A DNA stretch of 64,000 nucleotides from Pseudomonadota bacterium (GTDB taxonomy: Bacteria > Pseudomonadota > Alphaproteobacteria > Rhodospirillales > Magnetospirillaceae): NCBI GenBank assembly GCA_021793155.1, contig JAJYTF010000005.1, positions 162,195 to 226,194 on the forward strand, read 5' to 3'. The notes under the pieces were generated by a model. The model did not search any database and had not been told where the DNA came from. It worked only from the letters and a program-made list of their open reading frames with translations. Positions 1-64,000 of the stretch are shown one piece after another (positions within the stretch are counted from its first letter, which is position 1; every line of letters begins with the position of its first letter). A program made the position numbers and the translations under genes.

Positions 1-1
1 G

Positions 2-1141
2 GTCAACAGCGGGCTCGGCCATTCCTTCGGCGACAAAATTCTCATCGAAGCCGGCCGCGTGCTGGCCCGTGCGGCACGGAACATGGACGGCTATGTGGCT
101 CGCCTCTATTCCGATGCCTTCGGCCTGGTCCTGCCGGCAGCGGACGAAGCGGCGGGCGAGGCTGCCCTGGCGAAGATTCACACTGCCCTCCACGGCCCGC
201 TCAAGATCAGCGGGCATAAGATCTATTCCTCGGTATCCCTGGGAGGAGCCCTGTACCCGCGCGATGGCGATACCGAGCAGCTTCTGTTCCGCCGCGCCGA
301 TATGGCTTTGCGCAACGCCAAGACCGAAGGCCGCGGCGGAAGCGCCTTTTATGCCAAGGGAATGGGGGAATTGCAGCGCGAGCGCCTAGCCATGGTGTCG
401 CAACTGAACGAAGCCTTCGCCGCCGGGCAGCTCCGCCTGTATTTCCAGCCGCAGGTGCGGCTGGACAGTGGCCGCTACATCGGCGGCGAAGCCCTGCTAC
501 GCTGGCCGACGAACGACGGCGGCTTCATTTCCCCAACTGAATTCATTGCCGCTGCCGAAGACTCGGGACTTATTCACGACATCGGCGATTGGGTGCTGGA
601 GGAAACCTGCCGCTGGTTGAGGCGCTGGTCCGACAGCTGCCGCGGCGGACCCCGCCTAGCCTTCAACATCTCACCCGTCCAGTTCCGCCACCCTGGATTC
701 GCCGAACGCCTGGTGAAGCGGATCAGCGGCGCCGGCGTCGATCCCAGCCTGCTCGAACTGGAGATCACCGAGTCCACCCTGTTCCACGATAGCGACCTGA
801 TCGCCACGCAGCTTCGCGATTTCCGCTCAATCGGGATGCGGGTCGCCGTCGATGACTTCGGCACCGGCTATTCGTCGCTCAGCCGCTTGAAGATGCTGCC
901 CATCGATACATTGAAGATCGATCGCTCCTTCGTCGTCGACATGACGGAAAGCCCCGAGAACCACAGCATCGCCGAAGCCGTGGTCAGGATCGGCCACCTC
1001 CTCGGCAAGGAAGTCGTGGCCGAAGGAGTGGAGACGGTGGCGCAAGCGGAATGCCTGCGGGCCATCGGCTGCGAGTTCGGCCAAGGCTTTCTGTTCTCGC
1101 CGGCAGTGCCGCCCGAGAAATTCGCCGAGATGCTCGAATAA
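2..1141 (+). CDS. GGDEF-like/EAL cyclic-di-GMP phosphodiesterase, 3' part
   Basis: The gene is open to the left edge, so its N-terminus is missing. The first visible residues (about 1-115) are the C-terminal half of a GGDEF domain, but the signature reads YSDAF instead of GGDEF, so this half should not make c-di-GMP. An EAL domain follows from about residue 120. It has the EAL signature (GEALLRW), the catalytic pieces ELEITES, DDFGTGYSS and LKIDRSF, and the late VAEGVE glutamate, so it looks competent to hydrolyse c-di-GMP. Degenerate GGDEF domains in such fusions often act as GTP-sensing regulatory modules; that role is inference here. The stop lies 43 bp before the sensor kinase at 1185, on the same strand, so co-transcription is likely. 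Confidence 0.9.
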   Translation, partial: VNSGLGHSFGDKILIEAGRVLARAARNMDGYVARLYSDAFGLVLPAADEAAGEAALAKIHTALHGPLKISGHKIYSSVSLGGALYPRDGDTEQLLFRRADMALRNAKTEGRGGSAFYAKGMGELQRERLAMVSQLNEAFAAGQLRLYFQPQVRLDSGRYIGGEALLRWPTNDGGFISPTEFIAAAEDSGLIHDIGDWVLEETCRWLRRWSDSCRGGPRLAFNISPVQFRHPGFAERLVKRISGAGVDPSLLELEITESTLFHDSDLIATQLRDFRSIGMRVAVDDFGTGYSSLSRLKMLPIDTLKIDRSFVVDMTESPENHSIAEAVVRIGHLLGKEVVAEGVETVAQAECLRAIGCEFGQGFLFSPAVPPEKFAEMLE

Positions 1142-1184
1142 CCCCGGGCTAGTTTGAGGCTGGCCCGGGCGGTGGAGGTGGCCC

Positions 1185-2474
1185 ATGCCGTTCCAACTCT
1201 TCGGAATTGACGGGCTCAGCCCGCATGGCACATGCCTGCTGTGGTTCAGTTCCCTGTTCTGGACCCATGCGACGGCCGATGCGCTCATCGCACTGGCCTA
1301 TTACTCCATCGGCGTAACGCTGGTGATGATCGCATCGAAGCGCCGGGAGAGCCTGTTCCGTGGGGTAAGCCTGCTGTTCGCCGCCTTCATCCTGGCCTGT
1401 GCCACCAGCCATCTGTTTGAAATCTGGACTTTGTGGCACCCCGACTACGGCGCGCAGGCCGTGGTGAAGATCGTTACTGCGGTGGTCTCGGTGGCAACGG
1501 CCACGATCATGTGGCCCCTGCTTCCCCATCTGGTTTCCTTGCCGAGCATCGCCCAGCTCGAAGCCACCAACGGCGCCCTTAATGCGGAAATCGCCGAACG
1601 CCGGCAGGCCGAGGCGGCTCTGGCTCGCTACGCCAAGGAACTGGAAGAAAGCAACGTCCGCCTCGAAGGAACGCTCCAGCATCTCGACATTGCCCGCCGA
1701 CAGCTGGTGCAAGCCGAGAAAATGGCTTCCCTGGGGGGGCTCGTCGCCGGCATCGCGCATGAGATCAACACCCCGATCGGCAACGGAATTACCATTTCAA
1801 CCAGCCTGACCGAAGTGGTGCGCCGATTCCGCGGCGGCCTCCAGGATGGTGCACTCAAACGCTCTCGGCTCGATTCCTTCACCGATGACGTGGACGAGGC
1901 GGCGCGCCTGTTGACCTCCAATCTAGAAAATGCGGCTGAGCTGGTGCAAAGCTTCAAGCAGGTTGCCGCCGACCAGGCGTCATCACAGCGCCGCCAGTTC
2001 GACCTGCATGAGACCATCGAAGAGGTCGTCGCCACTTTGCGCCCGCGTTTCAAGCGCACCGCCCATACGGTGGAGATCGACATCCACCCCGGTATCCGGA
2101 TGGACAGCTATCCCGGCCCGCTGGGACAGGTGGTGACCAATCTGGTGACCAATTCGCTGGTCCACGCCTTCGGGCAGAGCGACCACGGCCATATCACCCT
2201 GACGGCAAGGCAGCGGGCCGACGGCCGGATCGACATGGTCTATCGCGACGATGGGGTGGGGATACCGCCCGCCGTGCATCATCGCGTCTTCGAGCCGTTT
2301 TTCACCACCCGCCAGGGGCAGGGAGGGACCGGCCTGGGATTGCACGTGGTCTACAACATCGTGACCAACGTGCTGGGCGGGAGCATCTCCCTCGCCCCCG
2401 GGTCGGCGGCCGGCGCCGTCTTCGTTCTTGAGCTGCCGGCGACCGCACCCACCCTGCCACGGGCTACCGGCTGA
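1185..2474 (+). CDS. Ethylene-receptor-like sensor histidine kinase
   Basis: The 429-aa protein starts with three predicted membrane helices (about residues 20-118). D32, Y39, I42, I69, C72 and H76 fall at the same relative spacing as D25, Y32, I35, I62, C65 and H69 of Arabidopsis ETR1, whose Cys/His pair binds Cu(I) and ethylene. The ETR1 proline after the isoleucine is glycine here. A coiled coil (about 122-180) leads straight to a HisKA box with phospho-acceptor H192 (AHEINTP). An ATP-binding domain ends the protein (NSLVHAF, DDGVGI, GTGLGLHV). No GAF or receiver domain is present. SD GGAGGT sits 5 nt before the ATG. The 3' end overlaps the convergent dehydrogenase gene by 11 bp. No response regulator is adjacent, so the output is unknown; the EAL gene just upstream is a candidate partner by position. 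Confidence 0.88.
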   Translation: MPFQLFGIDGLSPHGTCLLWFSSLFWTHATADALIALAYYSIGVTLVMIASKRRESLFRGVSLLFAAFILACATSHLFEIWTLWHPDYGAQAVVKIVTAVVSVATATIMWPLLPHLVSLPSIAQLEATNGALNAEIAERRQAEAALARYAKELEESNVRLEGTLQHLDIARRQLVQAEKMASLGGLVAGIAHEINTPIGNGITISTSLTEVVRRFRGGLQDGALKRSRLDSFTDDVDEAARLLTSNLENAAELVQSFKQVAADQASSQRRQFDLHETIEEVVATLRPRFKRTAHTVEIDIHPGIRMDSYPGPLGQVVTNLVTNSLVHAFGQSDHGHITLTARQRADGRIDMVYRDDGVGIPPAVHHRVFEPFFTTRQGQGGTGLGLHVVYNIVTNVLGGSISLAPGSAAGAVFVLELPATAPTLPRATG

Positions 2475-5235
2475 CCCGATCCAGCAAATAGACGATCGAC
2501 CGGTAGGGTACCCCGGCGTGGTCGGCCAGGCCGATCTCGCAGGTTCGGTTCGACGAATAGCCTGCCTCGGTCCCGGGCGGCACCTGGTCGGCCAGGCGGC
2601 GCAGCGCATGGTCGTTCAGTTCTGGCGTGGTAAACCCCTTGTCGCCGGCGAAGCCGCAGCAACCGACCCCATCCGGCAGCACCACATGGGTGGCGCAGGC
2701 TTTGGCCAGCGCCAGTAACTTGTCGTCGAGGCCCAGTTTGCGCGCCCCACAGTTGACATGGACCAGTACCGGCTGGGGCTGGGGCGTGACAGCCAGGCGG
2801 GGCAACACCCGGTCGTGCAGGAACTCCACCAGATCGAGGACGGCAGGCCCGGCGCCGAGCGCCGTGCGCATGCGCCAGCTGCAGGTGCTCGCATCGGCGA
2901 TGACAGGGATACGCCCCCCGTCCGACGCATCGAGGAGAGCCTGACGCAATTCCTCGGCTTTCGCCTCGGCGGCCTCGGCCAGTCCCTTGCTTTCGAAGGG
3001 CTGCCCGCAGCAAAGCTCGGCCAGCCCGGAAGGCAGGATGACCTTGAAGCCGGCCCGCGCCAGCACCCGCGCCGTAACTGTCGGGAGCGAATCGGATTCC
3101 GGGTCATCTGCCGCCGGCCCCATGGTGCGGGATACGCAGGCCGGGAAATACACGACCGGCTCGGCAGATGGCGCGCTCGCCGGGATCGTCAGGACCTGGG
3201 CGGCGGTCGGCAGGTTGGGGCTCAGCTTCGGCAGGCGGCCAACCACCTTGCCCGCCGCCCGGGCGACCGAGAGGCCGGCCCGCGCCGCCGCAAGGACGCT
3301 GCCGTAATGGCCGGCGGTCCAATCGCCTACGGCCTTGGCCAAGGGGCCATGCCGCCGCCCCCGAAGGGCTTTGGTCAGCACCCCGGTTTCGATTCCGACC
3401 GGACAAGCCATAGCGCAAAGGCCACAAGCGGCGCAGGTGTCGATGCCCTGGTAGTCATAGAGTCGGCGCCACTCCGCCGCATCCTCGCCGGCGGCGGCGC
3501 GCCGCGAGATTTCACGCCAGCCGACGATACGTTGCCGGGGGGACAGGGTCAGTTGGTGCGATGGGCACATTCGCTCGCAGAACCCACATTCGATGCAGGC
3601 GTCGACCAGCGGGTCCGCCGGCGGCAACGGCTTCAGGTTTTCCAGATGGGCCCGCGGATTGACATCGAGAATGACACCGGGATTAAGCAGCGCCAACGGG
3701 TCGAGCAGCCGCTTGACCGACCACATCAACTCGGTAGCCTCCCGTCCCCACTCCATCTCGACGAAGGGAGCCATGTTCCGGCCAGTACCGTGTTCGGCTT
3801 TTAGCGAGCCGTCATATTTTTCCACCACCAGCCTGCAGATGTCGTCCATGAAGCGGGCATACCGGTCGACCTCGGCGGCATGGCCGAAATCCTGGGTGAA
3901 GACGAAATGCAGGTTTCCGTCCAGGGCGTGGCCGAAGATGATCGCCTCGTCATAGCCGTGCTTGGCGAAAAGCGCCTGTAGATCCAGGGTGGCGGCGGCC
4001 AGATCTTCGATACGGAAGGCGACATCCTCGATGATGACCGTGCAGCCCACGGGCCGCACGGCGCCCACCGCCGGCAACAGGCCTTTGCGGATCTTCCACA
4101 ACGCACCGGTCGCGGCCGGATCAGAAGTGAACGCGGGCGGAAACAAGGTGCTGACACCCGCCAGCAGGGCATTGATCGCGGCGAGGTTTCGCGCCAGCCC
4201 CGCCTCGTCGTCGGCGCGCGTCTCGACCAGCAACGCGGCGACCCCTTCGGGCAGCCCGTTGATTTCCTCGGGCATGCCCGGCTTGCCTTCGACCGAACGC
4301 AGGGCGGCGCGGTCCATCAGTTCCACCGCGGCAACCGGCGTCGCCTTGAGCAGCGCCACGCTGCGGCAGGCCTCGCCGATGTCGGGAAACACCAGCAGCC
4401 CACTCGCTTTGGCCGCCTGCTCGGCGACGGTGCGGAAGGTGATCTCGGCGATGAAGCCGAGAGTGCCTTCCGAGCCGATCAGCAGGTGCTGCAGGATGTC
4501 AACCGGATCGGTGAAATCCACCAGGGCGTTGAGGCTGTAGCCGGTGGTGTTCTTGATGGCGAACTTCCGCCGGATGCGTTGGGCAAGGGCGGCGTCGGCG
4601 CGCACCCCTGCCGCCAGTTTCTCCAGCCCGGACAGCAATTCACCGTGCGAGCGGCGAAAGGCCACGACACTGCCCGGATCGCCGCTGTCCACCAGCGTGC
4701 CGTCGGCGAGGATGAAGCGCATCGACAACAGCGTCTGATAGCTGTTGTCCGAGGTGCCGCAGCACATGCCCGAAGCATTGTTGGCGGCAATGCCGCCGAT
4801 CTTGCAGGAGTCGATCGAGGCCGGGTCCGGCCCGATCTTGCGGGCAAAAGCGGCAAGCCGGCGGTTGGCCTCGGCACCGATCACGCCTGGCTGCAGGCGG
4901 ATGGCGGCGGCGCCCTTGTCCACCACGATACGGTTCCAGCCGTCGCCCAAAACCATCAACACGGAATCGGTGACCGCCTGGCCGGACAGAGATGTACCGG
5001 CGGCCCGAAAGGTCACTGGAGCCCCGTGACGCCGGCAGCTGGCCAGAACCCTGGCGACCTCGGGCTCACTATCCACCTTGACCACCACCTGCGGGATCAG
5101 CCGGTAGAAGCTGGCATCGGTGCCGTAGGCAAGTCGGCGCAAAGGATCGGTGATCAGCCGCTCAGCGGGAATGAAGCGCGCCATCTCCTGGCGCAGCACG
5201 TCATAGTCGGGCGTCCGGTTTTGGATAAGATTCAT
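2464..5235 (-). CDS. FAD/Fe-S D-lactate dehydrogenase (Dld-II type)
   Basis: This 923-aa single-chain oxidoreductase joins a GlcD/Dld-like FAD half to a LldE/GlpC-like iron-sulfur half. A PCMH-type FAD domain occupies about residues 40-215 (RAAGTSLSGQAV, then a Gly/Asn-rich cofactor loop), followed by an FAD-oxidase C-terminal domain to about 520. Two [4Fe-4S] ferredoxin motifs follow, CIECGFCERMCP near 545 and CAACGLCAMACPVG near 600. Two cysteine-rich CCG motifs come last (CCGQPF near 745 and CCGFAGDKGF near 860). This architecture and length match the quinone-linked D-lactate dehydrogenase Dld-II of Shewanella and relatives; another 2-hydroxy acid cannot be excluded. It would feed electrons from the cytoplasmic membrane face into the quinone pool. 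The start is divergent from the gene at 5375, with a shared intergenic promoter region. Confidence 0.85.
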   Translation of the reverse strand: MNLIQNRTPDYDVLRQEMARFIPAERLITDPLRRLAYGTDASFYRLIPQVVVKVDSEPEVARVLASCRRHGAPVTFRAAGTSLSGQAVTDSVLMVLGDGWNRIVVDKGAAAIRLQPGVIGAEANRRLAAFARKIGPDPASIDSCKIGGIAANNASGMCCGTSDNSYQTLLSMRFILADGTLVDSGDPGSVVAFRRSHGELLSGLEKLAAGVRADAALAQRIRRKFAIKNTTGYSLNALVDFTDPVDILQHLLIGSEGTLGFIAEITFRTVAEQAAKASGLLVFPDIGEACRSVALLKATPVAAVELMDRAALRSVEGKPGMPEEINGLPEGVAALLVETRADDEAGLARNLAAINALLAGVSTLFPPAFTSDPAATGALWKIRKGLLPAVGAVRPVGCTVIIEDVAFRIEDLAAATLDLQALFAKHGYDEAIIFGHALDGNLHFVFTQDFGHAAEVDRYARFMDDICRLVVEKYDGSLKAEHGTGRNMAPFVEMEWGREATELMWSVKRLLDPLALLNPGVILDVNPRAHLENLKPLPPADPLVDACIECGFCERMCPSHQLTLSPRQRIVGWREISRRAAAGEDAAEWRRLYDYQGIDTCAACGLCAMACPVGIETGVLTKALRGRRHGPLAKAVGDWTAGHYGSVLAAARAGLSVARAAGKVVGRLPKLSPNLPTAAQVLTIPASAPSAEPVVYFPACVSRTMGPAADDPESDSLPTVTARVLARAGFKVILPSGLAELCCGQPFESKGLAEAAEAKAEELRQALLDASDGGRIPVIADASTCSWRMRTALGAGPAVLDLVEFLHDRVLPRLAVTPQPQPVLVHVNCGARKLGLDDKLLALAKACATHVVLPDGVGCCGFAGDKGFTTPELNDHALRRLADQVPPGTEAGYSSNRTCEIGLADHAGVPYRSIVYLLDRVSR

Positions 5236-5374
5236 GACAGTCTCTTTTTGATTGGTAATATATTCTTACCACGAATTCCCCCGGAGTCAAAGCCCTGCCG
5301 GTTCCAGGGATTGCGCCGCCCCTGTATTTCACACAGCCTTGCCGGACAATATGACTCGGCCATATGATGGTGCC

Positions 5375-7822
5375 ATGGACAAGGAACGCCGCACCATCGG
5401 CATATACGTGGTTCTTGCGGTGGTTGGCTGGTCGGCATTGGTCTCGGCCTCGCTGTCCTGGAACCTGCATCGGGCGCGGGACGCGGCCTACGCTTTGGCG
5501 CGCAACGAAGCCGCAAGCTCTATCAACAAGGATCTGGCACTGAGACGGTGGGCGGCTTCCCACGGCGGCGTCTACGTGCCCATCGACGAGGCGACCCCAC
5601 CCAACCCGTATCTTGACGTCCCCAATCGCGAAATCGACGGCCCTGACGGGAGTACGCTGACCCTGATGAATTCCACCTACATCCTGCGCCAGATGCAGCA
5701 AGCCTTTGCGCAAGATGCCGGGGTCAGGGTCCGCATCACCAGCCTGCGCCCGATCAATCCGATCAATGCTCCCGACCCGTGGGAAAGGCGGGCACTCGAA
5801 CGGATCGAACAAACGCCGGCACTCGACGAGATATCCGAAGCTACCGAGATCGACGCCAAACCCCATATTCGCATGCTGCGCGCCATGCGCGTCGAGAGTA
5901 CCTGCCTGAAATGCCATGCCCGGCACGGTTACCGCCTGGGCGACGTGCGCGGCGGCATCAGCGTTACAGTGGCCATGGAGCCCTTCTTCAGCCAGTTGGA
6001 GACCGATAACCAGGCCATCCTGGGATCCCACGGCGGCGCGTGGATCCTGGGACTGGCCGGCATCATTTTTTTTGACCGCCGGGCGCGCCGGCGCCTGGTG
6101 GAACGGGCGGAGGCCGAGGAGCGTTTGCAGCAACTTGCCCATTACGACCCGTTGACCCAGCTTCCTAATCGCCTTCTGCTGGCCGATCGCCTGGCCCAGG
6201 CGATCGCCCAGGCGCGGCGCAACAATGCGCTGCTGGTGATCGGCTTTCTCGACCTCGATGGCTTCAAAACCGTCAATGACAGCCTGGGGCATGGCGTCGG
6301 CGACCGCCTGTTGGTCGAGGTCGCCGACCGCCTGAAAGGCTTCATTCGGGGCGGTGATACCATCGCTCGGCTGGGCGGCGACGAATTCGTCCTGGTCCTG
6401 GGCGGCCTCGACTCGCTTCAGGAATGCGACAGCGTCCTCAATCGGGTGCTTGGCGCTATCGCCGCCCCGTACACGGTCGATGGAAGAAACCTGAAGCTCT
6501 CAGCCAGCATTGGCGTGACTTTGTGCCCGAGCGACGGGAGCGACCCCGAGACGCTGATCCGCCACGCCGATCAGGCCATGTACTCGGCCAAACAGGCCGG
6601 CCGCAACCGCTACCATCTATTCGACGCGGAAAGCGACCGACAGGTTCATGCTCACCGCGAGGCCTATGCCCGTATTGCCGCGGCCCTCGACCAGAATCAG
6701 TTCCGCCTTTACTACCAGCCGAAGGTCGACATGCGCACCGGCCAAGTGCTCGGCGCCGAAGGGTTGATCCGCTGGCAACACCCGGATCGGGGGCTGCTTC
6801 CGCCGGCCGAATTCCTCCCGCTGGTCAACGAAGGCAATCTCGCCGTTCCCGTCGGCGAGTGGGTCATCGATAGCGCGCTGCGCCAATTGCTCGCCTGGCG
6901 CGAGGCCGGCCTCGACCTCAGGCTCAGTGTCAACGTCGCGGCCCGCCATCTTCAATACGGCGACTTCATCCTGCGCCTGGAGCGCATCGTCGCGCCCTAC
7001 GCGGAGGATCTTGTCCGCCGGCTGGAATTCGAGGTCCTGGAGACGGCGGCGCTGGAGAACGTTTCGAACATTGCCCAACTGATCCAGGGCTGCCAGCGGC
7101 TGGGGATCGACTTTGCCCTCGACGACTTCGGCACAGGCTATTCGTCCCTGAGCTGCCTCAAGCGGCTGCCGGCCCGCACCTTGAAGATCGACCAAAGCTT
7201 CGTCCACAGCATGCTGGTGGACATGGAAGCCCTGGCCATCGTCGAAGGCGTCATCAGCCTCGGTCGCGCCTTCCGCCGGGACGTCATTGCCGAAGGCGTG
7301 GAGTCCCCGGAACACGGCCTGGTTCTAATCCAGCTCGGCTGCAACCTGGCCCAGGGCTATGCCATAGCCAAGCCAATGCCGGCAGAAAAGCTGGCGGAAT
7401 GGATCAGCTCCTGGACGCCCGATCGGCGCTGGCTGGATGCCGGCCTGCAGCCCCTGCCGCGCGAGGATCTTCCGTTACTGGCGATGGAAATGGAGCATCG
7501 CAACTGGATGGAGGCCATGCTGACCTGGCTGCAATCGGCCGATCAGGGCGCCGGTGGCCTGCCCCAGCTCGATCCTCATTCCTGTCGCTTCGGTCGCTGG
7601 TACGAAGGAGCGGGGCGCGAGCGCTACAGCCAATTGCCATGCTTCAGGGCCCTTCGGCCCAGGCATGAACGACTCCACCGGCTGTCCATGGAACTGGCCG
7701 AGTTGAGCGGCGCGGGGCGGATCGACGAGGCGCGTTCCCGCATCGGCGAACTGATACAGGCCCGGGACCACCTGCTGCATTCCCTCGAAGAATTGAAGCA
7801 GGTCGTTCTCAGGCAGCCGTAA
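5375..7822 (+). CDS. Haem-binding DUF3365-GGDEF-EAL-CZB cyclic-di-GMP enzyme
   Basis: The 815-aa protein has a membrane helix at about residues 8-30. A periplasmic Tll0287-like (DUF3365) domain with a c-type haem motif C177-L-K-C-H181 follows, then a second helix near 218-233. A GGDEF domain comes next with an intact RLGGDEF active site. The EAL domain reads EGL (GAEGLIRW) but keeps DDFGTGYSS and LKIDQSF. The last ~110 residues form a CZB zinc-binding domain (HRNW, CRFGRWYEG, RHERLH). The protein therefore seems to combine redox or ligand sensing at haem, zinc sensing, and opposing c-di-GMP synthesis and breakdown. I chose the ATG at 5375, just before the first helix; in-frame ATGs at 5351 and 5252 would only add a poorly conserved stretch. 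Confidence 0.85.
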   Translation: MDKERRTIGIYVVLAVVGWSALVSASLSWNLHRARDAAYALARNEAASSINKDLALRRWAASHGGVYVPIDEATPPNPYLDVPNREIDGPDGSTLTLMNSTYILRQMQQAFAQDAGVRVRITSLRPINPINAPDPWERRALERIEQTPALDEISEATEIDAKPHIRMLRAMRVESTCLKCHARHGYRLGDVRGGISVTVAMEPFFSQLETDNQAILGSHGGAWILGLAGIIFFDRRARRRLVERAEAEERLQQLAHYDPLTQLPNRLLLADRLAQAIAQARRNNALLVIGFLDLDGFKTVNDSLGHGVGDRLLVEVADRLKGFIRGGDTIARLGGDEFVLVLGGLDSLQECDSVLNRVLGAIAAPYTVDGRNLKLSASIGVTLCPSDGSDPETLIRHADQAMYSAKQAGRNRYHLFDAESDRQVHAHREAYARIAAALDQNQFRLYYQPKVDMRTGQVLGAEGLIRWQHPDRGLLPPAEFLPLVNEGNLAVPVGEWVIDSALRQLLAWREAGLDLRLSVNVAARHLQYGDFILRLERIVAPYAEDLVRRLEFEVLETAALENVSNIAQLIQGCQRLGIDFALDDFGTGYSSLSCLKRLPARTLKIDQSFVHSMLVDMEALAIVEGVISLGRAFRRDVIAEGVESPEHGLVLIQLGCNLAQGYAIAKPMPAEKLAEWISSWTPDRRWLDAGLQPLPREDLPLLAMEMEHRNWMEAMLTWLQSADQGAGGLPQLDPHSCRFGRWYEGAGRERYSQLPCFRALRPRHERLHRLSMELAELSGAGRIDEARSRIGELIQARDHLLHSLEELKQVVLRQP

Positions 7823-7869
7823 AGCCCAGTCATCCCCCTTGCGTATTTTCGCTGGGAAACATTTGCGGT

Positions 7870-7890
7870 AACGTATTAGCAAAATACGTT
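7870..7890. promoter_or_regulatory. Inverted repeat upstream of the tsdBA-like genes
   Basis: A perfect 8-bp inverted repeat (AACGTATT, 5-bp spacer, AATACGTT) lies 28 bp before the start of the diheme cytochrome gene. A related CGTATTTT copy sits at 7842-7849. No T-run follows, so an operator is more likely than a terminator for the preceding gene. The binding protein is unknown. Confidence 0.45.
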
Positions 7891-7918
7891 TTATCGGCGA
7901 TTGAGCGGGACGTCACGA

Positions 7919-8551
7919 ATGGCGGCAGGCTGGATCAAAGGGGTGATGGTCATCATGATCGCCATCCTGACCGCCGTCGACTGCCGGGCGGAGGTCACCG
8001 GACGGCTGTTGTTCGAACGGGGCATGCCCGGAATGCGGGCCTGTGCCGACTGCCACGGCAAGGACGGCGCGGGCGGAAATGATGGCCGGTACCCAAAAAT
8101 TGGTGGCCAGTTCGACGCCTATCTGGCCAAGCAGCTTGAGGATTTTCGCAGCGGCGCCCGTCACAGCCTGGTCATGACGCCGATTGTCGGCCGGTTGAGC
8201 CCGGGCCAGATCCGCAGCCTCGTCGCCTACGTGGCAGCATTGGAGCCCGTGCCAGCCCCGACCGCGGAGGGCGACGCGTTAGGCCGGGAACTCGCAACCC
8301 ATGGCAAATGGTCAGCCGGCGTTGCGCCTTGCGACAAATGCCATGGCTCCGGCGGAGCGGGGGTTCCGCCGCATTTCCCGGCGCTGGCCGGCCAGCGCAT
8401 CGGCTATACCATGTGGATGTTCGAGGCATTCCGCAGCGGCGCGCGGCGAAACGATCCGCTGGGCCTGATGCAGCACGTGGCGAAGCACCTTTCGGAAAGC
8501 GAAGTGGCGGCGGTTGCCCGCCATTACCAGGCACAAGGGCAAGGCCGATGA
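7919..8551 (+). CDS. tsdB: Diheme cytochrome c, TsdB-like electron carrier
   Basis: The 210-aa exported protein starts with a signal peptide (about residues 1-25). It contains two cytochrome c folds with haem motifs CADCH and CDKCH, like cytochrome c4. Each half ends in a methionine-bearing segment that could supply the sixth ligand. The last four bases overlap the start of the TsdA-like gene, so the two are translationally coupled. In several bacteria a diheme cytochrome TsdB is encoded beside, or fused to, thiosulfate dehydrogenase and carries its electrons; that role is assigned here by context. I prefer the ATG at 7919, which has a purine-rich GAGCGGGA 8 nt upstream, over a TTG at 7901. 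Confidence 0.75.
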   Translation: MAAGWIKGVMVIMIAILTAVDCRAEVTGRLLFERGMPGMRACADCHGKDGAGGNDGRYPKIGGQFDAYLAKQLEDFRSGARHSLVMTPIVGRLSPGQIRSLVAYVAALEPVPAPTAEGDALGRELATHGKWSAGVAPCDKCHGSGGAGVPPHFPALAGQRIGYTMWMFEAFRSGARRNDPLGLMQHVAKHLSESEVAAVARHYQAQGQGR

Positions 8552-9396
8552 GGCGAGCATGGAGCGCATTGCTGATCGCCATCGGCAGCGCTGTTCCGGC
8601 ACTGGGCGACGAGCCTGAATTCCAGCCGCCGGTCGAGCACCCACCGGGCCCTTTCGGCGAAATGGTGGCCAAGGGTGAGCGGATCTTTACCGACACACCG
8701 GTCGCGGCAGCCGACTATGTAAGGGGCAGGCTTACTTGCGAGAACTGCCACTTGGATCGCGGTCGCCGCCGCAATTCATCGCCGATGTGGGCCGCCGTCC
8801 CCATCTACCCGCAATATTCGAGTCGCAGCCGGCAGGTAGTCTCGCTGGGCCAACGGATCCAGGACTGCTTCCGCTACAGCATGAACGGCAAGGTTCCTGA
8901 ACTGGGCAGCGAAGTGGTAATTGCCCTGGAAACCTATCTTTCCTGGCTGTCCCGCGGCGCGCCCATCGGCGCTAAGCTGCCCGGCCGCGGCTATCCCATG
9001 CTGGCGGACGCTGACCTGGACCCCAGCCCGGCGCGCGGACACCGTCTCTTCGCCGAAAAATGCGCCCTGTGCCATGGCAGTGACGGCCAGGGAACGCGTC
9101 GGGACGGACGCTACGCCTTTCCGCCGTTATGGGGCCCATTGTCCTACAATTGGGGGGCCGGCATGGCCAGGGTGGAAAACGCCGGGCGCTTCATCAAAAC
9201 GAACATGCCCTTCGGCCTCGGGGACAGCCTGACTGACCAGGAGGCCTGGGACGTGGCAGCCTACATCGACAGCCGGCCCCGCCCGCAGGATCCTCGCTTC
9301 ACCGGCAGCGTCGCCGAAACCAAGGAGAAGTACCACCGCGACGGCGACTACTACGGCCAGGTCGTTGACGGCGTACTGCTTGGCGATTCCCCTTAG
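8548..9396 (+). CDS. tsdA: Thiosulfate dehydrogenase / tetrathionate reductase, TsdA-like
   Basis: This 282-aa periplasmic diheme cytochrome c has a signal peptide ending near ALGDE. Haem motifs are CENCH in the first domain and CALCH in the second. The segment IQDCFRYSMNG matches the conserved TsdA region whose cysteine is the unusual distal ligand of the catalytic haem. KTNMPFG provides the methionine near the second haem. TsdA joins two thiosulfates into tetrathionate, or runs in reverse in some organisms; direction cannot be read from sequence. The ATG lies in an ATGA overlap with the upstream diheme cytochrome, its likely electron acceptor. Thiosulfate use fits the sulfur-linked genes elsewhere in the window (rhodanese, SqrR/BigR-like repressor). 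Confidence 0.82.
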   Translation: MRRAWSALLIAIGSAVPALGDEPEFQPPVEHPPGPFGEMVAKGERIFTDTPVAAADYVRGRLTCENCHLDRGRRRNSSPMWAAVPIYPQYSSRSRQVVSLGQRIQDCFRYSMNGKVPELGSEVVIALETYLSWLSRGAPIGAKLPGRGYPMLADADLDPSPARGHRLFAEKCALCHGSDGQGTRRDGRYAFPPLWGPLSYNWGAGMARVENAGRFIKTNMPFGLGDSLTDQEAWDVAAYIDSRPRPQDPRFTGSVAETKEKYHRDGDYYGQVVDGVLLGDSP

Positions 9397-9453
9397 CCCG
9401 GATTTCTCATACCCGCGTCGTCGGCATCGCGTTGCGGGAAATGCGGGCTGGCG

Positions 9454-9666
9454 CTAATGCCATCCGTAATGGCGGTAATAGCCACCACCGACCGCCATGC
9501 CGCCGTACATCGGCGGCGGATAGGCATAATAGTACGGATAGCTGTAAGCATAGCCGTAGGGGTAAGGATAGGCGGCGGTATAGACCGGGGCCGCCGGATA
9601 GACCGCACATCCCGACAATACGGCACTCACACTGCAAAGCAGCGCAATCTTCGACAGGATGTTCAT
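9454..9666 (-). CDS. Small tyrosine-rich lipoprotein
   Basis: The 70-aa protein begins with a lipoprotein signal (MNILSKIALL then VLSGC) whose lipobox cysteine falls near residue 20. The mature part is dominated by Tyr, Pro, Ala and Gly, with repeated PYxY/YPY units and a GGG-Y-H end. Low complexity of this kind is seen in small envelope lipoproteins, but I recognise no family. A GAGGT ribosome site sits upstream of the ATG at 9666. A longer reading from 9756 adds residues that would bury the signal peptide, so I reject it. Confidence 0.6.
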   Translation of the reverse strand: MNILSKIALLCSVSAVLSGCAVYPAAPVYTAAYPYPYGYAYSYPYYYAYPPPMYGGMAVGGGYYRHYGWH

Positions 9667-9839
9667 GAGGCACCTCGACCTTGGTCGATCGCCGGACATG
9701 ATCCTACTATCCCATAGGAATGCGGCGGAATTTAGGGCAGCCGGCCACCAAACCACCAGGAGAATGACCTGCCTTTCTAAAAACGCATAACGATAAATTC
9801 CATATGTGGAATATATTGTTTATAGGAAAGGAGACGATC

Positions 9840-10043
9840 ATGATTATGACGTTGGCTTGGCCTGCGGCACCGACTCCTGCTCCGGATGTCCGTGTCGATC
9901 TGCTTGCGATGATCCTGGTTTTGACCGTGGTGGCGCCGGTTGCGCTGGCGTTGCTGATCGTAGCCTTTCAGCTGTTCCCCTTCGCCGCCCTGGGCTACGG
10001 GGGAGTCCGCCTGTGGCGGTGGTTGAGGAAGCCGGCCGCCTGA
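9840..10043 (+). CDS. Small single-span membrane protein
   Basis: The 67-residue product is mainly one long hydrophobic helix (about residues 22-48) followed by an aromatic and basic tail (RLWRWLRKP). AGGAG sits 6 nt before the ATG at 9840, which decides the start over an in-frame ATG at 9804 lying upstream of that ribosome site. No family is recognised. It stands alone, about 110 bp ahead of the exported protein at 10158 on the same strand. Confidence 0.55.
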   Translation: MIMTLAWPAAPTPAPDVRVDLLAMILVLTVVAPVALALLIVAFQLFPFAALGYGGVRLWRWLRKPAA

Positions 10044-10157
10044 TCCTTTTTCGGGGTGCCACCCTTGCCGGAAGCCGCGGGTCGCATGCTACTACCTGCG
10101 GCTTTCGCGCTCCCGATAGCCTGTCGCGTGAAGAACGACAGCCCACGGGAGGACCAT

Positions 10158-11105
10158 GTGAGAAAGACCATCCTGTCCGCCATCGCCTTGGCGACGGCGG
10201 TATTGGCGCCGGCAGTGGCCCAGGCCGCGCCTTTGCTCAAGCCGTTCATCATGGGCAGCCGGGTGCCGGGCGATGCCGCGGCCGTCGCCACCGCCGCGGC
10301 CAATGCGGCCCAGAAGCTGCAGGCCCAGGGCTTCCAGGTGGTGGGGCACTATTCGCCCTATACCGGCACCGAAATCATCATCGTCACCGACGATTCGTTG
10401 AAGAAGGTTGCCGCCGCCACCTCATTCGGAGCCTATGGTGCGGCCGAACGGGTAGCGGTAACCGCCGTGGGCGGCGAAGTGCAGGTTTCCTACACCAATC
10501 CGCCTTACATGGCGGCCGCCTACCGGATGAACGGCGATGTCTCGGACGTGGCGCGTCGCCTCGCAGCGGCACTGGGTAATACGGGTGCCTTCGGGGCCGA
10601 AGGCATTTCGGACGAAGACCTCCGCGAATATCGCTACATGTTCGGCATGGAGGAATTCTCCGATCCTGACCTGCTCGCCACCTACGGCAGTCAGACAGAA
10701 GCCTTGGCGGCGATAGAGAAGAACTTGGCCGCCGGTGTGATGGGGATCCGCAAGGTCTACCGTATCGACATGCCCGGCAAGGCGGAATCGGTGTTCGGCG
10801 TGTCGATGTCTGGCGCCAAGGCGGGCGGTGACCAGCAGGACGACCGCTATCTGATGAGCCAGATCGACTTCAAGGACCAGCGCTCGACCGCGCATCTGCC
10901 TTACGAGATGGTGGTATCCGACGGCAAGGTCTATGCGCTGTCCGCACGTTTCCGCATCGCCATCGACTTCCCCGACCTGTCGATGATGGGCTCGCACAGC
11001 TTCATGAGCATCATGGGCGCCCCAGACGCCATCCACGCCGCCCTGGCCGCCGCGGCCGGTGAAACCTGGAAAAAGGCGAGCACCAATTCGGCCAGCAACA
11101 ACTGA
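10158..11105 (+). CDS. Exported protein of unknown function
   Basis: The 315-aa protein begins at a GTG with GGGAGGA 4 nt upstream and carries a clear signal peptide (VRKTILSAIALATAVLAP, cleavage near AQAA). The mature protein is alanine-rich, has no cysteines, and mixes alpha and beta segments. The early part has a strand pattern around TGTEIIIVTDDSLKK, and a tail is rich in Ser/Asn. It resembles conserved periplasmic hypotheticals of Rhodospirillales, but I cannot name a domain with confidence. A strong hairpin 38 bp after the stop probably ends the transcript. Confidence 0.65.
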   Translation: MRKTILSAIALATAVLAPAVAQAAPLLKPFIMGSRVPGDAAAVATAAANAAQKLQAQGFQVVGHYSPYTGTEIIIVTDDSLKKVAAATSFGAYGAAERVAVTAVGGEVQVSYTNPPYMAAAYRMNGDVSDVARRLAAALGNTGAFGAEGISDEDLREYRYMFGMEEFSDPDLLATYGSQTEALAAIEKNLAAGVMGIRKVYRIDMPGKAESVFGVSMSGAKAGGDQQDDRYLMSQIDFKDQRSTAHLPYEMVVSDGKVYALSARFRIAIDFPDLSMMGSHSFMSIMGAPDAIHAALAAAAGETWKKASTNSASNN

Positions 11106-11142
11106 CGGGCCGCCTGTCACCCTCCCATCGCCTCCGGCGACG

Positions 11143-11170
11143 CCCCCTCTCCCGCTTGCGGCAGAGGGGG
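11143..11170 (+). terminator. Hairpin after the exported protein gene
   Basis: CCCCCTCT pairs with AGAGGGGG, with an inner CCGC/GCGG stem around a TT tip. It lies 38 bp downstream of the stop at 11105. There is no T-run, so the termination mechanism is uncertain. Confidence 0.45.
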
Positions 11171-11262
11171 AACGGTGTTACTCGGACGGGCTCCTGGCGG
11201 CCAAGCAAGCTCGATGGGCCTGAGGACGAGGCAAGCGTTGCGGTGGAACATGAAAGGGTTTC

Positions 11263-12201
11263 CTACGACCAGAAACCCGTCGCAGGGTTGCCGCTGAACG
11301 GCGTGCCCGGCGGGATTCCCCGAAGCTGCGGCATCAATTCGAGAAAGGCTTGGGCGGCCCGGCTCAGCCGCCGCTCACGATGCTTCTGCACCACAAAATG
11401 GCGGCCCGGCAGGGCGCAGGCGGCCGCCTTCAACAGACCGGCCCGCAAGCCCGCCGCCACCACCACCGCCGACAGCACGGTCGCCCCCGCCCCCGCCTCG
11501 ACGGCGATGCGCACAGCTTCATTGCTGGGTAGCTCCAGCGCCACCGATACGTCGGCCAAAGAGAGGCCGCGCGTGGCCAACAGAGACTCGGTGGCGGCCC
11601 GCGTCCCCGAACCGGCCTCGCGCAACACCCAGGGCAGGCGGCGGAAATCGCCCGCATCCAAGGCCTTCGCTGCTGCCCAAGCATGTTGTGGACCGACCAC
11701 CAGTACCAGGCGATCCTCGTCGACCGGTCGCTGCTCCAGCGCGGCGACCTCCACCTCGCCCTCGACGAAGCCCAACTCCACCTCGCCGGCCAGGATGGCG
11801 GCGGAGACCTGGGCGGTATTGCCGATGGACAGGGCGACGGTGATGCCTGGATGGAGGCTGTGATAACGGTAAAGCAAGGGCGGCAGCCAATAGGTGGCGA
11901 TAGTCTGGCTGCCCATCACCGCCAGCCGCCCACGGGTCAGGCCGGACATCTCTTCCAGCAGGCTCTCGGCACGGCGGGCCGAGCGCAGGACGTCGCGCGC
12001 CTCAATCAGGAAGGCGGCCCCTTCGGCGGTTAGTTCCACCCGCCGGCCGATACGGTGGAACAGGGCGACGCCGGTCCGGCTTTCCAGCTGGGCCACCGCG
12101 GCGCTTGCCGCGGACTGGGTCAGGCCCAAGGCCTGGGCCGCCTGGGTGAAATGAAGGCGTTCGGCAACGGCGACGAAAATGCGCAGCTGTTCGAGGGTCA
12201 T
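11263..12201 (-). CDS. LysR-family regulator (YeiE/CbbR-like)
   Basis: The 312-aa protein has the N-terminal LysR winged helix (about residues 1-60; LHFTQAAQALGLTQSAAS is the HTH). A substrate-binding domain follows, with the SIGNT segment and the LGFVEGEVE turn typical of the CysB/YeiE branch. It is transcribed divergently from a YeiH-family transporter gene 121 bp away, the standard LysR arrangement, so it probably controls that gene and itself. The effector is unknown; YeiE-like proteins have been linked to sulfite and iron stress in enterobacteria, which I offer only as context. Confidence 0.85.
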   Translation of the reverse strand: MTLEQLRIFVAVAERLHFTQAAQALGLTQSAASAAVAQLESRTGVALFHRIGRRVELTAEGAAFLIEARDVLRSARRAESLLEEMSGLTRGRLAVMGSQTIATYWLPPLLYRYHSLHPGITVALSIGNTAQVSAAILAGEVELGFVEGEVEVAALEQRPVDEDRLVLVVGPQHAWAAAKALDAGDFRRLPWVLREAGSGTRAATESLLATRGLSLADVSVALELPSNEAVRIAVEAGAGATVLSAVVVAAGLRAGLLKAAACALPGRHFVVQKHRERRLSRAAQAFLELMPQLRGIPPGTPFSGNPATGFWS

Positions 12202-12322
12202 GGCGGAGACTCATTAGTAGAAGTTGTTAATATCACAAAAACAATGCGTTGGACAGATTGATCAACGCACCGCAGAGTCGCCGTCCAGTTTTGGTCCCTT
12301 TTTGGTCGGCGGAGTTCTGCCC

Positions 12323-13369
12323 ATGTCACAAGTCGACAGCGTCGCTGCCGCGCGTCCCCAAGTGCCGTTTGCCACGATCCGCGGCATCATTCCCGGCCTC
12401 GCCGTATGCGTGGCCCTGACAGTCCTGGCCGTACAGCTGCGGCGCCTGCCGGGCGTGTCGGCGCTCAGCCCGGCGATCATCGCCATCGTCCTCGGCATCA
12501 TCGCCCGCCAGATCGTCGGCCTGCCCGACATCCTGCGGCCCGGCATGACCTTTTCGCTCCGTACTCTGCTGCGCACCGCAGTGGTTCTTCTCGGCCTGCA
12601 GGTCACCGTCGGACAGATATTGTCCTTGGGCGTCGGCGCCTTGGTGTCGGTGACGACTGGCCTGGTGGTGTGCTTCTTCGGCACCGTCTGGCTGGGAGCG
12701 CGTCTCGGCGTCGACCCAAAGCTGGCCCGGCTGATCGGTACCGGCACCGCGGTGTGCGGGGCCTCGGCCGTGGTGGCGGCAAACAGCGTCACCCATGGCA
12801 AGGACGAGGATGTGACCTACGCCCTGGTCACCGTGACCATCCTCGGCACCCTCGCCATGCTGGCGCAGCCCGCGATCGCCATGCTTCTCCACCTCGACTC
12901 CGTGCATGCCGGCCTGTGGCTAGGCGCCTCGATCCACGAGGTGGCCCAAGTGGTCGGCGGCGCCACACAGCTTGGCCCGGAAGCCACCGGCGTCGCGACC
13001 ATCGCCAAAATGATCCGCGTACTGCTCCTGGCCCCCATGGTGCTGACCATGGCCGCCATCGAACACCGCCGCCGCCTCAAGATGCACCAGACCGCGGGCG
13101 AGACGCCGCCCAAAGTGCCGGTGCCGTGGTTCGCTTTCGGCTTCCTGGCGCTGGTTGGCGTCTCCAGCCTGGACGTGGTGCCGCATGACGTGGTCAAGCA
13201 GGTTGGGGTGGCGTCCTCCTATATGCTGGCCACCGCTCTTGCCGCCATGGGGTTCGGGGTCGAATTGCGGGCCATCAAGCGCAAGGGACTCCGGCCGCTG
13301 GTTCTCGCCGTATCGTCCTGGCTGTTGATCGGCGGGGTCAGCTTCGGACTGGTGTCCATCCTCGGTTAA
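12323..13369 (+). CDS. YeiH-family putative sulfate exporter (UPF0324)
   Basis: The 348-aa integral membrane protein has about ten hydrophobic helices and the family segments LSPAIIAIVLGI, TGTAVCGASAVVAAN and ASIHEVAQVVG. Its start is the ATG at 12323 with GGAG 8 nt upstream; an earlier in-frame ATG at 12224 lies in the promoter region. The family is annotated as putative sulfate or sulfonate-related exporters, with little direct biochemistry. Divergence from a YeiE-like LysR gene supports a regulated pair. Export of sulfite or sulfate from thiosulfate or taurine oxidation would fit the neighbourhood, as inference. Confidence 0.82.
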   Translation: MSQVDSVAAARPQVPFATIRGIIPGLAVCVALTVLAVQLRRLPGVSALSPAIIAIVLGIIARQIVGLPDILRPGMTFSLRTLLRTAVVLLGLQVTVGQILSLGVGALVSVTTGLVVCFFGTVWLGARLGVDPKLARLIGTGTAVCGASAVVAANSVTHGKDEDVTYALVTVTILGTLAMLAQPAIAMLLHLDSVHAGLWLGASIHEVAQVVGGATQLGPEATGVATIAKMIRVLLLAPMVLTMAAIEHRRRLKMHQTAGETPPKVPVPWFAFGFLALVGVSSLDVVPHDVVKQVGVASSYMLATALAAMGFGVELRAIKRKGLRPLVLAVSSWLLIGGVSFGLVSILG

Positions 13370-13390
13370 CGGAAGCGCTCCGAATTCGGA

Positions 13391-13465
13391 TGCCATCCCG
13401 AGTGGTCGCAAAGGGTCCCGTTCGCCCGACGGGATCCCTCCCCCCCTGCGGCCTTCGGGATGGCA
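13391..13465. other. Nested inverted repeats in an intergenic region
   Basis: An 11-bp perfect outer stem (TGCCATCCCGA at 13391-13401 with TCGGGATGGCA at 13455-13465) encloses a second stem (13412-13421 with 13429-13439). It sits between the YeiH gene and the response regulator gene. It could terminate YeiH transcription, be a REP-like palindromic repeat, or form a structured leader for the regulator. Confidence 0.45.
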
Positions 13466-13591
13466 AGCTTCCGGAACAGTCCCGGTCCACTTCCAGTTTC
13501 ACTTCCTTCGTGCGCATCACAGATCTTAGCCCTATGATTCCGCGGTTTCCCGGCTCGAACGCGACCGGTAATGGTGGTGAAGGGTTCAAGG

Positions 13592-14257
13592 ATGGAACAA
13601 ATCGGTTCCGGCAGATGCGTATTGATTGCCGACGACCATCCGCTGTTTCGTGTAGCCTTGCGCCAGGTTGTCGAAACCACCCTGCCGGGCGCGGCCATTG
13701 CCGAAGCCAGCAGCCTGGATGAGGTCGAACCCATCGTCGGATCCGACGAACTCGAACTCGTCCTGCTCGACATCAATATGCCGGGGATGAACGGCTTCAG
13801 CGGCCTGGTCCATCTGCGCAACGTCTTTCCGTCCGCACCCGTCATCGTCGTCTCGGCCGATGAAAGCATCGAAACCATCCGCCAGGCGATGACCCTGGGA
13901 GCCTGGGGCTTCATCCCCAAGTCGATGAATGGCACCGAAATGGCGGCCGCTGTCGCCCAAGTCCTGGCCGGCGAAATCTTCGTCCCAGTGGACCTGGCCT
14001 ACGACGCACCCGGTGAAGGCGTTCCCGGCATCGACGAGGAATTCCGCAAAGGCTATGCCGCTTTGACGCCCCAACAGCGCAAAGTACTCGAAATGCTGGT
14101 GCTGGGAAAATCCAACAAGGTCATCGCCTTCGAGATGGGCGTGGTCGAGGGGACGGTGAAATCCCACGTCTCGGCGATCCTGCGCAAACTCAAGGTGAAC
14201 AGCCGTACCCAGGCCGTGCTGAACGCCGCCAAGCTGATGGGTCGTAGCCGGGCGTGA
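13592..14257 (+). CDS. NarL/FixJ-type response regulator (ErbR/AgmR-like)
   Basis: The 221-aa protein has an N-terminal receiver domain with the acidic pair (ADDHPLF), phospho-acceptor aspartate in LLDINMPG and the conserved lysine in FIPKS. A LuxR-type HTH follows near the C-terminus (LTPQQRKVLEML, then GTVKSHVSAILRKL). A GAAGGG site precedes the ATG at 13592; an ATG at 13571 is possible. It converges with the hybrid kinase gene, 35 bp away. In pseudomonads a NarL-type regulator, a NahK/ErcS'-like kinase and ErcA form an ethanol-oxidation control circuit, and the same three gene types stand together here. That pairing is inference. Confidence 0.85.
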   Translation: MEQIGSGRCVLIADDHPLFRVALRQVVETTLPGAAIAEASSLDEVEPIVGSDELELVLLDINMPGMNGFSGLVHLRNVFPSAPVIVVSADESIETIRQAMTLGAWGFIPKSMNGTEMAAAVAQVLAGEIFVPVDLAYDAPGEGVPGIDEEFRKGYAALTPQQRKVLEMLVLGKSNKVIAFEMGVVEGTVKSHVSAILRKLKVNSRTQAVLNAAKLMGRSRA

Positions 14258-14292
14258 CCCGCTTCGGTGGGGAACACCAGACCCGCCCCACT

Positions 14293-16371
14293 TCACCGCT
14301 CCCGATCCCGCAGCATCTGCGCCATCAGGCTGCCCAGCTTGGGCGGCCGGATCGGTTTGGCCAGAAAATGGCAGCCCGCGCGCCGGACCATCAGCTGCGT
14401 CCGTTCGCTGTGGTCGGCGGTGACCACGATGGCCGGAATGTCGGCGTGGAACCGCTCGCGCAGGCCGGCGATCACCGACAGCCCCATTTCACCGGGCTGC
14501 AGATGATAGTCAGCGACGATCAGATGAGGAGCCGGCCCGTCGGCCGGCAACTGGACGAAGACTGAAGCGCCAGAAGCGCCAGCCACCGCCCTGCACCCCC
14601 AATGCTCGATCAGCTTGCGCATGCCGGCAAGGATGCTGGCGTCATCATCTATGATGACGATCTGCGCTCCCCGCAGAATGGACAGCGCCGTTCGCGGCTG
14701 AGCCCGCACGGCGACCGCCTCGGGATCGGGGCGTCGGCCGGCAACCAGCGGCACTTCGACGCCGAACAGGCTTCCTTTGCCCAGCGTCGAGCGCACGACC
14801 GACCGATGGCCGAGCAGGCGCGCAATCCTCCGCACGATGGCCAACCCCAGACCCATCCCCTTTTCCCGCCGCTCGACCTCGCCGTCCAGCCGGTGGAACT
14901 CTTCGAAGATTTCCTCCAGCTTGTCTTTCGGCACCCCCTGCCCCGTATCCCAGACACCAAGCAGCAGCTGGCCGCCGCGCCGGCGGCAGCCAACCAGGAC
15001 ACGGCCACCCTCCGGCGTATAGCGGATGGCGTTGGCGATGTGATTGTGCAGGATGCGGCCAAGCAGGCGCGGATCGCTGCGCACCCAAAGCGAAGACGGG
15101 ACGAAGGTCAGGTCGAGCCCCTTGCGGCCGGCCAGCAGGCGGCATTGCTCGCCCAGCCCCAAGAACAGGTTGGCGACGGCGAAATCGGTGACGGAAACCG
15201 GCAGTCCGCCGGCATCCAGCTTCGAAATATCCAGCAGCGCCGTCAGGATTTCGTCGACCGTATCCAGCGCCGTCAGGGTATTCCGCAACAGGTCACGGTT
15301 GGCTGGGGCCAGCCGTCGCGCGGCCAACAGCGAGCCGAAGATCCGCGCCGCATTGAGCGGCTGCAAGAGATCGTGGCTGGCCGCGGCAAGGAAGCGGGTC
15401 TTCGACAGATTGGCCTGCTCCGCGTTGCTTTTCGCCGCCGCCAGCTGGCGGTTGATCGCCTTCAGCTCGCGGGTCCGCTCCTCGACCCGGCGCTCCAGGT
15501 CCTCCTTGGCCTCGCGCAATTGCTCGGCGGCCTTCCAGCGGTCGGTGATGTCGGAAAACGTTCCGACATAGTGGGTGACCGTGCCCGCCTCGCTGCGGAT
15601 CCCATTGATCGCCATCTGGGCCAGGAACACCTCGCGGTTCTTGCGGCGGCGCCAGACCTCCCCCTTCCATTGGCCGGTAGCAGTCACATCGGCCCAGACG
15701 TTCTCGTAGAACAAGGGATCGTGGGAATCGCTCCGCAGTTCGGATATGGGCCGGCCCACCAACTCATCGCGCCGATAACCGGTCATCGCCTCGAAGGCGG
15801 CATTGACGTCGACGATCTTCCTTTGCGCATTGGCGATGACAATCCCCTCGCCGCTGGCGGCGAACACCTGAGCGGCCAGATGGATCTGCATTTCCGCCTG
15901 CTTGCGCTCGGAGATATCCTCATTGATGGCAATCGCATGGGTAATGGCACCCGTATCGTCGCGCACCGGAGTGACGGACACGCTGTTCCAAAAGTCGTCG
16001 CCGCTCTTGCGGCGGAACAGCATTTCGCCCTGCCAGGGCGCGCCCTGTGCGACTGCCCGCTCCAAGTCGTCCCACGGCTGTTCGGCGGCGGCCCCGGACC
16101 AGCAGGCGCGCGGCGTGCGTCCGATCAGTTCCTCTGCGCGAAAACCGGTGATGCCGCATAAGGCCGGATTGACGTATTCGATGGCGACGTCGCGGTTGCA
16201 GATGAGGATGCCGATGGTGGCCTGCTCCACCGCCTGCAGCAGCTTCTTGAGATCGGTCAGGTTCCGTCGCAGCAGCGGATAATAGTTCTTGTGGACCGAC
16301 CGCTCGCCGAGGCCGATGATGCGGTCCCGCTGGGCACGCCAAATGGTCTCGGCGTCAAAGGGCTTCGCCAT
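14293..16371 (-). CDS. PAS-PAS hybrid sensor kinase, NahK/ErcS'-like
   Basis: The 692-aa cytoplasmic protein begins with a short helical region and two PAS domains (about residues 45-165 and 170-290), then a coiled coil. The HisKA box is ASHDLLQPLNAARIF, a sequence variant characteristic of the NahK/ErcS' group. An ATPase domain (NAIRYTP, WDTGQGV, GMGLGLAIV) and a C-terminal receiver follow, with IDDDAS and phospho-acceptor in VADYHL. No membrane helix is present, so signals are probably cytoplasmic. The ATG at 16371 overlaps the 3' end of the ErcA-like gene by 17 bp, indicating translational coupling. A longer frame reaching 16740 only repeats the dehydrogenase DNA in another frame. Confidence 0.87.
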   Translation of the reverse strand: MAKPFDAETIWRAQRDRIIGLGERSVHKNYYPLLRRNLTDLKKLLQAVEQATIGILICNRDVAIEYVNPALCGITGFRAEELIGRTPRACWSGAAAEQPWDDLERAVAQGAPWQGEMLFRRKSGDDFWNSVSVTPVRDDTGAITHAIAINEDISERKQAEMQIHLAAQVFAASGEGIVIANAQRKIVDVNAAFEAMTGYRRDELVGRPISELRSDSHDPLFYENVWADVTATGQWKGEVWRRRKNREVFLAQMAINGIRSEAGTVTHYVGTFSDITDRWKAAEQLREAKEDLERRVEERTRELKAINRQLAAAKSNAEQANLSKTRFLAAASHDLLQPLNAARIFGSLLAARRLAPANRDLLRNTLTALDTVDEILTALLDISKLDAGGLPVSVTDFAVANLFLGLGEQCRLLAGRKGLDLTFVPSSLWVRSDPRLLGRILHNHIANAIRYTPEGGRVLVGCRRRGGQLLLGVWDTGQGVPKDKLEEIFEEFHRLDGEVERREKGMGLGLAIVRRIARLLGHRSVVRSTLGKGSLFGVEVPLVAGRRPDPEAVAVRAQPRTALSILRGAQIVIIDDDASILAGMRKLIEHWGCRAVAGASGASVFVQLPADGPAPHLIVADYHLQPGEMGLSVIAGLRERFHADIPAIVVTADHSERTQLMVRRAGCHFLAKPIRPPKLGSLMAQMLRDRER

Positions 16372-17512
16372 AGAGGGCCCTGAGGTCGGCGGCCGAGGCT
16401 CGTCGCGGATTGGTGAAGATGCAGGGGTCGCGCATGGCGTATTCCGCCAGGTCGCCGATCTGCCCCGAACCGATTCCGCGGGTCGACAAGCCATCCTGGA
16501 TCCCCGCCGCCTTGCGCAGTTCGCGCAGGTCGTCGAGGATCCGGCGCTGCCGCTCGGCCGCACCAAGGCCCCGAAAGTCAAGCCCGAGCGCCGCGCCCAC
16601 CTGCTGGAAGCGGTCTTCGGCAGCCGGGAAATTGAAGTCAATGCAGAATTCGAGCAGCAGCGCGTTGCATTCGCCGTGTGGCAGGCCGATGTAGCCGCCA
16701 AGGCTATGGGCCATGGCGTGCACCACGCCCAGGCTGGCATTGGAGAAGGCGATCCCGGCCTGAAGACTGGCCAGCATCATCCGTTCGCGCGCCGCCAGAT
16801 CAGCGGGATCGGCGACCGCCGCCAGCAGGTTTTCCTTCACCCCGCGGATCGCCGCCAGGGCGTGAACGTCCACCACCGGCGAGCTGGCGGTGGAAACGAA
16901 GGCTTCGATTCCATGGGTCAATGCGTCCAGGCCGGTGCAGGCGGTCAGCGTCGGGTCCATGGTCAGGGTGGTCTCGGGATCGACCAGGGCCACATCCGGA
17001 ACGACGGTCTTGCTGATGATGGTGATTTTGGTGCGCCGTTCGAGATCGGCGAAAACGGCGAACTGCGATATGTCGGCCGATGTGCCGGCGGTGGTCGGGA
17101 TGCACAGTAGCGGCGGACCCGGGGCCGGGATGACATCCACTCCTTCGTAGTCGAGAATATGGCCGCCGTTTGCGGAAACAATGCCGATGCCTTTGGCACA
17201 GTCGATGACGCTGCCACCGCCCAGGGCGACGATGATGTCGCAGCCGGCTTGCCGGTAGACCTCGACGCCGGCCATGACCTCGCCATCCTTGGGATTGGGC
17301 GATACGCCTTGGAACACGGCGGCGTCGATCCCCTCTTCGGCGAACAGCTGGAGCAATTCGTCCAGCCAGCCGGCGGCGGCAACCCCGGGGTCGCTGACCA
17401 CCAATACCCGCCGGGCATAGAGATTATGTGCGTAGAACGCTGCACGACGGCGGGCGCCGACACCGAAGACGATCTCGGGGGCGACGAACTTGCGCATTTC
17501 GAACAGCGGCAC
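16355..17512 (-). CDS. ercA: ErcA-like iron-dependent alcohol dehydrogenase homologue
   Basis: The 385-aa protein has the group III alcohol dehydrogenase fold: an N-terminal nucleotide-binding part with GGGSVIDCAK and a helical C-terminal part. The iron ligands look intact (DALTHGIEAF gives Asp and His, HAMAHSLGG and LPHGECNA give the other two His). The opening MRKFVAPEIVFG and SDPGVAAAGW resemble the ErcA branch, proteins needed for ethanol-oxidation control in pseudomonads rather than bulk catalysis. GGGAGG sits 7 nt before a GTG at 17512, which decides the start. The 3' end overlaps the hybrid kinase gene, an unusual enzyme-kinase coupling that supports a sensory role. Confidence 0.8.
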   Translation of the reverse strand: MPLFEMRKFVAPEIVFGVGARRRAAFYAHNLYARRVLVVSDPGVAAAGWLDELLQLFAEEGIDAAVFQGVSPNPKDGEVMAGVEVYRQAGCDIIVALGGGSVIDCAKGIGIVSANGGHILDYEGVDVIPAPGPPLLCIPTTAGTSADISQFAVFADLERRTKITIISKTVVPDVALVDPETTLTMDPTLTACTGLDALTHGIEAFVSTASSPVVDVHALAAIRGVKENLLAAVADPADLAARERMMLASLQAGIAFSNASLGVVHAMAHSLGGYIGLPHGECNALLLEFCIDFNFPAAEDRFQQVGAALGLDFRGLGAAERQRRILDDLRELRKAAGIQDGLSTRGIGSGQIGDLAEYAMRDPCIFTNPRRASAADLRALYGEAL

Positions 17513-17616
17513 GGCACGCCTCCCTAGCGGTGAGAATCTGACGGGTGGTGCGGGAACCAAGCGTCAGGACCGGACCATTTGCGTGTTCCGCTTTTTAGAA
17601 TAACCGGCGGGAGCAC

Positions 17617-17645
17617 CCCGCCGCCAGTTGAATAGGGGCGGCGGG
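17617..17645 (-). terminator. Hairpin after the iron alcohol dehydrogenase gene
   Basis: CCCGCCGCC pairs perfectly with GGCGGCGGG around an 11-nt loop, 12 bp beyond the dehydrogenase stop on the minus strand. It probably separates that gene from the downstream ercA-like gene. No immediate T-run is seen. Confidence 0.5.
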
Positions 17646-17656
17646 ATCCCGGGACA

Positions 17657-18808
17657 TCAGGCCGCGGCGAGGAAGATAGCTTCGATATCAGCCTGATTGG
17701 CCGGACGCGGATTGGTCAGGCCGCAGGCGTCCTTGAGCGCGTTCTGCGCCAGGGTGGGGATGTCGGACTTGTTGAGGCCCAGTTCGGTCAACCCAGCGGG
17801 AATGCCGATATCGGCGGCAAGCGCGCGGATGGCGGCAAGGCAGGCGGCGGCCCCCTCCTTGGCGGTCATGGCGGCGGTATCCACCCCCATGGCGGTGGCG
17901 ACGTCGCGCAGACGCTCGCCCGACACCGCGGCATTGAAGGCCTCGACATGGGGCAGCAGCACCGCGTTGCACACGCCGTGCGGCAGATCGTAGAAGCCGC
18001 CCAATTGGTGCGCCATGGCGTGGACATAGCCCAGCGAGGCATTGTTGAACGCCATCCCGGCAAGGAATTGCGCATAGGCCATCTGCTCGCGTGCCACCAG
18101 ATTCTTACCGTCGGCCACTGCGCGACGCAGATTGGCGGCAATCAGCCGGACGGCCTGCAGGGCGCAGGCGTCGGTGATCGGGGTGGCGGCCGTCGACACA
18201 TAGGCCTCGACCGCGTGGGTCAGGGCGTCCATGCCGGTGGCCGCGGTGAGTCCGGCCGGCTTGGCGACCATCATGGTGGGGTCGTTGACCGACAGGATGG
18301 CAGTAACATGGCGGTCGACGATGGCCATTTTCACATGCCGTGATTCGTCGGTGATGATGCAGAAGCGGGTCATTTCGCTGGCGGTGCCGGCGGTGGTGTT
18401 GATGGCGACCAGGGGCAACTGCGGCTTGGCCGACTTGTCGACCCCTTCGTAGTCCCGGATATTGCCGCCGTTGGTAGCGCAGAGCGCGATCCCCTTGGCG
18501 CAGTCATGGGGTGAGCCGCCGCCGAGCGAGACCACGAAGTCGCAGTTGTCGGCCTTCAGCAAGGCCAGCCCAGCCTCGACATTGGCCATGGTTGGATTGG
18601 GCTTGGCACCGTCGAACACCGTTGCATGGATGCCCCGCTCGGCCAGCAGGCCGGCTACCTTGCCGGCCACGCCCAGCTTGGCGAGGACCGCGTCGGTGAC
18701 GATCAGCGCCCGCTTGAAGCCATAAGTAGCGATGCTCTCGACGGCGCCCTGCAGGCTGCCGGCCCCCATCATGTTGACCGGGGGAATAAAGAATGTGCTC
18801 TGGGCCAT
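17657..18808 (-). CDS. Iron-containing alcohol dehydrogenase (AdhB/YiaY type)
   Basis: This 383-aa NAD-dependent alcohol dehydrogenase of the Fe family reduces aldehydes or oxidises short alcohols in the cytoplasm. It has the nucleotide loop [11 protein letters not shown] and the iron ligand segments [21 protein letters not shown] and [11 protein letters not shown]. It closely resembles Zymomonas AdhB and E. coli YiaY in length and motifs. The ATG at 18808 has an AAGGAAGGAA ribosome site; an in-frame ATG at 18859 is less likely. It lies upstream of the ercA-like gene on the same strand, but a hairpin separates them. The pair suggests an alcohol metabolism locus with its own sensory branch. 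Confidence 0.88.
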
Positions 18809-19022
18809 GGTCGTTTCCTTCCTTGAATGCCGCGTGTAATCGGCATCGCCGATATACATTCGGCTGAACGACCCGGCATATTTGACTTTAGTTGACGCTG
18901 TGATCAGCCTGACCCAACCAATTCATGACAATAATCACAATTTTTGAATGGGTTACTGTTTGCGTCGAAGACTCCCGAATGGGTATGCTGTCCCCCGTGA
19001 GGTCACACGCCAACAGGGGGCC

Positions 19023-20348
19023 ATGGTGGAGCAGACTCTCGATATCGGAAGTTTTCATGCGATGATCGACCGCCTGATCGAAGGCGGATACCGATCTTTG
19101 CCCCAGGGCAGCGGCCCGTTGGCCGACAAGCTGCGCCTGTTGGCGGAGAAGCTGGAGCTGCGATCGCGCGGCATTCTCGTCCAAGGCGTGGGCATGGCGG
19201 TGCACCTGAACAGTACGGTCACGCAGGCGGTCCATACCCTGCGCAGCATCCGTGAAATGAGCCAGCGGATGACCGCCATCTCGGCGGCGACCGAGGAAAT
19301 GGTGGCCACCGTGCAGGCGATCAGCCGGGCATCGGAGCTGGCTGCCGCCAACGCCCGTTCGGTCCAGGAAATCGCCGATGACGGCGCGAGGAATACCGAG
19401 TCGGTGACCGAGGCGATGCGCAGCATCGTCGGCACTGTCAACGAGACCTCGCAGCGGGTGTCCAACCTGTCCGAGACCTCATCCAGCATCGGCGCCAGCG
19501 TCAAGCAGATCGAGCAGATCGCCCGGCAGACCAATATCCTGGCACTCAACGCCACCATCGAGGCGGCGCGCGCCGGCGCGGCCGGCAAGGGCTTCGCCGT
19601 CGTCGCCACCGAGGTGAAGAATCTGGCAAACCAGACGGCCAGCGCCACAGCCGACATCCGCGCCCGCATCGAAACCTTGCGCAGCGAGACTGAGGTGATC
19701 CTGCGCGACATGACCAAAGGCGCCGACTCGGTTCGCAGCGGCGAGCAGATCGTCGCCGTCTCGGTCGACAAGATGCGCGCCGTAAGCCAGGAAATCCGCG
19801 ACGTCACTACGCTGATGCAGGAAATTGCCGACCATTTGGGCCAGCAGCGGACGACCGCCCAGGAAATCGCCAACAATCTGGATGCCGAGCGGGCGCGCTC
19901 GACCAACGACACGGACGCGATCAATTCAGTCATCGAGATCGCCAGCAAAGCCAGCGCCGCGGTCGGGGAAATCCTGAGCGAGGTCGGCCAGGTGGAAATC
20001 CACAACGCAGTGATCTATCTGGCCAAGGCGGACCACATGGTGTGGCGCCGTCGCCTGGCTGAAATGCTGGCGGGAAAGGCCACCCTCAACCCCGACGAAC
20101 TGGCCAACCACCACACCTGCCGCCTGGGAAAATGGTACGACGCCGTCGGCGATGCCGCGATCAAGAACCATCCCGCCTTCCGCGCTCTCGAAAAGCCGCA
20201 TGCAGAGGTGCACCACCTGGGAATCGAAGCGGCCAAGCGCTATCGCAACGGCGATTTCGACGGCGCCGTCGAAGCCGTTGCCGCCATCGAAGATCCATCG
20301 AACGAAGTCCAGCGGTTGCTCGACGAACTGGCGGCCAGCTTCACTTAG
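19023..20348 (+). CDS. Soluble methyl-accepting chemoreceptor with CZB domain
   Basis: The 441-aa protein has no membrane helix. A helical signalling domain covers about residues 60-330, with the conserved hairpin tip near [22 protein letters not shown]-terminal CZB domain (about 335-425) has the zinc-ligand pattern: an early His (DHMVW), [11 protein letters not shown], and HAEVHH. Cytoplasmic CZB receptors such as TlpD of Helicobacter sense oxidants including HOCl and zinc through the Cys/His centre. The receptor should couple to CheA/CheW encoded elsewhere. The ATG at 19023 follows a CAGGGGG site. A second CZB domain occurs in the c-di-GMP enzyme at 5375. Confidence 0.9.
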
Positions 20349-20390
20349 AGCTGGGGACCGGCGGCGTGCCTACTCTCGTGGATTGAAATC

Positions 20391-21551
20391 TCAGTCCCGG
20401 CATTCGTCGGTAGGACGGCGCACGCAGACCAGGGTCAGGTCGTCGGACGGGTCGCCGGGGATGCGCCGCTCGAAGCGCGACAGTACAGCGCTGGCCAGGC
20501 ACTCGCCCGTGGCAGCCTCGGCCACCCACCCCAGGAGCGTTTTTTCGTCGGCAGTCGGCACGCCGTCCACTTCCGCCTCCAACAGGGCGTCGCTGTAGGC
20601 AAGGAAAGCGGCGCCAGGTGGAAATGGCACCGTTTCCTGACGAAAGGCCGGATCGTCGAAAGCGCCCAGCGGCGGGCCGGAAGCGTCCAGGAGGCATGGG
20701 GCGCCGCCGGCCACCAGCACCGGCATCGGCGACAGCGCTCCGGCATAAGTCAAATTTCCAGCGGCTGTGTCGATGATGACAGCCAGCGCGGCAGCGAACT
20801 GTCCCGGCTTCAACAGAGCTTTCAGCGCCTGATTGAGGACCTCAAGCAGTTCGGCCGGCTGCCAATTGCGGCGCGGCAGGCGGCTGATGATGGCATCAAG
20901 ACGAAAAACATTGCAGGCGGCCGCCACGCCATGCCCGGCGAAATCGGCGACTAGAATACCCAGCCTACCCGGTGCCGGCTCGAAGGTGGTCCAGTAGTCA
21001 CCGCCCAATTCCGACGACGTCTTGATCAGGCCGGTGACTTCGAGTCCGCTATGGTTCCGCATCTCGGCAAGAACCTCGGCACTGGGCTGCAAGCTCATCT
21101 GGGCTGCCCTGGCGGCCACCAGTTCTTCCCGCACTCTTTCCTGATAGGCGGTCAGGCCGGCCAGCAGCCGCCGGTTTTCCAGGTGCACACCGACGCGGGC
21201 CCACATCTCCTGGACATTGAAAGGCTTGGACACCACGTCGGTGCCGCCGGCGGCGAAGCAGGCCGCCCGTTCCTGGGCGGTCCCCAGGGCAGTGACGAAG
21301 ATCACCGGAAGCTCGGTGCGCGGATGGGCCTGGCGCAGCCGACGGCACATCTCATAGCCGTCCATTTCCGGCATCATGACGTCGAGCAGGATCAGATCCG
21401 GCCGAGATCTTTCCACCGCCGCCAGCCCCTCGACGCCGTCGTTCGCGGTCTCGATGCACTCCACGCCGAGGAAAGTCAGCAATTCCTCGAGCAGTTTACG
21501 GTTCGCCCCATTGTCGTCGACGATCAGGACCCGCATCCCGCCGAAACTCAT
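20391..21551 (-). CDS. REC-PP2C (SpoIIE/RsbU-type) phosphatase
   Basis: The 386-aa protein joins an N-terminal receiver domain (VDDNGAN, phospho-acceptor in ILLDVMMPEMDG, late lysine in VSKPF) to a short coiled coil. A PP2C-type SpoIIE phosphatase domain follows, with the metal-binding aspartates in GGDYW and VADFAGHG. Proteins of this type dephosphorylate an anti-anti-sigma factor when the receiver is phosphorylated. The start overlaps the stop of the HATPase gene in an ATGA, so kinase and phosphatase are made together. The STAS substrate candidate is divergently encoded at 22350. Confidence 0.87.
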   Translation of the reverse strand: MSFGGMRVLIVDDNGANRKLLEELLTFLGVECIETANDGVEGLAAVERSRPDLILLDVMMPEMDGYEMCRRLRQAHPRTELPVIFVTALGTAQERAACFAAGGTDVVSKPFNVQEMWARVGVHLENRRLLAGLTAYQERVREELVAARAAQMSLQPSAEVLAEMRNHSGLEVTGLIKTSSELGGDYWTTFEPAPGRLGILVADFAGHGVAAACNVFRLDAIISRLPRRNWQPAELLEVLNQALKALLKPGQFAAALAVIIDTAAGNLTYAGALSPMPVLVAGGAPCLLDASGPPLGAFDDPAFRQETVPFPPGAAFLAYSDALLEAEVDGVPTADEKTLLGWVAEAATGECLASAVLSRFERRIPGDPSDDLTLVCVRRPTDECRD

Positions 21552-22261
21552 TCTGCCACCCCGCGGTCCGCTGAGAAGGTCATGATGGTGCACCGGCCGC
21601 GGTCTTCGACGGTAATGCGGGCCGCGGCGGAGGCGATGGCCAGCCCGTGCAGGCGGAGGGAATCGGCAGCATCCTGCCGCGCCGCCTCGGAGTCGTAGCC
21701 CGCACCTTCGTCCTGAACGGCCACCTCAAGTCCGTTGGAGTTCACCACCGCCGAGATTTCGACCCGGCGCTGAACCCGCTGGGGATGCGCCAGCATCGCA
21801 TCGAGGCTACGGCAATATTCGGCAAAATCCTCGACGCCCTGGCCACATGACGTCACGCCGAGATTGCCATGGATCAGAGCGTTGGCCACCACTTCGTGGA
21901 GCGCCAATTCCAGATCGCCCGGACAATCCGCCCCGAGCCGTTCGCGCAAAGCGCCGGCGAACAGGCGCGCCGCCTCGCAATGGTAGGCTGTATCCGTGCG
22001 CAGGTTGAGCCCCGTGCCGCCTGCCGCGAGATGGGTCCGGAAACGCTGGCCGAGCAGTTGGGTGCGCCCCGGATCGAACTCGACACCACCGATGAACGGA
22101 GCGGCCAGACTGCTGCGGATGGCTGCCGCGTCGAAGCGCCCGGATAGAACCAGACCCGGCGACCGCTGGCGGGATTTGGTCGCGGCAAGCCAGCCGTATT
22201 GGCGGGCGAATTCCCCGGCCTTGGTCTCTGATACATCCCGCGGCACGACGACAATGTTCAT
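21548..22261 (-). CDS. RsbW-like anti-sigma kinase (HATPase_c)
   Basis: In this 237-aa protein the second half is a GHKL ATPase. The N-box is ELALHEVVANALIHGN and the ATP-lid region has VQDEGAGYD. The first ~90 residues are not recognisable as a known domain. In partner-switching systems such a kinase phosphorylates a STAS antagonist and, when free, binds a target such as a sigma factor. Its 3' end overlaps the REC-PP2C gene by 4 bp. The cognate STAS protein is probably the divergent gene 88 bp away. No sigma factor gene is near. Confidence 0.78.
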   Translation of the reverse strand: MNIVVVPRDVSETKAGEFARQYGWLAATKSRQRSPGLVLSGRFDAAAIRSSLAAPFIGGVEFDPGRTQLLGQRFRTHLAAGGTGLNLRTDTAYHCEAARLFAGALRERLGADCPGDLELALHEVVANALIHGNLGVTSCGQGVEDFAEYCRSLDAMLAHPQRVQRRVEISAVVNSNGLEVAVQDEGAGYDSEAARQDAADSLRLHGLAIASAAARITVEDRGRCTIMTFSADRGVAE

Positions 22262-22349
22262 TCTGCTTGCTCCGAGACGAGTTTGGGGCAAACCTTGCAG
22301 AAGGGAAAGCACCAACTGCCCGCGACCTGCGACCCCTGGGGGAGAGACA

Positions 22350-22655
22350 ATGGATTACGCATTCGAGTCAAATGCCGGAAGCCTGTGGATCCGCCTGAAG
22401 GGACGCATGACCCACGCAGATTACAAGGGCTTCCGGGAAATTCTCGGGCGAATCAATGACGATCGTCCTTCCCGTGCCGTTTTTGACTTGCGGCAGGTTG
22501 ATTTCGTCGACTCCTCGGCGTTGGGAATGCTGTTGATCGTCCGTGACGCAGCGGTTCAGCAACAGCGGAACGTGTGCCTCAAAGGCGCCACGGGCCAAGT
22601 CGAAAAACTCGTCCAGATCGGCAAACTGCACAAGTACTTCGAGTTGGAACCTTGA
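22350..22655 (+). CDS. STAS-domain anti-sigma factor antagonist
   Basis: The 101-aa single-domain protein has the SpoIIAA/RsbV fold. The phosphorylation site is in VDSSALGML. It has a ribosome site GGGGGAGAG just before the ATG at 22350. It is divergent from the HATPase/PP2C pair and probably completes a partner-switching triad: the kinase phosphorylates the serine and the PP2C removes it. The output partner is not encoded here. A degenerate palindromic repeat begins about 13 bp after its stop. Confidence 0.87.
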   Translation: MDYAFESNAGSLWIRLKGRMTHADYKGFREILGRINDDRPSRAVFDLRQVDFVDSSALGMLLIVRDAAVQQQRNVCLKGATGQVEKLVQIGKLHKYFELEP

Positions 22656-22668
22656 GACGGCCCTGGGC

Positions 22669-22712
22669 CATCCTTCGATACGGCCGCCCTCGCGGGCGCC
22701 CTGCTCAGGATG
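22669..22712. repeat. REP-like palindromic intergenic repeat
   Basis: CATCCT at the left end pairs with AGGATG at the right end, with an inner GGCCGCCC/GGGCGCC-like stem. It resembles the widespread alphaproteobacterial intergenic repeat containing CCTTCGAgACGGC and CTCAGGATGA. It lies between the STAS gene and the methyltransferase gene; there may be no other copies in this window. Confidence 0.5.
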
Positions 22713-22877
22713 AAGGGTCTTCATATTTCAGTGGATCATCTCGTCCGAAGAGGCTGCGAGAAATACGGTGGGGCTGGCCTCCGTGCCGGCGTTTCGGCGC
22801 AGCCGGACAACGAGCAATTTTGCCACTTTGCGGCGAAGGCCGACAGGGGGCCGGCCCAACAGGAAGTCTATTTCTTC

Positions 22878-22917
22878 GCGTCTTGAGAAGTGGCGCCTAA
22901 GCCGCTTCTCAAGACGC
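22878..22917 (-). terminator. Long hairpin after the methyltransferase gene
   Basis: Two 17-bp arms (22878-22894 and 22901-22917) pair with one mismatch around a 6-nt loop. The hairpin starts 5 bp beyond the methyltransferase stop on the minus strand. There is no clear T-run, so it may be a terminator or an mRNA-end stabiliser. Confidence 0.55.
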
Positions 22918-22921
22918 GGCA

Positions 22922-23632
22922 TTATTTCACACTCTCGAGCTTTCGCAGGATATTGATCCGCGTCGGCTGCAGGAACAGCCGTCCCGTTCCGTCGGCCACA
23001 CCAAGATGCAGGAAAGCCACCGTCAATTCGCCCTCTTTCTCGGCGAACAGCCGTTCCCGCTCAGCATTCGCCGAGACGATACGCTCGCGAACTCCGTCCA
23101 GGCCGTCAAACCGCATGGGATGCAGATTCACGAATTCCTCCTCCATGCGCAGACCGTGGCGTTCGACCGCCTGCAAGGCGGCGTAGGCCTTGGCGCGGAC
23201 GTCCGTCTCGTCGTCAACCGAACGGACCAGTTGGAAGAAATCGCCTTCGGCCAAGGGTTCGGACACGAACAGCACGCCGCCCGGCACCAGGGCACGGGCG
23301 GCTTCCGCCAATGCCTTGTCCATGAATTCCGCCGGTACATGGTGGAGGCTGTTGAAAAACACGACCACATCGACGCTGCCATCGGCAGCCGGCAGCGCCT
23401 GCGCCACGCCCTCGACGACCGTGGCTCCCTCGGCCGGCGGGGCGGCATGGGCTTTGGCCAACTGGCGGGGGCTGCATTCGATTCCGGTTACCTGGGCCCC
23501 GTGCCCGGCCATCAGCCGGGCCAGCGCGCCGTCACCGCAGCCGACGTCGAGCACCCGCTTACCGGAAAGCGTAAGCGTTCCCAGCAGAACATCGACATTG
23601 CGCTGGGGTGCCTGGGTGCCGCGCGGGGGCAT
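22922..23632 (-). CDS. Class I SAM-dependent methyltransferase
   Basis: The 236-aa protein has the Methyltransf_11 core: motif I VLDVGCGDGALA near residues 28-40, the acidic loop GIECSP, and the post-II segment VVVFFNSLHHVP. The substrate is not indicated; small molecules or quinone-like compounds are usual for this fold. A C-terminal ~70-residue extension is not recognised. It starts 3 bp after the stop of the CMD-family gene, so the two form an operon. The pair may handle the same aromatic or quinone-like molecule, but nothing in the sequence proves this. Confidence 0.8.
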   Translation of the reverse strand: MPPRGTQAPQRNVDVLLGTLTLSGKRVLDVGCGDGALARLMAGHGAQVTGIECSPRQLAKAHAAPPAEGATVVEGVAQALPAADGSVDVVVFFNSLHHVPAEFMDKALAEAARALVPGGVLFVSEPLAEGDFFQLVRSVDDETDVRAKAYAALQAVERHGLRMEEEFVNLHPMRFDGLDGVRERIVSANAERERLFAEKEGELTVAFLHLGVADGTGRLFLQPTRINILRKLESVK

Positions 23633-23635
23633 GAT

Positions 23636-23995
23636 TCAGCCGGCAGAAGCACGGGCGGCGACGAACTGGTCGTACGCCTCGAGGGCCTTGGCCCCATAAA
23701 TCACCGAGGGTCCGCCCCCCATGTAAATAGCCATGCCGATCATCTCCATGACTTCCTCGCGCGTTGCGCCGTATTTCAGGGCGGCGCGGGCGTGGAAGGC
23801 CAGGCAGCCGTCGCAGCGGGTAGCGATGCCGAGGGCCACGGCAATCAGCTCCTTGGTCTTGGCATCCAGGGCCCCGTTCTTGCTGACCGCGGTATCCATC
23901 TCGCGGAAAGCCTTCATAACCTCGGGGATGCCACTGCGCAGCTGGGCGATCGCCCCACCGAGGTCGTGAGCCATCTTGGGCCAATCGTCAACCAT
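23636..23995 (-). CDS. Carboxymuconolactone decarboxylase/AhpD-family protein
   Basis: The 119-aa protein has the AhpD-like helical fold with the redox and proton-relay motif C-D-G-C-L-A-F-H, the CxxC...H signature of peroxidase-like members. Length fits a single-domain CMD protein, probably a homo-oligomer. Such proteins reduce peroxides or act as thiol-disulfide partners; a true decarboxylase lacks the CxxC. It is first in a two-gene operon with the methyltransferase. GGAGA sits about 9 nt upstream of the ATG at 23995. Confidence 0.83.
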   Translation of the reverse strand: MVDDWPKMAHDLGGAIAQLRSGIPEVMKAFREMDTAVSKNGALDAKTKELIAVALGIATRCDGCLAFHARAALKYGATREEVMEMIGMAIYMGGGPSVIYGAKALEAYDQFVAARASAG

Positions 23996-24063
23996 GATAT
24001 CGTTTCTCCATCATCGTTAGATTTGTCGACTGCCTCATCAGGAGGACGAAGTCAGGAAGCCGT

Positions 24064-24636
24064 TCAAGCTCCTCGCACGACCGCACCGCCGGCCTGCAGC
24101 CAGGCATTGAAGCCGCCGCGCAGGCGATGGATCTCTCCGGAGAATCCGGATTCAAGCATTTTGGCCGCAGCCGGCCCGCAGCGCATGCCCCCTTGGCAAT
24201 GGAAGACCAGCTTTTTCTGCGGATCGACGGGGACCTTGCGCGGATCGAAGGAGGACAGCGGCACCAGCACGGATCCCGGAATGTGCCCGGCTTCGTGCTC
24301 GCGCCGTTCGCGGACGTCGACGATCGTCGCGGCGCCGCTCTTGTACCATTCGAGAACGGTCGCCGGGTCCGCCATGTGAATATTGTCCGACATCACTCTT
24401 CTTCCCTGATGCTCAGAGCCTTTCCGCGGCTTCCCGGCGAAGGCGCAGCCGGCGGGCACGCCGGCCAGGCGCAGGACGATGGCCAGCGGGCAGAACCCGG
24501 TGAAGGCCGCCTGCAACATGTTCAGGCCGACAAAACCGGCGAGGAGAAGCCAATAGGGCGACAACGTCCGCGCGAGAACGAGACTCGCCACGACGACGGT
24601 GCCGGCGAAGGCAAAGACAACTCGATCGATATTCAT
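24064..24636 (-). CDS. DUF2892-rhodanese fusion protein
   Basis: The 190-aa protein starts with a DUF2892 membrane hairpin (about residues 1-66, two helices, ending in GCAF). A linker leads to a single-domain rhodanese (about 85-190) whose active loop reads C-Q-G-G-M-R. Rhodaneses transfer sulfane sulfur, for example from thiosulfate or persulfides. In E. coli YgaP the same domains occur in reverse order. A purine-rich stretch (AGGGAAGAAGAG) precedes an internal ATG at 24393, so free rhodanese may also be translated. The DUF2892 part is almost identical to the separate gene at 24731, and both share an upstream motif, so a duplication is likely. Confidence 0.82.
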
Positions 24637-24672
24637 GCTCGAGACAACCCTTGCGGCTGGCCTGCAGAAGAA

Positions 24673-24690
24673 ATATCAGTAGTTATGAAT
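24673..24690 (-). promoter_or_regulatory. Shared motif upstream of DUF2892-rhodanese gene
   Basis: ATATCAGTAGTTATGAAT lies 36 bp upstream of this gene's start codon. A near-copy sits at the same distance from the paralogue's start (24980-24997), the two agreeing at 14 of 18 positions. It could be an operator for a sulfur-responsive repressor such as the SqrR-like protein at 60511; that link is untested. Confidence 0.35.
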
Positions 24691-24730
24691 TTTTTCCAAC
24701 CCTGCGCGTGCCAGGGGGGCGGGAGCGCCC

Positions 24731-24943
24731 CTACCGCTTATCCGGGAAGGCGCAGCCGGACTGGAAACCGAGAAGCCGGAGGATGCTCGCCAACGGGCAG
24801 AACCCGGTGAAGGCCGCTTGCAGCATGTTCAGTCCGACAAAGCCGGTAAGGAAAAGCCAATAAGGCGAAGCGACATAGGCGAGCCCGATGCTCACCAGGA
24901 TCACGGTACCGGCGAAGGCAAATACGATACGATCGATGTTCAT
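24731..24943 (-). CDS. DUF2892 family inner-membrane protein
   Basis: The 70-aa protein is the YgaP-type DUF2892 module on its own: two membrane helices joined by a short turn, with FTGFCPL and a final SGCAFPDKR. It is a close paralogue of the N-terminus of the fusion at 24064. Proteins of this family usually accompany rhodanese or sulfur-oxidation genes and may help to move sulfur species across the membrane or anchor partners. It is transcribed away from the adaptor gene at 25025. Confidence 0.82.
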
Positions 24944-24979
24944 GCTTGAAACGCCCCTTGCGGCTGACTGACAGAAAAC

Positions 24980-24997
24980 ATATTAGTGGTATTGAAT
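24980..24997. promoter_or_regulatory. Shared motif upstream of DUF2892 and RND-operon genes
   Basis: ATATTAGTGGTATTGAAT lies between the divergent DUF2892 and adaptor genes, 36 bp from the former and 27 bp before the latter's ATG. A copy precedes the DUF2892-rhodanese gene. If a regulator binds here, it could control the efflux operon and the sulfur genes together. Confidence 0.35.
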
Positions 24998-25024
24998 GTG
25001 TTTTTCAACGGGTCCCGATACACC

Positions 25025-26065
25025 ATGATGCCCGAAGCTAGAACGAAAATCGCCGCCGCCGTACTTCTCCTGCTTGCCGGTCCCGCCCTTGCCGAGGATA
25101 AGCCGGCTCCAGCCGCACCGCCGCCGGACACAGCCCAGTTCACCGTCCACACCACCCCCATCGAGGACAGCAAGGCGGTATTCGCCACCGTCGAGACCAT
25201 TCGGCGCACCATGGCCCGGGCCCGCATCGGCGGTACCGTCGGCGCCTTGAACGTTACCGAAGGCGACCGTGTGACCGCGGGGCAGCAGATCGCCCTGGTG
25301 GGCGATCCCAAACTGGTGCTGCAACTGGAAGCAAATGATCAGCGCATGCGCTCGCAGCAGGCGCAACGCGACCAGGCGCAATCCGACCTTGAACGCGCGC
25401 AGCAGCTGTTCCGCGCCGGAAGCATCGCCAAGAGCACCTTGGAACAGGCGCAGACCGCCCTTCAGGTTGCCGAGCGCGCCGTGGCGGCGCTTAAAGCCGA
25501 GCGTGCCGTGACCGGCCAGCAGATGGCCGAAGGCGCGGTGCTGGCGCCGGCGTCCGGTCGTGTCCTGCAGGTGCCGGTCAGCGTCGGCTCGGTGATCATG
25601 CCGGGCGAAACCGTCGCCGTCATCGCCACCGAACATTACATCCTGCGGGCTTCGCTGCCCGAACGGCACGCCCGCTTCATAAAAGCCGGCGATACGGTTA
25701 CCGTCGGCGAGAACGAGGACGAGGAACCCTTGGGCCTGCAGGGCAAGGCGCTGTTCCATCAGCCGGCACGCCCGGGCACGGTGCGCAAGGTCTATCCGGA
25801 AATCGACAACGGCCGGGTGATGGCCGATATCGAGGTCAGCGGCCTGAACGATTATTTCGTCGGCGAGCGCGTCCGTGTCCTGGTATCGACCGGGAAGCGC
25901 CCGGGATTTGTGGTCCCGGTGAAATACCTCTACCGGCGCTTCGGCCTGTGCTTCGTCAAGCTCAAGGATGGCGGTGAGGTGCTGGTGCAGCCGGGTCGTC
26001 AAGTCCCGGATGGCATAGAGATCCTGGCGGGGCTGCGCGACGGCGACGTGGTGGTCGCGCCATGA
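25025..26065 (+). CDS. RND efflux adaptor (HlyD/MFP family)
   Basis: The 346-aa periplasmic protein has a signal peptide (about residues 1-24, cleaved near ALAED). A barrel-sandwich lipoyl part (TRMARARIGGT-like edge at ~70, AQMAEGAVLAPASG near 165), an alpha-hairpin of heptads (about 110-155), and a beta-barrel follow. Such adaptors link an RND pump to an outer-membrane channel; no channel gene is in this operon, so a TolC-like one from elsewhere is probably used. Its last four bases overlap the pump start. The ATG at 25025 precedes a good signal peptide. Confidence 0.87.
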   Translation: MMPEARTKIAAAVLLLLAGPALAEDKPAPAAPPPDTAQFTVHTTPIEDSKAVFATVETIRRTMARARIGGTVGALNVTEGDRVTAGQQIALVGDPKLVLQLEANDQRMRSQQAQRDQAQSDLERAQQLFRAGSIAKSTLEQAQTALQVAERAVAALKAERAVTGQQMAEGAVLAPASGRVLQVPVSVGSVIMPGETVAVIATEHYILRASLPERHARFIKAGDTVTVGENEDEEPLGLQGKALFHQPARPGTVRKVYPEIDNGRVMADIEVSGLNDYFVGERVRVLVSTGKRPGFVVPVKYLYRRFGLCFVKLKDGGEVLVQPGRQVPDGIEILAGLRDGDVVVAP

Positions 26066-29000
26066 AGGCTGGAATTTCGGGCGCCATAACGCGTCATTTC
26101 ATCAATTCACCGCTGACACCGCTGCTGCTCATGGCCTCCCTGGTGGTGGGCGCCGTCGCCCTGGCCAAGCTGCCGCGCGAAGAGGAGCCGCAAATCAGCG
26201 TGCCGATGGTGGACATCATCGTCAACGCCAACGGCTTCCCCGCCCAGGACGCGGTGGAACTGGTAACGAAGCCGATCGAAGACATCGTCAAGGGCATCCG
26301 CCAGGTCGAACATGTGTACTCGCAGACCGAGGACGACCATGTCGTGGTGACGGCCCGCTTCCTGGTCGGCACCGACGAGGACGCCGCCATCGTGCGGGTC
26401 CACGATCAATTGACTGCCCACATGGCCGAGATGCCGACCGGCATCGGTGAGCCGCTGATCATCGGACGCGGCATCGACGACGTTGCCACGGTGGTCCTGA
26501 ATCTGTCGCCCAAGCCGGCCTGGCAAAACCACTGGAACGACAACGGCCTGTTCGACGTGGCGCAGGAACTGCAGCATGAACTGATGAAGGTTGACGATGT
26601 GGGGCTGACCTACATCGTCGGCGGCCGTCCCGATCAGATCCGCGTCGAGCCCGATCCGGAGCGCCTTTCCCTGTACGGCATCTCCATCAACCAACTGATC
26701 GACAAGGTGGCGCAAGCCAACCGCGCGTTCAGCGCAGGAGCGGTGCGCCAGGCGGATTCGTCCATCCCGGTCATCGCCGGACGGACCCTGTCGGGCATGC
26801 CCGATATTGGCCAGTTGCTGCTGACCACCGCAGATGGGCGGCCCGTCTACGTCAAGGATGTGGCGAAGACGATCGTCGGATGGGCGCCGGCCGAGCATTA
26901 CACATGGACATTCCAGAAGGCGGCCGGCGGCCGGCTGGAAAAGCGGCCCTCGGTAAGCCTGGCCCTGGCGAAACGCAAGGGCGCCAACGCGGTCACCGTG
27001 GCCCACGATATCCTGAACCGCCTCGCCATGGTGGAGGGTCGCCTGGTTCCGTCGGACGTCGCGGTGACGGTCAGTCGCAACTACGGCGAAACAGCCTCGG
27101 ACAAAGCCAACGAACTGCTTTTGCACTTGGCCATCGCCACCATCACCATCGTCGGCCTGATCACCTTCCTGCTCGGCTGGCGCGAAGGATTGGTGGTGCT
27201 GGTGGTCATTCCGGTGACCATCTTGCTGACCCTGTTCGCGTCGTGGCTGATGGGCTACACGATCAATCGGGTGAGTCTGTTCGCCCTGATCTTCTCGATC
27301 GGCATCCTGGTGGACGACGCCATCGTCATCATCGAGAACATCGCCCGCCATTGGCGAATGAGGGACGGGCGGGAAAAGGTGCAGGCGGCCATCGACGCCG
27401 TGGCCGAAGTCGGCAACCCGACCATCGTGGCCACCCTGACCATCGTCGTCGCGCTGCTGCCGATGATGTTCGTCTCGGGCCTGATGGGCCCCTACATGAG
27501 TCCGATCCCGGCCAACGCTTCGGCCGCCATGGTGTTTTCCTTTTTTGTCGCGGTCATCCTCACCCCCTGGCTGCTGATGCGCACCCACCGCGGCTCGACG
27601 GCTGCCGGCGACGAGGCGCACGACCATACCGGCGGCCTGGGGCGGATCTACCTGCGCATCGCACGCCCACTGCTGACCGGCCGCAGCCGCTCGAAAAAGC
27701 TGCTGTTGTGGGTCACCGTAGCTACACTCGTGGCCTGTTCGCTGTTTGCTTTCAAAGCGGTCACGGTCAAACTGCTGCCGTTCGACAACAAATCCGAAGT
27801 TCAGGTTGTGCTCGACCTGCCGCGCGGCAGCTCGCTCGAAGAAACCGACAGGACGCTGACCGCTGCGGCCGGCAAACTGGCCAACCTCCCCGAACTGGTC
27901 GATATCCAGTCGCAGGCGGGAACTGCCGCGCCGTTCAATTTCAACGGCCTGGTCCGCCACTACTACCTGCGCTCGGAACCGCAGCAGGGCGACCTGATGG
28001 TCAACCTGACGCCCAAGGGTGAGCGCCACCGGGGCAGTCACGAGATCGCCCTGGACATCCGTCAACGGCTGAAATCGCTGCCCTTGCCACCCGGCGGCAG
28101 CATCAAGGTGGTCGAGGTCCCTCCCGGCCCGCCGGTGCTTTCCACCCTGCTGGCCGAAGTCTACGGACCCACACCCGAGGCTCGCCGCGCCGCCGCGGCC
28201 ACCGTGCGCAAGGCGTTCGAGTCCGTCGATTTCATTGTCGACGTGGATGATTCCTACGGCCGCCGCAGCAAGCGCATGCGGGTAACTCTCGACCGCGATG
28301 CCATGGAATTCCACGGCGTCGAGGAAAAGGCGGTCTACGACGCCATCAATGCCCTGATGAACGGCGTCAGCGTCGGCTATTTCCAGCGGGGCCACGGTGC
28401 GAAGCCGGAAGAAATCGTGGTGCGCCTGCCCAACCGCGACAACTTCCCCGGCGAATACCTTGCCTCCACTCCGGTTCCCGCGCAGAACGGTACGGTGGAA
28501 TTGGGCGACGTGGTGCGGGTGGCCTACGAACCGGCATCCTTCCCCATCTTTCGACGCGACGGGCGTTTCGCCGAGATGGTTCAGGCGGATCTGGCCGGGC
28601 GCTACGAAGCGCCGATCTACGGCATGCTGGCGGTCGACGACAAACTTAAGGACAGCGGCATCGAGGTCCGCTTCCACGGCCAGCCGCAGGACGAAAGCAA
28701 GCCCACGCTCCTGTGGGACGGCGAGTGGGAAATCACCTATGTCACTTTCCGCGACATGGGCGCCGCTTTCGGTGTCGCCATTCTTGGCATTTACCTGCTG
28801 GTGGTGGCGCAGTTCGGATCGTTCCGCGTTCCGTTGGTGATCCTGGTACCGGTTCCTCTGACTCTGGTGGGCATCGTCCTCGGCCACCTGCTTTTCGGCG
28901 CGCCGTTCACCGCCACTTCAATGATCGGTTTCATCGCCTTAGCCGGCATCATCGTCCGCAATTCGATCCTGCTGGTGGATTTCATCCGCCATCGCCGAGC

Positions 29001-29262
29001 CGAGGGGGTCACGCTGCGCCAAGCGCTGCTTGATGCAGGCGCGATCCGCGTCAAGCCGATCTTCCTGACGGCCGCGGCAGCGATGATCGGCGCGGCCTTC
29101 ATCCTGACCGACCCAATCTTCCAGGGCTTGGCCATCAGCCTGGTGTTTGGCCTTGCATCGTCGACCGCGCTGACCTTGCTGGTCATCCCGGCCCTTTACG
29201 TCTGGCTGCGCGACGACCACCAGGGGTTCGGCGCCAAGGAGGTTGTCCATGAGCGAGTATGA
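26062..29262 (+). CDS. RND efflux pump, inner-membrane permease
   Basis: The 1066-aa AcrB-type permease has the expected twelve-helix layout with two large periplasmic loops. The proton-relay pair in TM4 is present (ILVDDAIVIIEN). The TM10 lysine of AcrB is arginine here (IIVRNSILLVDF). KLPREEEPQISVP after TM1 and PILLA-like loops suggest a hydrophobic or multi-substrate pump rather than the CzcA metal type, but substrate is not readable. It is the middle gene of an adaptor-pump-DUF6125 operon, overlapping the first by 4 bp and the third by 14 bp. Confidence 0.92.
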   Translation: MKAGISGAITRHFINSPLTPLLLMASLVVGAVALAKLPREEEPQISVPMVDIIVNANGFPAQDAVELVTKPIEDIVKGIRQVEHVYSQTEDDHVVVTARFLVGTDEDAAIVRVHDQLTAHMAEMPTGIGEPLIIGRGIDDVATVVLNLSPKPAWQNHWNDNGLFDVAQELQHELMKVDDVGLTYIVGGRPDQIRVEPDPERLSLYGISINQLIDKVAQANRAFSAGAVRQADSSIPVIAGRTLSGMPDIGQLLLTTADGRPVYVKDVAKTIVGWAPAEHYTWTFQKAAGGRLEKRPSVSLALAKRKGANAVTVAHDILNRLAMVEGRLVPSDVAVTVSRNYGETASDKANELLLHLAIATITIVGLITFLLGWREGLVVLVVIPVTILLTLFASWLMGYTINRVSLFALIFSIGILVDDAIVIIENIARHWRMRDGREKVQAAIDAVAEVGNPTIVATLTIVVALLPMMFVSGLMGPYMSPIPANASAAMVFSFFVAVILTPWLLMRTHRGSTAAGDEAHDHTGGLGRIYLRIARPLLTGRSRSKKLLLWVTVATLVACSLFAFKAVTVKLLPFDNKSEVQVVLDLPRGSSLEETDRTLTAAAGKLANLPELVDIQSQAGTAAPFNFNGLVRHYYLRSEPQQGDLMVNLTPKGERHRGSHEIALDIRQRLKSLPLPPGGSIKVVEVPPGPPVLSTLLAEVYGPTPEARRAAAATVRKAFESVDFIVDVDDSYGRRSKRMRVTLDRDAMEFHGVEEKAVYDAINALMNGVSVGYFQRGHGAKPEEIVVRLPNRDNFPGEYLASTPVPAQNGTVELGDVVRVAYEPASFPIFRRDGRFAEMVQADLAGRYEAPIYGMLAVDDKLKDSGIEVRFHGQPQDESKPTLLWDGEWEITYVTFRDMGAAFGVAILGIYLLVVAQFGSFRVPLVILVPVPLTLVGIVLGHLLFGAPFTATSMIGFIALAGIIVRNSILLVDFIRHRRAEGVTLRQALLDAGAIRVKPIFLTAAAAMIGAAFILTDPIFQGLAISLVFGLASSTALTLLVIPALYVWLRDDHQGFGAKEVVHERV

Positions 29263-29986
29263 TGAAGGGCACACGGCCCAGGCCTTGATCGACGCGATCC
29301 GGCGCATGGCTGTGCATTATGGGCTGTGGTTCGCCAATGCAGCCAGCCGGTTCGGCATCGACAAGGCCCTGGCCATGGAAAAGGAAGCAGGTAACCGGGC
29401 TTTCTCAATCATCGCCGAACGCCTTTGCGCCCTTCTCGGAGTGGAGCAGAAGGACGGCGTGCCTGTCCCCTTAGCCACCATGGACGAGGAACGCAAGAAG
29501 GCCTTGCTGAAAGCGCTGGCGGTCAATTGGCTGGCGCTCGACGGCGTGTGGTTCCAAGCGGTCGAAGGGCGCGAGGGAATGGCCGCCGCAAAGGATGTCA
29601 ATGACGCCTGCTGGGCCTGGTTTTCGCCCCTCGAAGCGGCTCGCATCAAGGAGCTGGCCGGCCTGCCCGAGGCCGGCGGATTGGAGGCGCTGGCCGAAAG
29701 CTTCGCCCACCGGCTTTACGGCTCGATCAACGAGCAGGAAGTGTTCTTCGACACCGACGGCTCACTGGTGATGCGCATGACCAACTGCCGGGTGCAGGCG
29801 GCGCGCCAGCGCAAGGGCCTCCCCGACTACCCGTGCAAGTCGGGCGGAGTGGTGGAATACACCAGCTTCGCCCACACCATGGATCCGCGGATCCGTTGCG
29901 AATGCATCGCCTGTCCGCCCGATCCGCACCCGGCCGACTGGTTCTGCGCCTGGCGCTTCCGACTTACCGAGGCGGCCCCATCCTAG
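29249..29986 (+). CDS. DUF6125-family protein
   Basis: This 245-aa cytosolic protein has no signal or membrane helix. The segment NWLALDGVWFQAVEGREGM followed by an EAARIKEL helix matches the DUF6125 family. A C-terminal cluster of cysteines (C-K-S, CEC-IAC, F-C-A-W) could bind a metal or cluster. Its function is unknown. The start at 29249 has AAGGAGG 6 nt upstream and lies inside the pump gene, so the operon makes it with the pump. A relation to sensing or modifying the pump substrate is only suggested by position. It overlaps the convergent LTXXQ gene by 23 bp. Confidence 0.75.
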   Translation: MSEYDEGHTAQALIDAIRRMAVHYGLWFANAASRFGIDKALAMEKEAGNRAFSIIAERLCALLGVEQKDGVPVPLATMDEERKKALLKALAVNWLALDGVWFQAVEGREGMAAAKDVNDACWAWFSPLEAARIKELAGLPEAGGLEALAESFAHRLYGSINEQEVFFDTDGSLVMRMTNCRVQAARQRKGLPDYPCKSGGVVEYTSFAHTMDPRIRCECIACPPDPHPADWFCAWRFRLTEAAPS

Positions 29987-30476
29987 GCTGGAACGCCGGG
30001 GCGACCTGGTTGAGGGTATTACGTTGCTCGGGCGTCAGAACGCTGGCGAGGCCGTCACGAGCCTTCAGCACCTCGCTATGCAGCTGCAGGCCCACTTCCC
30101 GATGGCTGGCGCGGATTTGCTCGCGCTCCGCCACCGTTGCCGGCGGCGACTGCAACATGGTTTGGCGCTGGGCCTGGCGCGTTTCCCAGGCGTTGGTGAC
30201 GGCGTCGGCGTAAGCCTTCCATTGCATCTCCTGCTGGGCGGTGACGCCGAGCTTCTGCTTGAGAGCCGGCAGGGTGGCGGGGTCCTGGAGCCCTCCCCCT
30301 CCCCGACGCATCATTCCCGGCCCGGGCCCCACACCGGAACCGGGGCCCATCCCCATGCCGGCGCCGGGGCCCGGACCAGGTCCACCCGACCCCGTCCCCG
30401 CCCCTTGTGCAAGGGCACTCAACGGCGCGGCGAGGAGGGATATAGCGAGGATCGCGGCGAAAGATGTGGCACGCAT
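29964..30476 (-). CDS. Periplasmic LTXXQ-motif (Spy/CpxP-like) protein
   Basis: The 170-aa protein has a signal peptide (about residues 1-24). A glycine/proline/methionine-rich linker (about 25-62) and a helical domain follow, with a VTAQQ segment near 76 and LTPEQRNTLNQV near 150. The LTxxQ motifs define the Spy/CpxP-like group of periplasmic chaperones that respond to envelope stress. The Met/Gly-rich tract could bind soft metals, as speculation. It converges with the RND operon and overlaps it by 23 bp. Confidence 0.78.
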   Translation of the reverse strand: MRATSFAAILAISLLAAPLSALAQGAGTGSGGPGPGPGAGMGMGPGSGVGPGPGMMRRGGGGLQDPATLPALKQKLGVTAQQEMQWKAYADAVTNAWETRQAQRQTMLQSPPATVAEREQIRASHREVGLQLHSEVLKARDGLASVLTPEQRNTLNQVAPAFQPRMGPPR

Positions 30477-31083
30477 AGCGGTCTCCTTGGCTGGACCGAT
30501 AGCCCCTCGTAGCTCATAGTAGCAGATTCAAATGCGTCACATCTATTACAATTTTGCACTCTCATCCTAGTCTTCAGATGCCCTAGAAGCGGCTTACATC
30601 CAATGATATGAAGAATTCCTCCAGTCGATCCGATAGAGTTATTGCCTTCCTCTTCTGATGTGTTTCTCGGCTGAGATTGGCTTGCGGCACAGTTTTCCTG
30701 GCCAGCGACTCAGGGAAATTTTCCCATCATGCTGGAGTGCGGGGTTTGGCGCCGATGGCGGTCCACACGATGCGCCCAAGGGAACGGCAAGCCGATTCCT
30801 AGGGAAGCCCATACGAAAAAATACGTAGATTGAGAACAGGCTGGACCATCCAACCCTGATCCAAGGGCAAAGGAAGTCCTGGGAAACAGAACGCTCCGGA
30901 CAGACAGCGGGAGCACTTGCACACATTAAGCACCGGAACCTCCTCTGTGCTATTTTTGGCACACCTGTGCAAAATGGATGAGGCTAAAATCTCGTTTAAT
31001 TTACATTTTCATGGCGGACCGGCTCCCTTGAAAGGGCAAGGAGCGAACCCGCATAGACGGGAAGGATACAAGGGAGATCAAGA
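30477..31083. other. Intergenic region between LTXXQ and SphA-like genes
   Basis: About 600 bp without a convincing gene. Near 30959-30970 there is GCACA-CC-TGTGC flanked by T and A runs, a possible operator about 110 bp before the porin-like gene. Just before that gene, CTCCCTTG can pair with CAAGGAG and CCCG with CGGG, so its leader may be structured. Confidence 0.4.
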
Positions 31084-32019
31084 ATGATTAAAAAGATTGT
31101 TTGCTTGGCGACGGTTGCTGCAGCCGCGGGGTTCGTAAACAGTCAAGCCTCGGCGGAAGAACTGTGGGATCCCCATCTGTTCGGCATCAACGAAGGCCTT
31201 GCCATGGGCGCGCTCCCGCCGCAGGGTGTTTATGCTATCAACAACTCTTATTTTGCCACTTTCAAAGTTCCCCAAGCCAATCCGGCGATGAACAATGCGC
31301 TGAAGCTCGATTCCTACGTGGACGTGCCGATCCTGTTGTGGAGCACGGGCCTCAAGGTCTTGGGCGCTGATTATGGCGTCGGCCTCGCCCAGCCGTTCGA
31401 CTACACGAGCATCGGCCCGGCCGGTTCCCAGGCTGCGCATTGGGGCACCTACAACACCCTGGTGATCCCCGCCATTCTGGCCTGGACACTGCCCTATGAC
31501 TTCCATGTGTCGGCCAGCTTGGGCATCTATGCGGACGACGCCAGTTCGTCGTTTGCCGTCGGGCATACGCCGGCCTACGGCGTGGGTGCCGGCATGGCCA
31601 ACTGGACCTTCGAGCCGGGCGTGTCCGTCAGCTGGCTGCATGATGGCTGGAACATCACCTTGGAAACCTACTACGACGCCAGCACCCAGGACGGCAACAG
31701 TGCCAAGACCCTGGGCATAACTGGTCTGCCCGGGTCCTACCAGTCGGGTGATGAGTTCGGCACCTCGTTCACCATCATGAAGACCATCGGCAAGTGGTCC
31801 GGCGGCCTCGGCGGTTATACCCTCAACCAGCTGCAACGCGACCAGATCAATGGTGTCTCGGCGGCAGGCACCGTCGACCAGAAGATTGGCCTGGGACCGA
31901 TTGTCGGTTACAACTTCGGACCGGTCGAACTGCAGGCGATGTACAACCACGATGTGGTTGATCACTACGCTCCTGGCGGCGACTTCTTCAACGTTCGCCT
32001 GATCGTGCCGTTCAAGTAA
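31084..32019 (+). CDS. SphA-like outer membrane beta-barrel (Phenol_MetA_deg family)
   Basis: The 311-aa protein has a signal peptide (about 1-24, cleaved at ASAEE) and alternating aromatic strands through its length, ending in RLIVPFK. It opens with LWDPHLFGINEGLAMGALPPQGVYAINN, typical of the Phenol_MetA_deg/SphA group, proposed outer-membrane channels for hydrophobic compounds. GGGAG sits 8 nt before the ATG. A textbook terminator follows the stop by 28 bp. It is a single-gene unit; regulation cannot be read from it. Confidence 0.82.
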   Translation: MIKKIVCLATVAAAAGFVNSQASAEELWDPHLFGINEGLAMGALPPQGVYAINNSYFATFKVPQANPAMNNALKLDSYVDVPILLWSTGLKVLGADYGVGLAQPFDYTSIGPAGSQAAHWGTYNTLVIPAILAWTLPYDFHVSASLGIYADDASSSFAVGHTPAYGVGAGMANWTFEPGVSVSWLHDGWNITLETYYDASTQDGNSAKTLGITGLPGSYQSGDEFGTSFTIMKTIGKWSGGLGGYTLNQLQRDQINGVSAAGTVDQKIGLGPIVGYNFGPVELQAMYNHDVVDHYAPGGDFFNVRLIVPFK

Positions 32020-32047
32020 TAAGCAAAGTATCTCCGAGAATGGGGGG

Positions 32048-32081
32048 GGGGAAACGGGCGACAGTCCGTTTCCCCTTTTTT
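32048..32081 (+). terminator. Rho-independent terminator
   Basis: GGGGAAACGG pairs with CCGTTTCCCC around an 8-nt loop and is followed by six T residues. It ends the SphA-like gene on the plus strand. Confidence 0.92.
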
Positions 32082-32141
32082 CATTTGCACAGATCGATGC
32101 GCCCAGCAAAGACCGCAAGCCTCTGATCGCGCATAAAAAAA

Positions 32142-32173
32142 TACGCAACACCTGCTGCGACGGGTGCTGCGTA
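32142..32173. other. Imperfect inverted repeat
   Basis: TACGCAACACC pairs with GGTGCTGCGTA with one mismatch around a 10-nt loop. It lies in the 420-bp gap between the SphA-like gene and the outer-membrane channel gene; no gene is seen there. It may be an operator or terminator. Confidence 0.35.
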
Positions 32174-32441
32174 TAGGCTTTGCCAATCCAAGCTTATAGA
32201 TTTGCGCCAAGCGAATAGGGGGGTTCGCGCAATATCGTTTCACACAAAATGGCACAATGCAGAATGCCACAGAAGTAAAATGCACTTTAAATCAGCAGTC
32301 TGCTCGCCCTCATCATCAGGGTTACGCCAGGCGACTTACCCAGTTCAATTTTCCCTGCTTTTCAACCTGAGGTCTGCAGTCTAGTGCCAAAGCCCATCGA
32401 TCGCATCGGTGTACATATAGGTCAACTGTTACCTTTCCGGA

Positions 32442-33971
32442 TCACGGCTTAAGGCCTTCCCCATGCGGCGGGTTGACCAGGCGCTCGAACATGGCGATCA
32501 AAGCCGGATGCGGCAGACGCACCGGCGGGATCTCCTGATAGCGCTCCCAACCGCCCCCCAAACTTTTGAAGACGGCGACGAACTGATCTGCGGCCGCCTG
32601 CTGCGCCGCTACCAGACTGGCTTCCAGTGCGTATTCCTGGCGTTCGGCATCGACCACGTTGAGGTAATCGGTCAGGCCGCGATTGTACCGCTCGGTGGCC
32701 AGGGTCAGCGCCCGCTGGCTCGCCACCAGCGCCACCTCGAGGTTCTTGACGCGGTCCTGCTGGGCGCTGAATGCCGACACGGCGGTATCCACGTCCCGCA
32801 CGGCGACCAGAATGGCCTGCTTGTACGCGATAAGCTGCGCATGCGTCTGGAGGTCGGCGATGTCGACCAATGCATCGAGCGACCCGAAATCGAGGATAGG
32901 CCAGTAGGCCGAGGGTCCCAAGGACCACAAATGGGCGTAATGGCCGTTGGCCACTCTCGATGACTGCACGCCGATGCTGGCCCCTACGGAGACCTGCGGG
33001 AACAGGTTGGCGGTGGCGACGCCGATTCGCGCGGTGTCCGCAGCCAGTTGTCGTTCGGCCTCCCTGATGTCGGGTCGGCGCTGGATGAGGTCGAGCGGCA
33101 GACCTGGCTGGATCCGCTCCGGCAGGGCGGGGATCGCCGCCGGGTTGGCCAGCTCTTCGGCCATATCTTCGGGATAGCGGCCGAGCAACGCCGCAATGGT
33201 GTATTGCGCCGCATCGATCGCCGCGGCCAGGGGCGCTATCTGGGCATGCAGCGTCGCCACCTCGCGCTCGGCAAGCGTCAGGTCCAGTTCGTTGGTCAGT
33301 CCGCGTTCGAACCGAATCTTGAGGAAATCGCGCGACTGCTCGGCCGCGGCGACGTCCTGGCGCAGCACGGCCAGGCTTGTCTGCAAGCCACGCAGATCCA
33401 GATAGGCCCGCACCACGTCGGCGATAACGTTGATCAACACCAGATTGCGGGCCTCGGCCGCAGCCTCGGCATCGTAGATACCCGCCTCGATCGCTCGCCG
33501 ATAGCGGCCGAAAAGATCCAGTTCCCAAAGCGTGTCGAAGCCGGCCACTTGCCGGATATGCTGCAGTTCATGGGCGTTGTCGCCCGACGTCAGGACCGAA
33601 GGGACACGGCCCCGCGTACTGTCGCGGCCGCTGCCGTTGGCAGCCGCAGCCGCCGCATCGACTTCCGGCAGGGCCGCGGCGATCAATACAGCTTCCTCGG
33701 TCCTGGCCTGCTGGAGACGGGTGAGCGCGATCTCCACATCGGGATTGGCCTTGATGGCCTGGCCCACCAGCGAATCGAGGTGCGGATCCTCGAGAGAGCG
33801 CCACCATTGGGTATAGTCGATCTCCGGCTTGCTCGGCGACGCCGGCGTCGCCGAGGCGAATGATGCCGGCGCCGGCAGCTCTGGCTCGTGGTAATCAGGC
33901 CCCACGGCACAGGCGGCCAAACTACCCGCCACAAGCAGTTGCAGAACTGCAGTCCGGGGTAGCCGGCTCAC
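32442..33971 (-). CDS. Outer-membrane efflux channel (OprM/NodT lipoprotein)
   Basis: The 509-aa lipoprotein has a signal with lipobox (LLVAGSLAAC) followed by VGPDYHEP, typical of the OprM/NodT group. Two OEP repeats form the alpha-barrel (about 70-260 and 280-480). It begins with a GTG that overlaps the adaptor stop (GTGA). Operon order is pump, adaptor, channel, so this completes a tripartite system. The substrate is unknown. Confidence 0.88.
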   Translation of the reverse strand: MSRLPRTAVLQLLVAGSLAACAVGPDYHEPELPAPASFASATPASPSKPEIDYTQWWRSLEDPHLDSLVGQAIKANPDVEIALTRLQQARTEEAVLIAAALPEVDAAAAAANGSGRDSTRGRVPSVLTSGDNAHELQHIRQVAGFDTLWELDLFGRYRRAIEAGIYDAEAAAEARNLVLINVIADVVRAYLDLRGLQTSLAVLRQDVAAAEQSRDFLKIRFERGLTNELDLTLAEREVATLHAQIAPLAAAIDAAQYTIAALLGRYPEDMAEELANPAAIPALPERIQPGLPLDLIQRRPDIREAERQLAADTARIGVATANLFPQVSVGASIGVQSSRVANGHYAHLWSLGPSAYWPILDFGSLDALVDIADLQTHAQLIAYKQAILVAVRDVDTAVSAFSAQQDRVKNLEVALVASQRALTLATERYNRGLTDYLNVVDAERQEYALEASLVAAQQAAADQFVAVFKSLGGGWERYQEIPPVRLPHPALIAMFERLVNPPHGEGLKP

Positions 33972-35254
33972 TGAACAGGCTCCGCCGCAAGCCTGCCGAA
34001 GGTTCGCCGGTCCTCGGTAGTCACCTGGACCTTTTCGCCCTCGACGATCTGGTTGCTGATATTGAGGATGACTTTCGCCCCCTCCGGCACACCGCTCGCG
34101 AGGTCGATCACATTGCCTTCGTCGCGCAGGATCGAAACCGGCAGGAAGCGCACCTTGCTGTCGTCGTCCACCACCGCGACCTGCGGGCTCCGGGCGCGAA
34201 ACACCAGGGCGGCCGCCGGTACCTCGACCGCGCCTTCGGTGACGAGCCGAAACCCCACCTGGACATACATGCCGGGGACCAACGCCAGGTCCGGATTGGG
34301 CAGGTCAACTTCCACGCGGAAGGTTCGGGCCGTCGGGTCGATCGCCTCCGATGTCCGGGTGATCTGGCCGGAAAACCTGCGGCCGGCCAGTGCCTCTGCG
34401 GTAATCTCCGCCGACACCCCGACCTTCATCAGGTCGGTCTGTGCGCTTTGCGGAACCTCGACGAAGACCCGGATCGGGTCGGCCTTGGACATCCGATAGA
34501 GCGGCGTAGTCTGCGACGAACTGCCGGCCGAGACAAGATCACCGATATCGATACGCCGCTGTGTGATGGTCCCGCCATAGGGCGCCGTAACCTGTTTGAA
34601 CAGCTGGAAGGAGTTCAGGCGATCGACTTCCGCCTGGTCGGCGTTTGCCTCGGCTCGAGCCGCGGCAAGTTTGGCCTGTGCGCTCGCATATTGCGCCTTC
34701 TTGTCTTCACGCTCCTGCTCGGAGACCACACCCTTCGGCGAATCCCGCCAGCGGGCATAGGTCGTCTCGGCAAAAGCGGCTTCCGCCTCGCGCATCCTGA
34801 CCGTGGCGTCCGCCGAACGCAGCTTGGCTTTCGCCGCAGCCAGCGCGGCATCGAGTTCCGGGGTGTCGATGGTCGCCAACACCTGCCCGCGCTTCACATG
34901 GTCGCCGATATCAGCGGACCAGCCGCCCACGTAACCGTTCACCCGGGCGTAAATGGTGCTGGCATACCAGGCAGCCGTCTCGCCCGGCAGCACCAGCGGC
35001 CGTCCCGCCGGAGCGGCGCGCACGATGGCCACTTCGACGCGGGGCGGCGCCGCAGCGTCGGCGGCGGCGTCGACTGCCAGCCGCCGATCGTGGTAGGAAC
35101 GCAGCCCGTGCACCAACAGGAAGCCTGCCAGCAAGACGAGGAGCAGCCCGCCGGCAAAGATACGGATCCTGCGCCCCGTCCCAGGCGAAACATCGCCGGC
35201 AGGGGACCGCGGCCCGGCCGGCGGCGCGGCTGCCGGCCGGGAGATTTCCATCAT
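33968..35254 (-). CDS. RND efflux adaptor (MFP family)
   Basis: The 428-aa protein has a cytoplasmic Pro/Arg-rich tail and one membrane anchor (FAGGLLLVLLAGFLLVHGL near 36-55). The lipoyl edge (YASTIYARVNGYVGGW), an alpha-hairpin with SADAT/EAANAD heptads and a beta-barrel with membrane-proximal part follow. Start at the paired ATGs 35251/35254, 20 bp after the pump stop. A longer frame to 35443 re-reads the pump gene. It should join the RND at 35274 to the OMF at 32442. The N-terminal anchor rather than signal peptide marks it off from the adaptor at 25025. Confidence 0.87.
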   Translation of the reverse strand: MMEISRPAAAPPAGPRSPAGDVSPGTGRRIRIFAGGLLLVLLAGFLLVHGLRSYHDRRLAVDAAADAAAPPRVEVAIVRAAPAGRPLVLPGETAAWYASTIYARVNGYVGGWSADIGDHVKRGQVLATIDTPELDAALAAAKAKLRSADATVRMREAEAAFAETTYARWRDSPKGVVSEQEREDKKAQYASAQAKLAAARAEANADQAEVDRLNSFQLFKQVTAPYGGTITQRRIDIGDLVSAGSSSQTTPLYRMSKADPIRVFVEVPQSAQTDLMKVGVSAEITAEALAGRRFSGQITRTSEAIDPTARTFRVEVDLPNPDLALVPGMYVQVGFRLVTEGAVEVPAAALVFRARSPQVAVVDDDSKVRFLPVSILRDEGNVIDLASGVPEGAKVILNISNQIVEGEKVQVTTEDRRTFGRLAAEPVQ

Positions 35255-35273
35255 GGCCCCGCCAGACTCGTCA

Positions 35274-38200
35274 TCACGTCGTTGCAAGGGGATCCCTTTC
35301 CAGGACATCGGCCTGCCGAGCCTTTTGGGGTCGGCGTAACAGCCGGTACATGGTCGGCACGAACAGCAGCGTGGCAAAGGTGGCGAACAGCAGACCGCCG
35401 ATGACGGCACGAGCCAGCGGGGCGTTCTGTTCGCCGCCCTCACCGACGCCCAGGGCCATCGGAACCATCCCCAGGATCATCGCGCCGGCGGTCATCAGGA
35501 CGGGGCGCAGCCGGGTATTGCCGGCGGCCGCAGCGGCCTGCCGCGGGTCGTCGCCGGCCGACATCCGCTGGTTGGCGAAGGTCACTACCAGGATGCTGTT
35601 GGCGGTGGTCAGGCCGATGCACATCAGCGTGCCCATCAGCGCCGGAACGCTGAGATGGGTGCCGGTCAAATAGAGCATCCACATCACGCCGCTCAGGGCA
35701 AATGGAACCGCCATCAGGACAATGGCCGGATCAAGCCAGCTTTGGAAATTGATCACCAGGAACAGGTAGACCAGCACCACAGCCAGGGCCATGCCGGAAA
35801 ACAGGCCGGCATAGCTTTCCGCCATGGTCTCCACCTGCCCGCTCAATTCTGCCGTGATGGCCTCGGCGGGAGGCGGCTGGTCGGCCGCGATCACCTTGCG
35901 AATTTCCTCGGCCACCGAATTCAGGTCGCGGCCCTGGACGTCGGCATGAACGTCGAAGACGGGTCGGATATTCAGCTGGGACATCACCATCGGCGTGCTG
36001 CCGCGCCGAAATCGGGCCAGGTTCATCAGCATCTGCGGCGAGGTCCCGCGCCGCTCCGCCGTGACCGGTAACGTCCACAGATCATGGGTGCTGTCGATCC
36101 TGTAGGTCGGCATCTGGACGGCCAGCGGATAGCTCACGCCATTCTTCGGGTCGACCCAGAAATTGGGGGTGGTCTGCGCGCTGCCGTTGGTCGTCACCAG
36201 CACATTCGACGCCGTGGTCCGCTGGTCGAGGCCCATCTCGTTGGCCAGGGCCCGATCCACGTCCACATTCAGGGCGGGGGCGTCGGGCACCTGGAAAACA
36301 TGGGAATCGACAACCCCGCCGATCTTGCGGATGCCGCGAGCCAGCTTGGCCGCCAGTGCATAGGCCCGATCGTTGTCGGGGCCGGATACCCGGATGTCGA
36401 TGGGCGCGGGCTGGCCGAAATTGAGGACCTGGTCGACGATGTCCGCCGGCTGGAAGAAGAATTCCAATTGGGCGAAACGGCGCGGCAGATCATGGCGCAG
36501 GCGGGCCACCAGATCGGCCGTCGGCGTATGTTTCTGCTTGAGGGAGATCAGAATTTCGCCATCCATCGGACCGATGGTCGCCGAATCGCTGAGGGCGATG
36601 TTCATCCCGCTGTAAGGCAACCCGATATTGTCGAGCAGGGTGTCGATCTGCTGCTCCCCGACGATCTGGCGGATGGCCTGTTCCACTTCGGCGAAGGCGG
36701 CCTGCGTCTGCTCGATGCGTGTGCCCGCCGGCGCGCGCGCATGCAGCCGCATCTGGCCGGCGTCCACCTGCGGGAAAAAGTCGCGGCCGAGGAGAGGAAA
36801 CAAGAGCAGCGAAACGGCCATGAGGCCGAGGAAGAAGCCGACGCCCGCCGCCGGGCGGGACAGAACCCAGGCCAGGGTATCGCGGTAGGTGTCGCGGAAC
36901 CGATCAAATCCGCCGAGGAATCGGCGATGCACGGCCATCAACGGATTACCGGATCGTCCCACCTCCCGTTGCCCCTCTTCCCCTTGATGGCTGACGCCGG
37001 GCGATCGCATGAGATAGCGGAACAATACGGGCACCAGCGTGAACGACAGCCCCAGGCTGGCCACCAGGGACACGATCACCGACAGCGATAGGGGCGAGAA
37101 CAGATACTTGGCCGTTCCCTCGAGCAGAAACACGGGAACGAATACGATGCAGATGCACAGGGTGGCCAGCGAAGTGGGAACCCCTACTTCGCCGGCCCCG
37201 TCGATGATGGCGGCGACGAGAGGCTTGCCCAGGCCGACATGGCGTTCGATGTTCTCGATGACCACCGTGCCATTGTCCACCAGGATGCCGACGGCCAGCG
37301 CAAAACCGCCCAGAGTCATGGTATTCAGGGTCTGCCCGCCGACATACATGATCAGCAGGGCGGAGATGATCGACAGTGGAATCGACGCGAGGATGATCAG
37401 CGTCAGCCGCCAGTTCCCGAGAAACAGCAGGATCATCAGCGCGGTCAGGCCGGCCGCCATCATCCCGCCCATTTTCACACTGTTGAGCGACGCCTTGACG
37501 AACACCGACTGGTCGAACAGCGGCTTTACGGTCACGCCGCCGGGAAGCACCTTCTCGATGTCGGGCAGCGTCTTCCTGATTCCGTCGATCACCGCCAGCG
37601 TCGAGACGCCGCCGGTTTTGCGGATGGTGATCAGAGCACCTGGTCGGCCATCCACTGCGACCGAGTTCGTCTGCACCTGGTACCCGTCATGCACATGGGC
37701 GACGTCCCGCATGAACACGGTCTTGTCGTCGATCCGCGCGATGGGAAAGGCGTTGATCGCCTGAATTCCCCGCGGGCTGTTGTTCATGCTGAGCATGTAG
37801 TCCTTGGCGCCGATTTTGACGTCGCCGGCCGGAAGGATGACGTTCTGATTGAGCAGCGCGCGGGTGACGTCAGCCGGCGACAAGCCTCGGGCGGTCAGCG
37901 CCTGCTGGTCGAGGTCGGCCATGATGATGCGGGGTTTGCCGCCGTAGGGCTGGGGCACGTCCGCGCCGTGCACCACGGCAAGGTCGGGACGGATGATGTT
38001 CTGGCCGAGGTCGTTCAGCTTGGTGTCGGGCAGAGAATTGCTGGACAGGCTCAACTGGATGATCGGCACATCGGTCGCGCTATAGCGCAGGACCAGCGGT
38101 GGCGTAATGCCGGGGGGCAGGTATTTCAGCACCACCAGCGCGCTGCTGGCCACCTGCGACACCGCCCGGCTCACGTCCGCACCCTCATGCAGGAAGATCT

Positions 38201-38477
38201 TTTCGACTCCGACCCCGGTATAGGAGGTCGCCTCGATGCGCGAGATGTCGTCGACCAGCGCCGCCAGCGAACGCTCATGCAGGGATAGAATGCGGTTCTG
38301 GACATCCTCGGCGCTCATGCCGTTATAGGTCCAGACGACGCTGACGACCGGGATGTTGATTTCCGGGAAAATGTCGACGGGCATGCGCAACGCGGCGCCG
38401 ATGCCGAGGAGACAAACGAGCACCAGGCCGGCGGCGACGGTGTAGGGGCGTCTTAGTACGAAACCGACCAGCGACAT
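35274..38477 (-). CDS. RND efflux pump with D-to-N change in the proton relay
   Basis: The 1067-aa AcrB-type permease has the twelve-helix layout. In TM4, where AcrB has D407-D408 (VDDAIV), this protein reads ILVDNGTVVIEN, so the second aspartate is asparagine. In TM10 the AcrB lysine region reads LTTANSILVV, without lysine. The paralogues at 41089 and 44366 keep DD. If the alignment is right, proton coupling differs or the protein works another way. It is first in a pump-adaptor-channel operon and divergent from the response regulator at 38893. Confidence 0.88.
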   Translation of the reverse strand: MSLVGFVLRRPYTVAAGLVLVCLLGIGAALRMPVDIFPEINIPVVSVVWTYNGMSAEDVQNRILSLHERSLAALVDDISRIEATSYTGVGVEKIFLHEGADVSRAVSQVASSALVVLKYLPPGITPPLVLRYSATDVPIIQLSLSSNSLPDTKLNDLGQNIIRPDLAVVHGADVPQPYGGKPRIIMADLDQQALTARGLSPADVTRALLNQNVILPAGDVKIGAKDYMLSMNNSPRGIQAINAFPIARIDDKTVFMRDVAHVHDGYQVQTNSVAVDGRPGALITIRKTGGVSTLAVIDGIRKTLPDIEKVLPGGVTVKPLFDQSVFVKASLNSVKMGGMMAAGLTALMILLFLGNWRLTLIILASIPLSIISALLIMYVGGQTLNTMTLGGFALAVGILVDNGTVVIENIERHVGLGKPLVAAIIDGAGEVGVPTSLATLCICIVFVPVFLLEGTAKYLFSPLSLSVIVSLVASLGLSFTLVPVLFRYLMRSPGVSHQGEEGQREVGRSGNPLMAVHRRFLGGFDRFRDTYRDTLAWVLSRPAAGVGFFLGLMAVSLLLFPLLGRDFFPQVDAGQMRLHARAPAGTRIEQTQAAFAEVEQAIRQIVGEQQIDTLLDNIGLPYSGMNIALSDSATIGPMDGEILISLKQKHTPTADLVARLRHDLPRRFAQLEFFFQPADIVDQVLNFGQPAPIDIRVSGPDNDRAYALAAKLARGIRKIGGVVDSHVFQVPDAPALNVDVDRALANEMGLDQRTTASNVLVTTNGSAQTTPNFWVDPKNGVSYPLAVQMPTYRIDSTHDLWTLPVTAERRGTSPQMLMNLARFRRGSTPMVMSQLNIRPVFDVHADVQGRDLNSVAEEIRKVIAADQPPPAEAITAELSGQVETMAESYAGLFSGMALAVVLVYLFLVINFQSWLDPAIVLMAVPFALSGVMWMLYLTGTHLSVPALMGTLMCIGLTTANSILVVTFANQRMSAGDDPRQAAAAAGNTRLRPVLMTAGAMILGMVPMALGVGEGGEQNAPLARAVIGGLLFATFATLLFVPTMYRLLRRPQKARQADVLERDPLATT

Positions 38478-38892
38478 CGAGCGAATGTCTCCCGACCGCC
38501 TCTAATTCGGGACGCTGCCAGCGCAACAACCCTTTGCCAGAGCCAAGTCCGGCCGCGCTACCACGCGCCGCCCCGGAAACGCAAAAGCTTGCCGACACCT
38601 GCCGGGAGCAAGCCTGCATGTGGTGCTAAATTCGCTGTGCCACAATACTAAATCACATGCACTAGCACCGGTTTCATACAGCGCCTCGCACTAAACCAGA
38701 ATGCATGGATGCCTGGCCCGCGTCAAGGATGCCGGGCTGCCGGCCCACCCCATCCGATGCCAAGGGAACAGCATCGGGGTTTATGAGTAAATTTTAATGC
38801 TGGACTCATGACGTTCTCATCTAGACTGTATTAGAAACCGCCTCGCTGGCACTAGGCGTCGATCCGAAGCTGGCCGAAGACGAGGAGGTTAG
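38478..38892. promoter_or_regulatory. Divergent promoter region of two efflux loci
   Basis: The 415 bp between the pump at 35274 and the response regulator hold AT-rich DNA toward the regulator. ATGAGT at 38783-38788 pairs with ACTCAT at 38804-38809, flanking TAAATTTTAATG (38788-38799). The latter 12-mer also occurs upstream of porin genes at 52000. No gene is seen. Confidence 0.45.
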
Positions 38893-39573
38893 ATGCGCAT
38901 CCTGATCGTCGAAGATGAACGGAAGCTCGCAGGCATCCTTATGCGGAGCCTGAAAGGAGAGGGCTATGCCGTCGATTCGGCGGAGACGGTGGCTGAGGCG
39001 GTCGAACTCTCGCAGGCTGTTCATTACGATTTGATTGTACTTGATCTTCTTCTGCCCGACAGTTCCGGCACAAGCTTTCTCCGAAACCTTCGCCAACAGC
39101 AGCAGGATGTGCCCGTTCTCGTTCTGACGGCACGCACCGACATCGAGGCGAAGGTGGAGAACTTCGAGGCGGGCGCCGACGACTATCTGACGAAGCCGTT
39201 CGCCTTTGCAGAACTGCTGATGCGCGTGCGCGCCTTGTTGCGCCGGGGTCCGGTGGTGCAGAAGAACGTGCTCAAAATGGCCGATCTGGAACTGGACCGG
39301 CTGACCCGCCAGGTGCGCCGCGGCGGCCAGCGCATCGAACTCAGCCCCAAAGAATACTCGTTGCTGGAGTATCTGCTGCTCAATCCCGGGCGTGTGCTTT
39401 CCCGCTCGATGATCATCGACCGGGTGTGGGATCATTCCTTCGAAGGTTTCACCAACATCGTCGACGTCTACGTCCGCCAGCTTCGCAAGAAGGTGGATGA
39501 AACCTATGAACCGAAGCTGATCCGCACTGTCCGCGGGCTGGGCTATTCGATCGATCTGGAAGCTGGCCAGTGA
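38893..39573 (+). CDS. OmpR-family response regulator
   Basis: The 226-aa protein has a receiver domain (VEDERKL, phospho-acceptor in IVLDLLLPDSSG, lysine in LTKPF). A winged-helix domain follows (ELSPKEYSLLEYLL, then FTNIVDVYVRQLRKKVD). It is coupled to the kinase gene by a GTGA overlap, followed by the pump genes at 41089. It probably controls the RND-RND-adaptor-channel operon and perhaps the divergent operon too, as BaeSR does for mdtABC. Similar receivers in the heavy-metal or QseB group respond to metals or cations, but the signal here is not visible. Confidence 0.9.
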   Translation: MRILIVEDERKLAGILMRSLKGEGYAVDSAETVAEAVELSQAVHYDLIVLDLLLPDSSGTSFLRNLRQQQQDVPVLVLTARTDIEAKVENFEAGADDYLTKPFAFAELLMRVRALLRRGPVVQKNVLKMADLELDRLTRQVRRGGQRIELSPKEYSLLEYLLLNPGRVLSRSMIIDRVWDHSFEGFTNIVDVYVRQLRKKVDETYEPKLIRTVRGLGYSIDLEAGQ

Positions 39574-41039
39574 ACCGGCGCTCCCTCACCTTCCGGTTGG
39601 TCGCCTGGTATTGCGCCCTTTTGCTGCTGTTGGGGATGGGGTTCGCCGCCTATACCTATACCGATTTCGAACGCTATGTCCGCACCAGCACCAAGGCGAC
39701 ACTGGTGGCGCGGGCCGATACCATCCGCGCCATCGCCAGCACCGCTCTGGACGACCGGGCCGCCTTGCCCCCCCTGATTGAGCAGCGCTTCGCTCCGGAA
39801 TTGAGGGCGCGCTTCATCCGGGTGACCGTCAATGGCCAGGTGGCATACGTGTCCGGGCCGCCGGCCGAGCACGATTTCGACCCTGCGGCCATCCCGCCCC
39901 CGGCGGCAGTCAAGACGCCGAGGCTGGAACGGCTTGGTCGCCTGATTCTTTACGTTCATTCCTACAAGCTGGCCGACGGCAGGACCCTTACCGTCGAGAC
40001 CGGCGAAGCCACCGGGATGATGCGAGCGATTGAGAAGGGTCTTGCCGTATCCATGCTGTTCGGACTGCCGGTTCTTCTCATCCTGGCAACCGGCGGTGGC
40101 TACGTCCTGGTCCGCCGGGCGCTGACTCCGGTGGAAAGCATGATCAAGGCGGCCGAGGCGCTGACCTTCAACAGCCCGCACAACCGTCTGCCACCCACCG
40201 GCACCGGCGACCGGATCGAGGCGCTCGGTCAGGCACTGAACCGGATGCTCGAACGTCTGGACAACGCCTATCAGCACGCCAGCAGGTTCTCGGCCGATGC
40301 CGCCCACGAGATCGGAACGCCGCTCAGCATCATGCGCGGCGAGATGGAGCTGCTGGCCACCCGCCGCGACCTGCCGCCCGACGTGCAGGCCGCTTTAGGC
40401 AGCACGCTGGATGAAGCCGTCCGGCTCAGCCAGATCGTGGAAAACCTGATGGCCCTGTCGCGGCTCGAGAGCATCGGCGGCAAGCGTACCCACAAGGCGG
40501 TGGATTTGACGGGCCTTGCCGACGAGACCATCGACCAGATGCGTTTGCTGGCCGAGGATAAGAACATCCGGCTGGACGGCCCCAGCGGGCCGGCCGTAGT
40601 TGTCCTGGGAGACCGCAACCGGTTGAAACAGGTATTGGTCAACCTGCTCGACAACGCGACCAAATATACCCCGTCGGGCGGGCGCGTGACGGTAACCGTG
40701 GAGGGCACCGGCACCAACGCCGTCCTTACCGTCGCCGATACCGGCATCGGTATCGCTCCCGAGCATCAGGACCTGATCTTCGACCGATTTTTCCGGGTCG
40801 CGACCGACCGAGGGGAAAGCGGGGCAGGTCTGGGTCTGGCCATCGTCAAGTCGATCTGCGTCGCCCATGGCGGCCGAGTCTCGGTCAGCAGCGCGCCCGG
40901 CCAAGGCAGCCGCTTTTCGGTCGAGCTACCTTTGGCTTCGAGCGCCGACCTCGGCGAGGGCCGAACCACGCCGTCGGCAACCAGCCCCTCGGTGCCTAGA
41001 ATGATTGACAGGCTGGTTCTGGCAGGCCGGACTGCCTGA
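39570..41039 (+). CDS. Sensor histidine kinase, QseC/CusS-like
   Basis: The 489-aa kinase has two membrane helices (about 8-30 and 160-183) around a ~130-residue periplasmic loop. A HAMP domain, a HisKA box with phospho-acceptor in ADAAHEIGTPLS and an ATPase domain (NLLDNATKYTP, DTGIGI, GAGLGLAIV) follow. It starts at a GTG overlapping the regulator's stop. The loop has no recognised ligand fold or Cys/Met/His cluster. It probably phosphorylates the regulator at 38893, and its own transcript reads toward the pump genes 49 bp downstream. Confidence 0.9.
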   Translation: MNRRSLTFRLVAWYCALLLLLGMGFAAYTYTDFERYVRTSTKATLVARADTIRAIASTALDDRAALPPLIEQRFAPELRARFIRVTVNGQVAYVSGPPAEHDFDPAAIPPPAAVKTPRLERLGRLILYVHSYKLADGRTLTVETGEATGMMRAIEKGLAVSMLFGLPVLLILATGGGYVLVRRALTPVESMIKAAEALTFNSPHNRLPPTGTGDRIEALGQALNRMLERLDNAYQHASRFSADAAHEIGTPLSIMRGEMELLATRRDLPPDVQAALGSTLDEAVRLSQIVENLMALSRLESIGGKRTHKAVDLTGLADETIDQMRLLAEDKNIRLDGPSGPAVVVLGDRNRLKQVLVNLLDNATKYTPSGGRVTVTVEGTGTNAVLTVADTGIGIAPEHQDLIFDRFFRVATDRGESGAGLGLAIVKSICVAHGGRVSVSSAPGQGSRFSVELPLASSADLGEGRTTPSATSPSVPRMIDRLVLAGRTA

Positions 41040-41088
41040 CTGAATTCAATTTGCCCAGGTAATAGAATAGAGTATTTGGAGATCAAGA

Positions 41089-44000
41089 ATGTGGATCGTC
41101 AATATCGCCCTGCGGCGCCCCTACACCTTTATCGTGCTGGGCTTCTTGATTTCCATATTCGGGGTCCTCGCTATTCTGAAGACGCCTGTTGATATTTTCC
41201 CGAATATCAACATCCCGGTGGTCAGTGTCGTCTGGACCTACAACGGCATGCTGCCGGACGACATGTCGGGCCGGGTGATCTATTACTACGAACGCACGCT
41301 GACCAGCCAGGTCAACGACATCGAGCACCTGGAATCCCAATCGCTGCCGGGCTACGGCGTGGTCAAGATCTTCTTCCAGCCCAGCGTCAACATCAACGCC
41401 GCCCTGGCCCAGGTCACCGCCGCCTCGCAGACGGTGCTGAAACTGCTGCCGCCCGGCATTACGCCGCCCTATGTGCTGAGCTACAACGCCTCGACGGTGC
41501 CGATCCTGCAGCTGGCGCTGGCGGCCAAGGGCTTGAGCGAGCAGCAGATCTTCGACCAGGGCCAGAACTTCATCCGCCCGCAGCTGGCCACCGTCGCCGG
41601 TGCGGCCATTCCCTCGCCCTATGGCGGCAAGATCCTCCAGGTGCAGGTGGACCTCGACCTGCACGCCCTGCAGGCCAACCATCTGTCGGCCCAGGACGTG
41701 GTGAGCGCCATCTCGGCACAAAACCTCATCCTCCCGGCCGGCACGGAAAAGATCGGCAGATTCGAATATGACGTGGAGCTGAACGCCAGCCCAAAGCTCA
41801 TCGATCGACTGAACGACCTGCCGGTCAAGACGGTCAACGGCACCGTCATCTACGTCCATGATGTGGCCTATGTGCACGAGGGCAGCCCACCGCAGACCAA
41901 CATGGTGCGGGTGAACGGCAGCCATGCGGTACTGATGACCGTGCAGAAGGCGGGTTCGGTGTCGACCCTCGACATCATCCGCGAAGTCAAGGAGCGCTTG
42001 CCGAAAATCGCCGAATCGCTGCCCGACGCGCTGAAACTCAACCTTGTCGGTGACCAGTCTCTGTTCGTCAAGGCGGCAGTGTCGGGCGTCATCCGCGAAG
42101 CGATCACCGCCGCCGCCCTGACCGGCCTGATGATCCTGCTGTTCCTGGGGTCTTGGCGCTCGACCCTGATCATCACGATCTCGATCCCGCTTTCAATCCT
42201 GTCCTCGATCATCGTCCTGTCGGCGCTGGGCGAGACCATCAACATCATGACCTTGGGCGGCATGGCGCTTGCCGTCGGCATCCTGGTGGACGACGCCACC
42301 GTCGCTATCGAAAACATCAACTGGCATCTGGAACAAGGCAAGCCGGTGGAACCGGCGATCCTCGATGGTGCCCAGCAGATCGCCGTGCCGGCCCTGGTGG
42401 CGACGCTGTGCATCTGCATCGTCTTCGTGCCGATGTTCTTCCTGACCGGCGTGGCGCGCTATCTGTTCGTCCCGTTGGGCGAGGCCGTGGTGTTCGCCAT
42501 GCTGGCCTCCTACATCCTGTCGCGCACCCTGGTGCCGACCTTGGCCAAGTACTGGCTGCGCCCCCACACCGGCCACCACGGCGAAGGCCATCAGCCGCCC
42601 TCGCGCAATCCGCTGGTCCGCCTCCAGCGCGGCTTCGAGCATAATTTCGAGCGGCTGCGCCATCATTATTTCGGACTGCTCAAGCTGGCGCTGGCCAACC
42701 GCAGGCGCTTCCTCATCGGCTTCCTGGCCTTCGTCTTCGTGTCCTTCGGCCTGGCGCCGTGGCTGGGCAGCAACTTCTTCCCCTCGGTCGATGCCGGACA
42801 GATCAAGCTTCACGTCCGCGCCCAGACGGGAACCCGCATCGAGGAGACCGCCAAGCTGTGCGACGAGGTGGAGAACGCCATCAAGGAGATCATTCCGCCA
42901 AATGAACTCGACTCCATGGTCGACAACATCGGGCTGCCCATCTCGGGCATCAACATGGCCTACAGCAATTCCGCCCCGATCGGGCCTGAGGATGCCGATA
43001 TTCTGATCAGCCTGAAAGAAGATCACCATCCGACGAAGGAGTATGTGCATCGCCTGCGCGATGTGCTGCCCCGCCAATTCCCCGGAAGCGATTTTGCCTT
43101 CCTGCCGGCCGATATCGTCTCGCAGATCCTCAACTTCGGCCTGCCGGCCCCCATCGACGTGCAGGTCATCGGCAACAACATCGACGCCAACCGCGCCTAT
43201 GCCGACGACCTGTTGAACCGCATCCGGACCATCGCCGGCATCGCGGACCTGCGCGTGCAGCAGGCATTCGACCAGCCGCAAATCAACGTCAAGGTGGATC
43301 GGTCGCTTGCCGGCCAGGTTGGCCTGACGGAAAAGGACGTCGCTTCCAGCCTGCTCATCTCGCTGGCCGGCAGCGGCCAGATCGCCCCCACGTTCTGGCT
43401 CAATCCTGACAACGGCGTCTCCTACCCGATCGTCGCGCAGATGCCGCAGCATCGGATCGATACTCTTTCCGACCTTGAAAATCTGCCCATTACCGCCAAG
43501 GGCACGCGGCAGCTCCTGGGCGGCCTGGCATCCATCAGCCGCAGTCCGGCTTCGGGCGTCGTCTCGCATTACAATGTACAACCGGTGATCGACCTGTTCG
43601 GTTCGGTACAGGGCCGGGACCTCGGGGCTGTGGCGACGGACATTCGCAAGGTAATGCACGATACCGCCAGCCAACTGCCCAAGGGATCCACCGTGGTCCT
43701 GCGCGGCCAGGTCCAGACGATGGATAAATCCTTTATCGGCCTTTACGGCGGATTGGCTTTCGCCATCGTCCTGGTCTATCTTTTGGTGGTCGTCAACTTC
43801 CAGTCCTGGCTCGATCCGTTTATCATCGTGACCACGCTGCCGGCGGCACTAGCCGGTATCGTGTGGATGCTGTTTGCTACCCACACCACGCTGTCGGTGC
43901 CGGCATTGACTGGCGCCATCATGTGCATGGGCGTGGCCACCGCCAACAGCATCCTGGTGGTCAGCTTCGCCCGGGAACGCATGTCCGAGGGCTGTGACGC

Positions 44001-44283
44001 GGTAACTGCGGCACTCGAAGCGGGCTTTACCCGCTTCCGGCCGGTGTTGATGACCGCACTGGCCATGCTGATCGGCATGATCCCGATGGCTTTGGGCCTG
44101 GGAGACGGCGGTGAGCAGAACGCCCCGCTGGGGCGTGCGGTGATCGGCGGGCTGATGTTCGCCACCGTTTCCACCTTGCTATTCGTACCGACGGTGTTCG
44201 CCTTCCTTCATTCGCTGGGCGGCACCAAGGCGCAAAAGGATGCATCCGGTGAGGCCGCCCCTATACCAGAGGTTTCACATTGA
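41089..44283 (+). CDS. RND efflux pump permease, first of a tandem pair
   Basis: The 1064-aa AcrB-type permease keeps the TM4 aspartate pair (ILVDDATVAIEN); the TM10 site reads VATANSILVV. Overall it strongly resembles the next gene, including 388 bp (41259-41646) almost identical in DNA to 44539-44926. It lies 49 bp after the kinase gene, preceded by a ribosome site TTGGAGA. In mdtABC-like systems two different RND subunits form a mixed trimer; whether this pair does is unknown. Confidence 0.92.
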   Translation: MWIVNIALRRPYTFIVLGFLISIFGVLAILKTPVDIFPNINIPVVSVVWTYNGMLPDDMSGRVIYYYERTLTSQVNDIEHLESQSLPGYGVVKIFFQPSVNINAALAQVTAASQTVLKLLPPGITPPYVLSYNASTVPILQLALAAKGLSEQQIFDQGQNFIRPQLATVAGAAIPSPYGGKILQVQVDLDLHALQANHLSAQDVVSAISAQNLILPAGTEKIGRFEYDVELNASPKLIDRLNDLPVKTVNGTVIYVHDVAYVHEGSPPQTNMVRVNGSHAVLMTVQKAGSVSTLDIIREVKERLPKIAESLPDALKLNLVGDQSLFVKAAVSGVIREAITAAALTGLMILLFLGSWRSTLIITISIPLSILSSIIVLSALGETINIMTLGGMALAVGILVDDATVAIENINWHLEQGKPVEPAILDGAQQIAVPALVATLCICIVFVPMFFLTGVARYLFVPLGEAVVFAMLASYILSRTLVPTLAKYWLRPHTGHHGEGHQPPSRNPLVRLQRGFEHNFERLRHHYFGLLKLALANRRRFLIGFLAFVFVSFGLAPWLGSNFFPSVDAGQIKLHVRAQTGTRIEETAKLCDEVENAIKEIIPPNELDSMVDNIGLPISGINMAYSNSAPIGPEDADILISLKEDHHPTKEYVHRLRDVLPRQFPGSDFAFLPADIVSQILNFGLPAPIDVQVIGNNIDANRAYADDLLNRIRTIAGIADLRVQQAFDQPQINVKVDRSLAGQVGLTEKDVASSLLISLAGSGQIAPTFWLNPDNGVSYPIVAQMPQHRIDTLSDLENLPITAKGTRQLLGGLASISRSPASGVVSHYNVQPVIDLFGSVQGRDLGAVATDIRKVMHDTASQLPKGSTVVLRGQVQTMDKSFIGLYGGLAFAIVLVYLLVVVNFQSWLDPFIIVTTLPAALAGIVWMLFATHTTLSVPALTGAIMCMGVATANSILVVSFARERMSEGCDAVTAALEAGFTRFRPVLMTALAMLIGMIPMALGLGDGGEQNAPLGRAVIGGLMFATVSTLLFVPTVFAFLHSLGGTKAQKDASGEAAPIPEVSH

Positions 44284-44365
44284 TATGGAATCATTGCCTC
44301 ATAAGCCCAAAAAAATATATCAAGCAGAACGATTCTAAGGTCGGGAAGCGTTCGGAGAAGAGTAT

Positions 44366-47300
44366 ATGATTTGGATCGTACAGATCGCGTTACGACGACC
44401 CTACACATTCGTCGTGCTTGCCCTGCTGATCTTGATATTCGGCGTCCTGTCCGCGCTGCGGACGCCTACGGATATTTTTCCTAACATCAATATTCCGGTG
44501 GTCAGTGTCGTCTGGACCTATAACGGCCTGCCGCCCGACGACATGTCGGGCCGGGTGATCTATTATTACGAACGCACGCTGACCAGCCAGGTCAACGACA
44601 TCGAGCACCTGGAATCCCAATCGCTGCCGGGCTACGGCGTGGTCAAGATCTTCTTCCAGCCCAGCGTCAACATCAATTCTGCCCTGGCCCAAGTTACCGC
44701 CGCCTCGCAGACGGTGCTGAAACTGCTGCCGCCCGGCATTACGCCGCCCTATGTGCTGAGCTACAACGCCTCGACGGTGCCGATCCTGCAGCTGGCGCTG
44801 GCGGCCAAGGGCTTGAGCGAGCAGCAGATCTTCGACCAGGGCCAGAACTTCATCCGCCCGCAGCTGGCCACCGTCGCCGGTGCGGCCATTCCCTCGCCCT
44901 ATGGCGGCAAGATCCTCCAGGTGCAGATCGATCTCGACCTGAATGCCCTGCAGTCCAAGCATCTGTCGGCCCAGGACGTGGTGAGCGCCGTATCGGCGCA
45001 GAACCTGATCCTGCCCGCCGGCACCCAGAAGATCGGCAAGTTCGAATACGACGTGGCGTTGAACGCCAGTCCCAAGCTCATCGACCGGCTGAACGACATC
45101 CCGGTCAGCAACAAGAACGGTACGCTGGTCTTCCTGCGTGACGTGGCCTATGTGCATCAGGGAAGTCCGCCGCAGACCAACATGGTGCGGGTCAACGGCA
45201 ATCACGCCGTATTGATGACCATCCAGAAGGCGGGGGCCGCCTCGACCCTCGACATCATCAGCGAGGTGAAAGCACGAATTCCGAAAATCGCCGAATCGCT
45301 GCCGGCGGAGCTCAAGCTGGCCCTCGTCGGCGACCAATCGGTGTTCGTCAAGGCAGCGGTCTCGGGCGTGATCCGCGAAGGCGCCATCGCCGCGGCCTTG
45401 ACCGGCCTGATGATCCTGCTGTTCCTGGGATCTTGGCGCTCGACCCTGATCATCACCATCTCGATCCCCCTGGCCGTCCTGTTCTCCATTGCCATGCTGG
45501 CAGCCCTCGGCGAGACCATCAACGTGATGACGCTGGGTGGCCTTGCTCTCGCCGTCGGCATCCTGGTCGATGATGCGACAGTGACCATCGAGAACATCAA
45601 CTGGCACCTTGAGCAAGGGAAGGAAATCCAGCACGCCATCATGGATGGCGCCAAGCAAATCGTGGTGCCGGCCTTTGTCTCGCTGCTGTGCATCTGCATT
45701 GTCTTCGTGCCCATGTTTCAGCTGGGCGGCGTCGCCGGCTATCTGTTCATGCCGATGGCCGAAGCGGTGGTGTTCGCCCTGATCGGTTCGTTCATCCTTT
45801 CCCGCACCTTGGTCCCCACCCTGGCCAAATACCTGCTGCGGAGCCATCCCCCGGCACTGCATGCCGGCCCCCACCTCGCCTATATCATGGAACCCCATGG
45901 CATTGGCATGCACCGCCGGTCGCGGAACCCGCTGGTCCGCTTCCAGCACGGCTTCGAGGTGAAGTTCGCCGCGATTCGGGCCGGCTATCGCGATGTTCTG
46001 GCCCTGGCATTGGTCAATCGCGGCAAGTTCGTCATCGGCTTCATGGCAGTGGTCCTGCTGTCCTTCATCCTGTTGCCGTGGCTGGGCAGCAACTTTTTCC
46101 CGGCGGTCGATGCCGGACAGATCAAGCTGCATCTGCGTGCCCAGACCGGCACCCGCATCGAGGAAACCGCCAAGCTGTGCGACCAGGTGGAGAACGCCAT
46201 CCGCCGGATGATTCCGCCCACGGACCTTGACAATATCGTCGACAACATCGGCCTGCCGATTTCCGGCATCAACATGGCCTACAGCAATTCTGCGCCGATC
46301 GGCCCCGAAGACGCCGACATCCTCATCTCGCTGAAGGACGGCCATAAACCGACCGAATCCTATGTCGAGCTTCTGCGCAAACAGTTGCCGCGTCTTTATC
46401 CGTCGACAAGTTTCGCCTTCCTGCCCGCCGACATCATTACCCAGATTCTGAATTTCGGCCTGCCGGCGCCCATCGACGTACAGATCGTCGGCAACAACCT
46501 CCAGGCCAATCGCGCCTATGCGACGGCGCTTCTAAAGCGTATCCGCAGGGTGTCAGGGATCGCCGATCTGCGGATGCAGCAAGCATTCGACCAACCGACG
46601 CTGAACGTCAAAGTCAACCGTTCGCTGGCCGGTGTACTCGGCCTGACCGAGCGTGACGTGGCCAACAGCCTTCTCGTGACGCTTGCCGGCAGCGGCCAGG
46701 TGGCTCCGACCTTCTGGCTAAATCCCGATAACGGCGTCTCGTACCCCATCGTCGCGCAGATGCCGCAGTACCGTATCGACTCGCTGTCGGACCTGGGCAA
46801 TCTGCCGATTACCACCAACGGCACCAGCCCCACGCTTCTGGGCGGCCTGTCGACTATCACCCGCAGCCCCAGCGACGGCGTGGTATCGCATTACAACGTC
46901 CAGCCGGTGATCGACCTGTTCGGCTCGGTGCATTGGCGCGACCTGGGCGGCGTCGCCCATGACATCCAGGCGATCATGAAGGAAATGGCCAAAGAAGTTC
47001 CGAAAGGTTCCACTGTGGTGATGCGCGGGCAGGTCGAGACGATGACCAGCGCCTATGCCCAGCTTCTCTTCGGCTTGGTGGGTGCGGTGGTGCTCATTTA
47101 CCTAGTGATCGTCGTCAACTTCCAATCGTGGATTGATCCGTTCGTCATCATCACCGCCTTGCCGGCGGCGTTGGCCGGCATCGTCTGGATGCTGTTCGCC
47201 ACCAACACCACGCTCAGCGTGCCAGCGCTGACGGGTGCCATCATGTGTATGGGTGTTGCCACCGCCAACAGCATCCTGGTGGTCAGCTTCGCCCGTGAAC

Positions 47301-47635
47301 GGCTGGCAATGGGCGAAAATGCCGTCACCGCCGCGCTCGAGGCCGGATTCACCCGGTTCCGCCCGGTGCTGATGACCGCCCTGGCCATGATCATCGGCAT
47401 GGCGCCGATGGCGCTTGGCCTGGGCGAAGGCGGTGAACAGAACGCCCCCTTGGGCCGGGCCGTCATCGGCGGCCTGGTGTTCGCCACCTGCGCCACACTG
47501 CTGTTCGTTCCCGTCATTTTCAGCCTGGTCCATTCCCGCAATCCTGCCGACCAGCCGGAAGAAGATGGGGGCGTGGCCCACCCTGCCCTGCCCGACCCGC
47601 TGCAGCATTCGCAAGCTTTGACGTCCGAACTCTGA
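44366..47635 (+). CDS. RND efflux pump permease, second of a tandem pair
   Basis: The 1089-aa paralogue of the preceding gene has ILVDDATVTIEN in TM4, VATANSILVV in TM10, and a ~25-residue longer central loop (HAGPHLAYIMEPHG near 505). The tail is longer too (PEEDGG... TSEL). It follows the first pump after an 82-bp gap and precedes the adaptor by 24 bp. The shared 388-bp tract near the first periplasmic domain suggests recent gene conversion. A heterotrimer with the first pump is plausible but inferred. Confidence 0.92.
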   Translation: MIWIVQIALRRPYTFVVLALLILIFGVLSALRTPTDIFPNINIPVVSVVWTYNGLPPDDMSGRVIYYYERTLTSQVNDIEHLESQSLPGYGVVKIFFQPSVNINSALAQVTAASQTVLKLLPPGITPPYVLSYNASTVPILQLALAAKGLSEQQIFDQGQNFIRPQLATVAGAAIPSPYGGKILQVQIDLDLNALQSKHLSAQDVVSAVSAQNLILPAGTQKIGKFEYDVALNASPKLIDRLNDIPVSNKNGTLVFLRDVAYVHQGSPPQTNMVRVNGNHAVLMTIQKAGAASTLDIISEVKARIPKIAESLPAELKLALVGDQSVFVKAAVSGVIREGAIAAALTGLMILLFLGSWRSTLIITISIPLAVLFSIAMLAALGETINVMTLGGLALAVGILVDDATVTIENINWHLEQGKEIQHAIMDGAKQIVVPAFVSLLCICIVFVPMFQLGGVAGYLFMPMAEAVVFALIGSFILSRTLVPTLAKYLLRSHPPALHAGPHLAYIMEPHGIGMHRRSRNPLVRFQHGFEVKFAAIRAGYRDVLALALVNRGKFVIGFMAVVLLSFILLPWLGSNFFPAVDAGQIKLHLRAQTGTRIEETAKLCDQVENAIRRMIPPTDLDNIVDNIGLPISGINMAYSNSAPIGPEDADILISLKDGHKPTESYVELLRKQLPRLYPSTSFAFLPADIITQILNFGLPAPIDVQIVGNNLQANRAYATALLKRIRRVSGIADLRMQQAFDQPTLNVKVNRSLAGVLGLTERDVANSLLVTLAGSGQVAPTFWLNPDNGVSYPIVAQMPQYRIDSLSDLGNLPITTNGTSPTLLGGLSTITRSPSDGVVSHYNVQPVIDLFGSVHWRDLGGVAHDIQAIMKEMAKEVPKGSTVVMRGQVETMTSAYAQLLFGLVGAVVLIYLVIVVNFQSWIDPFVIITALPAALAGIVWMLFATNTTLSVPALTGAIMCMGVATANSILVVSFARERLAMGENAVTAALEAGFTRFRPVLMTALAMIIGMAPMALGLGEGGEQNAPLGRAVIGGLVFATCATLLFVPVIFSLVHSRNPADQPEEDGGVAHPALPDPLQHSQALTSEL

Positions 47636-47659
47636 ATTTTGACTTCTGGAGAGAGCGCC

Positions 47660-48871
47660 ATGTCCGCACATCATGAAACACGAAACGAGGAAGGGCCGAA
47701 GATGTCGCGCTCCCTTCGCCGTTTCCTTACCGGGGGCGCGGTGGTCGCCCTAGCGATCGGTGGGCTCGGCATCTGGAGCCGAACCCAGAGCCAGGCCGAA
47801 CTGGCGCAGTGGACCGCCGAACAGGCGATTCCGACGGTCGAGGTCATCCACCCGCAAGCCGGTGCGAAGACGCAGGACGTGGTGCTGCCGGGCGACGTCG
47901 AAGCCTATTTCGATGCGCCGATCTACGCACGGGTCAGCGGCTATCTGAAGACCTGGTACCGCGACATCGGCGCTCATGTGAAGGCGGGTGAGCTCCTGGC
48001 CGAGATCGACACTCCCGACCTCGATCAGCAATTGAGCCAGGCCAAAGCCGACCTGGCCGCGGCCAAAGCCAATCTGGCGCTGGCCGAGATCACTGCCAAG
48101 CGTTGGCAAAGCCTGCTGGTCAGCGACGCCGTGTCGCGCCAGGAAGTCGACGAGAAAGTGGGCGATGCCGAGGCGAAAAAAGCCATCGTGGCGGCAGCCG
48201 ACGCCAATGTCAGCCGCCTGGAGGCGTTGGAGGCCTTCAAGCGCATCGTCGCGCCATTCGACGGCGTGGTTACCGCGCGCAAGACCGACGTCGGCGCCCT
48301 GATCAATGCCGGCAGCGGGACCGGACCGGAACTCTTCAGCGTATCCGACGTGCACAAGATGCGGACCTATGTGCGGGTTCCGCAGGCTCTCTCCGCCGAT
48401 TTGCACGCCGGCCTGAAGGCCGAGATGTTCATGCCCCAGTTCCCCAATCGCCCCTTCCCGGCAACGGTCGTCACCACTTCCGAAGCAATCAATCAGGCAT
48501 CGCGGACCTTGCTGGTGGAACTGGACACCGACAACCCGAAGGGCGAGCTAAATCCCGGCACCTATGCGGAGGTCCACTTCCAGCTTAAGGGCAACGCCGA
48601 CGTCGTGCGTGTCCCGGCGAGCGCGCTCCTGTTCCGCGCACAGGGCCTGCAGGTCGCGACCGTCGGGGCAGAGAACAAGGTGGTTCTGAAATCCATCGTC
48701 ATCGCCCGCGATCTTGGCAATGAAGTGGAAGTGAACGGCGGGTTGACCGCTGCGGACCAAGTGATCAACAGCCCGCCCGACTCCATCGAACAGGGCGACA
48801 CGGTGCGGGTTGCCGATGCTGTCCTCGCCGAACGCGGCGCCAAAACCTCCCCTAGCGGAGCGGGTCAATGA
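47660..48871 (+). CDS. RND efflux adaptor (MFP family)
   Basis: The 403-aa adaptor has a short basic tail and an anchor helix (RFLTGGAVVALAIGGLGIW near 20-38). The lipoyl part (AEAYFDAPIYARVSGYLKTWY-like edge near 75), an alpha-hairpin, and a C-terminal barrel follow. It resembles the adaptor at 33968, including VVLPGD and IYARV. Its stop overlaps the channel start in an ATGA. With the pump pair and channel it completes a tripartite system. Confidence 0.9.
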   Translation: MSAHHETRNEEGPKMSRSLRRFLTGGAVVALAIGGLGIWSRTQSQAELAQWTAEQAIPTVEVIHPQAGAKTQDVVLPGDVEAYFDAPIYARVSGYLKTWYRDIGAHVKAGELLAEIDTPDLDQQLSQAKADLAAAKANLALAEITAKRWQSLLVSDAVSRQEVDEKVGDAEAKKAIVAAADANVSRLEALEAFKRIVAPFDGVVTARKTDVGALINAGSGTGPELFSVSDVHKMRTYVRVPQALSADLHAGLKAEMFMPQFPNRPFPATVVTTSEAINQASRTLLVELDTDNPKGELNPGTYAEVHFQLKGNADVVRVPASALLFRAQGLQVATVGAENKVVLKSIVIARDLGNEVEVNGGLTAADQVINSPPDSIEQGDTVRVADAVLAERGAKTSPSGAGQ

Positions 48872-50334
48872 GGTTCCCGACCTACGCCGCAATCGCCGGC
48901 TGCACTCTCGCTCTCGCCGGATGCAATCTGGCTCCTGACTACAAGGTGCCGACGGTTGAGGTGCCGACCCAGTACAAGGAAGCCGGTCCGTGGGAGGCCG
49001 CCAAGCCTTCTGACGGAATAGCGCGCGGCCACTGGTGGGAGCTTTATGGCGATCCCACCTTGACTGCGCTTGAGACCGAGATCGACAGGGTCAACCCCGA
49101 TCTCGCGGCGGCAATCGCTCGCTATGACCAGGCACGGGCTTTGGCCGTCGAGGCAGGGGCACCGCTGCTCCCCTTCCTCAACGCTGCCGGGTCCGGCACC
49201 CAGAACCGCCAGTCGGCCAAGCGGCCGCTGCGTTCGCCCGCTCAGCCCAACCAGTTCGCCAACAACAATATTGGTCTCCAGGCGACCTATGAGATCGATT
49301 TCTGGGGCCAGTTGCGCAACATTGCCGCGGCCGGCACCGCCAACGCCCAGGCCAGCGCCGCGGACCTCGAAACGGTGCGCCTCAGCCTTGAGGCCGAACT
49401 GGCCAACGACTATGTGGTGCTGCGCGGCCTGGACGCCCAGGCGAAGCTGCTCAACGATACGGTGGAAAGCTACTCGAAGGCGCTGAAGCTGACCGAAGAC
49501 CGTTTCCGCGGCAATATTGCGTCAGGCATCGACGTGTCCCGCGCGCAAACCCAGCTGGAAACGGCACGCGCCGCGGTGGCGGAAGTCCAGGCCCAGCGCG
49601 CCCTCTACGAACATGCCATCGCCAGCCTGGTGGGCAAACCTGCGTCGCAGTTCTCCATCGCTCCGCAGGTGGTCACCCTGAACCTGCCGAACGTGCCCAC
49701 TGGCGTTCCCGCGGCCCTGCTGGAACGGCGCCCGGACATCGCGGCAGCCGAGCGGCGCATGGCCGCAGCCAATGCCCAGATTGGCGTCGCCAAGGCGGCC
49801 TTTTACCCCAACATCACCTTGGCTGCCCTGGGCGGCTTCCAGAATGCCGGCGGCGCGGCGCAGCTGCTGGCCGCGCCCTACAGCTTCTGGTCCGTCGGCC
49901 CCGGGCTGACCCTGCCGATCTTCGAGAACGGCTTGCTCGAAGCCGAAGAAGAACGCACTTACGCGTTTCATCGGCAGACCAGCGAGAACTATCGCAGCCT
50001 GGTGCTGCGCGCCTTCCAGGAGGTCGAAGATCAGCTGGCGTTGTTGCGCGACCTGAGGGACGAAGCCGAACGGGAAGACGCCGCCGTCAAGGCGGCCGAG
50101 CACACCCTGGACCTGTCGCTCAACCTGTATCGCGACGGCGCGGTCAGCTATCTCGACGTGACGGTCGCTCAGACCGCCGCTCTGCAGGTCGAACTGGTCT
50201 CGCTCAACCTGACGACACGGCGCTACCAGGCCAACGTATCGTTGATCCGTGCCTTGGGCGGCGGCTGGACAGCCACCGACCTGCCCGGCCCGGATGCGGC
50301 TTCGACCTTGGAGACCAGCGCGGCCATGCCGTGA
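48868..50334 (+). CDS. Outer-membrane efflux channel (NodT lipoprotein)
   Basis: The 488-aa lipoprotein has the lipobox LALAGC followed by NLAPDYKVP, and two OEP repeats that make the periplasmic alpha-barrel. It is the last gene of the response regulator-kinase-pump-pump-adaptor-channel locus, overlapping the adaptor stop by 4 bp. A hairpin and a T-rich terminator follow between it and the first porin gene. Substrate unknown. Confidence 0.9.
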   Translation: MRFPTYAAIAGCTLALAGCNLAPDYKVPTVEVPTQYKEAGPWEAAKPSDGIARGHWWELYGDPTLTALETEIDRVNPDLAAAIARYDQARALAVEAGAPLLPFLNAAGSGTQNRQSAKRPLRSPAQPNQFANNNIGLQATYEIDFWGQLRNIAAAGTANAQASAADLETVRLSLEAELANDYVVLRGLDAQAKLLNDTVESYSKALKLTEDRFRGNIASGIDVSRAQTQLETARAAVAEVQAQRALYEHAIASLVGKPASQFSIAPQVVTLNLPNVPTGVPAALLERRPDIAAAERRMAAANAQIGVAKAAFYPNITLAALGGFQNAGGAAQLLAAPYSFWSVGPGLTLPIFENGLLEAEEERTYAFHRQTSENYRSLVLRAFQEVEDQLALLRDLRDEAEREDAAVKAAEHTLDLSLNLYRDGAVSYLDVTVAQTAALQVELVSLNLTTRRYQANVSLIRALGGGWTATDLPGPDAASTLETSAAMP

Positions 50335-50423
50335 CGCGCTTTCCTGCTGATCGCGAACACAAGATCCTTCAGCTTGCACATGCAGTAAAGTGGGGCGGAC
50401 ATCTTGCCCGCTCCACTGCTGCC

Positions 50424-50450
50424 AAAAGAAAATCCCCGCTTTCGCGGGGA
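50424..50450 (-). terminator. Rho-independent terminator of a porin gene
   Basis: On the minus strand TCCCCGC pairs with GCGGGGA around GAAA, followed by a T-rich run (plus-strand A's at 50424-50432). It ends the porin gene at 50531, and may also end the channel gene in reverse. Confidence 0.8.
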
Positions 50451-50478
50451 GTATGCAGCAGCACTTTCTGTTGAGCAG

Positions 50479-50509
50479 ATCCCATGGCTTCTTGTCGAAG
50501 CCATGGGAT
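50479..50509. terminator. Perfect 13-bp hairpin between channel and porin genes
   Basis: ATCCCATGGCTTC and GAAGCCATGGGAT pair perfectly around a 5-nt loop, 22 bp downstream of the porin stop (50531). It probably works with the terminator beside it. Confidence 0.6.
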
Positions 50510-50530
50510 TGCGATTGCCGCTATACCTTC

Positions 50531-51892
50531 TTAGAAGGTGAACCGGATACCGGCCGCGGGATCGATGGTGTTGTTGTGCAGATAGCCCGAGGCCAGACCA
50601 CCCGTCACCTGCGACCACATCGCACCGGCATAGGTGTCGAAGCGCTTGCTCAGGCGGTAGTCGAGGACCAGGGACAGGGCGTTCAGCTGACCGCTGCACT
50701 GCGGAGCGGCAGTCGAGGAACAGCCGGCGAGAGAACCGGACGCGAAGTTGTTCTGGTCATAATGGTAATAGGCACCGGTCACGTCGAACTTCGGCGTCAC
50801 GGCATATTTCAAACCCGTCCAGACGATGTCCAGCTCTTTATGGTTCGGGTAGAAATTGTTGTTGGTGAAGGCGAGGGTATAGCCGCCGATGTCGTCGAAG
50901 CCCGGCGACAACGGATGCGACGGATTAGCGAAGGTGATGTGCTCGTAACCGACAAAGGCCTTCGGCTTGCCGGCATCATACATGGCCATCACGCCGAACG
51001 TTTCGTTGTCCGATACGATGCCCGACAGGGCCGTGACCGACGACATGCCAAACTGCGCCGCACCGGGCGTCATCAGCGACGTCACCTGCGGGCCGGTAAG
51101 CGGGCCAGCAGCAATGGCGTCCTTCACATTGGCATAGAACGCGTCGATCGAGGCGTGGGCATAGTCGGCGCCGACCTCGTATTCCTGGGCGCTGTATGCC
51201 GAGCCGCCGTAGCCGCTGAACTTGTACATGGCGCCGGCGCGGGCCGGACCAACCTGCACGAGGTATTTCGCCGAGTTGTCGAAGCGACGATCCTGGGTAT
51301 CGCCCGATCCACCGGCAGTGCCCGACCAGCCGAGGGGTGAGAAGGCGTTCGACGCGCTCTGCGGGTCATACTTGGCGACGCCGTCGGCCAAGAGGCCGGT
51401 CTGGCGGCCGAAGGTGGCGGTGCCCCATTTCGGCGAGGAGAGGCCGACGATGGCGGCGCTGTTGAACATCTGGCCGGCGATGCTCGAGTCGGCGTTCGAG
51501 GTCATCTGGGTCAACGAACGGCCGTTGTTCTGGGTCATCGACTTCAGCGCATCGCTGGTGTCACCCGAGGTCGGGTTGAAGAATGTCTCCAGCTTGAAGA
51601 TACCGGAGAGGCCATCCATGATTTCCTCGGCACCCTTGATGCCCAACTTGGACTGCCCCAGGTTGCTGGGCGACATGTTCCACATGGACTTGTTGACCGT
51701 CTTGTACACCAGTTCGGTGGTGCCGGTGGGGAAGTAATCATTCAGAGGAACGCCATGGGTCTGATACATGATGCCCATGTCGACGGTGCCGTAAATTGTG
51801 ATACCGGCAACGGTCATGCTGCCATCGTCGGCGGCGTTCGCAGCACCAGCCATGGCGATCAAGGCAGCAGCAGAGAGCAGATACTTTCGCAC
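50531..51892 (-). CDS. Outer membrane porin, copy 1
   Basis: The 453-aa protein has a signal peptide (about 1-20, cleaved after NAADD) and the porin opening MTVAGITIYGTVDMG. The rest is alternating amphipathic strands with aromatic girdles, ending GIRFTF with a C-terminal Phe as required for outer-membrane insertion. This matches the Gram-negative trimeric porin group of 16-strand barrels. The GTG start has GGGGAG upstream. Paralogues are at 52255, 55011 and 56575. Its leader carries the putative pairing element described below (51902-51988). Expression may be under OmpR-type control, from the pair at 58259-60477 or another. Confidence 0.88.
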   Translation of the reverse strand: MRKYLLSAAALIAMAGAANAADDGSMTVAGITIYGTVDMGIMYQTHGVPLNDYFPTGTTELVYKTVNKSMWNMSPSNLGQSKLGIKGAEEIMDGLSGIFKLETFFNPTSGDTSDALKSMTQNNGRSLTQMTSNADSSIAGQMFNSAAIVGLSSPKWGTATFGRQTGLLADGVAKYDPQSASNAFSPLGWSGTAGGSGDTQDRRFDNSAKYLVQVGPARAGAMYKFSGYGGSAYSAQEYEVGADYAHASIDAFYANVKDAIAAGPLTGPQVTSLMTPGAAQFGMSSVTALSGIVSDNETFGVMAMYDAGKPKAFVGYEHITFANPSHPLSPGFDDIGGYTLAFTNNNFYPNHKELDIVWTGLKYAVTPKFDVTGAYYHYDQNNFASGSLAGCSSTAAPQCSGQLNALSLVLDYRLSKRFDTYAGAMWSQVTGGLASGYLHNNTIDPAAGIRFTF

Positions 51893-51901
51893 GATTGGAT
51901 T

Positions 51902-51988
51902 CTCCCCTATTCAGGAATAGGCGCTTGGAGCATTGCTTTGGTAGCAAGCCCATTGGCTGGTCCAGGATTGGCCTGAATATGTAAGGAG
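51902..51988 (-). promoter_or_regulatory. Porin leader pairing element, copy 1
   Basis: The Shine-Dalgarno stretch (51902-51915) can pair with an upstream stretch (51972-51988): TATTCAGG with CCTGAATA (8 bp) and CTCC with GGAG, with a 56-nt loop. A local hairpin (51906-51921) competes for the same bases. See findings. Confidence 0.55.
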
Positions 51989-51991
51989 GAA

Positions 51992-52011
51992 CATTAAACT
52001 AAATTTTAATG
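51992..52011. promoter_or_regulatory. AT-rich inverted repeat upstream of porin copy 1
   Basis: CATTAAA and TTTAATG are separated by 6 bp. A near-identical repeat lies at the same distance upstream of porin copy 2 (53701-53720). TTTAAT on the minus strand could also serve as a -10 box, placing the transcript start near the pairing element. Confidence 0.5.
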
Positions 52012-52211
52012 TCTACCGCCGAAGTCGGGCTTAGAAGATGACATTTTTATGACTTTTCAGGGCGTTAGCGTGCGGACACCGCTTAGAAACGCATGCCACT
52101 TCCGACTTTTCCGCGACAATTTTTCAACACATGTGGCATATGCGCCACAGATTATGGCCGGCTTTTGGCAATTCTAACTAACGGTTGGACAGGCTGGCGA
52201 AGGATGGCAAA

Positions 52212-52239
52212 CGGCCCCATGGCCTTGATCATGGGGCCG
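52212..52239 (-). terminator. Hairpin after porin copy 2
   Basis: CGGCCCCATG pairs with CATGGGGCCG around an 8-nt loop, 16 bp past the porin stop on the minus strand. A short T-run follows. Confidence 0.65.
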
Positions 52240-52254
52240 CATCCTCGGCAAAGA

Positions 52255-53601
52255 TCAGAAGGTGAAGCGGACGCCGACCGACGGATCGATGGTGTTGTTG
52301 TGCATATAGCCGTTGGACATGCCATCCACCACCTGCGACCACATGGCGCCGGCATAGGCATCGAAACGTTTGCTCATGCGATAATCGAGCACCAGCGAGA
52401 CGGCATTTTCCGAACCGCTGCAGTTGCCGGCGCGGGAGTCCGAGCAACCGGCATTGGCGCCGGTGGCAAAGCTGTTCTGTTCGATGTGATAAAAGGCGCC
52501 GGTGACGTCGAACTTCGGCGTCACGGCATACTTCAGCCCGGTCCAGTAGTAGTCGAGCTCCTTATGGTTGGCGAACGCGTTCTGCGTCGGGTTGAACAGC
52601 GCATAGCCGCCGATATCCTGGAAGCCGCTGGGCAGCAGGTGGGTCGGATTGGCCAGGATGATATGTTCGAAGCCGAAAAAGGCCTTTGGCGCGCCCAAGT
52701 CGTACATGGCCATGACGCCGATGGTCTGGTTGTCGGAGACCGTGCCGCTCACGGTGGTGTCGGGCGAGAAGCCGGCCTGGATCGCCTGCTGAACCTGAGC
52801 CGAGGACATCGGGCCACCGATGTTGATGGCGTCCTTGATCTTCGCATAGTACACGTCGATCGAGGCGCGGGCGTAGTCGGCGCCGACCTGGGCTTCCAAG
52901 GCGCTGTAGGCCGAACCACCGTAGCCGCTGAACTTGTACATCGCGCCGGCGCGGGCGGGACCAACCTGGACCAGGTACTTCATCGAGTTGTCAAAGCGAC
53001 GATCCTGGGTATCCCCCGAACCGGCCGCCGCACCCGACCACCCGATCACCGAATAGGCGTTGGAGGCACCCTGCGGGTCGTACTTTGCGACGCCGTCGGC
53101 CAGCAGACCCGTCTGTCGGCCGAATGTGACGGTACCATAGGCTGGCGAGCTCAGGCCCAGAATGGCCGCGCTGTTGAACATCTGGCCGGCAATACTCGAG
53201 TCGGCGTTGGAGGTCTGCTGGTTGAGTGCGCGCCCATTGTTCTGGGTGATTGACTTCAGGGCGTCGCTGATGTTGCCGGACGTCGGGTTGAAGGCCGTCT
53301 CCAGCTTGAAGACACCGGACAGACCCTCCATGATTTCCTCGGCCCCTTTCACGCCGACCTTGGATTGGCCCAGGTTGCTGGGCGACATGGTCCACAACGC
53401 CTTGTTGGAGGTCTTCTGGACCAACTCAGTAGTTCCAGTGGGAAAGTAATCGTTTAATGGGACGCCATGGGTCTGGTACATCATCCCCATATCGACCACA
53501 CCATAAATAGTGATTCCCGCAACAGTCATACTGTCGTCGGCAGCGTTCGCCACAGCTGCCATGGCAATCAAGGCAGCGGCCGAGAGAAGATACTTCTTCA
53601 C
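52255..53601 (-). CDS. Outer membrane porin, copy 2
   Basis: The 448-aa protein has a signal peptide (VKKYLLSAAALIAMAAVANA). The barrel pattern matches copy 1, with the same opening MTVAGITIYGVVDMG and an end GVRFTF. The GTG start has GGGGAG in a conserved leader. Differences from copy 1 are spread, so this is an older duplication. Loops with TS/NPTSG and QQTSN repeats vary, as expected for surface-exposed regions. The leader element is at 53611-53695. Which solutes each porin prefers cannot be read. Confidence 0.88.
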   Translation of the reverse strand: MKKYLLSAAALIAMAAVANAADDSMTVAGITIYGVVDMGMMYQTHGVPLNDYFPTGTTELVQKTSNKALWTMSPSNLGQSKVGVKGAEEIMEGLSGVFKLETAFNPTSGNISDALKSITQNNGRALNQQTSNADSSIAGQMFNSAAILGLSSPAYGTVTFGRQTGLLADGVAKYDPQGASNAYSVIGWSGAAAGSGDTQDRRFDNSMKYLVQVGPARAGAMYKFSGYGGSAYSALEAQVGADYARASIDVYYAKIKDAINIGGPMSSAQVQQAIQAGFSPDTTVSGTVSDNQTIGVMAMYDLGAPKAFFGFEHIILANPTHLLPSGFQDIGGYALFNPTQNAFANHKELDYYWTGLKYAVTPKFDVTGAFYHIEQNSFATGANAGCSDSRAGNCSGSENAVSLVLDYRMSKRFDAYAGAMWSQVVDGMSNGYMHNNTIDPSVGVRFTF

Positions 53602-53610
53602 GATTTTGTT

Positions 53611-53695
53611 CTCCCCTATTCAGAAACCAAAAGTAAGCGCATTGGATTGGCAATAGGCCGTTTGGCGGCGTTACCTTTGGCCTGAATAGTGGGAG
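53611..53695 (-). promoter_or_regulatory. Porin leader pairing element, copy 2
   Basis: CTCCC-a-CTATTCAG (upstream, 53681-53695 on the plus strand) pairs with CTGAATAGGGGAG (53611-53623), 13 bp with one bulged base and a 57-nt loop. The second arm holds the ribosome site. Confidence 0.6.
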
Positions 53696-53700
53696 ATCGA

Positions 53701-53720
53701 CATTAAATTAAATTTTAATT
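53701..53720. promoter_or_regulatory. AT-rich inverted repeat upstream of porin copy 2
   Basis: CATTAAA and TTTAATT (6 of 7 match) with a 6-bp spacer, equivalent to 51992-52011. Further upstream, up to 54161, about 440 bp carry no gene that I can support. Confidence 0.45.
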
Positions 53721-54134
53721 TATGCTGCGGCCAATTGGCATGGTGGGATAGATTTTCATTAATTTTCCGATAGTTAGATCGGCTTGACGCTGCCCAGGAG
53801 CCTTTGCGAGGCCCAATTCTCCTTATAGTTTCTTCGATACTGTTGTTTTTCAGCCACAGATTGTGACGTTTTTGTTGCCGAAGCGCGTCTGTTTGATGAC
53901 ATTTTTGTCGCCACACTTGACCGCCAGCCCCGGTTGTGCCGCCGCCAAGCCCCTGGCCTTGTCACGGGGCCATGGAACCGCATTTACCGGACACCTTTGA
54001 AGGTGAAGCGGCTCGCCAGGATTGGATCGATCATGTTGCTGTCGGGAAAACTGGTGCCGCCCTTTGGATGGCGGACGTTGTCCCCCTAAACGCTGGCGCG
54101 GTCACCCTCTCCCGCAAGGGAGCGACCGCTTATC

Positions 54135-54154
54135 CCGGCGCCCAGAGGCGCCGG
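54135..54154 (-). terminator. GC-rich hairpin after the BON lipoprotein gene
   Basis: CCGGCGCC pairs with GGCGCCGG around CAGA, 7 bp past the BON gene stop on the minus strand. There is no T-run. Confidence 0.5.
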
Positions 54155-54161
54155 CAACAGC

Positions 54162-54482
54162 TCAATTGATATTGTTCACACCGAGATTATTGACGACCTT
54201 TCTCACACCCGGAACATCCCCGGCGATCGAGGCAGCATCCATTTGCTCCGACTCGGTGTCGACCAAGCCGCTGAGATAGACAATGCCATCTTTGGCCTGG
54301 ACATGAATATTGCCCATCCTGAATGCGGGATGGGCATGGAGCGTGTTTTCCACGTCCGCCGAGACCCTTTCGTCCTCGACGCAGGCGCTGGATTTACACC
54401 CCCCAAAAGAAGAACACGCGGCAACTGTGCCGGCCAGAACGACGGCGAAGATTAATCGGCAAGCCTGCTTATCGGCCATCAT
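54162..54482 (-). CDS. BON-domain lipoprotein (OsmY-like)
   Basis: The 106-aa lipoprotein has a signal with lipobox (LAGTVAAC at about 24) followed by a single BON domain (about 40-105) with IHVQAKDGIVYLSGLVDT, the usual strand and glycine. OsmY-like BON proteins act in the envelope during osmotic or stationary stress. Two adjacent ATGs (54482, 54479) follow AGGGAGGA. It stands between porin genes with its own promoter, about 530 bp from the next gene. Confidence 0.83.
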   Translation of the reverse strand: MMADKQACRLIFAVVLAGTVAACSSFGGCKSSACVEDERVSADVENTLHAHPAFRMGNIHVQAKDGIVYLSGLVDTESEQMDAASIAGDVPGVRKVVNNLGVNNIN

Positions 54483-54916
54483 CTTTCCTCCCTGCGATTG
54501 TCGTAGCGCTTCGACGTCCCCCAACTGGGCAAAAGGGCAGCGCCAAAACCGGCACAAAGCGGGAAAATCCGGCTTTGGGCAACCGCCTAACCCCGTAGGG
54601 TTTGCGGACGTACTAACACATAAGCAAAATAGCACAACTTATTTTCCATTCCCTCGTCTTGACTGCGCACTCTGTCATATTTCTTTAATATGCGCCGCTA
54701 CCGCAATGTAATCTATTTGTCATATTTCAGTCATCCACCCGTCATTATGCGTGACCAATTTGCCACATGCCGTGACAAGTTGGGGCTGGGAAAGCCAAAA
54801 TGCCCTTCCAGCCAGAGAGCAGAATATCACTTTATAACGTTGTTTTTCTTCTGTTTTTTGCTGGCTCATTAGAGGCCTGCCCGCGCCAAGATTAACAGAT
54901 TGTTTAATATTTTTTT
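54483..54916. other. AT-rich intergenic region upstream of porin copy 3
   Basis: About 430 bp with no supported gene. It becomes strongly AT-rich toward 54916 (TTTAATA and a T7 run), probably the porin promoter, immediately before the pairing element. Confidence 0.4.
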
Positions 54917-55002
54917 CTCCCCATTTCGGGCGAAAGCTAGCCCCGAGCCAAACGGCCTACTCCTAGAGTTGACTGCCTTTTGTCCAATCCTGAATAGGGG
55001 AG
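54917..55002 (+). promoter_or_regulatory. Porin leader pairing element, copy 3
   Basis: CTCCCCATTTCGGG (54917-54930) pairs with CCTGAATAGGGGAG (54989-55002): 11 Watson-Crick pairs, one G-U and a two-base mismatch, with a 58-nt loop. The GTG start is at 55011. Confidence 0.55.
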
Positions 55003-55010
55003 CATAAATC

Positions 55011-56369
55011 GTGAGAAAGTATCTGTTGTCTGCTGCAGCCGTGGTTGCCATGGCCGGCGCCGCCCACGCCGATGACAGCATGACCATGGCCGGCGTCACC
55101 ATCTATGGTACCGTCGACATGGGCATGCAGTACAATTTGCACGGCACCTCGACCAGCGACTACTTCCCCACCGGCACCGCCGAGGTGCTGCACAAGAACA
55201 GCGACAAGTCGACCTTCGGCCTGGCACCCAGCAACCTTGGCCAGTCCAAGCTCGGCATCAAGGGGGCCGAGGATATCGTCGACGGCCTGACCGGCATCTT
55301 CAAGCTGGAAACCTTCTTCGATCCGCAATCCGGCAACATTGCCGACGCCCGCAAGTCGCAGACCTTGTGCAACGGCCACACCAACGATCCGGCCCGCAAC
55401 TGCGCGACGACCAACGACGACTCCAGCATCGCCGGCCAGATGTTCAACAGCGCCGCCTTCGTCGGCTTGAGCTCGCCGAAGTTCGGCACCGCCACCTTCG
55501 GCCGCCAGACCGGCCTGGTCGCCGATGGCGTTTCGAAATACGATCCGCAGGCCGCCTCGAACGCCTTCTCGGTGATCGGCTGGTCGGGCACCGCCGCGGG
55601 CGGCGGCTTCACCGGCGACCGGCGCCTCGACAACTCGCTGAAATATGTCGAACAGTTCGGCCCGTTGCGCGTCGGCGGCCAATACAAGTTTGGCGGGGAT
55701 ACCACGAGCAACCGCAACGCCTACGAATTCGATGCCGGTGCAGACTACGCCCGCGCCTCGATCGATGCCTACTACATGCACGTCAACGACGCGGTCTACA
55801 CCAACCCCCTGACGGCGACCCAGGTTGCCGGCCTGGCGGCGAACTGCCCGGGATGCTCGTCCGATACCACCCTGTCGGGGACGGTGGCAAACACCACGAC
55901 CTACGCTGTCATGGCCATGTACGACGCCGGCGCTCCGAAGGCCTATGCCGGGTACGAGCACATCACCTTCACCAACCCGACCGATGCGCTGCCCAGCGGG
56001 GCCACCGACATTGGCGGCTACACCCTGGCCTTCAATAACAACAGCCCGTTCAATAACCACAAGATCCTGCAGATCGCCTGGACCGGCCTGAAATATTCGT
56101 TCACCCCGAAATTCGACGTAACCGGCGCCTGGTATCACCTGTGGCAGAACAGCTATGCCACCGGAAGCAATGCCGGCTGCTCGACCTCGCTCAATGGCGC
56201 CTGCAGCGGCTATCAGGACTTCATCTCACTGGTCGCCGACTACAAGCTCTCCAAGCGGTTCGACGCTTATGCCGGCGCCATGTGGTCGAAGTATGCCGAG
56301 GGCATGGCCAACGACTACAACCACATCGCCAATATCGCGCCGACCGTCGGCGTCCGCTACACCTTCTAA
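55011..56369 (+). CDS. Outer membrane porin, copy 3
   Basis: The 452-aa protein has a signal peptide (VRKYLLSAAAVVAMAGAAHA), the opening MTMAGVTIYGTVDMG, strands with aromatic girdles and the end GVRYTF. Two cysteine-bearing loops are distinctive (CNGHTNDPARNC and CPGCSSD), as in copy 4. It is over the whole length nearly identical to copy 4, which lies head-on 205 bp away, so the two form a 1.36-kb inverted repeat. It starts at a GTG after GGGGAG in the conserved leader. Confidence 0.88.
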   Translation: MRKYLLSAAAVVAMAGAAHADDSMTMAGVTIYGTVDMGMQYNLHGTSTSDYFPTGTAEVLHKNSDKSTFGLAPSNLGQSKLGIKGAEDIVDGLTGIFKLETFFDPQSGNIADARKSQTLCNGHTNDPARNCATTNDDSSIAGQMFNSAAFVGLSSPKFGTATFGRQTGLVADGVSKYDPQAASNAFSVIGWSGTAAGGGFTGDRRLDNSLKYVEQFGPLRVGGQYKFGGDTTSNRNAYEFDAGADYARASIDAYYMHVNDAVYTNPLTATQVAGLAANCPGCSSDTTLSGTVANTTTYAVMAMYDAGAPKAYAGYEHITFTNPTDALPSGATDIGGYTLAFNNNSPFNNHKILQIAWTGLKYSFTPKFDVTGAWYHLWQNSYATGSNAGCSTSLNGACSGYQDFISLVADYKLSKRFDAYAGAMWSKYAEGMANDYNHIANIAPTVGVRYTF

Positions 56370-56388
56370 GGTTTCTCTCGTTCGGAGC

Positions 56389-56427
56389 GGTGGAAGGATC
56401 TCCTGGATCCGAGGAGGCCCTTCCACC
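56389..56427 (+). terminator. Hairpin after porin copy 3
   Basis: GGTGGAAGG pairs with CCTTCCACC around a 21-nt loop, 19 bp after the stop. A CCTTT follows. Confidence 0.5.
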
Positions 56428-56435
56428 CTTTATCT

Positions 56436-56474
56436 GGCAACGGACCGGTTCTCGCACGAGACCGGTCCGTTGCC
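56436..56474. terminator. Long hairpin between head-on porin genes
   Basis: Arms of 18-19 bases pair with one bulge around CA (left arm begins GGCAACGGACC). It lies between the two convergent porin genes and may stop transcripts from both sides. Confidence 0.55.
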
Positions 56475-56574
56475 GCCTATGCTCAACAGAATGAAGTGAA
56501 CGCGGGAACTCCAGGCCGATTATGGCGGTTCGGATCGAGTCCGGCCACGACGACTTCCTGAAATTCAGCAGTCT

Positions 56575-57936
56575 CTAAAAGGTGAACCGGATACCCACCG
56601 TCGGCGCAATGTTGGCGATGTGGTTGTAGTCGTTGGCCATGCCCTCGGCATACTTCGACCACATGGCGCCGGCATAGGCGTCGAACCGCTTGGACAATTG
56701 GTAGTCGGCGACCAGCGACAGGAAATCCTGATAGCCGCTGCAGGCGCCATTGAGCGAGGTCGAGCAGCCGGCATTGCTTCCGGTGGCATAGCTGTTCTGC
56801 CACAGGTGATACCAGGCGCCGGTCATGTAGAATTTCGAGGTGAACGAATATTTCAGGCCGGTCCAGACAATCTGCAGAGCCTTGTGGATGGGAAACGGGC
56901 TGTTGTTGTTAAAGGCCAGGCTGTAGCCGCCGAAGTCGGTGGTGCCGCTGGGCAGCGCATCGGTCGGGTTGGTGAAGGTGATGTGCTCATAGCCGAAATA
57001 GGCCTTGGGCTTGCCGGCGTCGTACAAGGCCATGACGGCGTAGGTCGTGGTGTTTGCCACCGTCCCCGACAGGGTGGTATCGGACGAGCAGCCTGGGCAG
57101 TTCGCCGCCAGGCCGGCAAACTGGGTCGCCGTCAGGGGGTTGGTGTAGACCGCGTCGTTGACGTGCATGTAGAAGGCGTCGATCGAGGCGCCGCGATAGT
57201 CGCCACCCAGATCGAACTCGTAGGCGTCGCGGTTGCTGGTGGTTTGCTGGCCGAATTTGTACTGGCCGCCGATCCGCACCGGGCCGAACTGTTCGAGGTA
57301 TTTCAGCGAGTTGTCGAGGCGCCGGTCGCCGGTGAAGCCGCCGCCCGCGGCGGTGCCCGACCAGCCGATCACCGAGAAGGCGTTCGAGGCGGCCTGCGGA
57401 TCGTATTTCGAAACGCCGTCGGCGACCAGGCCGGTCTGGCGGCCGAAGGTGGCGGTGCCCCACTTTGGCGAGCTCAAGCCGACGTAAGCGGCGCTGTTGA
57501 ACATCTGGCCGGCGATGCTGGAGTCGTCGTTGGTCGTCGCGCAGTTGCGGGCCGGATCGTTGGTCACGCCGTTGCAAGCGGTCTGTGACTTGCGGGCGTC
57601 GCTGATGGTGCCGGCCTGCGGATTGAAGAAGGTTTCCAGCTTGAAGATGCCGGTCAGGCCGTCGACGATATCCTCGGCCCCCTTGATGCCGATCTTGGAC
57701 TGGCCAAGGTTGCTGGGTGCCAGGCCAAAGGTTGCCTTGCCGTTATTTTTGTGCAGCACCTCGGCGGTGCCGGTGGGGAAGTAGTCGCTGGTCGAGGTGC
57801 CGTGCAAATTGTACTGCACGCCCATGTCGACGACCCCGTAAACGGTGATGCCATCAAGGGTCAGACCTTCATCGGCCGCCTGCGCGGCACTCGCCAGGGC
57901 GGCCAAAGCAACCGCAGACAGCAGATATTTCCTCAT
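56575..57936 (-). CDS. Outer membrane porin, copy 4
   Basis: The 453-aa protein is closest to copy 3. It has a signal peptide (MRKYLLSAVALAALASAAQA), the same Cys loops (CNGVTNDPARNC, CPGCSSD) and the end GIRFTF. It begins at ATG rather than GTG. Differences cluster in a few loops (for example GQQTTSNRD against GGDTTSNRN), so a recent duplication or ongoing conversion is likely. The leader carries a variant pairing element with base changes that keep pairing. Confidence 0.88.
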   Translation of the reverse strand: MRKYLLSAVALAALASAAQAADEGLTLDGITVYGVVDMGVQYNLHGTSTSDYFPTGTAEVLHKNNGKATFGLAPSNLGQSKIGIKGAEDIVDGLTGIFKLETFFNPQAGTISDARKSQTACNGVTNDPARNCATTNDDSSIAGQMFNSAAYVGLSSPKWGTATFGRQTGLVADGVSKYDPQAASNAFSVIGWSGTAAGGGFTGDRRLDNSLKYLEQFGPVRIGGQYKFGQQTTSNRDAYEFDLGGDYRGASIDAFYMHVNDAVYTNPLTATQFAGLAANCPGCSSDTTLSGTVANTTTYAVMALYDAGKPKAYFGYEHITFTNPTDALPSGTTDFGGYSLAFNNNSPFPIHKALQIVWTGLKYSFTSKFYMTGAWYHLWQNSYATGSNAGCSTSLNGACSGYQDFLSLVADYQLSKRFDAYAGAMWSKYAEGMANDYNHIANIAPTVGIRFTF

Positions 57937-57945
57937 GCTAGATTT

Positions 57946-58029
57946 CTCCTCTGTTCGGGAACAGGCGATGGGACGTCGCCTCTGTTGCGGGCCCTTCGGC
58001 CGACCCCAGGTTTTGCCCGAACATGGGAG
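57946..58029 (-). promoter_or_regulatory. Porin leader pairing element, copy 4
   Basis: CTCC-CA-TGTTCGGG (plus-strand 58016-58029 read in reverse) pairs with CCCGAACA-GA-GGAG (57946-57959): 12 pairs with a 2x2 internal loop and a 56-nt loop. Relative to copy 2 two pairs changed from A-U to G-C on both sides. A local hairpin occupies 57951-57964. Confidence 0.6.
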
Positions 58030-58258
58030 GAATCACATTAGGCTGAATTTCTATATGTAAACGGATGTAGACAGCGTCATACAGCAGAAAAAGCCCTTCA
58101 ATTCAGCCACATCTGAGCATTATAGCAACAACATGTACAAATTATGACAATGCTGCACATGCAAATACTCGACAAACGTGACATTCACGCCACACATCAA
58201 GATGATATGGCGTTGCGAAACTGGGTGATCTCCCTACATTTTCCTTAGTTCATTTCGA
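58030..58258. other. Intergenic region upstream of porin copy 4
   Basis: AT-rich sequence between the porin leader and the kinase stop. It should contain the porin promoter (CACATTAGGCTGAATTT near 58034). No gene is seen. Confidence 0.4.
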
Positions 58259-59662
58259 CTAAGGGAGCATCATCATCATGACGTGATCGCCCCCAGTCGG
58301 CTCACCGCTCGCACAGATGAGTTCCATGACGCAGCCGGGATCGCCATCGCCGATGACCACGCGGAAGCCGTGCAGCTTGGCGATCGCGTCGACCAGGCTC
58401 AGGCCCAGCCCGCAGCCTTCGATATGCCGGCTCTTGTCGGAACGGTAGAAGCGCCGCATGACGGCATCACGTTCCTCCGCGGCGATGCCCGGTCCGTTGT
58501 CACGCACGCGCACCACCGGAACACCATCGGTCCGATCCAGCGCGAGGGTCACCATGCCGCCTACCGGAGTGAACTTGATGGCATTATCGACCAGATTGGC
58601 GATCGCCTCGCTCAACAGGTCCCGATCGCCATGAATGGTGCCAGCATCCGCGGCCATCAGCTTGAAACGCACGCCTTTCTCCTCGGCAAACGGCTCAAAC
58701 AGGTCGCCGATCTCGCGCACCACGGTCCTCAGGTCGACCGTTGAGAAGGTAGCCCGGCGGTGGCGCGCTTCGATCTGGCCGATCCGCAAAAGAGCGGTAA
58801 TGATGCGGAGCGTCTGATCGAGGCCGACGATGGCACGGTCAACCATTTCCTGCAGTTCGGCGTGGGTGCGTGCGGTATTGCGGGCGCGCTCCAGCCTCGA
58901 ACGGACACGCGTGAGAGGAGTGCGCAGATCGTGGGCAATGTTGTCGCTGGTGGTCTTGGCCTCGGCGAGAAGGCGCTCCGTCTCGTCGAGCATATAGTTG
59001 ACGGTCTCGGCCAGGCGATCGAAATCATCGCCCGTGCCGTGCGTCGGCAGGCGCTCGCTCAGATTCCCCTGCACGATGCGCTCCGCCGTCGTGCGCACCG
59101 CCTTGATCTGCTCCTGTGCACGCCGGCTCAGGATGGCGCCCGCCGCCAGCGCCAGTATGAAAGTCGGAATGACGCCCAGACGGAGGGCGCGCAGCACTAC
59201 CGCCCGAAGGTTATCCAGACTGTCGACACCGCGGCCGATGACCAGCGACCGACCATCGGGAAGGCTGCGGCGGACGATAAGGACAACGTCATGTTCGGCA
59301 TTGCCCGCGCCCAGGGACTCCTTGTCCATGCGATGAGCCCGGCCGTCGGCCGGCAAGCCCGGCGGGCAGCGCTCGAGATTGCCGGAGATCCGGTAGCCGT
59401 CTGGGGAAAAAAGTGAGACATAGGTGATGCGGTGGGCGTGGGTCGCCAGCGCAATGCGAACCCCCTCAGCCATGTCCTTCCGGCTGTCGTCGGCGAGAGC
59501 CTTGGCGTCCATCATCACTTCGCTTTCGACGCGCCTGGTTTCCACCACCGCCGTCTGCCAATAGATGAAGGTGAACAGCAAAAGCGTCGAAACGGCGAAC
59601 GCCGCGGCGAAATGCATCGCAAGGCGGAACGTGGATGTCCGAAATAACTCTGTTGCCGACAA
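58259..59662 (-). CDS. Sensor histidine kinase (EnvZ/TorS-like HAMP kinase)
   Basis: The 467-aa kinase has two membrane helices (about 15-38 and 155-180) around a ~115-residue periplasmic loop. A HAMP domain, a HisKA box with phospho-acceptor in DNIAHDLRTPLTR and an ATPase domain (NLVDNAIKFTP, DNGPGI, CGLGLSLV) follow, then a short Met-rich tail (VMMMMLP). Start TTG at 59662 has GAGGGGG 5 nt upstream; later ATGs would remove part of the first helix. The response regulator gene ends 53 bp upstream. The neighbouring porin genes are candidate targets. Confidence 0.85.
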   Translation of the reverse strand: MSATELFRTSTFRLAMHFAAAFAVSTLLLFTFIYWQTAVVETRRVESEVMMDAKALADDSRKDMAEGVRIALATHAHRITYVSLFSPDGYRISGNLERCPPGLPADGRAHRMDKESLGAGNAEHDVVLIVRRSLPDGRSLVIGRGVDSLDNLRAVVLRALRLGVIPTFILALAAGAILSRRAQEQIKAVRTTAERIVQGNLSERLPTHGTGDDFDRLAETVNYMLDETERLLAEAKTTSDNIAHDLRTPLTRVRSRLERARNTARTHAELQEMVDRAIVGLDQTLRIITALLRIGQIEARHRRATFSTVDLRTVVREIGDLFEPFAEEKGVRFKLMAADAGTIHGDRDLLSEAIANLVDNAIKFTPVGGMVTLALDRTDGVPVVRVRDNGPGIAAEERDAVMRRFYRSDKSRHIEGCGLGLSLVDAIAKLHGFRVVIGDGDPGCVMELICASGEPTGGDHVMMMMLP

Positions 59663-59715
59663 GGCGCCCCCTCAGGCCCCGTTCGGATATGGCCGCATGG
59701 CGTCCGGGCGCCTCG

Positions 59716-60477
59716 TCAAGCGGGTGCGCTCAACATGAACCCCGCCCCACGGATACTGTGGATCATCGGAGCCTCTCCCGCCGCATCGATCTTCCGGCGC
59801 AGCTTGCCGATATGCACATCGACGAGATTGGTCTCGGTGAGAAACCGGTAGTTCCAAACGTCCTCAAGCAGCATGGCGCGGGTCATCACTTGCCCGGGGC
59901 GCCGCATCAGATATTCGAGCAGTTTGAACTCGCGCGGCAGCAACTCGATGGTCCGGCTGCCGCGGCGCACCTTGCGTTCAATCAGGTCCAGTTCCAGCGG
60001 ACCGACGCGCAGCACCGTTTCGCGCGACATCAGCGGGCGGCGCAGCAGCGCCTCGATGCGGGCGGCCAGTTCGGAGAACTCGAACGGCTTGGTCAGATAG
60101 TCATCGCCGCCCGCCTTCAGGCCGCGCACCCGTTCGTCCACTTCGCCCAGGGCGCTCAGCACCAGAACCGGAACCTGGCAGTCCTCGCGCCGTAATGTCT
60201 CCAGAATGGACAACCCGTCCAGCCCGGGCAGCATGCGATCGACGATCACCAGTATGAAATCCTTCATGCGGGCCTTGGTCAATCCGTCGACGCCGTTGGC
60301 CACATGCACGACTTCGTAGCCGCGCTCGGAAAGATCGATGACGATCTCGTTCGCCGTTTCCACGTCATCTTCGATCAGCAGAAGACGGCTCTTCGGCAAA
60401 ACGGCTTCGGCGACGGGACCGGCAGAAGACCTGCCCTGCGCCTCATCGATGTTGGCTTGGCGGGAAGCCACGTTCAC
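59716..60477 (-). CDS. OmpR-family response regulator
   Basis: The 253-aa protein has a ~28-residue tail and a receiver domain (IEDDVET, phospho-acceptor in VIVDRMLPGLDG, lysine in LTKPF). A winged helix follows (ELLPREFKLLEYLM, TNLVDVHIGKLRRKID). A GTG start at 60477 has GGAG nearby. It forms an operon with the kinase downstream. By position it may regulate the porins next door, like OmpR. The ArsR-type gene lies 33 bp upstream on the same strand, so all three might be co-transcribed. Confidence 0.9.
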   Translation of the reverse strand: MNVASRQANIDEAQGRSSAGPVAEAVLPKSRLLLIEDDVETANEIVIDLSERGYEVVHVANGVDGLTKARMKDFILVIVDRMLPGLDGLSILETLRREDCQVPVLVLSALGEVDERVRGLKAGGDDYLTKPFEFSELAARIEALLRRPLMSRETVLRVGPLELDLIERKVRRGSRTIELLPREFKLLEYLMRRPGQVMTRAMLLEDVWNYRFLTETNLVDVHIGKLRRKIDAAGEAPMIHSIRGAGFMLSAPA

Positions 60478-60510
60478 CTACTCCGGCATGAGGGGCGGCG
60501 CCCCGAGGAT

Positions 60511-60855
60511 TCACGCAGAACAATACAACCCATAAAGTGTCCGAATTATGGCTTCGGCCTCCCTGCCGTTGATCGAATAGTAGATCACCTTTCCAGCCCG
60601 CCGGGTGCGGACCAGGGAATCACGCCGAAGCCTGGCCAAGTGCTGCGATATGGCCGACTGCGAAAGACCGACGCTTCGTTCGAGCTCACTGACCGATTTC
60701 TCGCCGTCGATCAGTTTGCACAAGATCATAAGGCGGTAGCCGTTGCCCAACGCGCGCAACAGGGTACTGGCGCGATCGGCACTGTCCTGCAGTCGTTCCA
60801 GGTCTTCCATGGAACCCAATCCGCCGCACGTCAACAATGTGGGAGTGCTATCCAT
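60511..60855 (-). CDS. SqrR/BigR-type persulfide-responsive repressor
   Basis: The 114-aa ArsR-fold protein has a winged helix (SVSELERSVGLSQSAISQHLARLR) and lacks the usual metal-binding CxC motif. It keeps two cysteines, C46 and C112, 66 residues apart, exactly as C41 and C107 of Rhodobacter SqrR. C10 matches the extra Cys9. In SqrR these cysteines form a tetrasulfide when sulfide or persulfide rises, releasing DNA. The targets could be the rhodanese/DUF2892 genes, tsdBA or the downstream two-component genes. It is divergent from the Fnr-like gene. Confidence 0.8.
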   Translation of the reverse strand: MDSTPTLLTCGGLGSMEDLERLQDSADRASTLLRALGNGYRLMILCKLIDGEKSVSELERSVGLSQSAISQHLARLRRDSLVRTRRAGKVIYYSINGREAEAIIRTLYGLYCSA

Positions 60856-60925
60856 AACCTGTCAGGATCCTTTTTCAACACCGGCCGTCCGCCGCCGATT
60901 GGACGGCTAACACCGTTACGGATTC

Positions 60926-60935
60926 TAATATATTA
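60926..60935. promoter_or_regulatory. Palindrome between SqrR-like and Fnr-like genes
   Basis: TAATATATTA, a perfect 10-bp palindrome inside GATTCTAATATATTATC, lies between the two divergent regulator genes. It may be the repressor's own operator. It could equally be a -10 element. Confidence 0.4.
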
Positions 60936-61050
60936 TCGGGCGCCGAAAGACCGCAATCCGGATATTCGACACAACCGGCGTCGGGCATATTCTACATTTT
61001 TAGGCACAGGGCCGTTAGGGGCATTGCAAACCAGGGGCAGTCTGACGGGA

Positions 61051-61746
61051 ATGAAGGACAATGACATCGCCGCCGCGTGGAACGGATTGGCCACCTGCGA
61101 AAAATGCGGCATACGCAGCCTTGTCCTGTTCGCAGACCTGACGAGCGAGGATTTCAGTTTCATCCACCTGCCGATCGAGGACATCTGGCTTCCAGCCGGC
61201 ACATCTCTTTACCAGCCCGGCCAGAATTCGTCCGCTCTCTTCACCGTGCGCGAGGGATTGCTCAAGCTCGAGCAGTATCTCCCGGATGGAGCGCAGCGCA
61301 TCGTCAGCCTGCTGAGGCCGGGCGACGTGGCCGGCCTCGAAGCCATCGTGGCGCCGATATACGAACATGCCGCGATCGCTCTGCAGCCGACCAAGGTGTG
61401 CCGGATCCCCAAGGAAGTGGTGACGCGGTTGTCGCCAAAGCTGCACCACCAGTTGATGAAGAAGTGGCACGATGCGATCCAGCGCTCCCACGAATGTACC
61501 CGCGAACTGTCGACCGGCAGCGCCCGCCAGCGGGTCGCCCGCCTTTTCGTCCTGCTGGCTCCCGGGTCCGGCGACCTTTGCCGCCTGTTCGGCCGCGAGG
61601 ATGTGGGCGCCCTTCTCGGCATAACGACCCAGACGGCCAGCCGCACGGTGGCCGAATTCAAGCGCGCCAGGCTGGTGCGGGAAGTGGGCCCCAACATCTT
61701 CCACCGCGATCTTCCGCGCCTCGAACAGATCGCCGCCGAAGGCTGA
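61051..61746 (+). CDS. Crp/Fnr-family regulator, Fnr-like with a missing cluster cysteine
   Basis: The 231-aa protein has an N-terminal Cys pair C16-x2-C19, a cNMP-type sensor domain, and C117 in KVCRIP, matching Fnr C20, C23 and C122 in spacing. The Fnr third cysteine (C29) would fall at V25. The winged helix (REDVGALLGITTQTASRTVAEF) has Gln where Fnr has Glu. It could bind a cluster through another residue or be cluster-free. It is the first gene ahead of the ccoNO operon. A frame reaching 60304 is a false extension through the promoter. Confidence 0.83.
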   Translation: MKDNDIAAAWNGLATCEKCGIRSLVLFADLTSEDFSFIHLPIEDIWLPAGTSLYQPGQNSSALFTVREGLLKLEQYLPDGAQRIVSLLRPGDVAGLEAIVAPIYEHAAIALQPTKVCRIPKEVVTRLSPKLHHQLMKKWHDAIQRSHECTRELSTGSARQRVARLFVLLAPGSGDLCRLFGREDVGALLGITTQTASRTVAEFKRARLVREVGPNIFHRDLPRLEQIAAEG

Positions 61747-61791
61747 GAACCGTCGAGACGGCCCTCACGGGCGTCCTTAGGAAGACAATTC

Positions 61792-61868
61792 CGTCATGGC
61801 GAGGAGCGAAGCCACGGGGCGATCCAGGGGCCGCAGCGCCGCTCTGGACTGCGTCGCTTGCGCTCGCG
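61792..61868. repeat. Degenerate REP-like intergenic repeat
   Basis: CGTCATGGCGAGGAGCGAAG at the left and CGCTTGCGCTCGC at the right resemble the widespread palindromic repeat built on GTCATTGCGAGGAGCGAAGC. The arms match imperfectly. It lies between the fnr-like gene and ccoN. Confidence 0.45.
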
Positions 61869-61956
61869 GAGACAATCTTTTCATCCACGAAGATCGGCCG
61901 GTGCGGCAGCATGCCAAAGATGACCGAATTCAACCTGCCTAGTGGTCCGCCCCAGA

Positions 61957-61973
61957 CGCTTGGTCCCCAAGCG
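61957..61973. other. Hairpin in the ccoN upstream region
   Basis: CGCTTGG and CCAAGCG pair perfectly around TCC. It is the first of two strong stem structures between the Fnr-like gene and ccoN. Confidence 0.4.
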
Positions 61974-62006
61974 CCTGGATCAGGCGGCCCACCAACCAAT
62001 TGAATT

Positions 62007-62058
62007 GTGGTGAAAATTCGACGGCTGGTGGCGGTACCATCCGTCGGATTTTCACCAC
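62007..62058. repeat. 18-bp inverted repeat upstream of ccoN
   Basis: Arms 62007-62024 and 62041-62058 pair with a single mismatch around a 16-nt loop (GTGGTGAAAAT at the left end, ATTTTCACCAC at the right). It could be a terminator, an operator, or the footprint of a small mobile element. Confidence 0.55.
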
Positions 62059-62107
62059 TAGGATGGCATCACCCTGGTCCGGCCGTGCGTTTTTGCCCCG
62101 TGAAATG

Positions 62108-62130
62108 TGAATTGCGAATGCTCCAATTCA
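62108..62130. promoter_or_regulatory. Inverted repeat near the ccoN promoter
   Basis: TGAATTG and CAATTCA flank a 9-nt spacer about 100 bp before the ccoN start. It is not a standard Fnr box (TTGAT-N4-ATCAA); I see none of those here. Confidence 0.4.
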
Positions 62131-62229
62131 ACTATTGCCAATAGGCTTCATACTACCGGACGGCATCCATGCGGGCCGCTGGGGGGATTTTCATGGGCTG
62201 ACACAACTCGCCCGAAAAGGAGTCTGTGC

Positions 62230-63711
62230 ATGACCGAAGCCACCTTGGCCATCCACGGCCAATCAAGCACCTCACCATATGTCGACGACGTAATCCGCAA
62301 GTTCGTCGTCGCTGCGGTTTTCTGGGGCATCGTCGGCTTTCTGATGGGGGACTTTATCGCCTGGCAACTGGCTTTCCCGGTGTTGAATTTCGATCTGCCG
62401 TGGACCACCTTCAGCCGCATCCGGCCGGTCCATACCTCTGCCGTCATTTTCGCCTTCGGCGGCAACGTACTGCTGGGAACCTCGTTCTACGTAGTGCAGC
62501 GGACCTGCCGCGCCTCGCTATTCGGCGGCGCGGCGCTCGGCAACTTCATCTTCTGGGGCTATCAGCTATTCATCGTGCTGGCCGCCTCGGGCTATGTCAT
62601 GGGCATCACCCAGGGGCGCGAATATGCCGAACCCGAATGGTACACCGACCTGTGGCTGACGATCGTCTGGGTGGCCTACCTCCTCGCGTTCAGCGGCACT
62701 CTCTACAAGCGTCAGGTCTCCCACATCTACGTGGCCAACTGGTTCTATATATCCTTCATCATTACTGTCGCCATGCTGCACCTCGGCAATAACCTGGCCG
62801 TACCCACGATCATCTTCGGCGGCACCTGGTGGAAAAGCTATTCGCTCTATTCAGGCGTCCAGGACGCCATGACCCAATGGTGGTACGGCCACAACGCGGT
62901 GGGCTTCTTCCTGACCGCCGGGTTCCTCGCCATCATGTATTATTTCGTGCCGAAGCGGGCCGAGCGGCCGGTCTATTCCTACCGCCTGTCGATCGTGCAT
63001 TTCTGGGCGCTGATCTTCACTTATATCTGGGCCGGCCCGCACCACCTGCACTACACCGCCCTGCCCGACTGGGCGCAGACCCTGGGCATGACCTTCTCGG
63101 TGATTCTGTGGATGCCCTCCTGGGGCGGTATGATCAACGGCCTGATGACCCTGTCGGGCGCCTGGGACAAGCTGCGCACCGACCCGGTGATCCGCTTCCT
63201 GGTGACCTCGGTGGCCTTCTACGGCATGTCGACCTTCGAAGGGCCGATGATGTCGATCAAGGCGGTCAACTCGCTCTCCCACTACACCGATTGGGGTATC
63301 GGCCACGTCCATTCGGGATCGCTCGGCTGGGTCGCCTTCGTCAGCTTCGGCGCCCTCTACTACCTGGTGCCGGTGCTGTGGCAGCGCAAACAGCTCTATT
63401 CGATGCGCCTGGTCAGCTACCATTTCTGGATCGCCACCATCGGCGTGGTGCTCTACATCACCGCCATGTGGATTTCCGGCATCATGCAGGGCCTGATGTG
63501 GCGGGCCTATGACAGCATGGGCTTCCTGCAGTACTCGTTCGTCGAGACGGTGGCCGCCATGCATCCCTACTACGTCATCCGCGCCACCGGCGGCGCCCTG
63601 TTCCTCACCGGAGCCCTGATCATGGCTTACAACATGTATCGCACCATCAAGGGCGACGTGCGGACCGAAGTGCCGTACGGCACCCCCGTCACGGCCGCGG
63701 CTCGGGGCTGA
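62230..63711 (+). CDS. ccoN: cbb3-type cytochrome c oxidase subunit I (CcoN)
   Basis: The 493-aa catalytic subunit has twelve membrane helices. Haem and copper ligands are visible: His in [10 protein letters not shown] and in AMLHLGNN, the CuB His in [10 protein letters not shown] and GPHHLHY, and the haem His pair in IGHVHSG. cbb3 oxidases reduce O2 at high affinity under low oxygen and pump protons, with CcoO and CcoP passing electrons from cytochrome c. AAAAGGAG sits 7 nt before the ATG at 62230, which decides the start over an ATG at 62107. ccoO follows by 12 bp. Confidence 0.96.
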
Positions 63712-63723
63712 GGAGAACGACCC

Positions 63724-64000
63724 ATGTCCATTCTGAAGCATCACGCCAAGTTTGAGACCAACGTCATTCTCCTGATGGTGGGGATTCTGGTGACAGTGGT
63801 CATCGGCGGCATCGTCGAGATCGTGCCGCTGTTCACGATCTCCAACACCATCGAGAAGGTGGACGGCATCCGACCCTATTCGCCACTCGAGCAATTGGGC
63901 CGCGACATCTATGTCCGCGAAGGCTGCTATCTGTGCCACAGCCAGATGATCCGCCCGTTCCGCGACGAGGTGGAGCGCTATGGCCATTACAGCCTGGCGG
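63724..64000 (+). CDS. ccoO: cbb3-type oxidase subunit II (CcoO), 5' part
   Basis: The first 92 codons are in the window. One membrane anchor ([18 protein letters not shown] near 16-33) is followed by the monohaem segment, haem motif C68-Y-L-C-H72, typical of CcoO. It transfers electrons from CcoP to CcoN. It follows ccoN after AGGAGAACG, clearly one operon. The rest lies beyond the edge. Confidence 0.94.

Follow-up and report, generated by a model that had tools for sequence, protein, structure and literature searches.

A bacterial sensor kinase that carries the membrane domain of the plant ethylene receptors raises two questions when one of the residues essential to ETR1 is replaced in it: whether it still senses ethylene, and what its signal controls. 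Both arise at the beginning of the 64,000-nucleotide stretch of Magnetospirillaceae (Rhodospirillales) DNA analyzed here, which we call the window and whose relevant features are collected in Table 1. The original prediction, made from the sequence alone, described a histidine kinase with an ethylene-receptor-type copper site in its membrane domain, joined to an active-looking kinase core and lying next to an EAL gene.

Table 1. Positions of the kinase, its predicted sites, and the upstream regulator in window coordinates
Feature	Position	Strand	Basis
REC-DUF3369-GGDEF-EAL response regulator, 3' part	1..1141	+	Pfam; stop at 1141
Regulator-kinase gap, 43 nt, GGAGG before ATG	1142..1184	+	sequence reading
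ETR1_N-type histidine kinase, 429 aa	1185..2474	+	ORF list; Pfam ETR1_N and HATPase_c
ETR1_N domain (residues 13-122) with three membrane helices predicted	1221..1550	+	Pfam, AlphaFold2
D32 codon (= ETR1 D25, AzoEtr1 D35)	1278..1280	+	alignment
Y39 to I42 codons (= ETR1 Y32 to I35)	1299..1310	+	alignment
G43 codon, ETR1 Pro36 position	1311..1313	+	alignment
I69, C72, and H76 codons, predicted Cu(I) site (= ETR1 I62, C65, H69)	1389..1412	+	alignment
K95 codon (helix 3), which may pair with the site aspartate	1467..1469	+	invariant in two alignments
Predicted helical linker, residues 122-176	1548..1712	+	AlphaFold2; pLDDT down to 39 at 171-180
H192 codon, predicted phospho-acceptor, H box GIAHEINTPIG	1758..1760	+	motif/alignment
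HATPase_c, residues 312-420	2118..2444	+	Pfam, E 7.7e-23

By profile score and alignment, the window kinase is a member of the ETR1_N domain family. The Pfam model (PF25487) matches residues 24-119 with 114.6 bits against a curated cut-off of 27 (E 2.6e-33), the AlphaFold2 model and the alignment give three membrane helices with a cysteine and a histidine four residues apart in helix 2, and ETR1_N matched in 0/14 control genomes, so the claimed homology to the ethylene-receptor membrane domain is well founded. The model, a monomer with a mean pLDDT of 73.4 (10-residue means of 73-91 over residues 21-120 and of 78-91 over residues 31-120), has helices at residues 22-52, 56-84, and 88-117, placing C72 and H76 inside helix 2, and the residues named in the original prediction (D32, Y39, I42, G43, I69, C72, and H76) all stand at those positions in the translation. 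In the kinase core, the sensor-kinase motifs were all found: H192, N319/N323, D355-G357-G359, F372, and G381/G383/G385, which we take to be the H, N, G1, F, and G2 boxes; with the HATPase_c match, they bear out the description of the kinase as active-looking. At E 0.001, Pfam gave no HisKA match in the window kinase (the orthologue in genome G146 has a weak one) and no GAF, PAS, or receiver domain, as had been claimed for GAF and receiver. The titles of the 50 listed of 548 Foldseek matches to the whole model read as sensor kinases and their relatives. For the sensor domain (residues 1-122), a sequence search for a solved structure gave one chance match (E 1.1), in agreement with the lack of a solved structure for this domain in the available text of a 2026 review (PMC13012798).

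Our reference for the site is AzoEtr1 of Azospirillum brasilense. We took it to be the sole ETR1_N match in A. brasilense ATCC 49958 in a family search of named Azospirillum genomes (L120:289-1866, minus strand, 525 aa), because the length of 525 aa, D35, C75, and the neighboring gene fit the available description, in which mutants are named D35A and C75A (PMC11819568); by eye, the gene beside this receptor reads as peptide chain release factor 3. The window domain aligns to AzoEtr1 without gaps from the aspartate to the histidine, with C72/H76 on C75/H79 and identity at 53/109 domain residues. The claimed ETR1-like spacing is confirmed through this alignment and the Pfam profile, with ETR1 Y32 as the counterpart of Y39. 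The AlphaFold2 model of AzoEtr1 has helices at 25-55, 62-87, and 91-120, a three-helix layout resembling that of the window kinase, and C72/H76 are unshifted, the aligned pairs lying in helix 2 of both models; the AzoEtr1 model is a monomer with a mean pLDDT of 64.7, and the comparison is one of helix limits, leaving aside site geometry and helix bend. A conserved lysine is named as the salt-bridge partner of the aspartate in the available text of PMC13012798, and K95 is possibly that lysine. The membrane domain is under about as much constraint as the kinase, with dN/dS of 0.115 and 0.116, respectively, against an orthologue of 83% identity and of 0.32 and 0.26 against one of 66%.

Of the seven residues required in ETR1, the window kinase has six (6/7), and because Pro36 is replaced by Gly43, one of the points tested for an ethylene receptor in the functional sense failed. 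The original alanine scan of ETR1 is said to be that of Wang et al. in 2006. In the available texts, Pro36 is reported among the seven residues essential for ethylene binding by ETR1 (PMC6586836), and the tomato ETR3 change Pro36Leu (Never-ripe) leads to ethylene insensitivity (PMC6727826). The original prediction was right that glycine stands in place of this proline; it treated the change as a minor difference, but the proline is reported essential in ETR1 and the position is Gly or Ser throughout a clade of 13. A sequencing slip at G43 was ruled out: the 83% identical orthologue P0002 also has Gly, and P0003-P0007 have Ser.

Searches with ETR1_N matched 31/297 genomes in the order, 17/55 in the family, 29/398 in the phylum, 38/77 in the class of a Nostoc genome, and 10/11 of the genomes behind named loci. 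The alignment began with 137 rows, from the loci among the matches listed (at most 30 per search) and from 120 listed of 7941 proteins. Fragments and divergent rows (L130, L156, L157, L158, and L187, the first four also proline-less) and duplicates (L123, L160, P0001, P0002, and P0004) were removed by hand. P0012 and P0013 were then taken out as identical rows, and 125 remained; L004 gave no match. Across these domain rows, C65 is conserved in 125, H69 in 123, Y32 in 121, D25 in 118, and I35 and I62 in 110 each. Pro36 is kept in 83/125, the remainder having Ser (14), Thr (13), Gly (8), or Ala (7), and this fraction is not a population frequency, the rows being tilted toward the window's family and toward 13 near-alike proteins with P36 changed to Thr.

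The window domain groups with 12 others in a clade (n=13) that has Ser in 10 members and Gly in three at the Pro36 position, with support of 100 (bootstrap) and 95 (SH-aLRT) on a careful tree from which the proline column was excluded and on which the bootstrap had not fully settled. All 13 members retain D, Y, I35, I62, C, and H, and near the site they differ from other rows in having F25 (13/13), A29 (12/13), and S75, beside H76 (12/13). The Pro36 position changed a minimum of seven times on a quick tree and five times on the careful tree, which omits seven further long rows (three of them proline-less); these counts carry no direction and come from trees with few columns relative to their many rows. 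The other six residues are mostly or all retained in a proline-less Thr group, in L146/L150, and in L185/L186. In a proline-less group of nine (L098, L102, L109-L114, and L159), I62 is Phe in 9/9 and I35 is altered in 7/9, and from these sequences it looks as if proline loss can accompany further decay of the site.

The Thr group consists of 13 ETR1_N kinases (P0017, P0019-P0021, P0023, P0025, P0026, P0031, P0036, P0043, P0047, P0052, and P0118); it has one extra residue ahead of the cysteine in the alignment, and one member comes from what is, by name, a Saccharospirillaceae MAG. L154 and L155 are natural copper-site variants in which H69 is Arg, Pro36 is Ala, and the cysteine is retained. 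In the raw table, Ser stands beside the histidine in 26/39 proline-less rows versus 8/79 rows with proline; a tie between this serine and proline loss was dropped because only three independent pairs lie on the starred branches. Among the matches listed in the open-licence PMC literature, we found no paper on natural loss of Pro36.

The second question, that of output, concerns the gene upstream. An EAL domain does adjoin the kinase, as claimed; it belongs, however, to a REC-DUF3369-GGDEF-EAL response regulator rather than to a bare EAL gene, and the window edge cuts it. Its open frame occupies L005:11054-13336, opening with a TTG about 1.1 kb before the window. In a 720-residue stretch scanned from L005 position 11174, which is no start codon, Pfam found DUF3369 (E 8e-41), GGDEF (E 1.1e-31), and EAL (E 1.2e-71). 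The REC score is 22.6 bits for the window and 21.6 for L006, below the cut-off of 30.2, and the G146 orthologue is unlisted for REC at E 0.01; by eye, the acidic pair, phospho-acceptor Asp, Thr, and Lys of a receiver align in 3/3 regulators. The GGDEF motif is degenerate in 3/3 (YSDAF, YSDAF, and HSDVF) and failed the test for an active GGDEF. Motifs that we take to be the catalytic ones of EAL domains are intact in 3/3, also by eye (EALLRW, N, ELEITES, DDFGTG, K, E, and Q). With a degenerate GGDEF and intact EAL motifs, the protein most likely hydrolyzes c-di-GMP rather than making it.

The order of regulator then kinase occurs in three genomes, with gaps of 43 nt in the window, 63 nt (to the aligned start) in L006 (MAG BP5.bin88; kinase 83% identical), and 36 nt in L190 (G146; kinase about 66% identical); the gene context was readable for these three, and not for P0003 and P0005-P0007. 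No promoter-like site or terminator was found in the 43-nt gap, whose hairpin (z -1.47, with 18/200 shuffles equally good) is not clearly above shuffles. As a response regulator, the neighbor is the likely output of the kinase, which gives it more weight than the original prediction could see. In G146, a REC-PAS-PAS-histidine kinase (L190:7298-9322, plus strand) overlaps the ETR1_N kinase by 8 nt; this gene is missing in the window. A literature search gave no paper on the regulator-kinase pair among the matches listed in open-licence PMC.

In a set of kinases chosen by similarity (the best 80 of 510 loci), 37 loci have a kinase with an HE(I/L/V)NTP(I/L/V)G box, and a DUF3369 ORF is present at 8/37 of these versus 0/43 of the others (Fisher p 0.0013, a statistic that ignores kinship); the eight include the window's own orthologue L006. 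The other seven DUF3369 regulators all end in HD_5 (PF13487), and DUF3369 is found with HD-GYP in the available text of a survey of Alphaproteobacteria (PMC9756655). The DUF3369 regulator at L008 comes after a REC-PAS kinase, and the ETR1_N gene of the same genome lies nearby on the opposite strand. Around ETR1_N genes, a GGDEF or EAL ORF other than the receptor gene lies on the same strand within 1.5 kb at 6/100 loci (L003, L097, and L127 of the window group, together with L110, L164, and L176), and a recognized receiver ORF lies on the same strand at 17/100; both are lower bounds, since neither the regulator reported next to AzoEtr1 nor the weakly scoring receiver in the window group was picked up by the small home-made profiles.

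We favor, with a probability of about 0.55, the reading that this kinase would bind Cu(I) at C72/H76, sense ethylene or a small olefin despite Gly43, and pass phosphate to the upstream EAL regulator, changing c-di-GMP. What the sequences show in its favor is the ETR1_N domain with six of its seven site residues, a kinase core that is intact, an EAL with intact motifs next to a degenerate GGDEF, the aligned receiver D, T, and K, and a gene order common to three genomes. Copper binding, the identity of the ligand, phosphotransfer between kinase and regulator, and regulation of EAL are the steps that we infer. Cu(I) would be held between C72 and H76 with D32 close by, and ligand binding would shift the helices, a shift that the helical linker would relay to the kinase core. 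If this kinase responds like ETR1, whose kinase activity ethylene is reported to inhibit, autophosphorylation would fall when ligand is bound; less phosphate would then reach the upstream regulator, and the hydrolysis of c-di-GMP by EAL would change. That the unphosphorylated regulator would be the active hydrolase is a working guess, made because it fits the drop in c-di-GMP in A. brasilense, where ethylene lowers both c-di-GMP and biofilm by a route that the available text states to be unknown (PMC11819568). Ethylene or a similar gas would then likely control the choice between swimming and settling via this kinase.

Counter to this reading, the REC domain of the regulator scores below its cut-off, the gene order comes from three genomes, and ETR1_N kinases elsewhere mostly have no c-di-GMP neighbors, while the loss of Pro36 is the main evidence against an ethylene receptor because the residue is required in ETR1. 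That loss could have moved the sensor off ethylene, leaving a Cu(I) site that responds to copper itself, CO, acetylene, or some other olefin and signals to the same regulator. Such a shift would suit a clade of 13 from which an ETR1-essential proline is gone while Cys and His are fixed, and which has its own F25, A29, and S75 near the site; the genome, moreover, has two other ETR1_N kinases that keep Pro36, which might make a third ethylene sensor redundant. Yet the proline changed repeatedly (seven or five times) with the other six residues kept in several groups, which is the pattern of a dispensable helix residue, subject to the caveat that in the group of nine the other residues are not kept. 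The link between Pro36 and S75, too, is not significant after relatedness is counted (three independent pairs), and we regard a change of ligand as rather unlikely. That gas sensing was lost altogether and the domain is kept as a structural membrane anchor and dimerizer is an improbable account: although one ETR1-essential residue is missing, six of the seven are invariant in the clade, an anchor has no need of Cys, His, Asp, and Tyr, and the membrane-domain dN/dS is near the kinase value.

Doubt could instead fall on the output, with the kinase sensing ethylene and the neighboring regulator being no true partner. We give little credence to such incidental adjacency, since the two orthologues, the more distant at 66% identity, have the order and short gaps of the window, and since kinases with this type of H box are associated with DUF3369 regulators elsewhere among bacteria, even though the pair is seen in three genomes only and a small single-receiver gene lies just downstream elsewhere (as reported for AzoEtr1 and as seen for L002, L099, and L105). 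The favored reading, of a Cu(I)-based sensor of ethylene or a small olefin acting through the upstream EAL regulator, can be extended to the clade in a more tentative form, which we hold at somewhat less than even odds: the whole clade may work without Pro36, and the window branch may be wired by its operon to a c-di-GMP phosphodiesterase, giving an ethylene-to-c-di-GMP route.

The source genome has three full ETR1_N kinases, that of the window, L001 with all seven site residues kept, and L002 with the proline kept and I35 changed to Met. At L205:7903-11052 (plus strand), this I35-to-Met paralogue is followed by an overlapping single receiver of 145 aa and then by a REC-PAS-kinase, and a receiver and REC-PAS-kinase resembling these neighbors are also present in L193 (G281). 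A PAS-GGDEF protein of the same genome, at L004:1-1734 (minus strand), has an ETR1_N-like front scoring 16.9 bits, below the cut-off, in which the Cys-x3-His pair is absent by eye. Within the window, the gene at 2464-5235 (minus strand) encodes an FAD-linked oxidase with Fe-S and CCG domains, and its end overlaps the end of the kinase gene by 11 nt; in L006 the kinase and a similar gene also converge tail-to-tail, there without overlap. Another c-di-GMP protein near the receptor, at 5252-7822 (plus strand), combines Tll0287-like, GGDEF, EAL, and C-terminal CZB domains in one chain. Methylthio-alkane-reductase-type enzymes are a possible source of ethylene. An own source of this kind was rejected: four PF00148 genes lie within 7 kb on one contig and resemble a nif set, and there are no others.

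That ethylene sensing touches c-di-GMP in bacteria is already a known idea, and a diguanylate-cyclase gene grouped with GeiEtr2 has already been published (PMC6682694, available text). Elsewhere in the same order, a 329-aa protein (L093:1411-2400, plus strand) fuses ETR1_N to an intact GGDEF, with Pro36 kept and Ile62 changed to Val; in the same family, a 302-aa ETR1_N-GGDEF protein with an intact motif (L198:6088-6996, plus strand) has Gly for Pro36, Val for Ile35, and Phe for Ile62. By their domains, both are apparently one-component receptor cyclases. What is new from this locus is an operon partner that carries a hydrolase domain: the regulator of AzoEtr1 is without a recognized output domain in the available description (PMC11819568), and here the receptor shares an apparent operon with a predicted c-di-GMP hydrolase, which makes the link from ethylene to c-di-GMP testable using two purified proteins. 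The 13-member clade is also a natural series of variants at the position altered in tomato Never-ripe. Should its members bind ethylene, the seven-residue test would be too strict for bacterial ethylene receptors; should they not, they would show how the fold changes ligand.

Among known systems, AzoEtr1 resembles the window protein in its gapless D-Y-I...I-C-H site and in being a bacterial histidine kinase with a neighboring regulator gene (PMC11819568). It differs in having Pro36, a PAS domain, and another H box, and its regulator, as far as described in the same source, is downstream, 135 aa long, and without an output domain, whereas that of the window is upstream and has a predicted hydrolase; ethylene binding is proven for AzoEtr1 (PMC11819568) and predicted for the window protein. 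SynEtr1/UirS of Synechocystis likewise carries an ethylene-binding domain on a phosphotransfer sensor kinase (PMC5812497, PMC11819568); compared by its available description, it differs in being also a UV-A photosensor and in having UirR/Slr1213 and LsiR, and no c-di-GMP enzyme, as partners. Arabidopsis ETR1 shares the spacing of the site residues, with D25, I35, P36, I62, C65, and H69 taken from the available text of published papers, but has Pro36, GAF, and a receiver, the comparison being by published positions and not by sequence; plant receptors are reported to signal mostly without kinase activity (PMC11819568). GeiEtr2 of Geitlerinema is cyanobacterial and keeps all seven residues, and the available text describes no regulator-hydrolase pair (PMC6682694). 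The REC-DUF3369-HD-GYP regulators have the same front end as the regulator of the window and adjoin or overlap kinases with the same H box at 7/8 DUF3369 loci; they end in HD (PF13487), in place of the GGDEF-EAL end found in the window regulator and both its orthologues.
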